Source: a virus. Taken from it: a DNA stretch of 47,897 bases. The notes beneath the pieces are model-generated. The model ran no database searches and was not told where the DNA came from. It saw only the letters and a program-made list of their open reading frames with translations. This document shows, piece after piece, positions 1-47,897 of this stretch (position 1 is its first letter; each line of letters opens with the position of its first letter). Where the stretch lies: IMG/VR virus record IMGVR_UViG_3300021165_001226, positions 1 through 47,897 of that record. One strand, written 5' to 3'. The translations under genes and the position numbers were made by a program.

Positions 1-164
1 GGCCAAATTTGACCACCAAACCCTTCAATAAAGTAATTAACGGATTTAATATACAACCAGTTACGCTATATTCCTAATATTGGTACATATATTTTACTAA
101 AAATGCCATATTTTAATCCCAAAAAATTTACTCGGGCTTCCTGTTAGTCATCCCTAGCAAAATT

Positions 165-265
165 CATCCTGTCCGTCTTTTCGCTCTATCCGTCCGTCCA
201 TCTATCCGTCGATTCGTTGGGCCTGTCCGTCGGTACTGTCTGTCCGTCGGTTCCGTTCTATTGTG
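165..265. repeat. Degenerate TCCGTC short repeats
   Basis: The hexamer TCCGTC, often as GTCCGTCGG or ATCCGTCC, recurs at least six times in about 90 bases with irregular spacing. It is pyrimidine-rich and much higher in GC than the surrounding sequence. It looks like a degenerate simple-sequence repeat. The spacing is not regular enough for a CRISPR array or an obvious iteron set. Confidence 0.55.
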
Positions 266-304
266 CTGTTCTGTTTGTTTTTCCGCGGGGAACTATCATG
301 TACA

Positions 305-690
305 TATAATACCAATCCAGAAATATAATACATCTTTTATAAACATTCAATTATACATTACTTACATTATATAACATCCACTATACATCTATCATAACAT
401 CTAAACTACATTATACTATATCATCTTATATAACATCTATCATACATTCTTATTATTCATTCTATATACATTATACTATATACATCTAATAATACATCTA
501 TCTATCATGCCTCTAATATACAACATTTATATTACATATCCTAACATCCATCTATATAATATTAAATAAAAATACACATCTAATATACATCTATCCTATC
601 ATCTAATATAACATCATTTAATCTATATAACATCTATACAACATAAGGTATATCATTTAATCTATATAACATCTAATATACATCTAATAT
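305..690. repeat. A/T/C low-complexity repeat array, nearly G-free on + strand
   Basis: The array is built from variants of ACATCTAATAT and ATCTATATAAC. Near 665-690 the 11-base unit ACATCTAATAT repeats head to tail. G is almost absent from the + strand over nearly 400 bases, so the minus strand is almost free of C. No reading frame of note crosses it. Confidence 0.65.
613..674 (+). repeat. 23-bp direct repeat pair
   Basis: An exact 23-base direct repeat (starting ATCATTTAATCTATATAA) occurs at 613-635 and again at 652-674, 39 bases apart start to start. It is the longest exact repeat seen inside the A/T/C array. Confidence 0.7.
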
Positions 691-984
691 ACATGATACA
701 TATCTTATCAGGCAATTCATTATATGTTTTATTATATCCTATTCATCTATCATCTATCTATCATCTATTGTATCATGTGTATCTAATGTATGTAATGTAT
801 GTAGTGTGTGTGATGTGTTGTGTTGATGTAGTTAAGCCCCGCGATATTGTCCTGTCTATTGTGTGCCTGTCTAATGGTCTCTCTAATGCACTATCTAATG
901 TATGCCTGTCTAATGTAGGTCTGTGTCGTTGGGTGCCCCCTACGTCGTCGGGCGAAGCCCAGATCTAATGAGGTTAGAACCAGG

Positions 985-1020
985 CAAAAAAAAACCCCGA
1001 ACCGTCACCGGCCGGGGTTT
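985..1020 (-). terminator. Rho-independent terminator of the small minus-strand genes
   Basis: The sequence forms an 8-bp stem AAACCCCG (992-999) with CGGGGTTT (1013-1020). Read on the minus strand the hairpin is followed by a run of T (complement of the A run 985-994). It lies just downstream of the stop of the minus gene ending at 1025, where an intrinsic terminator is expected. Confidence 0.85.
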
Positions 1021-1024
1021 CTGT

Positions 1025-1408
1025 TTAAATCTTTAAGGTCAATCCCCTGTCCTTTATATAATCACCTAAGGTTATTACCCCGTGTGTAGATGATACCATT
1101 AAGGTACTTTCAAGGTTATACTTAGGTGATAACTTAGGCATTAAAGCCTGTTGTAATAAACCTCTAAATGGCCCCTCGTATAAACACCATGTGTTTTTTC
1201 CTATTGCTGTTATCGTGTATTTGTGTTGGCTAAAGGCTGTTGTAAATTTGAGTTCGTTTTTTGACTCATGAACATCTGTCCATGAATCAAAATATTTGTC
1301 CATTAAATTAAATCCTTCCTTTGTAGGAAATAAATCCCAATACTTTTCAACTTTACAATCTTGTAAAATGTCTGCAATATTCTCTTTAATTTCAAATAAG
1401 ATTTTCAT
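1025..1408 (-). CDS. Hypothetical protein, 127 aa
   Basis: I do not recognise this protein. It is a soluble-looking 127-residue protein beginning MKILFEIKEN, with no signal peptide, membrane segment or cysteine motif. It is the last gene of a small minus-strand group (1918 to 1025) and is followed directly by a strong intrinsic terminator. The start has an A/T-rich leader and no Shine-Dalgarno sequence. Normal amino-acid composition and position between hairpins support it as real. In phages, short genes beside a non-coding control region are often early host-takeover genes, but that role is only inference here. Confidence 0.7.
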   Translation of the reverse strand: MKILFEIKENIADILQDCKVEKYWDLFPTKEGFNLMDKYFDSWTDVHESKNELKFTTAFSQHKYTITAIGKNTWCLYEGPFRGLLQQALMPKLSPKYNLESTLMVSSTHGVITLGDYIKDRGLTLKI

Positions 1409-1462
1409 AAAATTAAAATTTAAAAAATGATAAATAATTTTTTTGCCCGATTTTTTTTTAGT

Positions 1463-1486
1463 GAGGGGCTTCAGGCGAAGCCCCTC
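1463..1486. terminator. Strong intergenic hairpin (10-bp stem)
   Basis: A perfect 10-bp stem GAGGGGCTTC/GAAGCCCCTC with a 4-base AGGC loop separates the minus genes 1494-1718 and 1025-1408. The T-rich tail lies on the + strand side (1487-1495). On the minus strand, in the direction of the genes, the hairpin is followed by A residues. It may therefore act as an RNA-processing or stability element, or stop antisense transcription, rather than as a classic minus-strand terminator. Confidence 0.6.
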
Positions 1487-1493
1487 TTTATTT

Positions 1494-1718
1494 TTACCCT
1501 TTGTGGAAATTAGCCCACTCCATAGGATAATTGTTTTTTAGCTCGTTTTCAAAAGCGGTGATTTTTTCGGCCCACCTTATTTTTTGCGTTTTTGAGCCAT
1601 CAACGGCGCAAATGTTGAATCTTACTTGACGGAAATTTTTGTCAACGTATGGCACGACAAGTGCCGTAAAAGTTTGCCCATAAAGAGTAATAGAAACGAA
1701 ATCAGGTAAATTGTACAT
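1494..1718 (-). CDS. Hypothetical small protein, 74 aa
   Basis: This is an unrecognised 74-residue protein (starts MYNLPDFVSITLYGQ, ends with FHKG). It has no membrane segment and looks like a compact mixed alpha/beta protein. It lies between two strong hairpins (1463-1486 and 1755-1785), in a minus-strand series of three small genes that read away from the divergent control region at 1919-2765. The ATG is preceded by A/T-rich sequence without a Shine-Dalgarno motif. An early accessory role is plausible only from position. Confidence 0.65.
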   Translation of the reverse strand: MYNLPDFVSITLYGQTFTALVVPYVDKNFRQVRFNICAVDGSKTQKIRWAEKITAFENELKNNYPMEWANFHKG

Positions 1719-1754
1719 AATTGAAAATATTAAGGGTTAATGATAATTTTTTTT

Positions 1755-1785
1755 AAGAAAGCGCGCAATTTTTACGCGCTTTCTT
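1755..1785. terminator. Intergenic hairpin (11-bp stem)
   Basis: An 11-bp perfect stem AAGAAAGCGCG (1755-1765) with CGCGCTTTCTT (1775-1785) and a 9-base A/T loop. A T-rich tail (TGTTTGTTTT) follows on the + strand and an A run follows on the minus strand. Like the hairpin at 1463-1486 it sits between two minus-strand small genes. It could be a processing, attenuation or bidirectional termination structure. Confidence 0.6.
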
Positions 1786-1792
1786 GTTTGTT

Positions 1793-1918
1793 TTAGAAAC
1801 CGCCGTTAAAACCGGCGTTTCCGTTATTAAGAATAATTGCGGCGTAAAATAAGCCGCATAAAATTGCGGCAATGATAATAACGCCAATAGCTACAATAAT
1901 TAAATCAGAACGCTTCAT
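1793..1918 (-). CDS. Single-span small membrane protein, 41 aa
   Basis: A 41-codon frame starts at an ATG complementary to 1916-1918. It begins MKRSDLIIVA, followed by a continuous hydrophobic stretch (about residues 6-30, rich in Ile, Ala, Val, Leu) and a short Gly/Asn-rich tail ending NGGF. Lys-Arg just before the hydrophobic span suggests the N terminus faces the cytoplasm. It is the first gene after a Bacteroidota-type -7 element at 1959-1966 and is followed by a hairpin. Function is unknown; small phage membrane proteins can act in lysis or exclusion, but nothing here shows that. Confidence 0.6.
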   Translation of the reverse strand: MKRSDLIIVAIGVIIIAAILCGLFYAAIILNNGNAGFNGGF

Positions 1919-1958
1919 AATAGTAAATTTAAAAGTTTAAGTAATTAATTCGTTGATG

Positions 1959-1966
1959 CAAAGATA
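1959..1966 (-). promoter_or_regulatory. Candidate Bacteroidota -7 promoter element
   Basis: Read on the minus strand this is TATCTTTG, an exact match to the Bacteroidota sigma-A -7 consensus TANNTTTG, about 40 bases before the ATG of the 41-aa membrane protein. A clear -33 TTTG/TTG element is not seen at the usual distance; the upstream sequence is A/T tracts. Confidence 0.5.
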
Positions 1967-2133
1967 AAAAACATTTTCGTAAAAAAAACACTTTGCGAAT
2001 TTTTTTTTAATTTTTTTTCAACCCGTTTATTGTTCCTCACATATATAAGGGTTGAAATTTTTTCCCGCGTTTCAAATATTCACATATACACGTTTGTATG
2101 TGTGCCGTACGTCGTTTCCGATTAAGTACACCA

Positions 2134-2164
2134 CAAAAATAGGTTTTCAGATATTGACTGTCAA
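2134..2164 (-). promoter_or_regulatory. Candidate Bacteroidota promoter (TTG-N20-TATTTTTG)
   Basis: On the minus strand a TTG (complement of 2162-2164) is followed after 20 bases by TATTTTTG (complement of 2134-2141). This matches the Bacteroidota -33/-7 pattern with allowed spacing. It points toward the small minus-strand genes at 1918-1025 and lies inside the non-coding divergent region. Confidence 0.45.
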
Positions 2165-2543
2165 GCACTATTTTTCAAAAAAATTGACAAAAAGCGATCG
2201 ATCCAATAACCATGCGGGTTTCAGCCATTCCATTATTTTCGATAAGACACAAAAAAGCCGAAAAAGGGATCGCCGGTTAGACCCACGTTCATATCGAGGT
2301 CCATTTTTTTCCCTACTAGTTATTTATATACCATTTGAAGTAATTAACTAAGCAACCTATTAATTATCAGGCTTTTAAGATTTTCCCTATACAGTTTTGG
2401 CACTTCTCCGGAATCAATATTTAAAAAACCGCGGACAAAAAAAATTACCACAGATGTCTTTTGTAATCCATATAACATGAGACATACATCAAATAAGAAT
2501 GACAAGATACATGAAATAGAAATGAAAATAAGATTTAAAATAA

Positions 2544-2676
2544 CATGAAATATTAAAGTGTAAAATTAAAAATGCATGAAATATTAAATGAAAAAAGATG
2601 ATAAGTAAATGTAGAGAAAATGTATGAAATGAAATTCTTCTAATGTGTAAAGTAAAATGCTTCTAATATGTAAAAT
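2544..2676 (+). repeat. Short direct repeats in C-poor leader
   Basis: CATGAAATATTAAA occurs at 2544-2557 and 2575-2588 (31 bases apart). A second pair, CTTCTAAT(G/A)(TG)TAAA..AAAATG-like, starts at 2637 and 2660 (23 bases apart). The surrounding 300 bases are A/G/T-rich with little C on the + strand. These are degenerate repeats in what would be the untranslated leader of the rightward genes. Confidence 0.45.
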
Positions 2677-2765
2677 GAATATGAAATATAAAAGACATGA
2701 TGATAATGATGATCTCTAAATCTACTTATACATGAAAGAGATTAGAAAGCATGTAAAAAGAATTT

Positions 2766-3329
2766 ATGAGAAAAGAGCCGGGAATACTAATGAAAAAGGA
2801 TGAGGAAGAAATGTTTGTGGGTGCTGTTCGGGGTGTTGTGTTTTACTTTGAGTGGGGTGCAGGTGGGAGTACTTTCCGGGCGTGCAAAAATGGGGCCGGG
2901 AAGGTAGTATCAGTGGAGTCTCAAAAAATGTGGATAGAGGAGGTGAAGCAATACGAGGCAGTTAAGATTCACCCAGATATAACGTTTCACCATATTGACA
3001 TTAACGCTGGAGATATGGGTAGACCTAACAACAACGATAAAAAAGACAACTTTCCTTTGTATTCTGCTGTTATTGATAAGTACGACGATATTGATGTTGT
3101 ACTAGTCGATGGTAGGTTCAGATTAGCCTGTGCCTGTAAAGCGGTCATAAATGGAGTACAATCAATCTTAATACATGACTTTACTTCTCGTACCCACTAC
3201 CACGATATCTTGCCTTACGTCGAGATTGTGAGCCAAACCGGTACACTTGTTGAGGTCCGGCCGAAGGAAAATATAAACATGGATGACTTGAATGCTTTAT
3301 ACGAGAGTGCTAAACATGATTATCGATAA
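2766..3329 (+). CDS. SAM-dependent methyltransferase-like protein
   Basis: This 187-aa protein resembles class I SAM methyltransferases. A glycine-rich motif I, FEWGAGGST, lies near residues 28-36. It is followed by VVSVES with an acidic ribose-binding position near 48-53, and then by VVLVDGRF near 110-117 with a later LIHDF strand, as in the Rossmann-like fold of small sugar or small-molecule methyltransferases. The start could also be the ATG at 2790 (MKKDEEEM), since the first eight residues look dispensable. It is the first gene of the plus-strand group, with its stop overlapping the next gene. Substrate is unknown; a sugar or glycan is possible given the glycosyltransferase island elsewhere in the window. 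Confidence 0.6.
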   Translation: MRKEPGILMKKDEEEMFVGAVRGVVFYFEWGAGGSTFRACKNGAGKVVSVESQKMWIEEVKQYEAVKIHPDITFHHIDINAGDMGRPNNNDKKDNFPLYSAVIDKYDDIDVVLVDGRFRLACACKAVINGVQSILIHDFTSRTHYHDILPYVEIVSQTGTLVEVRPKENINMDDLNALYESAKHDYR

Positions 3330-3591
3330 CATGGACATGATACTTCTATTCATATTTCAATTCTCCATCAACATTCTTAGGACTCTTGAAATACAATATA
3401 CATACAACAAACAAATTACTAAATCTTTAATAAACGCTGTTATGATAAACGTCATTTCTCTCGCCTCTCTTTACTTTTCTATTGATGCTTTGATACAGGG
3501 TAATCTCTACATGATTGCCTCGTATATCTTAGGTAGTTTCACTGGAAAGTTTGTAAGTATGAAGTATATGAAGGAGAAAAATGTAGATTAG
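3316..3591 (+). CDS. Small membrane protein, DUF5698-like fold suspected
   Basis: The preferred ATG is at 3316 (MIIDNMDMIL), overlapping the end of the methyltransferase-like gene by 14 bases; an in-frame start at 3292 is less likely. The 91-residue product has about three hydrophobic segments and a charged tail (MKYMKEKNVD). The arrangement of a first span, ILRTLEIQ, then a YILGSFTGKFV segment resembles the N-terminal domain of DUF2179/DUF5698 membrane proteins (STLRTIF...YALGFALGTYVG). That likeness is from memory of the pattern and is tentative. Function is unknown. Confidence 0.6.
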   Translation: MIIDNMDMILLFIFQFSINILRTLEIQYTYNKQITKSLINAVMINVISLASLYFSIDALIQGNLYMIASYILGSFTGKFVSMKYMKEKNVD

Positions 3592-3649
3592 TTTAAAATA
3601 AATCCAATATTTGTACTGTGAGTACATATTTATACTAAAAATTAAACCA

Positions 3650-4006
3650 ATGAGAACTTATTTAGTAGTTCTTTGTCTTTTAGTTAGTACGCTAGCTTTA
3701 AGTCAGAGATACCGAGATTCTATTTTTGTAAACAAGGGACCTTGGGCATCTTACAAATCCGGAACTTTTACGTTCGGCGAAGATACCATACAGTCCAAAA
3801 AAAAATTCGTAGATTCATTAGTGAATTGCCTTGATCCTGATTCTGATAATTTTGTTATAGTAAATGGCAGATGGACTTACTACATGGGTATAGGAAATAG
3901 CGGATATATTAACAATAAAAAGTACGGGAAAGAACCTGCTTTTGTTAGATATAGTGTACGCAGAAAAATAAATAAGTGGATAAAGGAAAAAAAACTTGCA
4001 CATTAA
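3650..4006 (+). CDS. Secreted hypothetical protein with signal peptide
   Basis: The start chosen is the ATG at 3650 (MRTYLVVLCLLVSTLALSQ), because it gives a clean signal peptide: one Arg, a hydrophobic core, and a likely signal peptidase I cut near ALS-Q. The in-frame ATG at 3611 would bury this signal. The mature part, about 100 residues, is hydrophilic, with aromatic Gly-rich segments (NGRWTYYMGIGNSGY) and a basic C terminus. No lipobox cysteine is present. I do not recognise the family. Export to the periplasm is the only role the sequence supports; it could belong to an entry, lysis or superinfection-exclusion function. Confidence 0.65.
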   Translation: MRTYLVVLCLLVSTLALSQRYRDSIFVNKGPWASYKSGTFTFGEDTIQSKKKFVDSLVNCLDPDSDNFVIVNGRWTYYMGIGNSGYINNKKYGKEPAFVRYSVRRKINKWIKEKKLAH

Positions 4007-4025
4007 ACTTTTTTGGTTTACCTTT
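3995..4025 (+). promoter_or_regulatory. Candidate Bacteroidota promoter (TTG-N19-TACCTTTG)
   Basis: The sequence holds a TTG followed after about 20 bases by TACCTTTG, which fits the Bacteroidota -33/-7 promoter TTTG...TANNTTTG. It lies at the end of the secreted-protein gene and directly before a micro-ORF and the tRNA gene, so it could drive tRNA transcription. Confidence 0.5.
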
Positions 4026-4043
4026 GTTTAAAATTTAGTGAAT

Positions 4044-4145
4044 ATGGAAAAAACCAAAGAAAAAGGACCAATACTAAAGGAACCTAAAAAAATACAAATA
4101 AAACTACTGGAAAGTATTATTCATACTACTGTAGTGCAAGGTTAA
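4044..4145 (+). CDS. Possible 33-aa lysine-rich peptide
   Basis: A 34-codon frame (MEKTKEKGPILKEPKKIQ..., ending VVQG) lies between a promoter-like site and the tRNA gene. It is rich in Lys and Glu and ends four bases before the tRNA begins. It may be a real small peptide or simply an open stretch in the tRNA leader. No family is recognised. Confidence 0.35.
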   Translation: MEKTKEKGPILKEPKKIQIKLLESIIHTTVVQG

Positions 4146-4149
4146 ATAT

Positions 4150-4221
4150 AGCGGGATAGTGTAATGGTTAACACATAAGACTCATGATCTTATACTATCA
4201 GTTCGACTCTGGTTCCCGCTA
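4150..4221 (+). tRNA. tRNA-Met (anticodon CAT)
   Basis: A full cloverleaf can be drawn. The acceptor AGCGGGA (4150-4156) pairs with TCCCGCT (4214-4220), followed by an A discriminator. The D arm is GTGT/ACAC with GG in the loop. The anticodon stem TAAGA/TCTTA carries loop CTCATGA with anticodon CAT at 4183-4185, and the T arm ATCAG/CTGGT has loop TTCGACT. CCA is not encoded. With CAT the tRNA could be elongator Met or, if position 34 is modified to lysidine, Ile(AUA). The first pair is A-U, so an initiator identity is less typical. It sits alone in the plus-strand group. Confidence 0.9.
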
Positions 4222-4353
4222 CTAACCTTCCCTCTCTCAAACAAAACAAACAAATGTTAATTCGTATGCTGCCTCATTGATGTCCGCATGTGTAAAAATG
4301 TTTTTATGTCTATTCCAAAATTTTATTATATCAACAATCACAAATCAGTAAAA

Positions 4354-4881
4354 ATGAAAAGAGATGTCTTAGAAGATGTTGTCAAATTCCAAAAGATGTT
4401 AGGACGACATGAGCAAAAAAAAGTGGAAGATATACAGAATGCGTTAGCGATGTTCTTAGATGAAAACACTGAATTTATTGATGAGTTCATGCCATTAGAT
4501 GATTCTGACATGGATGATAACATTGATTTTGATTTTATTAACAGGCAGCACATTGCAAAGGAGGCAGTTGATGTTATTTATACATTGCTTGGCATCTTAG
4601 TTCAATTAGACATTCCGGTTATTGAAGCTATCGAGAAAGTCAATGAAAGTAATTTTAGTAAGTTTCTACCCTCTAAGTCGCTAGCGGAATCACAGTTGCT
4701 TGGTGTTCGTAAGAAATACGGTATGACAACTGATGACAGGATTGATATTAAGTCCTGTACGGTAGAAGGTGAGGATTTCTATTATTTCTCTAGGTTATCT
4801 GACGGTAAGATGTTGAAGCCCTTATCTTATTTAGAGGCTGATATGTCTATGATTTCTGGTAATGAGATTGAAAGGGTATAA
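4354..4881 (+). CDS. MazG-like nucleotide pyrophosphohydrolase
   Basis: The C-terminal half of this 175-aa protein shows the all-alpha NTP pyrophosphatase pattern (MazG/HisE-like). It has an EAVDVIYTLLGILVQL helix with acidic metal-ligand positions, then AIEKVNESNFSKF, the family's (H/N)xSNxxK signature. These enzymes hydrolyse (d)NTPs to NMP and pyrophosphate, and phage versions are linked to nucleotide-pool cleanup. The N-terminal helix (DVLEDVVKFQKMLGR) is also typical. I prefer the ATG at 4354 (MKRDVLED) because the family starts there; in-frame starts at 4288 and 4306 would add an atypical leader. An acidic stretch (DDSDMDDNIDFD) sits between the helices. Confidence 0.75.
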   Translation: MKRDVLEDVVKFQKMLGRHEQKKVEDIQNALAMFLDENTEFIDEFMPLDDSDMDDNIDFDFINRQHIAKEAVDVIYTLLGILVQLDIPVIEAIEKVNESNFSKFLPSKSLAESQLLGVRKKYGMTTDDRIDIKSCTVEGEDFYYFSRLSDGKMLKPLSYLEADMSMISGNEIERV

Positions 4882-4919
4882 ATTGCCAAAACCTTTCGTA
4901 AAAACTTTATTTGGCGTAA

Positions 4920-4927
4920 TATAAATA
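4920..4927 (+). promoter_or_regulatory. TATAAATA box before gene 4935 (T4 late-promoter-like)
   Basis: TATAAATA lies 7 bases before the ATG of the 85-aa gene and equals the T4 late-promoter core. In such an A/T-rich genome it can arise by chance, and no system-wide set of identical boxes was seen, so this is only a candidate. Confidence 0.25.
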
Positions 4928-4934
4928 ACAAAAG

Positions 4935-5192
4935 ATGAAAGAAGCAGAATTGGAGTTATTGGGTTTTAAGAAGGAATACGCAGATGAACCTGATGTGTAT
5001 TACTACATATATGATTTTGTAGGTCAAACTGAGGAGAAAACATATCTTAGCTTGATTACGAACGAGTGTAATGATCAGATAGACAAAGGTGAGTGGTCCG
5101 TATCGTTCTTTGATAGTACCTCGCTAATTTACAGAACATATAGTCAAGTTAAGAAAATCATATACGCCATAGAAAACGTAAGTGTAGATTAA
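4935..5192 (+). CDS. Hypothetical protein, 85 aa
   Basis: An unrecognised acidic 85-residue protein (starts MKEAELELLGFKKEYADE). The opening pattern, ELLGFK followed by a beta-rich segment with several Tyr and the WSVSF strand, resembles small phage proteins with an alternating strand layout, but no family can be named. It ends two bases before the glucosaminidase-like gene, so the two are probably co-transcribed and translationally coupled. Leader AAATAACAAAAG lacks a Shine-Dalgarno sequence. Confidence 0.7.
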   Translation: MKEAELELLGFKKEYADEPDVYYYIYDFVGQTEEKTYLSLITNECNDQIDKGEWSVSFFDSTSLIYRTYSQVKKIIYAIENVSVD

Positions 5193-5193
5193 A

Positions 5194-6114
5194 ATGGGAG
5201 AAAAAGTAGAAACCTATATACGGGAGAATAAAAGATTGCCTATCTACATTGGGCTTTCAATAGTCACTGCGTTTTTCTTGGGCGCTATTACTAGTAGAAA
5301 TAATCCATCTAATTACGATAAGCAAGAAATATTCTCCGGAGGTTCTATTGAGTATGCTGTACAATACGTTTATGACACTGTGTACATAGAGAAATCAATC
5401 TATACCATTATAAAGGATACGGTGTACATAGAGAATAAAGTGAATATACAAAGGAACGGAACTGTTGCAAAGCCTAGCAAGTCCGTTCCCTTTGCCATTC
5501 CTTTCACAGCATTCGCCTCTAGGTCTCATGGTCACGATTTTAAGAAGTACAGTCATAAAGAAGCTGCCGAATATCTACGTAAGCAGGGATTTAGGAATAT
5601 AGACAACTTAAGTCTTACTACACTAAGAAGATTGAATTTATTGTATAACTATGATTCTCTCTTCTATGCTGTGCATCACATGACTGATTTCCCGGTATCT
5701 TTTATATATGCTTACTTTATATTGGAAGCTACATCTGTTGGCGTTGAGACGGAACTATGGCGGTTGTACGGTAATCCTGGTGGTATAAAGAAGATAGGTA
5801 AATATGATTGGGTTAACTTAATGACAATAGAGTATGTAAAGGGAAGGAAGAGAAATATGAAACAAAAGTTCTTTTCCGCAAATAATACTGAAGAGGGAAT
5901 AAAAGTATGGGCTAGTGTATTCAATGCTCCTAGATATGATAAGTGCAGGAAGGCTGATTATAGTCTCCCGCCGATTCAAATTTACCGGAATATATGTAAG
6001 TGTATGATGAAATCCGGGTATCATACAAGTCCTGATTATAATATGAGGGCTGATTACATGAAAGAATATTGGGAATTTAAAAAATTATATTTTCCTCGGA
6101 GGTTAAATAATTAA
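5194..6114 (+). CDS. Membrane-anchored glucosaminidase-like lytic enzyme
   Basis: The 306-aa protein has a short cytoplasmic N terminus, one membrane span (about residues 16-32) and a linker rich in Tyr/Ile/Val. Its C-terminal domain (about 115-300) follows the peptidoglycan N-acetylglucosaminidase (FlgJ/LytG, GH73-like) plan. FPVSFIYAYFILEAT holds the likely catalytic Glu near residue 178, and YGNPGGIK (near 192-199) matches the NLFGIK substrate-cleft motif. Later TEEGIKVWASVF resembles the conserved helix after the active site. Known members cleave the glycan backbone of peptidoglycan. With an N-terminal anchor it could be a signal-anchor endolysin. It sits just upstream of small and protease genes in the same run. 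Confidence 0.65.
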   Translation: MGEKVETYIRENKRLPIYIGLSIVTAFFLGAITSRNNPSNYDKQEIFSGGSIEYAVQYVYDTVYIEKSIYTIIKDTVYIENKVNIQRNGTVAKPSKSVPFAIPFTAFASRSHGHDFKKYSHKEAAEYLRKQGFRNIDNLSLTTLRRLNLLYNYDSLFYAVHHMTDFPVSFIYAYFILEATSVGVETELWRLYGNPGGIKKIGKYDWVNLMTIEYVKGRKRNMKQKFFSANNTEEGIKVWASVFNAPRYDKCRKADYSLPPIQIYRNICKCMMKSGYHTSPDYNMRADYMKEYWEFKKLYFPRRLNN

Positions 6115-6146
6115 GATTGATAACTATTTATTTCAAAAGTATTATT

Positions 6147-6446
6147 ATGAATAACAAAGTAACAGAACAAATGGAGAAGTGCTACCAAGAGTACGAGTCT
6201 CTGGAATTTAATGTGCAGAATCTAAGTGACAAAGATATGTTTAGAGAAATTCTAAAGATATTTTTTAAGAACATGGATAAAACAATTTTTAAGACCGATA
6301 AAGCCGGTAATGTAATTTACAATGCACAAGGCGAAGAAATTATAAACTGGTTTGAGTTAGTTAAGGTCGTATTATTTAGTTTAACTAAGTTAATAGGTAA
6401 TTACATGGCTCTCAAGAAAATCGCACAAGTAAAAAGACTACTATGA
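6147..6446 (+). CDS. Hypothetical protein, 99 aa
   Basis: The start is taken at ATG 6147 (MNNKVTEQMEKCYQEYES); the in-frame TTG at 6117 is less likely. The N-terminal half is charged and helical. Near the C terminus a moderately hydrophobic helix (WFELVKVVLFSLTKLIGNYMAL) is followed by a basic tail. Size, a single C-terminal hydrophobic helix and its place between a lytic enzyme and a protease would fit a holin/spanin-type accessory gene, but the family is not recognised. Its TGA stop overlaps the protease ATG (ATGA), suggesting coupled translation. Confidence 0.65.
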   Translation: MNNKVTEQMEKCYQEYESLEFNVQNLSDKDMFREILKIFFKNMDKTIFKTDKAGNVIYNAQGEEIINWFELVKVVLFSLTKLIGNYMALKKIAQVKRLL

Positions 6447-7978
6447 AATTTTCCGCATCCGACATACAATTCGCTCAAAAAATAAACTTTGAGCTAGTTG
6501 CTAAATATTTTAATGCTCTAGGGGAGAATCACGAAATCATTCTTCCCCCTCCTCCTACCCCGATTTCCGCAACACTACAGGCCAAAATACTTAGTGACGG
6601 TAATTGGGGTTATGGTTTTTTAAAAACAGATTTTATTGCAGAAAAATTAAAAAGGGGTGAGAAACCAACTCGTAAAATATTGTATTGTGTTGTCGATACT
6701 ATGGCATATCCAAATCACGACGCTCTGGTATCAAACAATCAATTTGTGCCAAAAAAGTTTTGCTTGGACCATACGACCGATAAAAATGGAATCGATGGTC
6801 ACGGACATGGCCACCACGTTGCAGGTACTATTATGGGGAAACACCCTAATGGATTCCCGCTTGGTTTGGCCTATGTTAACAATGCCCCTACGGAAGATCT
6901 CATCATGGCGCAAAAGGGACTAAATTCTAATGGCTCCGGTGCTTCTGATTGGTTAGTTAATGCAATACTTCATGCCGCTAATGTATGGGAAACCGAGTAT
7001 AAAAAACTAGGTTACTTGCTAGTTTACAATTTTTCTTGGGGTGGGGGATCTGAAACTCCTGCTATTTCGAGGGCTATAGAGCAAGTTATATCAAGAGGAG
7101 CTTTTGTTAACGCTGCTGCCGGTAACGACGGAAGTGGCGTAGTAGGATGGCCTGCTGCTCATAAAGAAGTTATTTCCTGGGCTGCTTGTGATAACACAGG
7201 TAAGAGAGCTAACTTCTCTCAATACGGAACAGAATTAGAGGCTATAGCTCCTGGAGTTTCTATCTGGTCTACTTTTAAAGATAACGGAAGCTATGTGTCT
7301 TGGGATGGTACAAGTATGGCTACACCTCACGGTACAGCTGCTATGGGACATGTATTGAAGTGGTACCCTGAAATAAAGAATCAAGCTGATCTTATCGCGT
7401 TTCTTTCTACTAATGCGGTAGATGGCGGGCCGGAAGGTAAAGATATTGAATACGGGTATGGATTTCCTATGTTAGATAAGTTGCTGTCTAAAACTGCTCC
7501 TGCCCCACAACCGGTAGATCCTCCTAAAGATATTCAAGAGCCTGCAATCCCGCTCCCAGGTAAAAGATCTACATTCAGAAATTTAACATTAGAAATAGAT
7601 GCTACACATTCTTTTTTATGGAAAGTGCAGCATCCATGGAATGATAAAAAGTCAAATTCAACCGTATTTAATATTAACAAATTGCCGATTTCTGAAAAGG
7701 ATAGGTTAACTAATTCAAAGATATACAAGAAAATATACATTAAAAAAGTAGCTATTCAAACAAAAACATTATTGGATTACAATGAAGTCTTGTTTTTTTA
7801 CAGCCAGTATTTTGATAAATTCTTTAACGAGAATGGTGTTTTCGTAAAAAATGGTTCTGATGCTCACGACATTTGTAGCTATATAGTTAATCATTTACAA
7901 AGTACATTAAAAATTACCATAAATACAATAGAAGCTGTAGATGAAATAGGAAATAAAATAATTTATACAATCAAATAA
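6443..7978 (+). CDS. Subtilisin-like serine protease (S8 family)
   Basis: All parts of the subtilase catalytic site are present: Asp85 in YCVVDTM, His122 in GHGHHVAGT, oxyanion Asn228 in AAAGNDG and Ser291 in DGTSMATPH. The catalytic domain spans about residues 70-350. A Pro-rich linker (about 355-375) leads to a C-terminal domain of about 140 residues not recognised by eye. No clear signal peptide is seen; the N-terminal 60 residues could be a propeptide. Phage subtilases are uncommon; possible roles are virion-protein maturation, host-envelope penetration or attack on host proteins. The gene ends exactly where the convergent oxygenase gene ends. Confidence 0.93.
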   Translation: MKFSASDIQFAQKINFELVAKYFNALGENHEIILPPPPTPISATLQAKILSDGNWGYGFLKTDFIAEKLKRGEKPTRKILYCVVDTMAYPNHDALVSNNQFVPKKFCLDHTTDKNGIDGHGHGHHVAGTIMGKHPNGFPLGLAYVNNAPTEDLIMAQKGLNSNGSGASDWLVNAILHAANVWETEYKKLGYLLVYNFSWGGGSETPAISRAIEQVISRGAFVNAAAGNDGSGVVGWPAAHKEVISWAACDNTGKRANFSQYGTELEAIAPGVSIWSTFKDNGSYVSWDGTSMATPHGTAAMGHVLKWYPEIKNQADLIAFLSTNAVDGGPEGKDIEYGYGFPMLDKLLSKTAPAPQPVDPPKDIQEPAIPLPGKRSTFRNLTLEIDATHSFLWKVQHPWNDKKSNSTVFNINKLPISEKDRLTNSKIYKKIYIKKVAIQTKTLLDYNEVLFFYSQYFDKFFNENGVFVKNGSDAHDICSYIVNHLQSTLKITINTIEAVDEIGNKIIYTIK

Positions 7979-8566
7979 TTACCTGTAAGGCAATCCTCCT
8001 AACCAAAGAACTAGAGATTTTCTAGTACCCGATTCGACAGGAGTAACACGATGTAGCATAAAGGATGGGAAGATAGCGACCCGTCCTTTATTTTTTGGTA
8101 TAATCGTGTCATGTTTACCGTATTTCAAGACTAAATCACCTCCGGAATATTCATCCGGTCCTGTTAGTTGAACTGTAATAGATATCTTTCTAAAGCATAC
8201 AGGAGGCGTTCCGCCACAATCAATGTGCCAGTCGTACATTCCCGCGTCTGCGCTATTGTATATTGTGTATTGTATATTCTCTACGCTGTCTCCAATGTTG
8301 AATTGCCACATAGCATTATTGGCTTCTTCCGCGTAATGGAATAATTTCTCATATATCCAAGCGTACTCTTCGTTATTTGGTAGCCATTTGATAGTACTTC
8401 TCCGGTATTCATTAACGTCTTCGGGGGATCCTAAGACAGATGCATTTTGAGATTGAACTTTATCCGCTAATCTTTCGACCGCTTCTAATTCCAAATCGGA
8501 GAAACCGTTAGTGAAAGTGTAGTAATTTGTTAAGTTTGGAACAAATTGCTTGAAACCTATTGCCAT
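7979..8566 (-). CDS. 2-oxoglutarate/Fe(II)-dependent dioxygenase (prolyl 4-hydroxylase type)
   Basis: The 195-aa protein has the jelly-roll dioxygenase motif: His114 and Asp116 (YDWHIDCGG), distal His172 (MLHRVTPV) and the 2-oxoglutarate-binding Arg182 (SGTRKSLVLWL). Length and layout match the compact prolyl-4-hydroxylase/PKHD-type enzymes common in T4-like and marine phages. There they lie near structural genes and may hydroxylate proteins or nucleic acids. It is the last gene of the long minus-strand run, with its TAA abutting the TAA of the convergent protease gene. The substrate is unknown. Confidence 0.9.
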   Translation of the reverse strand: MAIGFKQFVPNLTNYYTFTNGFSDLELEAVERLADKVQSQNASVLGSPEDVNEYRRSTIKWLPNNEEYAWIYEKLFHYAEEANNAMWQFNIGDSVENIQYTIYNSADAGMYDWHIDCGGTPPVCFRKISITVQLTGPDEYSGGDLVLKYGKHDTIIPKNKGRVAIFPSFMLHRVTPVESGTRKSLVLWLGGLPYR

Positions 8567-8567
8567 A

Positions 8568-8771
8568 TTATCCTAGTATTACTTTTTTGTTTTCAGTTAA
8601 TGTGAACATTCCTTTTAGTCTACTAAGATACTCATCTGTTACATAGACAGATACCCATTGTGAATCTCCTGATTCTAGTATGGATAACTCGGCCTCTAGC
8701 CTACATTCTGTTACAAGGATGTCGTTATTTACTTTTTCTACATCCTGTTTTTTAACCCAAATCTGTTTCAT
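8568..8771 (-). CDS. Hypothetical protein, 67 aa
   Basis: A short unrecognised protein (MKQIWVKKQDVEKVNNDILV...) with a beta-rich centre (WVSVYVTDEYL) and no membrane segment. Its start overlaps the end of the preceding gene by 20 bases and its stop lies one base from the oxygenase gene, so it is firmly embedded in the operon. Function is unknown; the position near virion-associated genes suggests a late gene. Confidence 0.65.
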   Translation of the reverse strand: MKQIWVKKQDVEKVNNDILVTECRLEAELSILESGDSQWVSVYVTDEYLSRLKGMFTLTENKKVILG

Positions 8772-8946
8772 TTTTTTCTATTTTTTCTTCTTTTTGTAAA
8801 TCAGAATATAGAGCTTTGTCAATATTGTTGACAAGTTGATTTTTTAGCGTAGTATGATTTTCTACCATTTGAATGTAGTATTTCAATTCATACTCTATCC
8901 TACCTAGCTCTATAAACATTGCATCTAAATCCTTTTGTTCTGTCAT
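8752..8946 (-). CDS. Hypothetical coiled-coil protein, 64 aa
   Basis: A short, mostly helical charged protein (MTEQKDLDAMFIELGRIEYE..., ending EKIEKNETDLG). Heptad-like spacing of Leu/Ile/Met between residues 10 and 45 suggests a coiled coil. It overlaps the next gene downstream by 20 bases and follows the 76-aa gene by one base. Function is unknown; small coiled-coil proteins among phage late genes can be chaperones or assembly factors, but this is inference. Confidence 0.65.
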   Translation of the reverse strand: MTEQKDLDAMFIELGRIEYELKYYIQMVENHTTLKNQLVNNIDKALYSDLQKEEKIEKNETDLG

Positions 8947-8947
8947 A

Positions 8948-9178
8948 TTACTTTGTGTAATTTTCTATATATTCTTTTATCCTTTCTTGAACTTCGGAAA
9001 AATCAGGATTTATTTTATGAGAGATAAGAAATTTTTCTAGCTCCTCTCTTTTACCAGTAAATTCATTTTTCCTATTCAGATAAATATTAAACAAATATTC
9101 ATTGTAATAGGTTTTATAATCTTCTGTATTTTCTGCGGAATTGTATAAAATACTTTCGCTCCATTCTAGTGAAATCAT
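8948..9178 (-). CDS. Hypothetical protein, 76 aa
   Basis: An unrecognised acidic, tyrosine-rich 76-aa protein (MISLEWSESILYNSAENTED...) predicted to be mostly helical. It is separated by two bases from both neighbours, consistent with membership in the polycistronic minus-strand run. In tailed phages a short acidic helical gene can be a tail-assembly or scaffold factor; no motif confirms this. Confidence 0.6.
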   Translation of the reverse strand: MISLEWSESILYNSAENTEDYKTYYNEYLFNIYLNRKNEFTGKREELEKFLISHKINPDFSEVQERIKEYIENYTK

Positions 9179-9180
9179 AA

Positions 9181-9705
9181 TTAAAAATTTTTGGGTCCTA
9201 TTAAATTTCCTACATTTACATAATAACAGTTATAGCACAACACTCTTATATTTTCTATTCTTTGATTATCTGTATTTCCGTCTATGTGATCTAAAAGAAA
9301 TGGGCTTGACTCGTCCGATAATCTCTTTTCATGAAATCCACATAGACAACACTTACTTGAAACCAATCCGGACATTAGTAGCCTCTTTTTGAAGTGAGTT
9401 TTATTTTTACAAACTCTCTTACCCTCTAGTACCTCTTTTAAATCGGAAAAGAAATCAGATGCTTTAGGTGTTCTAAAAACGCCTACTCCACTCTTGTTAT
9501 TGGAAGTTTCATACCAGGTCTCTCCGGTATTAGGGTTTTTGTATATAGATGCGTATTTTTTGAAGGTAGAGGGGGAAACTCGGAGGAATCTAGCTGCTTG
9601 TGCCGAAGAGTTAGTATTTTCTATCGCGTATTTTATTTCGGACTCGCTTAGATTTATTTGAGGCCGGCCATTAGGATTAAAAGACTTTCGTTGAAACAGG
9701 CTCAT
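9181..9705 (-). CDS. HNH endonuclease with N-terminal helix-turn-helix
   Basis: The N-terminal half (about residues 15-60) contains a helix-turn-helix-like segment (AIENTNSSAQAARFLRVSPS). The C-terminal half has an HNH zinc-finger nuclease: CCLCGF (first knuckle), then LLDHIDGNTDNQRIENIRVL with the HN...N core, and CYNC (second knuckle). It resembles free-standing homing-type HNH nucleases of phages with DNA-recognition N-terminal domains. The ATG shares a base with the stop of the preceding gene (TAATG). It is likely a selfish mobile gene, though a role in genome packaging cannot be excluded. Confidence 0.85.
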   Translation of the reverse strand: MSLFQRKSFNPNGRPQINLSESEIKYAIENTNSSAQAARFLRVSPSTFKKYASIYKNPNTGETWYETSNNKSGVGVFRTPKASDFFSDLKEVLEGKRVCKNKTHFKKRLLMSGLVSSKCCLCGFHEKRLSDESSPFLLDHIDGNTDNQRIENIRVLCYNCYYVNVGNLIGPKNF

Positions 9706-10118
9706 TATATATTTGTTATATGTACTTCAAAATTCATGTTATCTGCTATTAAATCTTCGCAGTATTCATTTATTAATTCGGAATCTTGTACTTTTTTGAA
9801 ATCTACTTTTTTATTATTTTTAAGGATGATAGCTAATTGTTCTGCCGATGATATAGGAATGCCTAAGAAATTATAAAATACTTCTATGTAATCCTTAATG
9901 CTTGATCCATTATCATGAACTACAATTTTATATTCATGCTTACCATCTTTGTTAATCCAATTTTCAGGAAGAACAATGTTAGATAAAGTATTTGATAAAT
10001 CATTTATTGCATCTTCAAAATGTAGGTACTCTTTTACAGACAATGGATAGCCTGTATGAGGATCTATCAAATACATGTAAACTTTATCCAATAATGGAAT
10101 CCATTTTAATCTAAACAT
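9705..10118 (-). CDS. Hypothetical protein, 137 aa
   Basis: An unrecognised soluble protein (MFRLKWIPLLDKVYMYLIDP...). It contains a beta-rich N-terminal half with a HEYKIVVHDNGSS segment and a helical C terminus ending FEVHITNI. It overlaps both flanking genes by one to eight bases, so it is well set within the operon. It lies next to an HNH gene and downstream of an uncharacterised acidic protein; a virion or assembly role is only a guess. Confidence 0.65.
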   Translation of the reverse strand: MFRLKWIPLLDKVYMYLIDPHTGYPLSVKEYLHFEDAINDLSNTLSNIVLPENWINKDGKHEYKIVVHDNGSSIKDYIEVFYNFLGIPISSAEQLAIILKNNKKVDFKKVQDSELINEYCEDLIADNMNFEVHITNI

Positions 10119-10320
10119 GTTTAATTTGTTTTAAAGCGTTCTTAATTATAATACATTTAGCAAAATCATCTTTCTTTTCATAATACTTTAGCATCTTCTC
10201 TGATATGTCTATTTTTTCATGTTTAGACACTTTATCTGACCAATTAGTGAAATTATTTTTAGATGTTATGTCAAAGACTAAATCTATCGCTGCTTCTTCA
10301 TAATCACTTATCTTGGCCAT
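10111..10320 (-). CDS. Hypothetical protein, 69 aa
   Basis: The start is taken at the ATG complementary to 10318-10320 (MAKISDYEEAAIDLVFDI), which overlaps the upstream gene's end by 17 bases. An ATG at 10344 would add eight residues and a longer overlap. The product is a small helical charged protein ending FAKCIIIKNALKQIKHV. Its helix-loop-helix layout (YYEKKDDFAKCIIIKNAL) resembles small phage accessory proteins. No function is recognised. Confidence 0.65.
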   Translation of the reverse strand: MAKISDYEEAAIDLVFDITSKNNFTNWSDKVSKHEKIDISEKMLKYYEKKDDFAKCIIIKNALKQIKHV

Positions 10321-11041
10321 CTTTATCTGGTTTAGCGGGTGCACTTTTCGGTTTTTCTTTAGGCTGTTCTTTTTGTTTAGGCTTTTCTTGAGTTTTGTTC
10401 GGATTCCTGTCTGCTTGCTTTGTCGTAGGCTCTTCTACAGGTTCCACCTCTTCCTCAATAAATTCGCTTATATGGAGAGTCATTACTTGGTTCTTCAACT
10501 CTCTTCCGTTTATTTTTAATTTTGCTGCAACTAGTTCTGATGGGTCCTCCTTAAAATATCCGATAGAAAATTCATTGTCCTTTAACAGCCTAACAATAAC
10601 TCCACTATCTCCTGCATCATTTCTTACAATCTGATATCCACTCTCTTCTAAAGTCGTATCCGCTCCCTGGGCGCCTAAATCTTTTACTTTAGTCTTATCC
10701 TCTTCCTCTGGTGCGGCTTTTTTTGCATCTTCTGGATTTTCTTCGGCAAAAGCATCAAAAAATTTCTCCCAAAGAGCTCTTGCTTTTTTAATGTTAAACA
10801 CCTTTATCTTGTCTTTGGTTCTACTTAATGCACTATCTATACGGTTTAGGATACCTTGAGCTACCTTAGATTTATATCCTCTAGGTAAGTCCGATCTTTT
10901 TAGTGTTAGAATTGATTTTGCAGCTCTTTTTGAATCAGCAAACTCAAACTTCATGCCCTGCTTTGCAACTTTCTGATCTAGTTCGGCAGAAGACAATGTT
11001 TTTATATCCTTATCCTGTTGTTTTAAATCTACGTCAGCCAT
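10304..11041 (-). CDS. Hypothetical charged protein with disordered Lys/Pro/Glu tail
   Basis: The 245-aa product has a basic helical N-terminal third (to about residue 90), an acidic linker (PEEEDKTKVKD), a central beta-rich domain (about 130-205, with GVIVRLLKDNEFSIGYFKED) and a low-complexity tail of Lys, Pro, Glu and Gln ending DKDGQDK. The tail is probably disordered. Such architecture is seen in virion decoration, scaffold or internal proteins of phages, but the family is not recognised. It is in the late-like minus run, two bases from the PAS-like protein gene. Confidence 0.65.
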   Translation of the reverse strand: MADVDLKQQDKDIKTLSSAELDQKVAKQGMKFEFADSKRAAKSILTLKRSDLPRGYKSKVAQGILNRIDSALSRTKDKIKVFNIKKARALWEKFFDAFAEENPEDAKKAAPEEEDKTKVKDLGAQGADTTLEESGYQIVRNDAGDSGVIVRLLKDNEFSIGYFKEDPSELVAAKLKINGRELKNQVMTLHISEFIEEEVEPVEEPTTKQADRNPNKTQEKPKQKEQPKEKPKSAPAKPDKDGQDK

Positions 11042-11042
11042 C

Positions 11043-11657
11043 TTATTTTATTGATGATTCGTTAATTGCTATGCCGGTTATTCCTAGAGTAACTTTACCT
11101 AGCTTTCTTGGGAATAAAATAAAGATGAAGTCTGTGATAATACCTGCAAGTTTTACCGATTCTTTATATATTATAACAGATCCATTAGCCAATATTTCTT
11201 TTTCTTTCATAGATATGGTGTCGTGAGCTTCTTGGCCTAAGATACATTTATCTGTTTGACCTAGATGATTCGACACGGATTCAGTACAATTTTTAACAAA
11301 AGTTTCCACGTAAGCTGTATTTGTTGCTAATAATTTACCTTCTGAACTTTTTAGCCACATAGGTAAAGGTAAATCTAGTGCTGAACTTTCCAACAAAGAT
11401 ATTCCATTTTTTAGAACAAATATTTCTTGCTTTAGTTTTAAGTTATCCTCGGAAGATGTACTAGATTTAGATTCTAATTCATGTAGTTTTTCCTCTAAAT
11501 CTTCTATTATTTTATCCTGTCTTCCTAATAAAGTATTATAGTCTACGGATTTTTGCTTATTTTTGTTTATCCAATAAGAAAAAATATGCCTAACGCCTAG
11601 CGCACTAAGTATAGCCGTTATTCCATAGAATAAATTAGTTATTTCCGGTAATTTCAT
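11043..11657 (-). CDS. Membrane-anchored coiled-coil protein with PAS-like domain
   Basis: The 204-aa protein starts with a hydrophobic segment (about residues 8-26). A coiled coil follows (about 45-90, rich in Glu/Leu/Lys), then a C-terminal domain with the PAS opening pattern LPMWLKSSEGKLLATNTAYV (residue ~98 on). Its later strands, VIIYKESVKLAG..FIFILFPRKLG..LGITGIAIN, also fit the PAS five-strand sheet. PAS domains bind small ligands or mediate signalling; the coiled coil is a typical signal-transmitting linker, but no kinase or output domain is present. This is unusual in a phage. The PAS call is by pattern only and needs a profile search. It sits between structural-type unknown genes. 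Confidence 0.6.
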   Translation of the reverse strand: MKLPEITNLFYGITAILSALGVRHIFSYWINKNKQKSVDYNTLLGRQDKIIEDLEEKLHELESKSSTSSEDNLKLKQEIFVLKNGISLLESSALDLPLPMWLKSSEGKLLATNTAYVETFVKNCTESVSNHLGQTDKCILGQEAHDTISMKEKEILANGSVIIYKESVKLAGIITDFIFILFPRKLGKVTLGITGIAINESSIK

Positions 11658-11660
11658 TGC

Positions 11661-12362
11661 TTACTTTTTTTTGTCTGCGGCGTCCATTTGTCTTATTATT
11701 TTATTAGCCCACGACCTTCCTGGGGATCCACCCCAAAGTAACCCTGCGATATAACCTCTATCTTGACTAGGGGATTTACCTGCATCCACTTTTAAATTTT
11801 TGTTATGTCTACTGAAAAAATTTCTCATTCTTTTAACTGTTTCAGGACTCATCTTGCTCTTATTTTTTAAGTTAGATGCTCTCTGAACTCCGGAACCTAC
11901 GCCCGCTTGTTTAGCTTGCTTTGCATTTAGGCCTCCTTTACCCCCTGACTTTTTTCTCATCTCCAATCCTCTTTCTGCGGCTTTTGCTACACTATCCGGA
12001 GGGGTGAAATTTATATGGCTGTACTTACCTTCAAGTAATTTATATATCTGCTCTTTGAGATAAACTACTGATTCGTTGTTAACTTCCTCTTCGTCTCCAC
12101 CTTCTACACTTCCAATGTCAGGTATTGCTGCGTCAGATTTGTTTAACATGTCTAAGGTATAGGTATTAGATCCTATTTTTACTTTTGTTATCGCCTTATA
12201 ATCAAAAGGAGCCGACTTACCAGAAGCCTGATAGCCGGTCCCTTTATTTTTACCCAAATCATTTTTTGAAGGTACAGATAGCATATTGCCGTCAACAAAA
12301 ACCTTTAATGACAATCCTGTGTCCAAATATTGAGATAGATATTCTTTGTCAAAATATAGCAT
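11661..12362 (-). CDS. Phage protein with conserved basic C-terminal domain (LWGG motif)
   Basis: The N-terminal half of this 233-aa protein is beta-rich (residues 1-80). The C-terminal half is a widely seen phage module: PPDSVAKAAERGLEMRKK, then GVGSGVQRASNL, SPETVKRMRNFFSRH and GYIAGLLWGGSPGRSWANKI. I recall this layout from many marine and environmental phage proteins where it is often fused to other domains; its biochemical role is not known to me. The domain is strongly basic and could bind nucleic acid. It lies next to the PAS-like gene and the other basic phage protein at 12417. Confidence 0.7.
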   Translation of the reverse strand: MLYFDKEYLSQYLDTGLSLKVFVDGNMLSVPSKNDLGKNKGTGYQASGKSAPFDYKAITKVKIGSNTYTLDMLNKSDAAIPDIGSVEGGDEEEVNNESVVYLKEQIYKLLEGKYSHINFTPPDSVAKAAERGLEMRKKSGGKGGLNAKQAKQAGVGSGVQRASNLKNKSKMSPETVKRMRNFFSRHNKNLKVDAGKSPSQDRGYIAGLLWGGSPGRSWANKIIRQMDAADKKK

Positions 12363-12416
12363 ATTCTTTTTTATATAAATAGTTATAAAACAAGTATAAA
12401 TTATAAATATGACACA

Positions 12417-12926
12417 TTACTTCTTTTTTTTCTTCTTAGCTGCTTGAGCTTGCTTCCATAACTTGCTATCAGCACTTCTAGAACCTCCTACACCGGTAAT
12501 AAAACTATTTACTCTACCCATGGCCCATTGGTCTTGCGATACACCAGGCCTATGCCCGGTATTCCATGCAGCTTGGCCTTTGTTATATACTTGTCTTAGT
12601 ATTCCCAAGGGAATGTCAGACTTTTCTGCTTTATTTTCTAGTCCTTCTTCCGAAGCATCTTCATCTAAAGAAATAGCTTCCATGTATTCTACAACCTTTT
12701 GCTGTATAATTTCTCCAAATCTCTTTTTAAAAGCTTTTGTGGCGGCACCTTGTTTTGTATTTATTCTACCTCCTTCGTCATCATAATCAGCATCCCAGTC
12801 CTGTTTATACTTGTCTTTGCCAGAGAATTTTTCTATTTCTCTTTTCATAGCTTCTTTTGATCCTTTCTTTCCCTTATCTTTTAGTCCTTTAAGATATTTT
12901 TCAGGTACTTTTTTTTGATCGTCCAT
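12417..12926 (-). CDS. Conserved phage protein, DUF5824-like
   Basis: The 169-aa product starts KVPEKYLKGLKDKGKKGSKEAMKRE and ends in a poly-lysine tail (last eight residues nearly all Lys). The centre carries GILRQVYNKGQAAWNTGHRP followed by SQDQWAMGRVNSFITG. This pattern I recall from DUF5824-type proteins in large and marine phages (family name tentative). Very basic termini suggest DNA or RNA contact, perhaps as an internal virion protein. It lies upstream of another conserved basic phage protein (11661-12362) and downstream of the glycosyltransferase island. Confidence 0.7.
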   Translation of the reverse strand: MDDQKKVPEKYLKGLKDKGKKGSKEAMKREIEKFSGKDKYKQDWDADYDDEGGRINTKQGAATKAFKKRFGEIIQQKVVEYMEAISLDEDASEEGLENKAEKSDIPLGILRQVYNKGQAAWNTGHRPGVSQDQWAMGRVNSFITGVGGSRSADSKLWKQAQAAKKKKKK

Positions 12927-12940
12927 AATACGTTTTTGTT

Positions 12941-14311
12941 TTATAAGTTATTATTTAATTTTTCCATTTCCAAAAAGTCTAAAACAGGTTTATATCTATC
13001 AAAATATTCCGGATAAACTTCTTTATACTCCCTTAATTGATAGAGATTATCTAGTTTTATTAAATCCTTCTCATAAGTTTTTGAAATAGATTTGTCATTT
13101 TGAATATGTATTGTACCAATATTACTTTCGTACATTCCGGGGCTATAATTTTCTATAATAAATGGAAATTTTTGTAGGAAATCAAATACTTCATTAACTT
13201 TAATCTTATCCCATTTCATACTAATAACTATACTATTATCTAACACTATTTGATTTACAGGAGTATATTTATAGTTGTACCCCCAAAGTCTATCAGCTAA
13301 GTAATATAAAGTATTTGCCTGTTCTTTATCTATATAAAACTTAATTAAGTCTCTGTATTTTTTATCTCCTACAATATGCAAAGAATCGGAAAAAATTTCT
13401 AAGAATCCAATAAAATCTATAAACTCTTCATCGGTTGGTTGATTTGTTTCAGAAGACATGTCGACAATGATTCCAATATTATATTTTTTATTAGGAGATA
13501 TTGCATGATATTCATTTTGAAGTGGCATTCCTCCCCATTTCCTTATAAAATTTCTTGTAGATATGATGTTCTGCTTCTCCCATTCATCCGAATTTTTACC
13601 AACTTGTGTGATAGTTGGATTAAATCTTGAACCTCTGCATGTCATGTGATAAACAAATCCTTCCCATGTTTGTACAAATGTTGCGCCATTTAACATTAAT
13701 CTATTCCAAATGTCAGAATCTTCTTTTGATTGAACATAGAATAGAGAATCATGTCCACCAATGCTTAAAAATTCTTCTTTATAAAAAGCCCATGGAGCAA
13801 ACACCCCACCTGTTGTCTTTTCATTTTTAAAAGATTTTGTTTTCATGTTGTGAACTAATTCTATGAACTTACTCTCCATGAATGTTTCCGGCTCCGTTCC
13901 TAAATCTGATATTATTTTTTCATGTCCCGGAGGATGTAAAGGAGGTTCCACTCTAGTAAGCGAGACAATGGTTTTTTTATCTACCATGTTTTTCTCAATA
14001 GCGTCCAATGCTCCCGGAGCTAAATACATGTCGCAATGCCATATAATGCATATATCATGTAAGGATCTTCTAATTAAAGCATCATATAATATAGTGTGAC
14101 CTAATCTTGTATCTCCTTCATTCCGCATAACTTTTAACATTGGATTTACTAGAGATTCGCTGTAAACCCACTCCCATGTACCATCAGTGGAGGCATCGTC
14201 AGCAAAACAGATTTCCACTTCATGATTTCCTTTATTTTTCATAATGGAATCATACGACCATTTGAAATACTTTAAGTTATTTCTTCCGGGAACAATAAAA
14301 CTAATTTTCAT
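12941..14311 (-). CDS. Family 2 glycosyltransferase with C-terminal extension
   Basis: The first 260 residues of this 456-aa protein are a GT2 (GT-A fold) domain. It opens ISFIVPGRNNLKYFKWSYDS, has the nucleotide-binding FADDASTDGTWEW, an IIWHCDMYLAPGAL segment with an aspartate in the DxD region, and a later GGHDSLFYVQSKEDSDIWNRL with the catalytic-base ED motif. Such enzymes transfer sugars from nucleotide-sugar donors. The C-terminal ~190 residues are not recognised and look like a second domain. It overlaps the next gene by 11 bases and is the promoter-distal end of the island. Confidence 0.9.
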   Translation of the reverse strand: MKISFIVPGRNNLKYFKWSYDSIMKNKGNHEVEICFADDASTDGTWEWVYSESLVNPMLKVMRNEGDTRLGHTILYDALIRRSLHDICIIWHCDMYLAPGALDAIEKNMVDKKTIVSLTRVEPPLHPPGHEKIISDLGTEPETFMESKFIELVHNMKTKSFKNEKTTGGVFAPWAFYKEEFLSIGGHDSLFYVQSKEDSDIWNRLMLNGATFVQTWEGFVYHMTCRGSRFNPTITQVGKNSDEWEKQNIISTRNFIRKWGGMPLQNEYHAISPNKKYNIGIIVDMSSETNQPTDEEFIDFIGFLEIFSDSLHIVGDKKYRDLIKFYIDKEQANTLYYLADRLWGYNYKYTPVNQIVLDNSIVISMKWDKIKVNEVFDFLQKFPFIIENYSPGMYESNIGTIHIQNDKSISKTYEKDLIKLDNLYQLREYKEVYPEYFDRYKPVLDFLEMEKLNNNL

Positions 14312-15299
14312 TTACTAGATTATTAAGTTTGTTTATAAAACGTTTTTTAAATACATCTTCGTGGTAATTTTCCTTATATAAGAATAAAGTTTCCTCCGAG
14401 CATGTGTTATAGAATGTAGGGTCTGATAATTTTTTAACCATCTCCCCGGCGGCCTTAACATCTCCTAGTTCTACGGTAGTATATGGGTGAAGGTATTCCT
14501 GAGTATCTAGGCCTCGATATCCAATACAGGGAATGCCTAGATATGAGCAATTCAACGCAAATGTTCCGGCAGCATGAGTTCTCATCAAGTGAATGCCAAT
14601 CTTAGCCTTATCTCCTAGTGTTTCAATAAAAGAAGACCAAGTCATATATGGTAAATGATTTATATCTGGAATTAAATCCTCATTATCTATTTTCCTGCCC
14701 ATAGAAGGAACAAATATAGGAATTTGAGATTCGCTTTTAGAAAAAGATTTCCTACCGCTTAGTGCTGTTAGAAAAGAATCCATTCCGCCATACCAAGAAC
14801 AAAAATTACCTCCTGTTACAATTCCCTCTGCTTCATATTTTTTAGATGTCACATGATTTACTGTATCTTCAATCATCAAAGATGGCATAACTAAACATTC
14901 TAAATTAGTAATCCCATTGTAATACTTGTAATCAGATGAATTATGACAAAGAAGAAAATCACAGGTTCTAAGAGCATTGTAAAAATCAATTTGAAGTTCA
15001 GCATCATAATCCTGCCAATACCAATTAGGTCCTTCCTGCATCATACAGACTTTCTTGGCAAAATGTTCTTTAATGAATTCAATGTCTAGAAATGGATTTT
15101 TCTTACCTGGAATAATAATAGCTAAATCTAACTTCTTAAAGGATGAGGTATTCCCAATATACTCCTTTATTAGTTTAGTGCTAGATGGCACATTCAATGC
15201 ATCTAAAGCAATGGACCAGGCAACATCAGTTCTAGCGTTTTGGAAATCTCTAGGATACTTACTGAAGTTACCAATTTCCGATATTATAGCTATTTTCAT
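14301..15299 (-). CDS. Glycosyltransferase-like protein (GT-B fold suspected)
   Basis: The 332-aa protein starts MKIAIISEIGNFSKYPRDFQ, a typical N-terminal Rossmann strand of GT-B enzymes. It contains FLLCHNSSDYKYY and, in the C-terminal half, AKIGIHLMRTHAAGTFALNC followed by GIPCIGYRGLDTQ. This resembles the donor-site region of family 4-like enzymes in which a glycine-rich turn and a conserved residue contact the nucleotide sugar. No EX7E motif is clear. It overlaps the GT2 gene and ends three bases from a methyltransferase gene in the same operon. Sugar specificity is unknown. Confidence 0.65.
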   Translation of the reverse strand: MKIAIISEIGNFSKYPRDFQNARTDVAWSIALDALNVPSSTKLIKEYIGNTSSFKKLDLAIIIPGKKNPFLDIEFIKEHFAKKVCMMQEGPNWYWQDYDAELQIDFYNALRTCDFLLCHNSSDYKYYNGITNLECLVMPSLMIEDTVNHVTSKKYEAEGIVTGGNFCSWYGGMDSFLTALSGRKSFSKSESQIPIFVPSMGRKIDNEDLIPDINHLPYMTWSSFIETLGDKAKIGIHLMRTHAAGTFALNCSYLGIPCIGYRGLDTQEYLHPYTTVELGDVKAAGEMVKKLSDPTFYNTCSEETLFLYKENYHEDVFKKRFINKLNNLVNEN

Positions 15300-15302
15300 A
15301 TA

Positions 15303-15890
15303 TTATAGAACTTTACAAATGACTCCCTCACTATCCACTAAAATAACGCTATTAAAAACATTGTATCCAGCTTCGTGTCCAATATGCTTAACAATTTCCA
15401 TTCTTTTAAAATCAATCGTTTCATCCACTGCTCTCTTTACTCCTTTTGCAGTAGGATGCCCGTAATCATCAAATGCAATATATAAATCTTTGTCTTCTCT
15501 CTTCATTCTAAGACATCTTTCTATATCTTCTTTTACATTTGAATAATCATGTACGCAATCAATAAAACATAAATCTATCTCATCGGTTATAGTCATGTAG
15601 GTCATGTTAGAGTAAGCATTTCCAACTATACATGATATATTTTTTCTACCTCTATTATTTTCAATTACTTTTTTGATATTATCATCAGAATGGTCTATAG
15701 CATAAACCTTTTCAGCAATATAGGATAATACTCTAGTTGTATATCCCCAATTAGCACCTATTTCTAAACAAGTTTTAATTGGCTTATCAGAGAAGAACTC
15801 TAGTAAATCTTTTTTAAATTTATGAGAAGTTGTGTTTTTATTCTCTTTCTTGTCCGGTATTCCTTGTAGGATTTCTTCGTAGTTATACAT
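15303..15890 (-). CDS. Class I SAM-dependent methyltransferase
   Basis: This 195-aa protein has motif I TCLEIGANWGYTTRVLSYIA (around residue 38), an acidic ribose ligand in VYAIDHSDDN and a C-terminal ELDLCFIDCVHDYSNVKEDI-like strand with the metal-binding-type IDCVHDY and AFDDYGH motifs. These are typical of the Methyltransf_24 group, small O-methyltransferases found in polysaccharide clusters. It overlaps the CgeB-like gene by 8 bases. In context it most likely methylates a sugar made or transferred by neighbouring enzymes, but a protein substrate is possible. Confidence 0.8.
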   Translation of the reverse strand: MYNYEEILQGIPDKKENKNTTSHKFKKDLLEFFSDKPIKTCLEIGANWGYTTRVLSYIAEKVYAIDHSDDNIKKVIENNRGRKNISCIVGNAYSNMTYMTITDEIDLCFIDCVHDYSNVKEDIERCLRMKREDKDLYIAFDDYGHPTAKGVKRAVDETIDFKRMEIVKHIGHEAGYNVFNSVILVDSEGVICKVL

Positions 15891-16812
15891 AAAATAATCT
15901 TGTTAGTTTTTCGTAAAATATGTTATCTTGTTTAACAATAAAATCTCGGAAAAGGTTACACTTATAATGATATTTATCCGGATTTCTATTAATATCAGAA
16001 GCAACTTTATGATACTCGGATGGAGATGATGCAAAGTTCATATAGCTAGCCGCTCCAAAAAAATCAATATCATAAGGATAAGTAATAATAGAACATTTTG
16101 AGAAAGCGATTTCGGAATATCTATTATTTATCATGCCTAATTCTCTTTGGCCTTTACCGATAATAGCAACAGCACTTTTTGCAGATTTGTATAATGACCC
16201 TATATTATTTGGCGGCAATACTTCTACCCAATTCTTATGATTATTCCAGCCATTACCATAAATAGATATTACATCATTTTGCTCCGAGAAAAATATATCC
16301 CGTTCTAGCTTATAAGAATCATCCGTCAATCTATTAAATCCCATTCCCAGAAATACACTCTTCTTATCATATTGTGGATTGTAAACTAATTCAGAATCAT
16401 CAATAGCCAGGAAGTAATATTCAAAATGCTCTGCACAAACATTAGTATATAAATCATCATACATCTTTTTAGAATTGGTGATTATCTTATCGTAATAAAC
16501 TCCCCATCCTTTTACAATGCCTTCATATCCTAAAATGCCATTAGATGTTGCACATAATATTCTATTTCTACATTTTACATTTTTAATTATGTCGAATGTA
16601 GCTGCATCTAACATCTCATAATAAATGACATCAGGATCTATCTCATCAATGCTATTTTTATATTCTTCTGCATTTTTAGCATCAATTTGAGACATGTTCA
16701 ATTGATGCAGTAGAATGACTTCATGTCCTTTCTCATGTAATTTTTTTCCCAATGCTTCTGATAACTTGTAATTACCCATGGGATACGGCTGATGTATAAT
16801 TAAAATTCTCAT
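15883..16812 (-). CDS. Glycosyltransferase, GT4/CgeB-like
   Basis: The 309-aa protein opens MRILIIHQPYPMGNYKLSEA, with GHEVILLHQ as in GT-B enzymes. Its C-terminal half follows the CgeB/Glyco_trans_1_2 pattern. ISIYGNGWNNHK is followed by NIGSLYKSAKSAVAI and MINNRYSEIAFSKCSIITYP, where a conserved E/R region contacts the donor, and then by a DIDFFGAASYMNFASSP segment. Such proteins are common in phage and spore-coat sugar clusters. It overlaps both neighbours (8 bases downstream, ATGA upstream), showing tight translational coupling. Confidence 0.75.
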   Translation of the reverse strand: MRILIIHQPYPMGNYKLSEALGKKLHEKGHEVILLHQLNMSQIDAKNAEEYKNSIDEIDPDVIYYEMLDAATFDIIKNVKCRNRILCATSNGILGYEGIVKGWGVYYDKIITNSKKMYDDLYTNVCAEHFEYYFLAIDDSELVYNPQYDKKSVFLGMGFNRLTDDSYKLERDIFFSEQNDVISIYGNGWNNHKNWVEVLPPNNIGSLYKSAKSAVAIIGKGQRELGMINNRYSEIAFSKCSIITYPYDIDFFGAASYMNFASSPSEYHKVASDINRNPDKYHYKCNLFRDFIVKQDNIFYEKLTRLFYV

Positions 16813-17462
16813 TCTTGAAAAATTATTAGCATTTCCATGTTATAAGGACTAGAAGCATACACAGAATATCCATAAGAATTTGAAAGATTTTTGATTGTGT
16901 CTAATGTAATACCTGTGTAATCGCATTTTCCATCCTGATTAGTCCCAAATAAATGAGCGTCGTCAATAGCAATCAAATCGTTATCCTGGGCTGTTTCAAA
17001 GATAAGCTCTAGTTCTTTTAGGAGGGGAACATCGTCTTCTCCTCTAGCGTATTTTTCGGCACCTGCGTGAGCGTCTAGCCAAAAGCACATAGGCTCTTCT
17101 CTGTCCTTTAAGAATTCACGCAAGAAAGATACGCTGTCATTCTTATGTAACCATAGTTTTTCAGAGAAATAGGAGCATACGTCGTTGAAATCGGAATCCT
17201 CTGTGTCGTCTGCTAAAATTGCGTCGAAGAATTGCCCTTTCTCTTCTACTTTCTTGAACCGGTTAGATGCTATTTTGGAAATAGAGTCGCCTAGTTCTAC
17301 AGTAACCCATTTGTCAAAGTCATCTAAATTTCCGTTGTATCGAAGTGCCGTAAGGGCCGATCCTCCTTTGAAAGTTCCTGTCTCTACAAATATTTTAGGA
17401 CAGGGTCTCCTAAGTTTTTCTTGAGCGATTGCCTGGTAAAAGGCCGGTAAAATGTAACCCAT
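16809..17462 (-). CDS. SAM-dependent methyltransferase-like protein
   Basis: The 217-aa product carries IFVETGTFKGGSALTALRY (residues ~24-42), which matches the glycine-containing motif I variant of sugar-cluster methyltransferases. WVTVELGD supplies the acidic ribose contact, CFWLDAHAGAEKYARGEDDV follows, and LIAIDDAHLFG carries an acidic pair suited to a metal. The same layout occurs in proteins annotated as polysaccharide-cluster methyltransferases. It overlaps the CgeB-like gene by 4 bases. A second methyltransferase in this island suggests methylated sugars or aminosugars as products. Confidence 0.75.
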   Translation of the reverse strand: MGYILPAFYQAIAQEKLRRPCPKIFVETGTFKGGSALTALRYNGNLDDFDKWVTVELGDSISKIASNRFKKVEEKGQFFDAILADDTEDSDFNDVCSYFSEKLWLHKNDSVSFLREFLKDREEPMCFWLDAHAGAEKYARGEDDVPLLKELELIFETAQDNDLIAIDDAHLFGTNQDGKCDYTGITLDTIKNLSNSYGYSVYASSPYNMEMLIIFQE

Positions 17463-17474
17463 ATTATAATCTAT

Positions 17475-17729
17475 TTAAATATTTTCGCCGTCTGTTGTTT
17501 CATCAAAAAATAAACCGTATATATCAAATAGAATATCTGCTATTTGATTGTCTATGTCATTAATCCATTTGAAATTTCTGTGATAATACATTTTTCTGAT
17601 TTCGTCTATTAATTCATCATCATTTGAGGCTAGTATAAACGCGACATCTAAATTTAAGTCTTCTTTGTCAGTATTAAACCTTACAAGATCTCTTAAAGTT
17701 CTTTGTACTAGTTGTAATTTTTCTTCCAT
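17475..17729 (-). CDS. Hypothetical protein, 84 aa
   Basis: An acidic helical 84-residue protein (MEEKLQLVQRTLRDLVRFNT, ending FFDETTDGENI). No domain is recognised. The leader TTAACATTTAAATAACC upstream of the ATG is A/T-rich without a Shine-Dalgarno motif. It lies between a methyltransferase-like gene and a large unknown gene. Its size and composition fit a small phage accessory or assembly protein. Confidence 0.65.
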   Translation of the reverse strand: MEEKLQLVQRTLRDLVRFNTDKEDLNLDVAFILASNDDELIDEIRKMYYHRNFKWINDIDNQIADILFDIYGLFFDETTDGENI

Positions 17730-17731
17730 GG

Positions 17732-18649
17732 TTATTTAAATGTTAAGTTGAACAAATCTTTGTCAATTCTATTTTTAACATAGTCTTCTAGTACTTTCAT
17801 GCTATAAGAGTTATCTGACAAATCAAAATGACCATCCCAATCACCTCCTTTTTCCTTCCAAAATTTCCTTCCGGTTTCCGACTTTAAAAAATCTTCTATT
17901 TTTTTTACATTGTCATTAGGATAAAGGCTATTATACTCATCCATTACGTCTCTATAATTGCTCTGAGCGACTCTGTCCGGAATAAACCCATATCTCAAAA
18001 ATACATAATAACCAAAAAGATTTTCTGCTTTTAAAAACTCTCCTTCTATTTTTCTAATTTTACCAAAAGATTTCAGATTAGCAATTTGTCTTACTAAGAT
18101 ATTTAAACCAGCTCCTGAAATATCTTCGCCTCCTTTGTTTGCTATATCTATGAATTTATTGGTTAAAGTTCCCGTGTTAAAATCATATTCTCTAGCAATA
18201 TCATATCTCTTAGACTCAAAAGTGAATGTTGTTTTACCGTTGTTTTTTTTCTCAATTATAACTTTTTTTATATCTGATACAGGAGTGTCAGGAGGTATAC
18301 CAGTCATGTAAGCTAATAGTCTATATTCTCTCTCTGTTTTTTTGTCCATAAATTTTTTATCAGTTAATTTCTTAGCCTTTCTCCTAGTCAAATTATCATT
18401 TGATTCAGAGGATCCGAAAAATCCTGAAAAATCCTCGTCAGTTATTCTCTTGTAAGATACTAGCCCTGCGGGGAATACATAAGAATTTTTATCCACTTTA
18501 AAATCACTGACTGAATTTAATTTCTTAAAAGCCTTCTCCGATTTAGAAATATCTTTGACAATCTTACCTATATTCTTTTCGTGTATTTTTATTTTCTTGA
18601 GACTGTTCTCTAAATCTTTTAGGGTTTTTTTCATATCATCAGATGCCAT
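17732..18649 (-). CDS. Hypothetical protein, 305 aa
   Basis: The N-terminal 65 residues are a lysine-rich coiled coil (MASDDMKKTLKDLENSLKKI...). A central region with many charged residues follows, and then a C-terminal domain (about 205-300) with the pattern LFGYYVFLRYGFIPD, SETGRKFWKEKGGDWDGHFD and YSMKVLEDYVKNR. I have seen comparable GYYVFARYGF plus FW..KG..W.G.FDL arrangements as a C-terminal module in phage virion proteins, but cannot name the family. It overlaps the glycosyltransferase upstream by 11 bases. It may be a virion protein interrupting the sugar island, and hence a possible acceptor. Confidence 0.6.
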   Translation of the reverse strand: MASDDMKKTLKDLENSLKKIKIHEKNIGKIVKDISKSEKAFKKLNSVSDFKVDKNSYVFPAGLVSYKRITDEDFSGFFGSSESNDNLTRRKAKKLTDKKFMDKKTEREYRLLAYMTGIPPDTPVSDIKKVIIEKKNNGKTTFTFESKRYDIAREYDFNTGTLTNKFIDIANKGGEDISGAGLNILVRQIANLKSFGKIRKIEGEFLKAENLFGYYVFLRYGFIPDRVAQSNYRDVMDEYNSLYPNDNVKKIEDFLKSETGRKFWKEKGGDWDGHFDLSDNSYSMKVLEDYVKNRIDKDLFNLTFK

Positions 18650-19676
18650 GTTCTTTCATTTTATTTAAGAAATCTTGATAAGTATTTAATATATCCTGTT
18701 TACTATTTCCGTATAATTTATTTAGATTGTCTTTATTCAAATCTCTTACAATGTTATACCAATCTCCTTTTTTTTCCTGGGTGCTTGCTGTTTTCCCAAA
18801 TACAGATAACGCATATTTTCTTTTTTCCGGATGTTCCCTATTATGTACTTTAAGTATATCTTTTATTACAAACTGCACATATTGTTTGCCCATAACTTTC
18901 ATGCATTCGTGCATAAAAGAAGTATCCTCTCCACTCAATCCCCAGAATCCTAATGGAATATTCACTCCAGCTTTTATTAATTCAGAGCTTATACATAAAA
19001 GACTTCCATCAAATTTAGGATGATATAATATGTCTATATTTTCAGATGTCTCATATCTTTTATTTATTTCATCCATTTCTTCTTTAGTCATGACATATCG
19101 TATAGAATGTTTTTCGGTAAAACATCTAGGGTCTGATTTCTCGTAGTATTGTAGATTTGTAAATTCAGGATGTTCTAAAGGTTCCCAAGAAGAATCCCAC
19201 ATTTTTCTGTCTGCAAAAGTAGCAATGTATCTAAAGACATTATGAGGAATAGCTGATTTTTTTATTTTGTCTAGGACATTAAAAGCACAATGAGGCACTA
19301 AACAATCGGTCTCTCCCCAAATAACCCAATCTACTTTATTAGCATATCTATAATTTAAGTCTCTTCGATAATTCACCATTGTATAAGGCTCCTCTGTATC
19401 TTTAGGTAAATCTGTTTGAACTATGTTACAGTTTGTTTTTTCTTTTAATGAACTGATTATTTGCATGAATTTCCATGTTATCTCAGTTAATTTCTGTTTA
19501 CTCTCACATATTTCAAAGGAATCAGAAGTATTTAATAGTAAATCTATGTAAATATTCTCTTGATTTTCTATATTTTTTACAGAGTCAATTATACTGTCAA
19601 TTAGATAGGGTAACATATCTATCTCATAAAACATAACATTAGTGCCTATAACGTATTTGTAATCTAACTTAGTCAT
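18639..19676 (-). CDS. GT-A-fold glycosyltransferase-like protein
   Basis: This 345-aa protein has the outline of a GT2-type enzyme. It opens YVIGTNVMFYEIDMLPYLID, has a DWVIWGETDCLVPHCAFNVL segment with a DxD-like ETDC at the metal site, and later GFWGLSGEDTSFMHECMK with the acidic ED that serves as catalytic base in GT2. A KVHNREHPEKR motif lies near residue 285. It overlaps both neighbours (11 and 8 bases). Donor and acceptor are unknown. Confidence 0.75.
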   Translation of the reverse strand: MTKLDYKYVIGTNVMFYEIDMLPYLIDSIIDSVKNIENQENIYIDLLLNTSDSFEICESKQKLTEITWKFMQIISSLKEKTNCNIVQTDLPKDTEEPYTMVNYRRDLNYRYANKVDWVIWGETDCLVPHCAFNVLDKIKKSAIPHNVFRYIATFADRKMWDSSWEPLEHPEFTNLQYYEKSDPRCFTEKHSIRYVMTKEEMDEINKRYETSENIDILYHPKFDGSLLCISSELIKAGVNIPLGFWGLSGEDTSFMHECMKVMGKQYVQFVIKDILKVHNREHPEKRKYALSVFGKTASTQEKKGDWYNIVRDLNKDNLNKLYGNSKQDILNTYQDFLNKMKEHGI

Positions 19677-20409
19677 ACTTGTTATTTAAAAAATTATAAG
19701 TTTCTTGCATCCATTCACCGGGAGTCGGTTTAACTCCGCCGTTAAAATGATAAATCCAGCCAAAATTAGTGTGAAGCATATCCGGAGTAAGGACTTCGAA
19801 TCTATTCATATCCTGCATGTTGTATTCGTAAGGAAGATACACTTTTTCTATGTTGTGTATTTCCGTCAAATAATTTAAAATAGGTTGATCTTTACCTACG
19901 CCGAGAGATTGAAAATCTTCTAGTTTACCTTTGTTTTCTGCATAAAAATCTTTTACTAGCTCGAAGAATTTTTTATGAGATTTATTGAATATCATAACCC
20001 CGGAATTAAAGTAACGAAACGGGTTTACTGATACAGATTTATTAAACAGAACATCGGAACAATTTTCAATACTCCTGCATACCCAATCCATACATCCAAA
20101 ATTTCGAACTACTCCGAACTTATCTCCTACCAAATCAAATATATAAGGCATCTTAGGATGTACTATAGTATCAGAATCCACATATAAAACTCGATTGTAA
20201 TCAATTCCTTCAACATCTAATATGTTTAGGATAAATATTTTATTCCACTGGAATCCTAAATCGGAAACAACTTCGGAGGATATAGAAAACAATTCTACGT
20301 TATTTGCGTCGCACCACTTTTTCCAGGATTTTGAGCTTATCGAATATCCCTGATTAGCAGATCTTTCCGATTTATCTATTGCTATTTGAACAACTATATC
20401 TTTACTCAT
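19669..20409 (-). CDS. GT8/GT32-like glycosyltransferase
   Basis: The 246-aa protein has the GT-A metal motif in NRVLYVDSDTIVHPKMPYIF (DSD near residue 77-79), followed by FRYFNSGVMIFNKSHKKFFE and KDQPILNYLTE, all hallmarks of GT8-type retaining transferases. The C terminus has FGWIYHFNGGVKPTPGEW, where His is a typical metal ligand. It is a paralogue of the next upstream gene (20402-21208): both start with a S-x-K-x-W-x-x-WC-x-x-NNV segment. It overlaps that gene by 8 bases, so the pair is probably a tandem duplication. Confidence 0.85.
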   Translation of the reverse strand: MSKDIVVQIAIDKSERSANQGYSISSKSWKKWCDANNVELFSISSEVVSDLGFQWNKIFILNILDVEGIDYNRVLYVDSDTIVHPKMPYIFDLVGDKFGVVRNFGCMDWVCRSIENCSDVLFNKSVSVNPFRYFNSGVMIFNKSHKKFFELVKDFYAENKGKLEDFQSLGVGKDQPILNYLTEIHNIEKVYLPYEYNMQDMNRFEVLTPDMLHTNFGWIYHFNGGVKPTPGEWMQETYNFLNNKYD

Positions 20410-21208
20410 AATATTTTTTTACTAGCTCCCATGTTTTTGCCATTAATTCATATCTATCTCCTCTAGTTGGAAATCCGCTGAACATCCATAACCATCCATA
20501 TTTAATAAAAAACGAATCCTTATTTCCTGTTTGCCAGTTATGACTCATCCAATTAAATCTATTTAGATGTGTAAGCATATAGGCCGGATTGAGTGTGTGA
20601 ACATCAAAGAGAATGTTATTGTCCTGTAAGAAATAATTAAAAACAGGTTGGTCTGTCCCTCTTTTTATCTTTTCGTTCTCTAGGAACATAATTTCCTTGT
20701 TCTTGTCCTTAAAAAAGATTTCTAAGTCAGATAGGAAGCCGTAATTTTTAGCATTAAGAATAACATTACCAGTGCATATATATTTTTTTAAATCAAAAAC
20801 TACAGAGAATAAATCTTTATACCCTTGTATTCCTTCATTTATCCAATATAGATTTTCTAAAGATCTGTGGCCATAAACAATTTCCGGATTAAGTTCTTGT
20901 TGATTCCAAGGAGCAGGAGCGTCCCATCGTATCATCGTGGATCCATCAACCGCCCATATCCAATTAGGAGTAACCCCTTTGTCAGATATAACTCTTTTCA
21001 TATCAAACCATCTCTGCCAAGTAACTTTTGTTCCGGGTTTTTCTGGATTATAATCCGGTAATTCGTAAGGTACAAAAACTACATTATTTTTTTGGCACCA
21101 CCATTCCCATGTTTTTCTCGATACGTCAAGATAACTAAATCCGCCATGTTTATCATTCATGTGAGGATTCTTGTTCTTGACACCAATCCAATAAACAACA
21201 TTTTGCAT
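20402..21208 (-). CDS. GT8-like glycosyltransferase paralogue lacking DxD
   Basis: The 268-aa protein shares VSRKTWEWWCQKNNV, the central GNVILNAKN strand and TDQPVFNYFLQDNNI with its neighbour at 19669. At the place of the DxD motif, however, it reads NWIWAVDGSTMIRWDAP, keeping only the first Asp. A YGWLWMFSGFPTRGDRYELM segment replaces the YHFNGG ending. Loss of the second acidic residue suggests altered metal use or a non-catalytic partner, while the rest of the fold is intact. It starts in A/T-rich sequence just after the HNH gene. Confidence 0.75.
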   Translation of the reverse strand: MQNVVYWIGVKNKNPHMNDKHGGFSYLDVSRKTWEWWCQKNNVVFVPYELPDYNPEKPGTKVTWQRWFDMKRVISDKGVTPNWIWAVDGSTMIRWDAPAPWNQQELNPEIVYGHRSLENLYWINEGIQGYKDLFSVVFDLKKYICTGNVILNAKNYGFLSDLEIFFKDKNKEIMFLENEKIKRGTDQPVFNYFLQDNNILFDVHTLNPAYMLTHLNRFNWMSHNWQTGNKDSFFIKYGWLWMFSGFPTRGDRYELMAKTWELVKKYYE

Positions 21209-21211
21209 AAT

Positions 21212-21709
21212 CTATAATTTGTTTTTATTTCTCATCAAATAGCCTAAGTATTTACTCTTAGATTTTTTTTCTAAGATATAATTTCTATGTATTTGATTTC
21301 TAGAATTATTGCACCACTCTAAATTGGAGACAGTATTATTTGTCTTTTCTCCATCTATGTGATTTACTTGTGGGTGATTGTTAGGGTTTGGAATAAAAGC
21401 CATGGCGACTGCCCTGTGCATGGCCATATTAAACCTAGCTACAGTACCGGTCTCCTTAATTGGGTAGGAAAATCTAATCATTAGATACCCAGCTGTTGTA
21501 AAAGATTGAGCGAGAATAGATTCGCCTAATGTGTATGTTGAGTAATTATACTCGGAACCATCTTCCTTTTTTCTTTTTTGTACGCATAATCTTTCCATCC
21601 TCTTTACTCTACCTAGATTAGATACTTGATACCAATCCTCATAATTTGGAAAAGGTCTCCATACCTCGCCGGGTAAAGGTTTTAAATCCATATTTTCACG
21701 AATCTCCAT
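21212..21709 (-). CDS. NUMOD4-HNH homing endonuclease
   Basis: The 165-aa protein has an N-terminal NUMOD4 DNA-binding motif (LPGEVWRPFPNYEDWYQVSN followed by LGRVK). A C-terminal HNH_3 nuclease follows: HRAVAMAFIPNPNNHPQVNH, then HIDGEKTNNTVSNLEWC and NNSRNQIHR. This is the classical build of free-standing phage homing endonucleases (as in SPO1 and T4-like phages). It lies between glycosyltransferase genes with non-coding sequence upstream, as expected for an inserted selfish gene. Confidence 0.95.
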   Translation of the reverse strand: MEIRENMDLKPLPGEVWRPFPNYEDWYQVSNLGRVKRMERLCVQKRKKEDGSEYNYSTYTLGESILAQSFTTAGYLMIRFSYPIKETGTVARFNMAMHRAVAMAFIPNPNNHPQVNHIDGEKTNNTVSNLEWCNNSRNQIHRNYILEKKSKSKYLGYLMRNKNKL

Positions 21710-21841
21710 AGGATAAACTTAAAAAAAATCGGGATGGCTTTTCCATCATCTGCAAATAACTTCGTTGTTTTACTTAAACTACCGATTCTAGATTATTAAC
21801 TAATTAATATATAATAGTTATATGACAAAAGAAAAATAACA
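21710..21841. other. Intergenic gap beside the HNH gene
   Basis: About 130 A/T-rich bases without a frame separate the HNH gene from the zinc-ribbon glycosyltransferase. Apart from the possible weak terminator, no promoter of the Bacteroidota type was found. It is the largest gap in the island, where most genes overlap. Confidence 0.5.
21721..21747 (-). terminator. Possible weak intrinsic terminator
   Basis: On the minus strand a short stem GATGG/CCATC with loop AAAAG is followed by CCGA and eight T residues. It lies after the stop of the zinc-ribbon glycosyltransferase gene and before the HNH gene. The stem is only 5 bp, so termination would be partial at best. Confidence 0.4.
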
Positions 21842-23101
21842 TTACTCTAATAAACAAGAATCTTTGCCTGTTTGTTGAACCAATTCCCAGTATTTTTTAC
21901 CTGCTGTACCAGAAATATAAGAGTCCTCTTCGTTATAAGGTAATTTATCTATGTAATTAGCCTTACAGAAATATTCCGGATTTCCTTCAACTACTCCGGC
22001 GTTATGGAAAATATTGTTTCGGTACCATGAATTTTCGTCATCAGTTGCCCAAGAAAAAGATAAGTTACCATGCACAATTGTGCTAGCGTTCATTTTCCAT
22101 CCGTTAAATAATATTGCCCACATATCCGCACACCATATTTGAAGTTCGTTATAACTAGGATCTTCTTGCTTTTTTAAGCTATTAATTGCTGTGATATCTC
22201 TAAATAAATTCTCTGAATCTCTTTCTACATCCTGCCAGAAATGAAGAGTGATATATTTTAGCAGGTATTGTGCTCCTATATTATTGTAATTATTCTCTAG
22301 TAGCTTTTCTTGAGGTATATTTGCTATAGAGCAAACGGAATTAAGTACATCAATTCCTTTACTATCTATATAATCATGAGAAAGATATGAATTACAATCA
22401 GAACCATACCAATTACCATCCTGTATCATATCATCGCTAATCCATTGATTTATAGGTCTAGTAAATACAATGTCACAATCATGGTAAAATATAACATCGT
22501 TAACTAAGTCAGGATTTCTTTCCCAGTGCTGCTTTAAAATATTAGGTCTTATCGAAGAGACGTAATTTTTAGACTGTCTTGTATCCGGGTAAAAGTAGTA
22601 TTTTACCGAATTATATTTCATAATGAGCTTAAACCATAAATTAGGAATGGTGTTCGTCTCATCAAGTGCGCAAACAATGTTAATGGAAGAAGGGTCTACG
22701 CCCATTTCTAAGAAGTTTTTAATCATAACTTCTACCTGCCAAGCATAGTATGAGGTAGCCGGTTGTGCGCAAATAAATTTCAATCTATCCGATGGAGTAC
22801 GCTCTAAAACAGGAACCGGTGAAGGATTGAACTCAGGTATTTGATCCACTAATTCTTGGATTTCCTTTGACATACTCTTATCTATTTCAGCCCATTTTCC
22901 TTCCGGGCAAGCGTTTTCCACCGGAGAGAATATTTTACTCTTTAATAAACATCCACATACACCACAATGAATGGTTGGAGATGTCTTTTTGTGTTCGCAG
23001 GTATCGCAAACTGCGATACGAGCCTCCGCTAATTTACTTTGTTTTTCGTTGGGGTTTAATTGGATTCCCCATGACCTTAAAATCTCTATAAATTTGTTCA
23101 T
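21842..23101 (-). CDS. Zinc-ribbon/GT-A glycosyltransferase fusion
   Basis: The first ~75 residues of this 419-aa protein form a zinc ribbon. AEARIAVCDTCEHKKTSP carries CxxC, IHCGVCGCLLKSK supplies CxxC/C, and a later ENACPEGKW provides another Cys. After a linker the C-terminal ~320 residues form a GT-A domain with NDVIFYHDCDIVFTRPINQW containing a DxD-type DCD metal site and a late IFHNAGV. Zinc-ribbon modules of this CDTCE type also occur alone in phages; fusion to a transferase is unusual and may recruit the enzyme to a protein or nucleic-acid acceptor. It overlaps the downstream gene by 4 bases. Confidence 0.8.
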   Translation of the reverse strand: MNKFIEILRSWGIQLNPNEKQSKLAEARIAVCDTCEHKKTSPTIHCGVCGCLLKSKIFSPVENACPEGKWAEIDKSMSKEIQELVDQIPEFNPSPVPVLERTPSDRLKFICAQPATSYYAWQVEVMIKNFLEMGVDPSSINIVCALDETNTIPNLWFKLIMKYNSVKYYFYPDTRQSKNYVSSIRPNILKQHWERNPDLVNDVIFYHDCDIVFTRPINQWISDDMIQDGNWYGSDCNSYLSHDYIDSKGIDVLNSVCSIANIPQEKLLENNYNNIGAQYLLKYITLHFWQDVERDSENLFRDITAINSLKKQEDPSYNELQIWCADMWAILFNGWKMNASTIVHGNLSFSWATDDENSWYRNNIFHNAGVVEGNPEYFCKANYIDKLPYNEEDSYISGTAGKKYWELVQQTGKDSCLLE

Positions 23102-24138
23102 GATTCTTTAGTTATTCCATTCAGGTTTGCCAAAATATTATAAAAATGTAATACAAAATTCTGCGGGGAATACATATCAATCAATGTCTTCCTCACATTA
23201 CTATTAATATCTTTAACATCATTATTGTTCAATGATAATACAACATCAATAAGATCATTTAAATCATCCCAATTATTATTACATGCAAAATAAGTCTCTC
23301 TATCTATGTAAGGATTAGGATAAGTAATGACATTATTCATGAAAGGCTTAATCAATATACATCCAATATTCCATGTTTCAAAATCTCTAAAACATATCTC
23401 ACCCATACCGAAAGGAGATACAGCACATGTACTCTTACTCAATGCTATGTTATAAACCTCAGGAGGAAGCTGGCCAGAAACGATATTATAGGTATCATCC
23501 AATTTACCCAACTCGTCCAAGCTCCGCTTTCTATGTCTGCTATAATATAAATCGTTGCGAATTCCAAAGTCATAATTCTCCTTATGATCCGCTTGATAAA
23601 CTGCAAATATATCATGTTCCTTTTTTACTTCATGATTCGCGAATTGCAAATAATGTGGATGATAATACCCGAGATTATAACCAGATAAAACAATGTCATC
23701 ATATCTTTTTACATCATAGGAAACCTTATCCTCCCGGCCGGCATACATGTTCCACCATTCCTTGCCCAATGGAGATGGAATGCTATATACATCTTTACTA
23801 TATATTTGATTCTTTATTAATTTTTCTGCATTGCTATTTTCAAATACATCATAAGATCCTAAAATAGATGGAGAATCAGAACCATCATATAGCATGTATC
23901 TCCCATCTATCTCATGTAATCTTTCTAATCCATAATCAATAGACTCCCGTAAAGACTTCGCCCGCCGGTTAACAAAACATTCATCACCTAAAATGCTTAT
24001 ATCCCAACTGTCTACTATACCCCCAGCAATAATAAAATCTATTCCTACATCTTTGAACAAATCTTTATACATCAAAAATCCTCTATATGTAGCTTTATTT
24101 CTACCCTTAGTATCATCAACCAATCTAATACGTAACAT
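23098..24138 (-). CDS. Glycosyltransferase-like protein (GT-B/exostosin-like)
   Basis: The 346-aa protein starts MLRIRLVDDTKGRNKATYRG, with GIDFIIAGG in the first Rossmann domain. In its C-terminal half, CAVSPFGMGEICFRDFETW followed by NIGCILIKP closely matches the donor-site block of CgeB/exostosin-type transferases (SPFG.GE.C.R..E...G). A short STCAVSP strand precedes it. It overlaps the zinc-ribbon transferase gene by 4 bases. Substrate is unknown. Confidence 0.75.
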   Translation of the reverse strand: MLRIRLVDDTKGRNKATYRGFLMYKDLFKDVGIDFIIAGGIVDSWDISILGDECFVNRRAKSLRESIDYGLERLHEIDGRYMLYDGSDSPSILGSYDVFENSNAEKLIKNQIYSKDVYSIPSPLGKEWWNMYAGREDKVSYDVKRYDDIVLSGYNLGYYHPHYLQFANHEVKKEHDIFAVYQADHKENYDFGIRNDLYYSRHRKRSLDELGKLDDTYNIVSGQLPPEVYNIALSKSTCAVSPFGMGEICFRDFETWNIGCILIKPFMNNVITYPNPYIDRETYFACNNNWDDLNDLIDVVLSLNNNDVKDINSNVRKTLIDMYSPQNFVLHFYNILANLNGITKES

Positions 24139-24164
24139 AAGTTCAACATTTAGGAATAATCATA

Positions 24165-24935
24165 TTATAATTTAGAATACATTTCATTTTGACTTATCTG
24201 CTTATTAATATCCTTAACATGTAATAAGCACCAATTCCAATCACTAGGAATAGCAGAGTAATGTGAATACCCTGTAATTACTTCATGTACTTTATTCTTA
24301 AATCTAATACTATCCTTGTTCCTATATATCCTAGTTTGATAATCCGGAAAATTAATAATAGGCTTATGATAAACAACAATCCTACTATCTCCTTTATCGT
24401 TTACCTTATAATCTTCTTTAATTAGATTATTCGTCTCAAGAACCTTATAGAAGTCACTGTAAATGCTTATAGGCTCCGTAGTAGAACCCATAGCATTATC
24501 CTGTTTACTTATCCCCCATTTCCAATGATTAATCCAATCCTGTGTAATACCTTCTACTATATTTACCCGAGGAACTGCAATCATCTCCATGTTTTCATTA
24601 ATCTCCAACAATTCTCTTAAATTATAAAGCAAATATTGATTCAACAATTCATCTGCATCAATTTGAAAAATCCATTCTCCTCTTGCATGTTTGAATAAAT
24701 TGTTTTTAAATGTAGCAAAATCTCCGTTCAATGGAAAATTTACATGCTTTATAGAATCCGAGATGTCATGATTATTAATTACATGCAAAACATCTTTAGT
24801 TACCTTAGAGGAATCTGTCTGTACTATAATTTCCGTATCTACTCCCAAAACACCTTCTAACTGGGAAAGTAATACAAACAATTCTTCGTTCTCATTGCAA
24901 GCAGTAACACAGTAGGAAATAAATATGTTATCCAA
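24165..24935 (-). CDS. Family 2 glycosyltransferase
   Basis: This 256-aa protein has the compact GT2 core: FISYCVTACNENEELFVLLS, EIIVQTDSSKVTKD at the nucleotide site, FKNNLFKHARGEWIFQIDAD ending in the DAD metal motif, and an INFPDYQTRIYRN strand with KNKVHEV, typical of LPS-type GT2 enzymes (waaE-like group). Its start overlaps the end of the unrecognised 155-aa gene by 8 bases. It most likely adds a hexose or heptose to a growing glycan; the donor cannot be read from sequence. Confidence 0.9.
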   Translation of the reverse strand: MDNIFISYCVTACNENEELFVLLSQLEGVLGVDTEIIVQTDSSKVTKDVLHVINNHDISDSIKHVNFPLNGDFATFKNNLFKHARGEWIFQIDADELLNQYLLYNLRELLEINENMEMIAVPRVNIVEGITQDWINHWKWGISKQDNAMGSTTEPISIYSDFYKVLETNNLIKEDYKVNDKGDSRIVVYHKPIINFPDYQTRIYRNKDSIRFKNKVHEVITGYSHYSAIPSDWNWCLLHVKDINKQISQNEMYSKL

Positions 24936-25395
24936 TTTCTCTGTATTTTGGAGCGTTTAATTCATATAGTTTCTCAAAGGCCAAAGCAAAGCCGTTCGCG
25001 TCAAATTCAATAGAGTTATCCACATCTACTTTACGTTGAATCTCTGCATTTGGGTAAGACTCTACATCATCCTTAGTAAAGTCCACAATAGCACAAACTT
25101 TCCATACTAATTTCCTATTCTCACCCTCGTCCGGAAAAATAACCGCCTTGTCCAATGAGAATATAAAAGGGTACCAAACGCAATGATCCACGTCAATGTG
25201 CCGCTTGTCGATACAAATCCGGGGCAGCGTCGACTCATACTGAATCTGATTATCCGAGCCAAGAACAAGACTTGAGTCCGTATAGTAGCCGCTGCCCATA
25301 CATAATTTGGTAAGAATTCCAGAGTCAGTAAGTTCAACAATAACTTCGTCTTTCCCTGTAATAGGAGATTTCTCTTCTAATGTTTCGCTAATCAT
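24928..25395 (-). CDS. Conserved-looking hypothetical protein, 155 aa
   Basis: The 155-aa product is unrecognised. It contains LCMGSGYYTDSSLVLGSDN, a segment with ICIDKRHIDVDHCVWYPFIF and then KAVIFPDEGENRKLVWKV. I recall similar strings (LCM.TGY, WYP, FP.G, W) from uncharacterised proteins of T4-like marine phages, but cannot name a family. It overlaps both neighbouring glycosyltransferase genes, so it belongs to their transcript. It could be a structural protein left inside the island or an accessory factor. Confidence 0.65.
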   Translation of the reverse strand: MISETLEEKSPITGKDEVIVELTDSGILTKLCMGSGYYTDSSLVLGSDNQIQYESTLPRICIDKRHIDVDHCVWYPFIFSLDKAVIFPDEGENRKLVWKVCAIVDFTKDDVESYPNAEIQRKVDVDNSIEFDANGFALAFEKLYELNAPKYREIG

Positions 25396-26681
25396 TCTAC
25401 TAGTTTTAGTTTTGGTAATTTTAATGTATTTAATTTAGGTTGATTACTAGACTGATCTATTTCAATAGAATCCAGGATTTCCTCTAACTTATCTACCATT
25501 TTCTCAAAAGAAAAATGAGTTAGTGTATGTACTCTTTGCTTTTCTGCATTCTCCTTATGTTTTTTATATCTAGTAAAAACATCTGCAATAACTCCAGCCG
25601 AATACATATAATCTACGGTAAACCATTTTGCGTCCTGAATAAACCAATCGTTTACTACAGATCTATCTACTTGTTCCAATCTACCAGGAAGAAGTGAAGA
25701 ATACTTAGGGTGTAAGAAGTCAAGCTGTCCGGACCAATTAGAAGCGATAATAGGCTTTCCGGTTACAGAAAATTCTGCTAAAGGCCTGCCGTATCCCTCT
25801 CCCTTAGTAAAAGAAATCATCGCCTTTACTTTTGGGTCATTATACAGATTGTTCATTTCACCATCCGATAAATCTCCATGGAGTATATAGATGTTAGGTC
25901 CAGCTTCTCCATCTAGTATAGATCTAATTTTAGATTGTATTTCATTTAAATCACCTACCGAGTATTTACCTCCACTAGTTTTCAATATTAACGCCGGCCT
26001 ATTGTTTGCGGGCATTCGTTTAAAGGTATCAAAAAATACTTTTATCATGGCTCCTACATTCTTTCTATCATTTCCAAAAGAACCTTGCAGCCAATGTCCT
26101 ACAAATAGATAACAGAAGTCTTCCTTGACATGCTCTAAAATCCCCATATTTTCATCAGGATCCATTTTATTAGTGTATAGTGTCGTGTCAACCCCCTCAA
26201 ATAAAATCTCCTTCCTGAGGCCATCTCTGAGCTTTAGAGTTCCTTCGAGTTGATTTGTATTTTTGTTTACCTTGTCAAAAACAGAATCGTTTATAACATC
26301 CAAAGAATGCTTAGATGTTGTAAGAAGCATATCCATGTTATTACATCCTTCAATCCATTTAGGAGCACACATGTCTGTCTCAATTCCAGCAGTAAATCCT
26401 ATATTATATTTTCCACATCTAACAAATTCATTAGGAATAGTCAGTTGTATAAAAATATCGTCATTTGCGTCAGTTTTAGGTACAATTCTTTTAATAATCT
26501 CCAAATCATTTGAATTATTTTTGTCTAGTGCATTAGTCGGAGTGTTTCCCCATGCTGTAGAAACAATTTTTAAATCGTACTTATCCTGTAGTGCTATTAG
26601 TGCCCAGGCAATATCTCTTCCGTGCGCTCCATATCCTGAGGCTGTATATACAGGTGCTACTAGAGTTACTTTCTTTTTCAT
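25392..26681 (-). CDS. Family 4 glycosyltransferase (GT-B)
   Basis: The 429-aa protein opens KKVTLVAPVYTASGYGAHGR, has a DFCYLFVGHWLQGSFGNDRK hinge and an EGYGRPLAEF motif (the EX7E of GT4 enzymes) followed by GKPIIASNWSGQLDFL. These are standard for retaining GT-B transferases acting on nucleotide sugars. A neighbouring gene of the same type overlaps by 4 bases, so two GT4 enzymes are made together. The C-terminal tail is Leu/Lys/Pro-rich (KLNTLKLPKLKLVE). Confidence 0.93.
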   Translation of the reverse strand: MKKKVTLVAPVYTASGYGAHGRDIAWALIALQDKYDLKIVSTAWGNTPTNALDKNNSNDLEIIKRIVPKTDANDDIFIQLTIPNEFVRCGKYNIGFTAGIETDMCAPKWIEGCNNMDMLLTTSKHSLDVINDSVFDKVNKNTNQLEGTLKLRDGLRKEILFEGVDTTLYTNKMDPDENMGILEHVKEDFCYLFVGHWLQGSFGNDRKNVGAMIKVFFDTFKRMPANNRPALILKTSGGKYSVGDLNEIQSKIRSILDGEAGPNIYILHGDLSDGEMNNLYNDPKVKAMISFTKGEGYGRPLAEFSVTGKPIIASNWSGQLDFLHPKYSSLLPGRLEQVDRSVVNDWFIQDAKWFTVDYMYSAGVIADVFTRYKKHKENAEKQRVHTLTHFSFEKMVDKLEEILDSIEIDQSSNQPKLNTLKLPKLKLVE

Positions 26682-28174
26682 AAAATTCCTATTGCTTTAT
26701 TAGTTTTTTCTGGTTTTATTTTGTGAAGTGAGAATTTAGATCTAGGCTTCCAGTTATCTAAGGCTATACCTATGTTTTTAATAAATCTATTACTCATTTC
26801 TTCTGCTGACATACCTATCTCAGGATTTAAGGCAAAGTCTATACCTTTACTTCCTAAAGCTTTTCTTTCTGTTCTAGGAATATTGTACCAATGTAAAAGG
26901 GCTACAGCTACATCCTCAAAAGAAACTCTATCGTCAAAGATGTACGGAGTTGCCGGGGAACCTTGTAAAGATCTATTGCTAGGAAATACTGGATAAGCCC
27001 ATTCTCCATGATTTCTAAGTACCCCCGAATGATTTGTAGGGAACTCTTTTGTGAACTTCATGTGATTTCCTTTGCTGTCAACAAATCCGCATTGATCTTG
27101 TAGACCACCGGTTACATTGTTTATGATAGGCGTTCCGGCCATTATGGCTTCAGCACCGGATAATCCGAAACCTTCGTTAGATGCTATGTTAACAACAACA
27201 TCAGCGAAATTATACCAAAAATTTAAAGTCTTAGTATCTATCTTTTTATCCGAAAAGATAACTTTTCCTATTGGATTTATGGCTTTTACTGTGGCTATTA
27301 AATCTGTTCCGTTTCCATCAATAGGGTCGGTGTGCATAACCAAGACACATCTACTAGCTTTGTTCTCATCTCTTAGAAGCTCACAGAATTTACTAAAAGC
27401 GAGAATAACATCTCCTGGTTGTTTTCTTCTAATATTTCTGTTATTCCAGAAGACTAGAAAATCGGTAGGAGTTTCCTTTTTAAATTCGGATATATACTTT
27501 GTATATTCTTCAAATACTTCGCTTTTCTCTGATATTTTATAAATGTGCTTATTGTTTATACCATGCGGGATATAAGCGGTATATGTTGTATCATTTGAAA
27601 AGTTTTCAGGCATTCCACAATCTAAGTCATGTGTCTTATACTCATTTTCTTCTAATACTATATTAACTAAATTATGAGTCTGTTTAGAAATGTTAAATAT
27701 AAAATCACATGATGCATAAAATTCTGCATTCCAATGAGGGTATGGTAAATCATCCCATATATTATAATACATTAATGGAATAGATGTTCTAATTTCTCTT
27801 TCCATGTCGTATAACCACTCCCAAAAACGAGGATCTGTAAAATGCAATATTGCATCAGGCGATTCTCTAGAAATAATTTCTCTTAGTTTTTGAGGGTCTC
27901 CATATCCATTATTAGGATAAATCAATACGCTAGCGTCATCAATACCCATTTCTTTATTAACATCTTCGGAAACATCAATTATTTTACCTGCGTCTGGATT
28001 TTTTATAGCAGCACCTAGTTGAATCCAATCAAAGTGTTTTGCTGTCCCAACTACAAGTTCTCTAGACATTACGCCAATACCTGAATTTAGACGCAGGTCA
28101 TCCGAAAGAAGTAGTATTTTTTTCTTCTTTGGCCTATTAGTTATTTTCCTTAATTTAGGTAATTCAAAATTCAT
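26678..28174 (-). CDS. Family 4 glycosyltransferase (GT-B)
   Basis: The 498-aa protein has an N-terminal basic leader (KLRKITNRPKKKKILLLSDD), then the GT-B domain with SGIGVMSRELVVG, a TDFLVFWNNRNIRRKQPGDV phosphate-loop region with Arg/Lys typical of the donor site, and EGFGLSGAEAIMAGTPII (EX7E motif) in the C-terminal domain. It is the first gene of the sugar island in transcription order, about 20 bases after the nuclease gene of the replication module, so the two modules are probably co-transcribed. Confidence 0.93.
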   Translation of the reverse strand: MNFELPKLRKITNRPKKKKILLLSDDLRLNSGIGVMSRELVVGTAKHFDWIQLGAAIKNPDAGKIIDVSEDVNKEMGIDDASVLIYPNNGYGDPQKLREIISRESPDAILHFTDPRFWEWLYDMEREIRTSIPLMYYNIWDDLPYPHWNAEFYASCDFIFNISKQTHNLVNIVLEENEYKTHDLDCGMPENFSNDTTYTAYIPHGINNKHIYKISEKSEVFEEYTKYISEFKKETPTDFLVFWNNRNIRRKQPGDVILAFSKFCELLRDENKASRCVLVMHTDPIDGNGTDLIATVKAINPIGKVIFSDKKIDTKTLNFWYNFADVVVNIASNEGFGLSGAEAIMAGTPIINNVTGGLQDQCGFVDSKGNHMKFTKEFPTNHSGVLRNHGEWAYPVFPSNRSLQGSPATPYIFDDRVSFEDVAVALLHWYNIPRTERKALGSKGIDFALNPEIGMSAEEMSNRFIKNIGIALDNWKPRSKFSLHKIKPEKTNKAIGIL

Positions 28175-28192
28175 TTTATGTAATTTGTGATT

Positions 28193-29146
28193 TTATAATC
28201 TATTCTCTACAGGACAAATATCATGTCTATCATTAAATTCGCAGTAATTACAGTTAAAGCAATTATTTCCTGTTACGGCTGGGTATTCTATATCATGTCT
28301 GTAATTTCCTTCTTTGTCAAATACCGTTTTTACGAAATCTTTAAAACTATCTAAAGCTAAATCAGTAGATTTATTTGATTGAGCAGGCTTAAACAACTGT
28401 ACTCTACTAAGAGGGAAATCATAAGCATCCGTTATTCTTCTCACTATAGTAAACCTTGTATCTATTTTTTTATAATCTAATCCTAGGCTCTTGGATAGAA
28501 AAGCCTTATATAGTAATACCTGAGATGTTTTTACTTTATCCTTCTTAGAGTAAGAACTCCATCCTTTGCCGGAAGTTTTTATATCGTCTATGATTAAAGT
28601 ATTATTAAGTTTGTCATAAAATAATAAGTCTATAAACAGAATAAAATAGAGAGGCTCCTCCGAATTTAGTATTTTTACCATCAGAGGAACCTCTACGCCC
28701 AAAAGCGTCCAATTTTGTCTATCATAATATGAATTATAGTTACTTCTTATATGATTTAGAATTTTTACACCTTGTTCACAAAATTCAGACAATTCCGAAC
28801 TTGTGGAAAAATGTTTTCCGTAATTATTGTAATCTCTCTTATATATCTCTTTTATTTTATTTATTAACTCTGTATCAAAATCAACTTTTCCATTATCTTT
28901 AGCGCTCTTGTCGTGATACAAAGTTATGTATTCCTGTAGTACTTCGTGAAACGCCGTCCCAAAAGTCATGTGTATCGAAGGAGGTCTTGTACCTAGCTTT
29001 AAAGCGTAGCTCAAAAACCATTTTTTAGCACATTGACTATACATGGAGAACTGAGAGAAAGAAACATGTCTGTGAGGTTTTTTCTTTACTTCATTAGCAA
29101 AAACTATAGCCTCATTCAACTTTACTTTTAAATCTTCCAAAACCAT
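28193..29146 (-). CDS. PD-(D/E)XK nuclease (RecB/Cas4-like) with Fe-S cysteines
   Basis: The 317-aa protein has the RecB-family order: FSQFSMYSQCAKKWFLSYAL with Cys at the start, a GTAFHEVLQEY His motif, FIDLLFYDK with Asp, then IIDDIKTSGK (D-x-K) and SQVLLYKAFL (Gln-Tyr motif). Three cysteines near the C terminus (NNCFNCNYCEF plus DICP) complete a Cas4/AddB-type Fe-S cluster site. Family members are exonucleases that process DNA ends. Phage versions serve recombination or replication. It lies beside the zinc-ribbon gene and the DNA polymerase. Confidence 0.92.
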   Translation of the reverse strand: MVLEDLKVKLNEAIVFANEVKKKPHRHVSFSQFSMYSQCAKKWFLSYALKLGTRPPSIHMTFGTAFHEVLQEYITLYHDKSAKDNGKVDFDTELINKIKEIYKRDYNNYGKHFSTSSELSEFCEQGVKILNHIRSNYNSYYDRQNWTLLGVEVPLMVKILNSEEPLYFILFIDLLFYDKLNNTLIIDDIKTSGKGWSSYSKKDKVKTSQVLLYKAFLSKSLGLDYKKIDTRFTIVRRITDAYDFPLSRVQLFKPAQSNKSTDLALDSFKDFVKTVFDKEGNYRHDIEYPAVTGNNCFNCNYCEFNDRHDICPVENRL

Positions 29147-29155
29147 TTATTTTAC

Positions 29156-29377
29156 TTATGACAATTTTTCCATATCTATTGGCTCTCCGCAAGCGTCGCA
29201 TACAAATGCGGGCATAGTGACAACTTTGTCTTTAGTAGTGCCAGTGTATAGCTTACTAATCCTTTTTAGGATTAAAACTTGCTTAAAATATTCATGTCCG
29301 CAAGCATCACAGCAGATAGAATCCATTTGTTCCGGAGTTATCTGTAATTTTGCAGGTTCCATTGGTGGTAAATTCAT
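29156..29377 (-). CDS. Small zinc-ribbon protein, 73 aa
   Basis: The 73-aa product holds two CxxC knuckles: CCDACGHEYF and, 35 residues on, FVCDACGEPI, so it should bind one zinc. The loop between (VLILKRISKLYTGTTKD) is basic. Similar tiny zinc-ribbon genes occur near replication or late-transcription genes of T4-like phages. It lies between the Cas4-like nuclease and the DNA polymerase, which suggests a role in replication or in transcription control, but no direct evidence exists. Confidence 0.8.
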   Translation of the reverse strand: MNLPPMEPAKLQITPEQMDSICCDACGHEYFKQVLILKRISKLYTGTTKDKVVTMPAFVCDACGEPIDMEKLS

Positions 29378-29430
29378 TCTTTTAGTTTTTAATAAAACGT
29401 TAAAGTAAATAAAAAGTTTAATGTTTACAA

Positions 29431-29454
29431 TAATTAGTTAATATTTACTAATTA
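29431..29454. terminator. A/T-only hairpin after polymerase gene
   Basis: An 8-bp perfect stem TAATTAGT/ACTAATTA with an 8-base A/T loop overlaps the stop codon of the DNA polymerase gene. It has no G/C clamp or T tract, so termination is doubtful; it could influence mRNA ends between the polymerase and the zinc-ribbon gene. Confidence 0.3.
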
Positions 29455-31809
29455 ATGTCCTTCTTGCCAATTTTTAGATAATTCCGGAGGTGCTTTTAAA
29501 TCTATACTTAATTTTGTAGAGTTTTCCATTATATCTTGAACTATGCTTAATGCCTCGTCTTTCCTAGAGTTTTCTACTTTAAATATTAACTGGTCATGGA
29601 TTTGAGCTACTACAAGTCCTTTGATTCCTCTTTTTATAAATTCTCTATTAACTAATAAAGCGGATTTATTTACAATATGAGCCGCCATAGACTGTATTTG
29701 AATATTCTTGGCATTGTTTAATCCGTTTTTATAATCTCTATACATGTCTATAATTTCTTTCTCACTGAAATCTCTTTTTAAACTTTCTCTAAAATCATAA
29801 TCAAGTAGCTTGTCTTTAAATTTACTGTAATATTCTTTTACTTTTGGTAAATGTCTTATTCTTCCGGATTGGCATTTAATGTATCCATTATTTTTTACAA
29901 ACTCTTCACTTTCTATCATCCATTTTTTAAGTTCTGGATAGGCATTTAAGTATCCATCTATTAATATTTTAGCTTCTTTTGTGGGAACCTCTATAGTTTT
30001 ACCTAAAGCGAAAGCAGACATCCCGTAAGGAATGCCTAAAGAATAACTTTTTGCTTTGTTTCTCAAGGTCTTGTTGACTTTCTTTAAAAAATTACTGTCC
30101 TCCGGATCTGCCGAGTATTGAGGTAATTTTTCTGTGTCTATTGCAATACGGGAGTAGAAATCCCAATTCTTTCTGAATATATCCCTAAGGCCTTCGTCTC
30201 CGCTTATATGTGCGAATATGTGAGGTTCTAAACTAACATAATCACAATCTATGAAAGTAGTATCTTCGTCGCAGATAAAAAAGGTTCTAATCATATTAGT
30301 GTACTTATACACTCTAGGATCTACTCCTTGATCTGATTCAAAAGGTCTCGGAAGTTGCTGCGCGTCACTACTATATCTTCCGGAAACAGTTCCGTGCTGT
30401 TGGTAATAAAAATAGTATCTTCCATCTTCGCAGCTATCTAAAAATCTGTCCATGTACGCTGATTTCAGTTTATTCAGCTTATTGTACACAGTTAATTTTT
30501 TACTCCAATCATATTTATCACTTATGGATTCTACAAAAGACTCATTAAACTGTGCTGCTCCTTTATCTGTATATGTTATTGGCTTTTCGTTTAAAAAATT
30601 AAATACAAAAGAAGCTAATTGCTGTTTTGAATTAATATTTATAAGTTCATTATCATTGGCTTTTTTCCACAAATTAACAGAGGAAAAAGCTAGAAGTTTT
30701 TTAAGATTATCTGAAATAGCTGTAGGTAGAAATGATTCTCCTAAAAGATATGTTTTTATCTCGCTGTCAGGTAAAGTTAGTACTTTATTTTTTAATATTT
30801 TTATTTCATTTTTATCATTTAAAAAATGATTAGAAATTCCGGCTAATTTAACAAGTTCCGGTAAGATAGCACCTCTTACTGGAATCCATGAATTATTTTC
30901 TTTCTTAAATGAAGGATACTTGCTATTAGCGGTAGAATAAACCCAACTTTTAAATTCATTAGACTCTCTTAATGAAGCATACACCTCTTCTTTTATAACT
31001 TTTATGTCTTCTATAATATCTCTCTGAGCGCCTTCAATTTTATTGAAGTCCATTAAAATTCCCTCTCTTTCCATAGGAACCGTTACCTCCTTATATAGAG
31101 GCATTACTTCAATATTATAGAAAAAATCTTCAAGTCCTTCCTTTTCTAACACTTTAGAAAAAAGAAGATAAATCCTTAATGTTAAATCGGTATCTGCACA
31201 GGCGTACTTTGATAGAATACTTAAATCAGCCTTATATATTTCAAAATTACTTTGGGTTACAAGACCTCCATTATTTTTTACAGACTCTTTCATCAAAATC
31301 TGTTCTTCGTTCGCTTCTTTGTCAACATCTAAATCTATGTACTTTTGAACAAGTTTTCCAATAGACTTAAGAGCAAATGGTCTGCCGTATCCAATAGATC
31401 CCTCCTCTCTAGTTGTATGAACTAATAGAATAGTATCTGCGTGTAAAGATGGGAGTAAATCAATTCCATAATTACTTAGTACAATAGAAGTATCATAAGA
31501 GGCATTGTGCATTATTAGCTTCTTACCTACTAATTTATTAATAAGACCTTTGGCTAATTTAACATTACTGTAAGAATCTGTGGACAAAGCAATTAGTTCT
31601 TGTTTTTCTACAGACCACTCATGAGTAGGTAGATAGTAAGATAGCCCAGGCTCAAACCCAAATGACATGCCTACGATAAGGTCTTTTCTTACATTAAGGC
31701 CTGTTGACTCCACGTCAAAACTTATAATGCTGTAGGTATTTATCTTCTCAGCTAAATCCTTTACTTCATCTAAGTTTTTACATGTAATATAATTTTTTAT
31801 GATTGCCAT
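29452..31809 (-). CDS. Family A DNA polymerase (PolA-like) with 3'-5' exonuclease
   Basis: This 785-aa polymerase has an N-terminal DEDD exonuclease (FDVEST with Asp32/Glu34, HNASYD, YACADTDLT). The polymerase domain carries the TVSGRYSSDAQQLPR fingers segment, motif A FIDCDYVSLEPHIF (Asp523), motif B TLRNKAKSYSLGIPYG (Arg583, Lys587, Tyr595) and motif C AQIHDQLIFKV (His738, Asp739). Motif C has Gln where many enzymes have Glu (HDE). The 5'-nuclease domain of bacterial Pol I is absent; a separate FEN-like gene lies at 36769-37791. It is probably the replicative polymerase, since T4-type family B polymerase is not seen here. Confidence 0.97.
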   Translation of the reverse strand: MAIIKNYITCKNLDEVKDLAEKINTYSIISFDVESTGLNVRKDLIVGMSFGFEPGLSYYLPTHEWSVEKQELIALSTDSYSNVKLAKGLINKLVGKKLIMHNASYDTSIVLSNYGIDLLPSLHADTILLVHTTREEGSIGYGRPFALKSIGKLVQKYIDLDVDKEANEEQILMKESVKNNGGLVTQSNFEIYKADLSILSKYACADTDLTLRIYLLFSKVLEKEGLEDFFYNIEVMPLYKEVTVPMEREGILMDFNKIEGAQRDIIEDIKVIKEEVYASLRESNEFKSWVYSTANSKYPSFKKENNSWIPVRGAILPELVKLAGISNHFLNDKNEIKILKNKVLTLPDSEIKTYLLGESFLPTAISDNLKKLLAFSSVNLWKKANDNELININSKQQLASFVFNFLNEKPITYTDKGAAQFNESFVESISDKYDWSKKLTVYNKLNKLKSAYMDRFLDSCEDGRYYFYYQQHGTVSGRYSSDAQQLPRPFESDQGVDPRVYKYTNMIRTFFICDEDTTFIDCDYVSLEPHIFAHISGDEGLRDIFRKNWDFYSRIAIDTEKLPQYSADPEDSNFLKKVNKTLRNKAKSYSLGIPYGMSAFALGKTIEVPTKEAKILIDGYLNAYPELKKWMIESEEFVKNNGYIKCQSGRIRHLPKVKEYYSKFKDKLLDYDFRESLKRDFSEKEIIDMYRDYKNGLNNAKNIQIQSMAAHIVNKSALLVNREFIKRGIKGLVVAQIHDQLIFKVENSRKDEALSIVQDIMENSTKLSIDLKAPPELSKNWQEGH

Positions 31810-31836
31810 AACCTTTTTTTATAAAAACCAAATGTA

Positions 31837-32280
31837 TTATAAGTAATCTGAAATAAATTTTAACATCTCCTCTATTGTAGCATCTCTTCTTCCTGTATTC
31901 GCAAAAATAGTAGTTAAAACAACATTATCTTTACGATACCCAATATTATTATCTAATCTATCTAAACTAGGCTTCCTTAACCTATCTTTCATTGTAAAAT
32001 CTATTGGTATATTTAGCCAATAACACATTCCGTTTTGCTTTTCTTTTAACTCTTCTAAAAAATTACCATTTACTTCTTTATCTCTAAATCTCTTCTCTTT
32101 ACTTTTATCACTCTCATTTTCTTCTTTTTTCCTAGTTTCTCTACCTATTACACCATTTAATACTCTATACTTCCAGTTACCATTGTAACATTTTTTACAA
32201 ACACATCGCCTCTTTCCACTTCCTTTAAAATGAAAATCTTCATCTTCTTTTGTAATGTTACAATTACTGCATTTTTTCAT
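31837..32280 (-). CDS. HNH-like endonuclease with zinc-ribbon N terminus
   Basis: The 147-aa protein starts with a zinc ribbon, CSNCNITKEDEDF...CVCKKCYNGN (residues 4-34). It ends with a region matching phage HNH/His-Me nucleases that resolve as GMCYWLNIPIDF, then KPSLDRLDNNIGYRKDNVVL and TTIFANTGR. This SLDRLDN..GY...NV arrangement is common in free-standing nucleases of phages. It sits between the polymerase and ribonucleotide-reductase-region genes, a classic insertion place for homing enzymes. It is more divergent than the two other HNH proteins in the window. Confidence 0.7.
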   Translation of the reverse strand: MKKCSNCNITKEDEDFHFKGSGKRRCVCKKCYNGNWKYRVLNGVIGRETRKKEENESDKSKEKRFRDKEVNGNFLEELKEKQNGMCYWLNIPIDFTMKDRLRKPSLDRLDNNIGYRKDNVVLTTIFANTGRRDATIEEMLKFISDYL

Positions 32281-32289
32281 ATAATCGTG

Positions 32290-32562
32290 TTAATCTTTTA
32301 AATCATCAAAATTAGTCCATTCTTTATCTCTTAATATTAATGCTATATATCCAATTAAATCAACTATATCATTTTTTCTTAATTCAGGAGATGTTTGGAT
32401 TCTTTTCAATTTATCATCAATTCGATATCCAAATTTATGCTTTCCTGTAAAAATATTTAATGGAGAGTCCGCTGCTCCATTATATTTAGCATCTTTGTAT
32501 AAAACTAATTCTTTCAAATTATCAAATATTTCTTCTAATTCGTTTTTTTTAAGGCCAATCAT
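32290..32562 (-). CDS. DUF1599-like nucleotide-modification-associated protein (Nmad1)
   Basis: The start is taken at the ATG complementary to 32560-32562 (MIGLKKNELEEIF). An in-frame start at 32592 would add ten residues. The 90-aa product contains LYKDAKYNGAADSPLNIFTG, FGYRIDDKLKRIQ and RKNDIVDLIGYIALILRDK followed by EWTNF. This matches the DUF1599/Nmad1 pattern (IDDKLxRI...KNDxxDLIGYL) known from phages with modified nucleotides and possibly related to nucleotide pyrophosphatases. It lies beside the ribonucleotide reductase genes, consistent with nucleotide metabolism. The family call is from pattern memory. Confidence 0.7.
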   Translation of the reverse strand: MIGLKKNELEEIFDNLKELVLYKDAKYNGAADSPLNIFTGKHKFGYRIDDKLKRIQTSPELRKNDIVDLIGYIALILRDKEWTNFDDLKD

Positions 32563-32608
32563 TTTTTCTTTTTTATAATAACCAAATAACAATATAATAG
32601 TTTTAAGA

Positions 32609-32630
32609 AGAGAGGCTAAAAAGCCTCTCT
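32609..32630. terminator. Intergenic hairpin downstream of nrdA
   Basis: A perfect 9-bp stem AGAGAGGCT/AGCCTCTCT with an AAAA loop lies 11 bases after the stop of the NrdA gene. The T-rich tail on the minus strand is weak (TCTTAAAAC), so it may act as a partial terminator or as an mRNA 3'-end stabiliser between nrdA and the DUF1599-like gene. Confidence 0.55.
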
Positions 32631-32640
32631 AATTTTATTA

Positions 32641-34365
32641 TCATCCTTCGCAAACAATACATTCAGAATATAAATCTCTCTGTTGTTTACTATCAGCTCG
32701 TAAATTACTTTCTGATCTTAAATAGTACAGAGCTTTTATTCCCAGTTTCCACGCTTCAATGTGAACTTGATTTATCCATTTAGCAGGAGCGTCGTGAAAA
32801 AAAGCAAGATTCAAAGACTGTCCTTGATCTATATACTCTTGTCTAACGGCAGCTTGCCTAACTAATTCTAACTGATTAATTTCCTTAAAGGTTCTAAATA
32901 TCTCCTTCTCCTCTTCTGTCAATTCATCTATATTTTTAACAGAACCTTTATCCTCTGCAATTATATCCCATGTTTGAGGGGTATTTAATCCTTTTTCGTC
33001 TAGCAATGTTTCCAAATCCGGATTTCTTCTTAAGTGAGCTCCTTTTGCGTCATCATCCATGTATAAGTTGGCGGCAAATGGTTCAATTCCTTGGGATACC
33101 CCTCCGGCTAATTTTGATGAACTTCTATTAGGTGCTACGGCAATACATGTTAAATTCCTATATCCACTACCTTTACACCACGTAGGCTCCCCAAATTCAC
33201 TAGCCATCCACATAGAAGCCTTATCTGATTTTTCCTTCAAGTGACTAAAGATAACTCGAGTTAAAGAAGTTGCTTGTATGCCTACGAAAGGAATCCTCAT
33301 TTTTTGTAGCAATGAAGCCCATCCTAATGCTCCTAATCCTAAAGCCCTAGATTTTTCAGCAAATCTTATAGAGTCTTCAATTCCTTGAATGTGTTTAGCT
33401 TTGTCTAAAAATTCGGAAATAACTGCGTCTAAAAATATAGTAGCATAATAAACTGCATCGGTTTTTGACCACTCCTCCCACTTATATAAATTCATAGAGG
33501 ATAAGCAACATACAAAAGTGTGGTTTTCATCAGAAGGCAACATTATTTCTGCACATAATTGGCTGTGTCTTACCTTGAGATTATATGTAGAGAATGTACT
33601 TTTAAGATTAGCGTTAGCGTTATCTGTAAAAAAAGTGTAAGGCTCTCCGGTTTTAACGCGAGTTTTTATATGCTCTAGCCACAATTCTCTCTTGCTACCA
33701 TTCTTATTAACCACCTCTTCCATAAAATCATTGGAGAATTTAGCACCCATGTGAATATTATGACATTGTCTATTAATATCTCCTTTAGGTTCTCTAATTT
33801 TTAAGAAGTCGGCAAATTCAGGATGGTTTGCAGATAGGTATAAAGCTACTGCACCTCTTCTCATTTTACCCTGCTTAGATGCTATAATAGTAGAATCAAA
33901 AGACTTCATAAAAGGTATAATTCCATCAGTAGTACCATTAGAGCCATCTTTTATTAGAGCTCCCTTAGGTCTAATTTCAGAAAAATCATAAGCCGTTCCC
34001 CCGCCATGTTTAGATAATACGGCCATCTCGAGATTTTTCCTATATATATCGTACATAGAATCTCCAATATATCCACCAAAGCATGAGATAGGCAATCCTC
34101 TGTTAGTTCCAAAGTTACTCATTACCGGAGTTGATGGTATTAGCCAACCATTCCAAAGTATCTCGAAAAACTTGGAAAATAATTCGGGTTTGTTTAAATA
34201 AGTTGCAGCCGTACTAGCTATTCTATTATAAGCATCTTTAGGAGTTTCTTTGTTTTGTAAATAACCCCCAAGCATCGTTGTTAAGTATAAGCTATTATTG
34301 CCCCACTCCGGTATGTCGTCTATGGACCAACCTTGTTTTTTAGCTAAATCGTGTAGTTCGTTCAT
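32641..34365 (-). CDS. nrdA: Ribonucleotide reductase class I, large subunit (NrdA-like)
   Basis: The 574-aa protein lacks the ATP-cone and has the catalytic cysteines of class I enzymes: PISCFGGYIG (Cys95), QLCAEIMLP (Cys271, Glu273) and FVCCLSSMNL (Cys286), plus ALYYLRS with the radical-transfer Tyr pair and a C-terminal CIVC shuttle (569-572). The residue two before Cys271 is Gln where E. coli NrdA has Asn437. It converts ribonucleoside diphosphates to deoxy forms together with NrdB at 34376-35341, separated by 10 bases. Absence of an ATP-cone means no classical dATP feedback site. The hairpin at 32609-32630 follows. Confidence 0.97.
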   Translation of the reverse strand: MNELHDLAKKQGWSIDDIPEWGNNSLYLTTMLGGYLQNKETPKDAYNRIASTAATYLNKPELFSKFFEILWNGWLIPSTPVMSNFGTNRGLPISCFGGYIGDSMYDIYRKNLEMAVLSKHGGGTAYDFSEIRPKGALIKDGSNGTTDGIIPFMKSFDSTIIASKQGKMRRGAVALYLSANHPEFADFLKIREPKGDINRQCHNIHMGAKFSNDFMEEVVNKNGSKRELWLEHIKTRVKTGEPYTFFTDNANANLKSTFSTYNLKVRHSQLCAEIMLPSDENHTFVCCLSSMNLYKWEEWSKTDAVYYATIFLDAVISEFLDKAKHIQGIEDSIRFAEKSRALGLGALGWASLLQKMRIPFVGIQATSLTRVIFSHLKEKSDKASMWMASEFGEPTWCKGSGYRNLTCIAVAPNRSSSKLAGGVSQGIEPFAANLYMDDDAKGAHLRRNPDLETLLDEKGLNTPQTWDIIAEDKGSVKNIDELTEEEKEIFRTFKEINQLELVRQAAVRQEYIDQGQSLNLAFFHDAPAKWINQVHIEAWKLGIKALYYLRSESNLRADSKQQRDLYSECIVCEG

Positions 34366-34375
34366 TGTTTATAAT

Positions 34376-35341
34376 TTAGAATAAGTCATCATTGTTCCAA
34401 TCTTCGTTAGGTTTTGCATATCCGGTTTCCCTGTTATCAAAGAAATCAGTTTGTTGCTCGCCAGACACCATAATGTAAAACCAAGACATATTCTCCATTG
34501 ATTTTGGGTTTACTTTATATACAGGCTCTAATCCTAATTCAACTAGTTTTCTATTAGCTCTGTCATACATAAAATTCTTGAGATCTTGTTTTGATATGGT
34601 CTCTAATTCTCCCATTTCAAAAATACTCTCTATGTATAAGAATTCATTTACAAGAGATAATTGAACTCCTTCTACTATACTTTTTTTGAATTCAGATGTC
34701 CAGATGTCAGGATTCTCTTTAACTAGTTCTCTAAACAACTTACATCCTGCTTCGCTATGTAAACTTTCATCTCTTACGGAAAATATCATTTGTTGTCCAA
34801 TACCTTTTAGCCTGTTTGATTTTCTAAAAGAGAGAAGAACTGCAAAAGAACTAAACAATTGAATGCCTTCGGCGCATGCGGAAAATAATGCTATACTTCT
34901 TGCGATGTTTGATATAGATGTATCATTTTTATCTACATCAATCAGAACTTGCAATTTATTCATAGTAGCCTCATCTTGCATGAATGCTTGAAAGTCATCT
35001 AAGCCTAAAGAATCATTTAAATAAGAGTAGGCTGTCGCATGTATTGTTTCAAATGATCCAAATGTTACTGCCATCATCTTGATTTCAGGAATTGGAAACC
35101 ACGTAGTAACATATTGTGACCAATAATCATTTACATGTGTTTCAGTTTGGGCAAATCCTTTTAAGATGTTACCTATGACATTTTTTTCAGATTTTGTAAG
35201 ATTTTCATCCCAATCTTTGATGTCTTTTTGCATGTTAATTTCCGTATGCAACCAGTGGGCGTTCTGTTGTTTGAACCAATAATCATAAGCCCATTGATAC
35301 TCAAATGGTTTAAAATGCAATCTCTCTTTTAGTAAAGGCAT
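34376..35341 (-). CDS. nrdB: Ribonucleotide reductase class I, small subunit (NrdB-like)
   Basis: The 321-aa protein has the ferritin-like diiron ligands of NrdB: FAQTETHVNDYW (first Glu), SFETIHATAYSYL (ExxH with the radical Tyr four residues after His), FSACAEGIQLF (Glu) and RDESLHSEAG (ExxH). The C-terminal tail (NEDWNNDDLF) is the acidic/aromatic peptide that docks into NrdA. It generates the tyrosyl radical for its partner and is transcribed before nrdA. The 60-base leader upstream of its ATG is A/T-rich. Confidence 0.97.
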   Translation of the reverse strand: MPLLKERLHFKPFEYQWAYDYWFKQQNAHWLHTEINMQKDIKDWDENLTKSEKNVIGNILKGFAQTETHVNDYWSQYVTTWFPIPEIKMMAVTFGSFETIHATAYSYLNDSLGLDDFQAFMQDEATMNKLQVLIDVDKNDTSISNIARSIALFSACAEGIQLFSSFAVLLSFRKSNRLKGIGQQMIFSVRDESLHSEAGCKLFRELVKENPDIWTSEFKKSIVEGVQLSLVNEFLYIESIFEMGELETISKQDLKNFMYDRANRKLVELGLEPVYKVNPKSMENMSWFYIMVSGEQQTDFFDNRETGYAKPNEDWNNDDLF

Positions 35342-35400
35342 AATGTGAAAAGTTGAATGTTTATAATTTTGTTTTCGGTAAAAATAAATACCTGACTAAC

Positions 35401-36765
35401 TTAAATTTCATTGTACTCTTTGAAAAATCTATCTACTTCGGCAGGATCAAAAGCACTTGAATTTTTTGGAGCGGGGCCTCTATCATCATCATCTACATCT
35501 GCTATTAGACTATTTATGACATGCTTTCCACATCTTGTATCTAATGCTCCTTCAAATGATAATCCTAAATCTCCTAATCTTGATGCTACAATGTGATAAA
35601 TGTTTTTTCTTGATAATGAGAACATGAAATCACATACCATGAGAACATTATATGATTCTGCAATATGTTCTCCATTTACAATTTTAGCTGATTCTGATGT
35701 TCTATTTGCTTGAGATGGAACCCATGCTGGGACTCTATATTCATCTGCTATGTTTCTAATGTCTGTAAAGATTTCATCTAATGCAAATCTCTTCTCTGTC
35801 TTTGTAGATTTTAGTAATTTTGGATCATCTATAATGATTAATCCCGGCGAAATTCCTTGATGGATACACTGATCTAAATGTCCTCTGATAGTCATTGTAG
35901 ATGCCTTGTATGCCCCGTATTTCTTAATAATTAACTTGCCTGGAATTTCATCCATTTTCTTATTGATATAAGGCATATTATCCTTAGACAAGTTATCTAA
36001 TGATATGTCTGTGATGTAAGCGTCAATCCTCTTTGAAATTTGAGTAGGATATAACTCCATGGTATAGTAGATTACGTTTACTCCTAACTCCATAGCGTGA
36101 GCAGCTAAGGATATTAGTAACCATGATTTACCTCCCTTCGGTGGACATAGTACAACACCTAATTCACCATAAGATAAACCTCCTTTCATGTAGGAATTAA
36201 GAACAGGCCATGGAGTAGGAATCGGATTTCTATCATCTTCCATGTATCTATTTTCCAAAGTTTCCTCATACATGTAGCCTAAGTCCAATTCTGATCCGGC
36301 GTTGTGTGCTTTGTTTATAGCGGAAAACGCAGCATCAAAATCATTTCTTTTAACTAAATCAACAGCACTTCTCAAAGCTTTTACGTACTCTCTATTCCTG
36401 CAAAACTCCACGATTTTATCCTTAACGTGTTGCAAGTCCTTTGAGTCAGCGAAATCTAAAGAACTCTTAAGAAACATGTAGATACTCTGCGCGTGTATCT
36501 TGTTTCTCTCCGTTTGGGAATCATTTTCGTCCTTGTTTGCTAACTCCTTAATGTTTATTTTCAAAACATCTATTGTAGGTTGTATTTTGTATGTCTCATA
36601 ATAGTCATACATTTTTTCTACTACCCAAGACATAGCCTCGTTCTCAAAATAATTTGGATCAAGAATGTCAATAATGCGAGTAAAGAAATTCTCGTCATTA
36701 AGCAAATTGTACAAAACCTTCTTTTGAAAATCCGTACCAAAAGAATTTAATAAATTGGCGGTCAT
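35401..36765 (-). CDS. Replicative DNA helicase (DnaB/T4 gp41-like)
   Basis: The 454-aa protein has a helical N-terminal domain (residues 1-165) and a RecA-fold helicase domain. Walker A is LCPPKGGKSW (about 208-215), followed by NVIYYTMELYP, a GLIIIDDPKLL Walker B and VPSQANRTSE, as in DnaB (motif H3 Gln). A PPKGGKS form replaces GxGKT. It ends in FKEYNEI. The gene lies between NrdB and the FEN-like exonuclease, inside the replication module; it would unwind DNA at the fork. No primase is seen in the window. Confidence 0.92.
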   Translation of the reverse strand: MTANLLNSFGTDFQKKVLYNLLNDENFFTRIIDILDPNYFENEAMSWVVEKMYDYYETYKIQPTIDVLKINIKELANKDENDSQTERNKIHAQSIYMFLKSSLDFADSKDLQHVKDKIVEFCRNREYVKALRSAVDLVKRNDFDAAFSAINKAHNAGSELDLGYMYEETLENRYMEDDRNPIPTPWPVLNSYMKGGLSYGELGVVLCPPKGGKSWLLISLAAHAMELGVNVIYYTMELYPTQISKRIDAYITDISLDNLSKDNMPYINKKMDEIPGKLIIKKYGAYKASTMTIRGHLDQCIHQGISPGLIIIDDPKLLKSTKTEKRFALDEIFTDIRNIADEYRVPAWVPSQANRTSESAKIVNGEHIAESYNVLMVCDFMFSLSRKNIYHIVASRLGDLGLSFEGALDTRCGKHVINSLIADVDDDDRGPAPKNSSAFDPAEVDRFFKEYNEI

Positions 36766-36768
36766 TAT

Positions 36769-37791
36769 TTATGATTTTAATCTGTTTACAAAGTTTCTAT
36801 GCCATGAATCAAAGTCATTAATCCTAGAGAAAAGCCCGTCGAACGCAAACATTTGCATAAATTCATAGTCATAACTAGCAGGTACAAAATCCTGCAAAAT
36901 TCTTCTTATTGCACTTTTTGTATGGTAAGAAACATCAACATTATGTAACTGAATTAATTTGTAGTTTAATTCTAATTTGTCAAAATCGTTAATGAGATTA
37001 TCTAACCCTTTGTATTTTTTACCCTCTGAAATCAAATCTTTTGCCCGGTTATAAAAGAAATCCAAATCTTCTATTTTAGTATTTCTTATTTCCGGAAAAA
37101 ATTTAATTATGTTTTTTTCTCCTATAGAACCGAAGCTAGGAATGTTATCGCTGCGGTCCCCTACAAAAGCCTTGTAATATACGAAGTTTTCTGGGATAAT
37201 TCCAAATTCTTCGACAACTTTTTTTGGAGAATACATGATTTTTTTTGTAGGGTTATAAACTTGTATGTTTTCCGATACTAACTGGAGGTAATCTTTATCG
37301 GATGACATTATGAATTTATATTTGTAATCATCTAATTCACTTGAGTTTAGGAGAATAGAAATAACATCATCTGCTTCAACACCGTCCATTATTAATTGAA
37401 CGACAGGTAGGTTATTTAAATACTCTATAAGCCTTCTAATTTGTCTTTCTGATTCCTTATCTGTACTTTCTGTCTTACTTTCGGTTAGTCTATTTAACTT
37501 GAGTCCTTTATGTTTGCCAGATTTGTATCCTTTGTACATTTTTTTTCTCCGTACAGATCCTCCTTGACCATCAAATACAACAATAACTTTATTTATATTG
37601 TAAGTCTTAACAAAAGAAAACATACTTTCTAAGAATCCAAAGGCACCTCCTATTGTGTGCCCATCCGTATTCAATGTCGGATAGGCACAAAAGCATCTGA
37701 TAAACAAATTAGTTCCATCTATTATAAGAACAGTCTTTTCGTTAGACATAGATCTATGGTTATCTAACAATTTTGATAAATCAATTGTCAT
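36769..37791 (-). CDS. FEN-like 5'-3' exonuclease (T4 RNase H-like)
   Basis: The 340-aa protein has the metal-ligand set of flap/5'-nucleases: VLIIDGTNLFIRC (Asp25), VIVVFDGQGGSVRRK, GVEADDVISILL, FIMSSDKDYLQL and FVGDRSDNIPSFGSIGEKN (helix-hairpin-helix region). This is the separate 5' nuclease needed for removal of RNA primers because the family A polymerase lacks that domain. Its 3' end overlaps neighbours by few bases (11 with the RecA gene), so replication genes are translationally coupled. Confidence 0.94.
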   Translation of the reverse strand: MTIDLSKLLDNHRSMSNEKTVLIIDGTNLFIRCFCAYPTLNTDGHTIGGAFGFLESMFSFVKTYNINKVIVVFDGQGGSVRRKKMYKGYKSGKHKGLKLNRLTESKTESTDKESERQIRRLIEYLNNLPVVQLIMDGVEADDVISILLNSSELDDYKYKFIMSSDKDYLQLVSENIQVYNPTKKIMYSPKKVVEEFGIIPENFVYYKAFVGDRSDNIPSFGSIGEKNIIKFFPEIRNTKIEDLDFFYNRAKDLISEGKKYKGLDNLINDFDKLELNYKLIQLHNVDVSYHTKSAIRRILQDFVPASYDYEFMQMFAFDGLFSRINDFDSWHRNFVNRLKS

Positions 37792-38959
37792 CTCCCGTTT
37801 CTTCTATGTGAATGAATGGAGTAGAATCTCCTTCGTCGCTACCGTCTCTTTTAATGTATGTTGTAATATAGTAATCAGAAATATTAGATAATATATCTTT
37901 ACGTATTTCTTCTCTAGAAAATAATTTATTATGAAAATCTTTTCTTTGGAATCTTATTTCCTCTATAATTTCTCCCGTTTCCCTATTACAATATTTATAA
38001 GTGTACCAGGCTCCGGAAGATGTTGCGATACCTTTATCTTTCAGGAAGTCCATGATTGAACTTACGTCATCAATTCCTGAATTATACATAATATTAAAGG
38101 ATGCTTTCCTGTGTGGGGGGCCTATTCTATTCTTAATAATTTCCGCTTCTGTAGTAATACCTAATGGTAAATCTTTCTCCGGACCTTGTATTTTACCTTT
38201 CTTAACTAATTTAACTCTTATGGATGAGTGAAAACCAATAGCCTTACCTCCTGATGTAGTGTAAGAATCTCCCATTCCTGGTCTAGCTTGTAGATTCTGC
38301 CTAAGTTGGTTAGTGAAAATTAAAAGAATCTTTTCTCTGCCTAACAAGTTTGTAAGTTTACGCATGGCTTTAGATATAATGATTGCCTTTTGCGTAGCCC
38401 ATCCATCTTTGTCATAATTACCCTCAATCTCGTCCTTTGTACTTGCTCCCATTACTGAATCCACAACAATAGTTACGATAACATCTTTATTAGATGCTCT
38501 CATTTGCTCTATTATAGTTTCGACTGAATTAAAAACATCTTCTATAACTTCATGCTGCACATATACGAAGTTCTTTTTTAAATCTACACCAATAGCACTT
38601 AGAAATTCTTTACTCACAGCACTCTCTGTATCTATAATAATTCCAATTCCTCCTTTCTTTTGTGTTTCTTTTATAGCGTGAGCAGCTAATAAAGATTTTC
38701 CGGATTGTTCCAGTCCTATTAATTCTACAATTTTACCTACAGGATACCCGCCATTTTCTCTATTGGAGATAGCCATATCTAGTGTTGTACATCCGGTAGG
38801 TATAAAATCACTAACATTTGTAGGTGCTAACGTAGAGTCTTCTAGCTTGTAAGCTACAGTCCCTATGTCTTTTTTGTACTTAGCATTTATCGCATCTATC
38901 AAAGATGATGCAAAAGATGTGTCAGTCCTCTCTTGGGAGGATTCCTTTTTCTTTGCCAT
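37781..38959 (-). CDS. RecA/UvsX-like recombinase
   Basis: The 392-aa protein carries Walker A LIGLEQSGKS (residues 81-90), IIIDTESAVSKEFL (catalytic Glu), Walker B TIVVDSVMG (Asp167) and LIFTNQLRQNLQARPGMGDS (L2 region with conserved Gln/Arg). SGGKAIGFHSSIRVKLVKKG follows, as in RecA. The C-terminal 120 residues differ from bacterial RecA and match UvsX-type recombinases of T4-like phages. It would drive strand invasion and recombination-dependent replication. It lies 13 bases from the SSB gene. Confidence 0.95.
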   Translation of the reverse strand: MAKKKESSQERTDTSFASSLIDAINAKYKKDIGTVAYKLEDSTLAPTNVSDFIPTGCTTLDMAISNRENGGYPVGKIVELIGLEQSGKSLLAAHAIKETQKKGGIGIIIDTESAVSKEFLSAIGVDLKKNFVYVQHEVIEDVFNSVETIIEQMRASNKDVIVTIVVDSVMGASTKDEIEGNYDKDGWATQKAIIISKAMRKLTNLLGREKILLIFTNQLRQNLQARPGMGDSYTTSGGKAIGFHSSIRVKLVKKGKIQGPEKDLPLGITTEAEIIKNRIGPPHRKASFNIMYNSGIDDVSSIMDFLKDKGIATSSGAWYTYKYCNRETGEIIEEIRFQRKDFHNKLFSREEIRKDILSNISDYYITTYIKRDGSDEGDSTPFIHIEETGDDN

Positions 38960-38972
38960 AATTAACGTTTTT

Positions 38973-39842
38973 TTATATAGAATCTAGAAATTTAGAAAAA
39001 TCGTCTTCAAGTGATTTGGTAGCTACTGGTTTTTCAACCTGTTTATTTCTTACCTCTTCCGTAGTTTCTTGTGTCTTTGTGCCACCTCTTATAATCTCTG
39101 TTGATTCCGGTGCCTTGCTTTTCGAGAATAAAGATCCCGCTAAAGAAGTTACCATTTTTTCAATCTCTTCTTTTGTATGAGTAACGTACAAATCCTCAAT
39201 ATTTCCCATTTCCTCATACTGTCTCTTAAAATCCTCAATAGTATAGCCTTCTTCCGCTCTTTCTATCAAATTAGTCGGGCTTCTCTTTGCTGTAATTTCT
39301 ACTCCACCTCCCGAAGGTTTAGTAATAACTAAGTCAGTTCCTATTTTTAAGTCAAAGATTTTTGACGAGTCTTCTCCTTCTTCCTCGAAAATAGTATTCA
39401 TGATATTGAATATTTTCTCGTAAGTCTTAGTGTTTACAGGCCATACTTTGATTCCTGACGATTCCTTTCCTCTTATTAGAACAGGAACATAGTAAAATTT
39501 TTGAGGAGAGAAGTACTTAATAAACTGCTTGTTGTTCTCATAATCTTCTCTGTACAATTTGTTTGCGAAAATCTCGGCAGGATCTTCTTGTTGGAAGGTC
39601 TTAGGGGATGCAAACTCATAATTGGCTAGACCTATTTTTGTAACGAAATCTCTACCATGAAGATAGACTGTGTAAAAAGGCCACTCAGGATCTCTTTTAT
39701 TTGGTACTATCCTAATGGTAGAAGTTCCGGATGTAGGTCTCCAAATATAATCAAAAATGTTTTTACCTTTCTTTCTACCTGTAGGACCGGAGTTAGAAAG
39801 TTTACTCGCTTCTTGTTTGAAACGTTCTGCAAAATTACTCAT
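38973..39842 (-). CDS. gp32-like single-stranded DNA-binding protein
   Basis: The 289-aa protein has the layout of phage gp32: a basic N-terminal segment (MSNFAERFKQEASKL), a beta-rich OB core with STIRIVPNKRDPEWPF and FYYVPVLIRGKESSG, and an acidic disordered C-terminal tail ending LEDDFSKFLDSI used for protein contacts. The zinc site of T4 gp32 is not seen. Its place directly before the RecA gene (in transcription order) agrees with a recombination-dependent replication machine. Confidence 0.9.
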   Translation of the reverse strand: MSNFAERFKQEASKLSNSGPTGRKKGKNIFDYIWRPTSGTSTIRIVPNKRDPEWPFYTVYLHGRDFVTKIGLANYEFASPKTFQQEDPAEIFANKLYREDYENNKQFIKYFSPQKFYYVPVLIRGKESSGIKVWPVNTKTYEKIFNIMNTIFEEEGEDSSKIFDLKIGTDLVITKPSGGGVEITAKRSPTNLIERAEEGYTIEDFKRQYEEMGNIEDLYVTHTKEEIEKMVTSLAGSLFSKSKAPESTEIIRGGTKTQETTEEVRNKQVEKPVATKSLEDDFSKFLDSI

Positions 39843-39853
39843 AACTATATAAA

Positions 39854-40264
39854 TTAAATGTTAGAAATATTCTTCTTGTAAAGAAACTTTAAGTCAATTA
39901 TTCTCAATCCATCAGATCCTGTCACTATTAGGCAATTCTCGTAAGCATACCAGTCAATTTTATAATTAACATCAAGTTTACCATTATTCGATTGCTCTAT
40001 AAGTATGTTAAGGCCATTTAGAGTGAATAAAGTTCCGGTTTCTTTATTTCTATGTAATATAAGGGTGGACGGAAGTAATGTAAAATCTTCCTCTCTGATA
40101 ACATTGTAACTTAAAATTAGTTCATCATTATCAGATGCATTTCTAAAAACAAATACACTATCGTTTGTTATATCATAAGTGTTTCTAATAGTCTTCAATG
40201 TACTTTCTATAAAATGCGGGTGGCAAAAAGTACATAATAATTTTGTAGGTTTCCTCTCAATCAT
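39854..40264 (-). CDS. Hypothetical protein, 136 aa, between SSB and polymerase-like gene
   Basis: An unrecognised protein (MIERKPTKLLCTFCHPHFIE...) with a CTFCHPHF cluster (Cys, Cys, His) near the start and a beta-rich middle (YNVIREEDFTLL; IDWYAYENCLIVTGSDGLRI). It overlaps the divergent polymerase-like gene by 4 bases (ATGA), so the two are translated together and may work together. It might bind zinc, but only one CxxC pair is evident. No function can be named. Confidence 0.65.
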   Translation of the reverse strand: MIERKPTKLLCTFCHPHFIESTLKTIRNTYDITNDSVFVFRNASDNDELILSYNVIREEDFTLLPSTLILHRNKETGTLFTLNGLNILIEQSNNGKLDVNYKIDWYAYENCLIVTGSDGLRIIDLKFLYKKNISNI

Positions 40265-41595
40265 GTTTTCATGTTTTCCAAATCAAAAGATTTCATGTTA
40301 AAATAGTTTTTTCCAATTTTCACAGATGAGCTAAACCCAGAATCGTTTATAATCTTTTGTATTCCCCTTAATGTTTCCAATCCATCTTCTCTGTCAAAAT
40401 CTAATAAGAAAGAATCATACACATATAATACGATTTGCGTTTTCTTCGACTGCAAATATACAATAATTTTACTAATAATGTCAAAAAAATGTTCAACTTC
40501 CATTAATTGTATAACATAAGAGAATAATTTTCCTTTTGTGTAGGAGTAATCATCTTTTAGATTCGATAGTTTTAAAGTTCTTACACAGTATGGAACAATA
40601 ACTTCTTTATCTTGAACCATTTGACTATATATCGAATCCCTATATTTATACAATGCACTAAAGAAAGGAATCTTCTTAGCATCCCCCCTTTCAGAATAAA
40701 TATTAGTGAAAGTGATTTTTTTAGCTTCATCGTATTCTTGCGGGGATATATTATTCTTCTTGAAATACATCTTTGCTAAATACATGTGAACATCTTCTTC
40801 TTCTAATGTATATCCAATGGCCTTTGCAATCAGATATAAATGAAATGACTTAATATCAAATTCCACTAATATCCCTCTATCATGCCTAGAAATGAATCCT
40901 AAGCGATGTTTTTCATCTTTTGGTATTGCACTAAGGTTAATACCATTACATGTCCCTACGGGCCTTCCTGTGGCATTATAGAGCATGTATTTAGGATGTA
41001 GTAAAGATGTTGTTAATTTCTTATTGTAAACTTCATTTATTTGAGGAATGTCAATGCATATTCCATTATCTCTAATATGATTTAAAGATGATAGAATAGA
41101 TGTATATTTTTCAATGACAGATGATTTTTTATCCAATGTGCTTAAATAGGATAGCTGACTATTAAAACATCTTAAGAACATGTAATATGGAATATAGATG
41201 TTATAGGATGTTGATGGATAATAAAATCTTTTGTACTTGGATGTAAAAGAATATAAATCTCCTAAGTATTCTGTATCTCCTTTGTTTAACCAATATAGTA
41301 ATGGGAACTCAGTTGAAAATTTACTGGGGAAATAATAATCAAAGATGTATTTAGATGAAGCTATTACATAATTAAATGATAATAATGTCTGTAATGTCTT
41401 TAATGTTATGTCTGATTTAAATTCTTCATGTTGTAATGCTATTGAATATGACTCATTTGATTTGTAGTCATGTATAAATAACATAGAGAGCCCCTCCGAA
41501 AAATTTGACATATCTTTCGGAATAGGAAACACAAAGGAACCTGAAAAATTAGTTTGGACCTCCCTTAGTTGATCCTCGTTCTCAATAACCATCAT
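40261..41595 (-). CDS. Divergent family A DNA-polymerase-like protein
   Basis: The C-terminal part of this 444-aa protein follows the PolA palm/fingers order. TGRPVGTCNGINLSAIPK (209-226) is the RxSSxxPNLQNIP-like segment. EFDIKSFHLYLIAKAIG is motif A, with catalytic Asp247. YDEAKKITFTNIY is motif B, with Lys292, Phe296 and Tyr300 at the O-helix spacing; the Arg754-equivalent is Tyr288. LYVYDSFLLDF is motif C, with Asp394, and with Tyr and Ser where HDE is usual. Both catalytic Asp are kept. The first 190 residues may be a decayed exonuclease. It is separate from the canonical PolA at 29452. It could be a translesion, primase-like or inactive partner. Confidence 0.7.
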   Translation of the reverse strand: MMVIENEDQLREVQTNFSGSFVFPIPKDMSNFSEGLSMLFIHDYKSNESYSIALQHEEFKSDITLKTLQTLLSFNYVIASSKYIFDYYFPSKFSTEFPLLYWLNKGDTEYLGDLYSFTSKYKRFYYPSTSYNIYIPYYMFLRCFNSQLSYLSTLDKKSSVIEKYTSILSSLNHIRDNGICIDIPQINEVYNKKLTTSLLHPKYMLYNATGRPVGTCNGINLSAIPKDEKHRLGFISRHDRGILVEFDIKSFHLYLIAKAIGYTLEEEDVHMYLAKMYFKKNNISPQEYDEAKKITFTNIYSERGDAKKIPFFSALYKYRDSIYSQMVQDKEVIVPYCVRTLKLSNLKDDYSYTKGKLFSYVIQLMEVEHFFDIISKIIVYLQSKKTQIVLYVYDSFLLDFDREDGLETLRGIQKIINDSGFSSSVKIGKNYFNMKSFDLENMKT

Positions 41596-42100
41596 CTATA
41601 TAAAACTCATTATAATTTACAATAAACCTCTTAAGTCCTGGAAAAGTTGTATCTGCACTTAAAACTTCATTCCTGTTTAATTGCGCTACTTTAACTTTAT
41701 CTCCACGGACTTTCCAATAGATTTCTGCAAATATAAGTCTATTTCTATTATCCTGCAAGTTTTTAGCAGAAAAATAATCATCTTTACTAATTTCTGTTAT
41801 AGATGTTATTGGTTTTATTCGTTTTTGGTAGAAATATCTTTTAAAATAAAGACCTTCTTCTTCTATAACTTCTTTTGTTGGTGTATATGGATTTATGTTA
41901 ATATACTCTACCATGGGCTCCGAACCAAGAGAAGAATATACCCTTCTCTTAAATTCGTACTCTAAAAATAATCTTTTTCTAGTATCCTTCCCGTTTATAC
42001 CTGCGTATGGTATTCTGTTGGTATAAAAATAATATCCTTTATACGGCATGTTATTTTCATCCCATAGAAAACCGCCTTCTGTGTAGAAAAAATTAGCCAT
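41582..42100 (-). CDS. Putative virion/baseplate protein, 172 aa
   Basis: The protein is unrecognised. It is tyrosine-rich, with FLWDENNMPYKGYYFYTNRI at the start. The motif YININPYTPTKEVIEEEGLY, then RYFYQKRI and ITEISKDDYF, resembles small structural proteins of large phages, and the N-terminal strand pattern looks like a tail or baseplate component. It starts immediately before the big baseplate-type gene and overlaps the polymerase-like gene by 14 bases, marking the border between replication and tail modules. Confidence 0.6.
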   Translation of the reverse strand: MANFFYTEGGFLWDENNMPYKGYYFYTNRIPYAGINGKDTRKRLFLEYEFKRRVYSSLGSEPMVEYININPYTPTKEVIEEEGLYFKRYFYQKRIKPITSITEISKDDYFSAKNLQDNRNRLIFAEIYWKVRGDKVKVAQLNRNEVLSADTTFPGLKRFIVNYNEFYIDDGY

Positions 42101-42109
42101 GATTTATTT

Positions 42110-44314
42110 TTAGGGTAATTTAGGTGGTTTAGGTGGGTTGGGTAACTCCGGAAGTTTAAAAGGATTAGTTACGAAATTATTAGGGCGTCCTGGTTGTCCT
42201 ATGAATTGAGTATTAAGGAAAGCTTTAGGAGATTTGGATTTAGTGACATTCCCTCCGGAAACTAAGCCACCCGAGCCACCTGTGCCACCTCCTCCTCCTA
42301 ATATAGATGTTCCTGAAGGTATTGCAGTGCAGATAGACTCTAACTCCGTTTGCCAATCTTGACCTTCTACTACATGATGTACTCTAGTGACTACAAATGC
42401 TATGTTTCTACCTACAGTAAAACTAGTAGGTACCGTATTACTATTTATATGATGCCCTATTCTCCATCCTCCTACTCCATCCATCTTTACATTCATTTTC
42501 ATTAACCACAAATACTGATTATTACTTATCAAGCTATCTGTTGATTGAGCTCTAAGACACGTAGCTAATAAGTTTCTAGCTCCATCACAAGTTTCTTCAC
42601 TATACTTTGTTCTAGGCATTAAGTCGTTATAGTAATTATCCATTAGTTTTTTCGCTATATTTCTAATTGCGTCTTGTCCTGTTTCAAACCCGTCGCTAAA
42701 ATTACCTTCACTTACTGCATGAGCTGTTCTAGATGTATTAAATATTGTTTTAACTAAAGAAGCATGTAAATCTGTAGAGGGCAGTTCGGCGCTTATGTTT
42801 AATTCTCTAGTAGAGCCGTCTCCATTAATCGTATCAAATTGCCATACATTGAAATCCTCATTTACAAAAGTTGCGGGTACAATTCTTAATACCCTGTGTT
42901 CTGATAGGTTGTCATTATCTTGCCCTCCATCATCTTGAACTAAAGTTAGCTGAACAAAACCTCCTGTACATTGGCTAATAACAGTGAATAAATTTTTTAA
43001 AAACATATCTACTCTTAGATAAGCCTCGTCTATAAAATCATTTTTTATATTATTTCCTGGATCTCCTTTGCGTGTAGTATGCATGGTAGATTTAATAGCA
43101 TCATATACTGTATTTCTATGTATTAATATTTTTCTATAATCAATATATGACGCATAGTGAGATTTGATTCCGTCAATACTACCTCCTGTAAGTGTCTCGT
43201 AATTTTTTCCCTCTGATCTGTTATTTTTATTCGTATAGTTTCCCGCTTGACCTCCTAGTATTAATATTTTTTTAGGGTCACAAGACCTAACTATACTCCC
43301 ATATAGAGAAGAACAACGAGGCTTTTCAGGAAAACCTATAAAGACATCTTTTACTTTTGAATCCGGTACGCATCCATTTCTATAAAAGGGTTCCAAAGCA
43401 AATTCATTTATTATTCTATCAACAACATACTGTAAAGTATAGAACTCATCAGTAGTTGTTTGAGCCGTTGGTATTTCCGTAGGGTCTGGACTTAATTCAT
43501 TTCCTTCTATTGGTTGATACACTACTATATCCGATTTTGTAATACCGCCTCTGAAATTTAAATACTTTATACCAAATTGTACTTTCCCCTCATAATTATT
43601 TTTTCTAGAATACGGAATTATTTCACCGTCTCCGATAGAATCTGTTAGAGTAGCACCTGATTTTTGAGCATCATATAACATAAGTTCATAATAACCAGAT
43701 ACCTGCCCCTCTTCGACGTCATTGTTAAAAGATTTATTGTTTTGGTATTTTAAATCAGATCGCTCCCATAGTCCAGATAATCCAATATCCATTGTAGAAA
43801 ATACTTCTCCTGGACCTATGGCTTCAAAAGATAATTGATAATAGTTCTCATTAGTTGTATGCCAAGTTCCATAAGCAATAAAGCACCCCTTGACTGTATA
43901 GGATGGACAACCGTCAAAAGGAGCAGCATAGCCCATCGTTATTGACAACTGATTTTTAGGGTCATTTATACAAAAAACTTCCGAGTATCTTATAAAATCA
44001 GACATAGTATAAACTTCTATGGTTCCTCTAATTCTCATAGATAAATTAACAAGAGATGCGTCGTTTCCTATTCTTTCTATTTCCGCTCTTATTAAATTAG
44101 GCCTAGGTTTTAATGAATTAGGATTGTAAGTTTCATTAAAAGTATCTTCTAAAGTAGATACTGTTATACCTTGTTTTTTTATAGTACAGAATGCTGTATT
44201 ACGTGTTTTCGGTTTAAAATAATCAACAGTATTACCCTTTGAGTAAAGTCCACTTCGAGATCCTAAAACGTTTTTTACTGTATCCGGTATAGGTCTTCTA
44301 AAAGGAGGTGCCAT
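42110..44314 (-). CDS. Large virion/baseplate protein, 734 aa
   Basis: The protein begins MAPPFRRPIPDTVKNVLGSR and is beta-rich throughout, with a central segment of many Tyr, Gly and Asn residues, an LRIRGTIEVYTMSDFIRYSE region and a C-terminal Gly-rich stretch (TSILGGGGGTGGSGGLVSGG) followed by a Pro-rich tail (KLPELPNPPKPPKLP). Large size, beta content, and position among a gp53-like protein and a tape-measure gene support a tail hub or baseplate role. The flexible Gly/Pro end may link to another tail part. A family name cannot be given from sequence alone. Confidence 0.65.
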   Translation of the reverse strand: MAPPFRRPIPDTVKNVLGSRSGLYSKGNTVDYFKPKTRNTAFCTIKKQGITVSTLEDTFNETYNPNSLKPRPNLIRAEIERIGNDASLVNLSMRIRGTIEVYTMSDFIRYSEVFCINDPKNQLSITMGYAAPFDGCPSYTVKGCFIAYGTWHTTNENYYQLSFEAIGPGEVFSTMDIGLSGLWERSDLKYQNNKSFNNDVEEGQVSGYYELMLYDAQKSGATLTDSIGDGEIIPYSRKNNYEGKVQFGIKYLNFRGGITKSDIVVYQPIEGNELSPDPTEIPTAQTTTDEFYTLQYVVDRIINEFALEPFYRNGCVPDSKVKDVFIGFPEKPRCSSLYGSIVRSCDPKKILILGGQAGNYTNKNNRSEGKNYETLTGGSIDGIKSHYASYIDYRKILIHRNTVYDAIKSTMHTTRKGDPGNNIKNDFIDEAYLRVDMFLKNLFTVISQCTGGFVQLTLVQDDGGQDNDNLSEHRVLRIVPATFVNEDFNVWQFDTINGDGSTRELNISAELPSTDLHASLVKTIFNTSRTAHAVSEGNFSDGFETGQDAIRNIAKKLMDNYYNDLMPRTKYSEETCDGARNLLATCLRAQSTDSLISNNQYLWLMKMNVKMDGVGGWRIGHHINSNTVPTSFTVGRNIAFVVTRVHHVVEGQDWQTELESICTAIPSGTSILGGGGGTGGSGGLVSGGNVTKSKSPKAFLNTQFIGQPGRPNNFVTNPFKLPELPNPPKPPKLP

Positions 44315-44615
44315 TTATTGCTTCTTTTTTTAAATTTTCTAATTCTAGCATATCTAAGGGGTATGGTATTCTAAGTCTAATCCCAACTGGAGGTATAATA
44401 GTTCCTTTACCTATGTCGTTTTCATTTGCTATTACCCACCAATATCTAGAATCTCCATAATAATCATTAGCTAATAAGTCTAGCCTATCACCAGATTTAG
44501 CATATATAAAAAAATCACTAGTTTTAAAAGGTATCTTGTAATAATACGTGGTGCTATACCTTCTAACGCCAGATTCTTCTCTTATTATATTTGTTATATC
44601 TTCGTATCTATTCAT
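44298..44615 (-). CDS. LysM/gp53-like baseplate wedge protein
   Basis: The start is taken at the ATG complementary to 44613-44615 (MNRYEDITNIIREESG), which shares a base with the stop of the preceding gene (TAATG). The 105-aa product ends with the phage LysM/gp53 pattern YAKSGDRLDLLANDYYGDSR followed by YWWVIANENDIGKGTIIPPV and GIRLRIPYP. In T4 this domain links baseplate wedges. It overlaps the large virion gene by 17 bases. This is one of the clearest structural markers that the phage has a contractile-type tail. Confidence 0.85.
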   Translation of the reverse strand: MNRYEDITNIIREESGVRRYSTTYYYKIPFKTSDFFIYAKSGDRLDLLANDYYGDSRYWWVIANENDIGKGTIIPPVGIRLRIPYPLDMLELENLKKEAINGTSF

Positions 44616-45448
44616 TATCCAAAAAAGTTTGATGCTACTTGAGGTTTTCTTTTGCCTATATACCCTATCTCCATAGAAACATTGGTAATCATAGGTAATT
44701 CCCTTTCCTCGTCCCACACTATTTGTGAATTATCCCAATCGAAAGTTAATCCTTTTATGTAACCAATTTCTTCTGTATATAGTTTACCTATACTGAACTT
44801 AACATAAGATCCAACATAGGGTCCGTTATATACAGGAAGTGCTAGTTTTGATAATTCATTAAGTTGAGAAGTTACGTGATTTATACTTATACCTGAAGTA
44901 ATAGAAGGGTACGTTATATTAGCTACTTTTGTAGATAAGGTAGATGTTTTAGAAGCATCGTTTAAGTTTGTGGCTACATCTCTTGTAGCATATTCGGTAC
45001 CTGTTTCTCTTTGTATTGCCCCTCCTATTATCTTATCGGATAATTTGTTTACGCTAGGATCTGATAAAATTCTAGACCTCTCTACTCCTGAAATGAAGCG
45101 ATTACTAGATTTATTAGCTAATTCTCTATCTAAAGAAATTTCGTTTGCTTCAAGTCTAGGATTTACTTCGCTTTCTACTGCAACCGTAAAGGACAGGGAT
45201 ATAGTTCTGCTAAAGCTCTTATATAAAATTTTTGCATCTGCTCGTCCTATATCTAGTCTTTCATCCCATTCCGGGCTAGAGGAGTCTGATATATTATTTA
45301 TATAGGCCATTAATACTATAGTCACCCCATTGCTAACTGAACCCGCAGATATTCTCTGGAATTTGAAAGTAAATGGTTTTTTTCTCTCTCTTATAGAGAG
45401 GCTACCTGGTGGTGTGGCATTAAATAAAGATTTTGCGTCTAAAGGCAT
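44615..45448 (-). CDS. Tail/baseplate structural protein, 277 aa
   Basis: The 277-aa protein begins MPLDAKSLFNATPPGSLSIR and has an extended beta region followed by Ser/Thr-rich middle. It ends with YIKGLTFDWDNSQIVWDEER, ELPMITNVSMEIGYIGKRKP. This ending (W.....ELPM...VS...IG.IGK.KP) is a recurring C-terminal feature of phage tail proteins that bind LysM or tube-associated partners. Its stop overlaps the start of the gp53-like gene. The role is inferred from the module: baseplate or tail-tube initiator. Confidence 0.7.
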   Translation of the reverse strand: MPLDAKSLFNATPPGSLSIRERKKPFTFKFQRISAGSVSNGVTIVLMAYINNISDSSSPEWDERLDIGRADAKILYKSFSRTISLSFTVAVESEVNPRLEANEISLDRELANKSSNRFISGVERSRILSDPSVNKLSDKIIGGAIQRETGTEYATRDVATNLNDASKTSTLSTKVANITYPSITSGISINHVTSQLNELSKLALPVYNGPYVGSYVKFSIGKLYTEEIGYIKGLTFDWDNSQIVWDEERELPMITNVSMEIGYIGKRKPQVASNFFG

Positions 45449-45457
45449 GATTTTATT

Positions 45458-47897
45458 TTATGGTGAACTTTCTTTTCTGAGAGTACTTTTTACTTGTCTC
45501 CTTCCTTCGTCATTAAAAAAGGCTAAAGCTGGCTGATTTAATCTTTTTATCATTTCCTGCATTAATTTCGTTTGTTCTTGAGCTTCTTTTATTAGAGCAT
45601 CATCCGTTTTTTCTTTTTCTTTAAGAGTATTTTGCAACATAGCGCTAGCCGCTACACTTTTACTTGTAGTATTAACTATTACAGATTCTCTAGCTGTATT
45701 TGATGTCATTCCGTAATTAGGAGAAATAGTTGACAAACTATTTGTAGGTGATTTAAAAGTAGTAGGAGTCATATCAACCATAGAGGTCTCTACAGGAGTT
45801 CCTATTGGTTTTTGTTTATTTAAAGTTGATGATATACCACCTCCTCCTGTCATTCCACTCGAAGTATATGATTGAAGGTTAAATGAAGAAGAAGATGAAG
45901 GTTTATTACTAAAAAATGAATCAGTAATAGAAGTAGATGCTTTATATCCTAAATATCCTGCTATCATTGATACTAAAAGTCCTACACCACCTCCTACTAA
46001 AGAACCTAATCCCGGAGCTATCATTGTTCCAACCGCAGTTCCTAAAGCAACAGCTCCTAAACCACTGAAAGCACCTGCTGTTGCCGAAACACCTGATTGA
46101 GCAACGGATTGCCCCTGTTCTCTCCTATTTAAATAATCTAATACTCCAAAAACCGCTGTCATTGCCCCAGCTTGTTTAATTGTATTTTTAGCAATTGATT
46201 TATAATCTAAACTTTTTGCACTACTTATAATAGTTTTTAAAAGGCTAGGTTTAACTTGCGGTATTGTAGGTTTTGTAGGTAAATTAGGTGGTCTTCCGGC
46301 ATTTGCAGGTTTTGTAGGTAAATTAGGTGGTCTTCCGGCATTTGTAGAGCCTGGTATATTAGTGGTTCCGCCTGGTATATTGGTTCCGCTTGGTATACCT
46401 AAACCGCCTCCTAGAGGTATAACATACATAGGATTTGTCTTTGTTCCTAATGTTCCTGTTAATGTGTCAATACCTCCTCTTACTTTACCTACAACTTCTC
46501 CAAGTTTACCTCTTATACTTCCTCCTAACTTACCTCTCAAGAGTTTTAAGATGTGTCCTCCCATGACATTAGCCATCAATAATCCGCCCGCTCCCATGAG
46601 TCCCATCTTAATCATAGTAGGTGCCGCTAAACCCTTTCCCTCTTTTTCGCCTTTTTCATTAGCTCCAGTTATACCACCTACGAATGATTTTACAATCCCT
46701 GCTAATCTATTTATGGCACCCGCTAATAAATCAACTACAGGTACTACAGCTTCTAAAACAGGAGCTAAAGCATATCTAAATGATACTGACAGTTTTTCTA
46801 TGGATGTATTATACCTTTCGGCAGCTTGTACTTTATTTAATTCTGTTCTGTAAAGTTCATCATTTGTTCCTGCTATTTTTCTCAAATAGTCATCATGTTT
46901 CATGGCCAATTCCAAATCCTCGGAATTACTCAGTTTTATTTTTTCTCGGAGATATAAACTTCTCTCTAATTCAGATACTTCAAGACCCAAAGCATTTGCA
47001 GATAATTGCCTCTGTGCAAAATCTTGGCTTTGAAATCCTTCATACCCTCCCGGAATGGCATTCATCATTTGTGTCATAGCTCCGGCAACATCATCCTGTA
47101 AAAGCAATTCTCTAGCTTTTCCAATATCAACATGCGTTCCTAATGCTACAGATGCTTCAACTTCTGCTGTAATGCTTTGCTCAAATGACAATAGATGCTG
47201 TGTCATTTTAGATGCCTTCTGAAAATTTAATCCTAAGTTTTTTACTTGTATATTAGTTTCAATTAAATTTCTATGAGCAGATTTAGAATCTTTATTAATC
47301 TTAGAAAAATATTTTGATGCAAATTCAGCATTTTGGGCTATATCATCTACTATGGATTGGGGGGAAAAGCCTCTTTTATCTGCAAGTTCTAGTGATGCAG
47401 TCATGACATTATTAGCCTCAGTATCACTCGCCCCTTTCATTCTTAAATTCTCATAAAATGCACCGGCAGATTCTACAGACAATCCTATATTTTTTGCATT
47501 GTCAGCTATGGCAGATAATGCTTTATCATTTGTTCTTAATAAAATGCCAGAATCTCCTAGAATGCCTTTTTGAGCATCCATAACATCTCTTAAGCTAGCA
47601 TGTAAATTTTCAAATTGAGTTTGAGCATTCATAGCATTTTTAAACATCTCATAGGATTGTCTATTTGATGTTCCTAATTCTGCTGCTATTTCCTTTATTT
47701 GAGTATTTACTTTTTGAGCTGCATTAAAAATTGTTTTACCTAAAAGTATCCCTATGGTTGTTAATCCTGCTACTATAACGGTGAAGGGAGATATCTTAAA
47801 CATCTCTGATATTGCTTTTTTCATACCTTTAAACGCACTACCCGAGTTTGCGTATTCTAAATCAAATTCTTCGTACCCTTTTCGTAAAGTTTCTAAA
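45458..47897 (-). CDS. Tail tape-measure protein (partial, open at right edge)
   Basis: The reading frame runs to the last base of the window without a stop, so the gene continues beyond it. An internal ATG at 47824 is probably not the start, since the 24 codons upstream (LETLRKGYEEFDLEYANSGS...) are also protein-like. The visible 800+ residues are helical at the N-terminal side (coiled, Ala/Gln/Lys-rich). Gly/Ala-rich hydrophobic segments follow (GAFSGLGAVALGTAVGTMIA and GGGVGLLVSMIAGYLG), with a Pro-rich repeat and a charged C-terminal tail. This layout is typical of phage tape-measure proteins, which set tail length. It ends 9 bases before the next tail gene. Confidence 0.85.
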   Translation of the reverse strand, partial: LETLRKGYEEFDLEYANSGSAFKGMKKAISEMFKISPFTVIVAGLTTIGILLGKTIFNAAQKVNTQIKEIAAELGTSNRQSYEMFKNAMNAQTQFENLHASLRDVMDAQKGILGDSGILLRTNDKALSAIADNAKNIGLSVESAGAFYENLRMKGASDTEANNVMTASLELADKRGFSPQSIVDDIAQNAEFASKYFSKINKDSKSAHRNLIETNIQVKNLGLNFQKASKMTQHLLSFEQSITAEVEASVALGTHVDIGKARELLLQDDVAGAMTQMMNAIPGGYEGFQSQDFAQRQLSANALGLEVSELERSLYLREKIKLSNSEDLELAMKHDDYLRKIAGTNDELYRTELNKVQAAERYNTSIEKLSVSFRYALAPVLEAVVPVVDLLAGAINRLAGIVKSFVGGITGANEKGEKEGKGLAAPTMIKMGLMGAGGLLMANVMGGHILKLLRGKLGGSIRGKLGEVVGKVRGGIDTLTGTLGTKTNPMYVIPLGGGLGIPSGTNIPGGTTNIPGSTNAGRPPNLPTKPANAGRPPNLPTKPTIPQVKPSLLKTIISSAKSLDYKSIAKNTIKQAGAMTAVFGVLDYLNRREQGQSVAQSGVSATAGAFSGLGAVALGTAVGTMIAPGLGSLVGGGVGLLVSMIAGYLGYKASTSITDSFFSNKPSSSSSFNLQSYTSSGMTGGGGISSTLNKQKPIGTPVETSMVDMTPTTFKSPTNSLSTISPNYGMTSNTARESVIVNTTSKSVAASAMLQNTLKEKEKTDDALIKEAQEQTKLMQEMIKRLNQPALAFFNDEGRRQVKSTLRKESSP
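46270..46347 (-). repeat. 39-bp tandem repeat in tape-measure gene
   Basis: Two 39-base units, 46270-46308 and 46309-46347, are identical except for one base. They encode the 13-residue repeat N-A-G-R-P-P-N-L-P-T-K-P-(A/T). The repeat lies in a Pro/Gly-rich linker and probably arose by recent tandem duplication. Confidence 0.85.

Follow-up and report, generated by a model that had tools for sequence, protein, structure and literature searches.

A diverged divPolA1 polymerase in a phage sequence from IMG/VR: a second family-A enzyme with a remodelled active site and no thumb

We analysed a 47,897-nucleotide stretch of viral DNA (IMG/VR record IMGVR_UViG_3300021165_001226, positions 1 to 47,897; the whole stretch is called the window here). 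It encodes a canonical replicative PolA and, within a conserved gene cassette, a second, highly divergent family-A-type polymerase, called divPolA1 after the published family to which it belongs. The genes concerned lie on the minus strand:

41582..42100 (-), g172, conserved upstream gene, 172 aa, 14-bp overlap with divPolA1
40261..41595 (-), divPolA1 gene, 444 aa, with an apparently inactive 3'-5' exonuclease-like domain and a thumbless family-A polymerase domain
39854..40264 (-), g136, conserved gene downstream of divPolA1, with which it shares 4 bp
38973..39842 (-), gp32-like single-strand DNA-binding protein (SSB), PF08804 E 5e-9
37781..38959 (-), UvsX/RecA recombinase, PF00154 E 3e-47
36769..37791 (-), separate 5'-3' exonuclease, PF02739 E 1e-32
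35401..36765 (-), DnaB-type helicase, PF03796 E 5e-12
29452..31809 (-), canonical replicative PolA with a 3'-5' exonuclease domain, 785 aa, PF00476 E 5e-63, PF01612 E 4e-10

A first-pass annotation of the window had placed the divergent gene directly after the tail genes in transcription order and overlapping the gene of a small CxxC protein. The tail genes do lie upstream, and divPolA1 shares 4 bp with g136. The CxxC of g136 is not conserved, just its first Cys being nearly invariant, so no zinc site is implied. The AlphaFold model of g136 had a pLDDT of 93, and residues N54, H71, R72, N83, N86, N93 and W105 were invariant among its relatives. A fold search against the PDB gave no match (best E 0.18), and a profile search yielded nothing significant; judged from the model, g136 may have a new fold and may work together with divPolA1 or the SSB. 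Profile searches with g172 returned only a match of a single member to a PHROG attachment protein. Scans for promoters and terminators found no more than they did in shuffled sequences.

The order hub, g172, divPolA1, g136, SSB, UvsX, 5' exonuclease, DnaB helicase was found in 151 distinct loci, with breaks essentially at contig ends only. As the polymerase itself had served to pick these loci, g136 was used as the anchor of an independent scan, in which divPolA1 was present in 51/51 judgeable loci. Apparent loss of divPolA1 in nine g136-anchored loci was set aside as uninformative, the contigs ending in or close to intervening ORFs. The junction of divPolA1 and g136 is a variable insertion spot: in some relatives one ORF or several, long or short, lie between the two genes (e.g. 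locus L032, 9010-10412), where the window has the 4-bp overlap instead. The separate 5'-3' exonuclease was encoded in 76 of the 77 divPolA1 loci with room for it. It matched positions 1-253 of the NCBIfam DNA polymerase I model (E 3e-44) and is a homologue of the nuclease domain at the N terminus of that enzyme. Co-divergence with divPolA1 reached r 0.97 for the 5' nuclease and 0.94–0.95 for the hub, g136 and the helicase. In locus L078 the UvsX-like match extends across two adjacent ORFs (242 and 280 aa), a possible intron, intein or frameshift.

Searched alone against Pfam, PHROGs and PDB sequences, the window divPolA1 had no significant match, and thus none to an unrelated family; an autophagy protein, PARG and HUWE1 appeared in direct searches at chance level only. 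The protein has no Pfam match of its own, and its homology to family A was traced through intermediates and structure. When phage records were searched with tblastn, three relatives were recovered: one from an uncultured 484-kb phage (E 7e-43), one from Flavobacterium phage immuto (E 4e-33) and one from Microcystis phage Mel-JY01 (E 1e-9). The immuto protein is annotated as "DNA polymerase family A" and matches Pfam DNA_pol_A (PF00476) with 43.9 bits, above the 34.3-bit cut-off. The same Pfam model was matched by 40/52 family members at E <= 0.01, and the family profile matched Klenow chains with E 5.5e-7. In Mel-JY01 the protein labelled "DNA polymerase I" (PP395634.1, 55792-56832) falls in the separate 5'-3' exonuclease family, and the true divPolA1 (50397-51623) is labelled hypothetical.

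The AlphaFold model of the window divPolA1, built from a 52-sequence alignment, had a pLDDT of 92.4 and a pTM of 0.90 and adopted a Klenow-type fold in which the palm is present, together with the right-hand fold and the family-A motifs A, B and C. The best solved matches in Foldseek were Pol theta (E 2.6e-16) and Klenow (E 8e-16, query TM 0.70–0.73), and further matches included KlenTaq, Pol nu and the apicoplast polymerase. The best 50 PDB fold matches were DNA polymerases, with no RNA polymerase among them, and in a test against T7-type single-subunit RNA polymerases the fold was not closer to RNA than to DNA polymerases. Viral fold matches were PolA-type, or polymerases where named. The suggestion of the first-pass annotation, that a second, divergent and specialised family-A-type polymerase stands beside a canonical PolA, is thus borne out.

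Five segments of the protein bear on its activity:

41206..41595 (-), aa 1-130, N-terminal domain of the RNase H/DnaQ type, lacking the DxE residues of an exonuclease
40993..41025 (-), aa 191-201, short loop in place of the thumb, from the model and the anchor-to-anchor length
40840..40857 (-), motif A, D247..H252, with an invariant His in place of the steric-gate Glu710
40696..40734 (-), motif B / O helix, Y288 K292 F296 Y300, Arg754 replaced by Tyr, invariant
40411..40419 (-), motif C, Y393 D394 S395, HDE replaced by YD[SA], invariant

The residues singled out beforehand (Asp247, Asp394, Lys292/Phe296/Tyr300, Tyr288 and Tyr-Asp-Ser 393-395) were all present and aligned to D705, D882, K758/F762/Y766, R754 and HDE 881-883 of E. 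coli Pol I. The alignment also paired H270 with H734, Q363 with Q849, R211 with R668 and R231 with R682. Among 55 non-redundant representatives of the family, D247 and D394 were invariant, and the equivalents of D705, D882, K758, F762, Y766, H734, Q849, R668 and R682 were kept in at least 54/55, so that the polymerase-like residues are beyond chance. Four replacements occurred in 55/55 representatives (E. coli numbering): E710 by His (H252), R754 by Tyr (Y288), H881 by Tyr (Y393) and E883 by Ser or Ala. Ascertainment bias of the motif scan was assessed by inspecting sequences recovered by one motif alone for the other motif: all 10 found via motif C only had D..H in motif A, and all 31 found via motif A only had YD[SA]. 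The single-motif sequences keep the other motif, so the four replacements are not artefacts of the search motifs.

Two changes were absent from the first-pass list, namely the replacement of the steric-gate Glu710 by His252 and the deletion of the thumb. In Pol I, Glu710 serves as the sugar gate, and it and R754 are important residues; as both are replaced, turnover or substrate choice in divPolA1 could differ much from that of Pol I. The PDB fold matches included 4dqr, a structure of Bacillus Pol I with rCTP and the corresponding E658A mutation. The canonical PolA of the window had been credited with all usual residues except HDQ; its F762 position is also changed, to Leu (KSYSLGIPYG), and its motif A reads DYVSLEPH. 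Motif A DYxSLEP and motif C HDQ were found in 14/14 replicative PolA sequences compared from phages of this lineage, and the replicative PolA of divPolA1 genomes keeps E710.

The thumb region was measured between conserved anchors, because a global hhalign alignment misplaced it. The interval from the NG turn (G178) to the TGR motif (R211) spans 19–37 residues in the divPolA1 family, compared with 123 aa in E. coli Pol I and 212–227 in the PolA replicases encoded alongside divPolA1 or in related genomes. Helices are absent from this region of the model, and the thumb is thus missing. In the N-terminal 130 aa, the order of strands and helices in the model is that of a DnaQ-like exonuclease. The domain was colinear with an exonuclease profile, the match being weak and not significant (E 0.094). 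In this weak alignment, DxE is absent from the exo I site of the window protein, and by sequence no conserved acids could be recognised as exo II or III. The 3'-5' exonuclease therefore appears to be inactivated. Overall, divPolA1 lacks the features by which canonical DNA polymerase I and phage PolA are recognised (thumb, E710, R754 and an HD[EQ] motif C).

The replicase was a full PolA in 10 of 16 divPolA1 genome records, a PolB in 5 and neither in 1, a fragment. One replicase change suffices on the divPolA1 tree, with moderate support (77/90). With a full PolA encoded in the window, or a PolB in relatives, divPolA1 is not the replicase. In the 484-kb phage (LR756508.1, ~260600-266900), PolB is spread over two ORFs of 1022 and 625 aa, ~4–6 kb apart; the polymerase may be split, or an intervening element may separate its parts. 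A DnaG-type primase was found in 10/18 records searched, including every record > ~140 kb; those in which none was detected were shorter fragments (77–136 kb).

At least 585 stretches in IMG/VR encode divPolA1 relatives. Cellular matches were limited to 7 MAG contigs among 84,980 cellular species genomes, and the family therefore looks like a phage family. The seven contigs with the phage gene (L205-L211), one of them binned as the archaeon Nitrosopelagicus, are probably misbinned phage contigs. Between close relatives, dN/dS of the whole divPolA1 gene was 0.08–0.13 (pseudo-exonuclease part 0.09–0.25, polymerase part 0.08–0.11), which indicates purifying selection and a functional gene; the replicative PolA gave 0.04–0.07.

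The family, which the first-pass annotation had taken to be undescribed, was named divPolA1 by Yutin et al. in 2024 (Virol J 21:200, PMC11348598; preprint PMC11188092); the window gene adds a diverged member to it. The published set comprises 14 phages with genomes of 155–190 kb, including Flavobacterium phage immuto, whose protein is the founding member (PMC11348598). The family is defined there as polymerases encoded in addition to a regular PolA, PolB or PolC, with a catalytic palm, a truncated thumb, an exonuclease inactivated by loss of the catalytic Asp, and replication genes downstream. As to function, the text of that article proposes a probable polymerase activity and an involvement in replication, nothing more specific. 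The name divPolA1 was not found in the later papers searched. The window protein is homologous to immuto divPolA1, through the tblastn match and linking intermediates, and resembles it in the catalytic palm, truncated thumb, inactive exonuclease, status as an extra polymerase and downstream replication genes. It differs in having only 25% identity, a long branch in the tree and a divergence too great for Pfam alone. The replacements E710H, R754Y and H881Y observed here are not discussed in the text of PMC11348598. In the same article, divPolA2 of barbaviruses is a second divergent PolA without a normal thumb beside a regular polymerase; by its description it differs in its other N-terminal domain and variable gene neighbourhood.

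With Klenow and bacterial Pol I, divPolA1 shares the fold, motifs A, B and C and most dNTP-binding residues. It differs from Klenow in having no thumb, no exonuclease DxE, fewer residues separating the O helix from Q849, and the four invariant active-site replacements. In bacteria a 5' nuclease is fused to the Pol I-type polymerase, and in the divPolA1 cassette this part of Pol I is a separate gene. The retained metal site and nucleotide-binding set, the lack of thumb and proofreading, and the content of the cassette favour short-gap filling. Our preferred reading, to which we assign a probability of roughly 0.45, is that divPolA1 would be catalytically active in gap filling or repair, with low processivity, and would form a split Pol I with the 5' nuclease of the cassette; catalytic activity, low processivity, gap filling and the nuclease partnership are all things we infer. 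Such an enzyme would be a stripped-down Klenow-type polymerase that has lost the thumb holding the primer-template and the proofreading site, with a nucleotide pocket remodelled by E710H, R754Y, H881Y and E883S/A. It would most likely carry out short, non-processive synthesis on DNA presented by partner proteins, filling in the gaps that RNA-primer removal or recombination leaves behind. Its partners would be the SSB, UvsX and Pol I-type 5' nuclease encoded in the cassette, and polymerase and nuclease together would amount to DNA polymerase I split into two proteins. The evidence for the putative link to the 5' nuclease consists of the shared gene cassette and the co-divergence. DNA polymerase X of ASFV is a thumbless viral accessory polymerase that fills short gaps (PMC5330486). 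This precedent shows that gap filling by a viral polymerase is possible without a thumb; its likeness to divPolA1 is a functional analogy only, as PolX has an unrelated fold (family X) and belongs to an animal virus.

The SSB, UvsX and helicase neighbours fit recombination-dependent replication or lesion bypass equally well. The reading that ranks second after short-gap filling, possible and clearly less probable, is a translesion or recombination polymerase that would extend mismatched or damaged primers, or primers in UvsX/SSB D-loops, as Pol theta and Pol nu do. SSB and UvsX adjoin divPolA1 in nearly all loci, proofreading appears lost, Pol theta is the best PDB fold match and Pol nu is among the top ones. 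However, the scores of Pol theta and Klenow (2.6e-16 and 8e-16) are essentially equal, and divPolA1 has no Pol theta-like insertion, being shorter rather than longer.

We regard as doubtful a primer-making or rNTP-using enzyme, in which the change of the Glu710 gate to His and the loss of the thumb would allow RNA or mixed primers or short transcripts to be made. The invariant His stands at the sugar-gating residue of Pol I and primases are likewise thumbless, but His itself can serve as a gate, the best 50 PDB fold matches are DNA polymerases with no RNA polymerase among them, and a separate DnaG-type primase is encoded in 10/18 records, all the largest included. This co-encoded primase rules out primer making by divPolA1 as the phage's sole priming route and leaves the primer-making role raised in the first-pass annotation unsupported; nothing favoured the regulatory role raised with it. 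We likewise consider it improbable that the sugar and triphosphate sites were re-tuned by E710 to His and R754 to Tyr for a non-standard substrate or start, which could be, for example, mixed RNA/DNA primers or a primer-free start at recombination intermediates, in parallel to DnaG.

A non-catalytic structural protein of the replisome, acting as a DNA-binding or loading platform, for instance for the helicase via g136, would accord with the apparently dead exonuclease site, the missing thumb, the replacement of R754 and E883, and the translational coupling of divPolA1 to g136, which resembles no solved structure. It is nevertheless unlikely, since both metal-binding Asp residues and the equivalents of K758, F762, Y766, H734 and Q849 are invariant or nearly so at ~25–35% identity, which is unexpected if catalysis had been lost. 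The least probable alternative by far, a degenerate copy arisen by duplication of the replicative PolA, or else a displaced old replicase heading for loss, has in its favour a common superfamily and the frequent swapping of DNA polymerases in phages (PMC11348598), but neutral decay is refuted by the dN/dS of 0.08–0.13 and retention on both sides of the PolA/PolB change, and the substitutions are identical family-wide with no definite loss in the 51 judgeable g136-anchored loci.

A large aquatic phage lineage, known from hundreds of contigs and few isolates, thus appears to keep a second polymerase under any replicase, and divPolA1 appears obligatory in it. Being kept whichever replicase is present, it does something that neither replicase does. 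The invariant changes and the one cultured host system, Flavobacterium sp. LMO8 with phage immuto, make the question testable, and a family-A enzyme without a thumb would also offer an uncommon way to probe DNA binding and nucleotide selection by Pol I. Elsewhere, the window encodes a subtilisin-like peptidase (6443-7978, (+), PF00082 E 2e-29), an example of a phage-encoded enzyme of this type.
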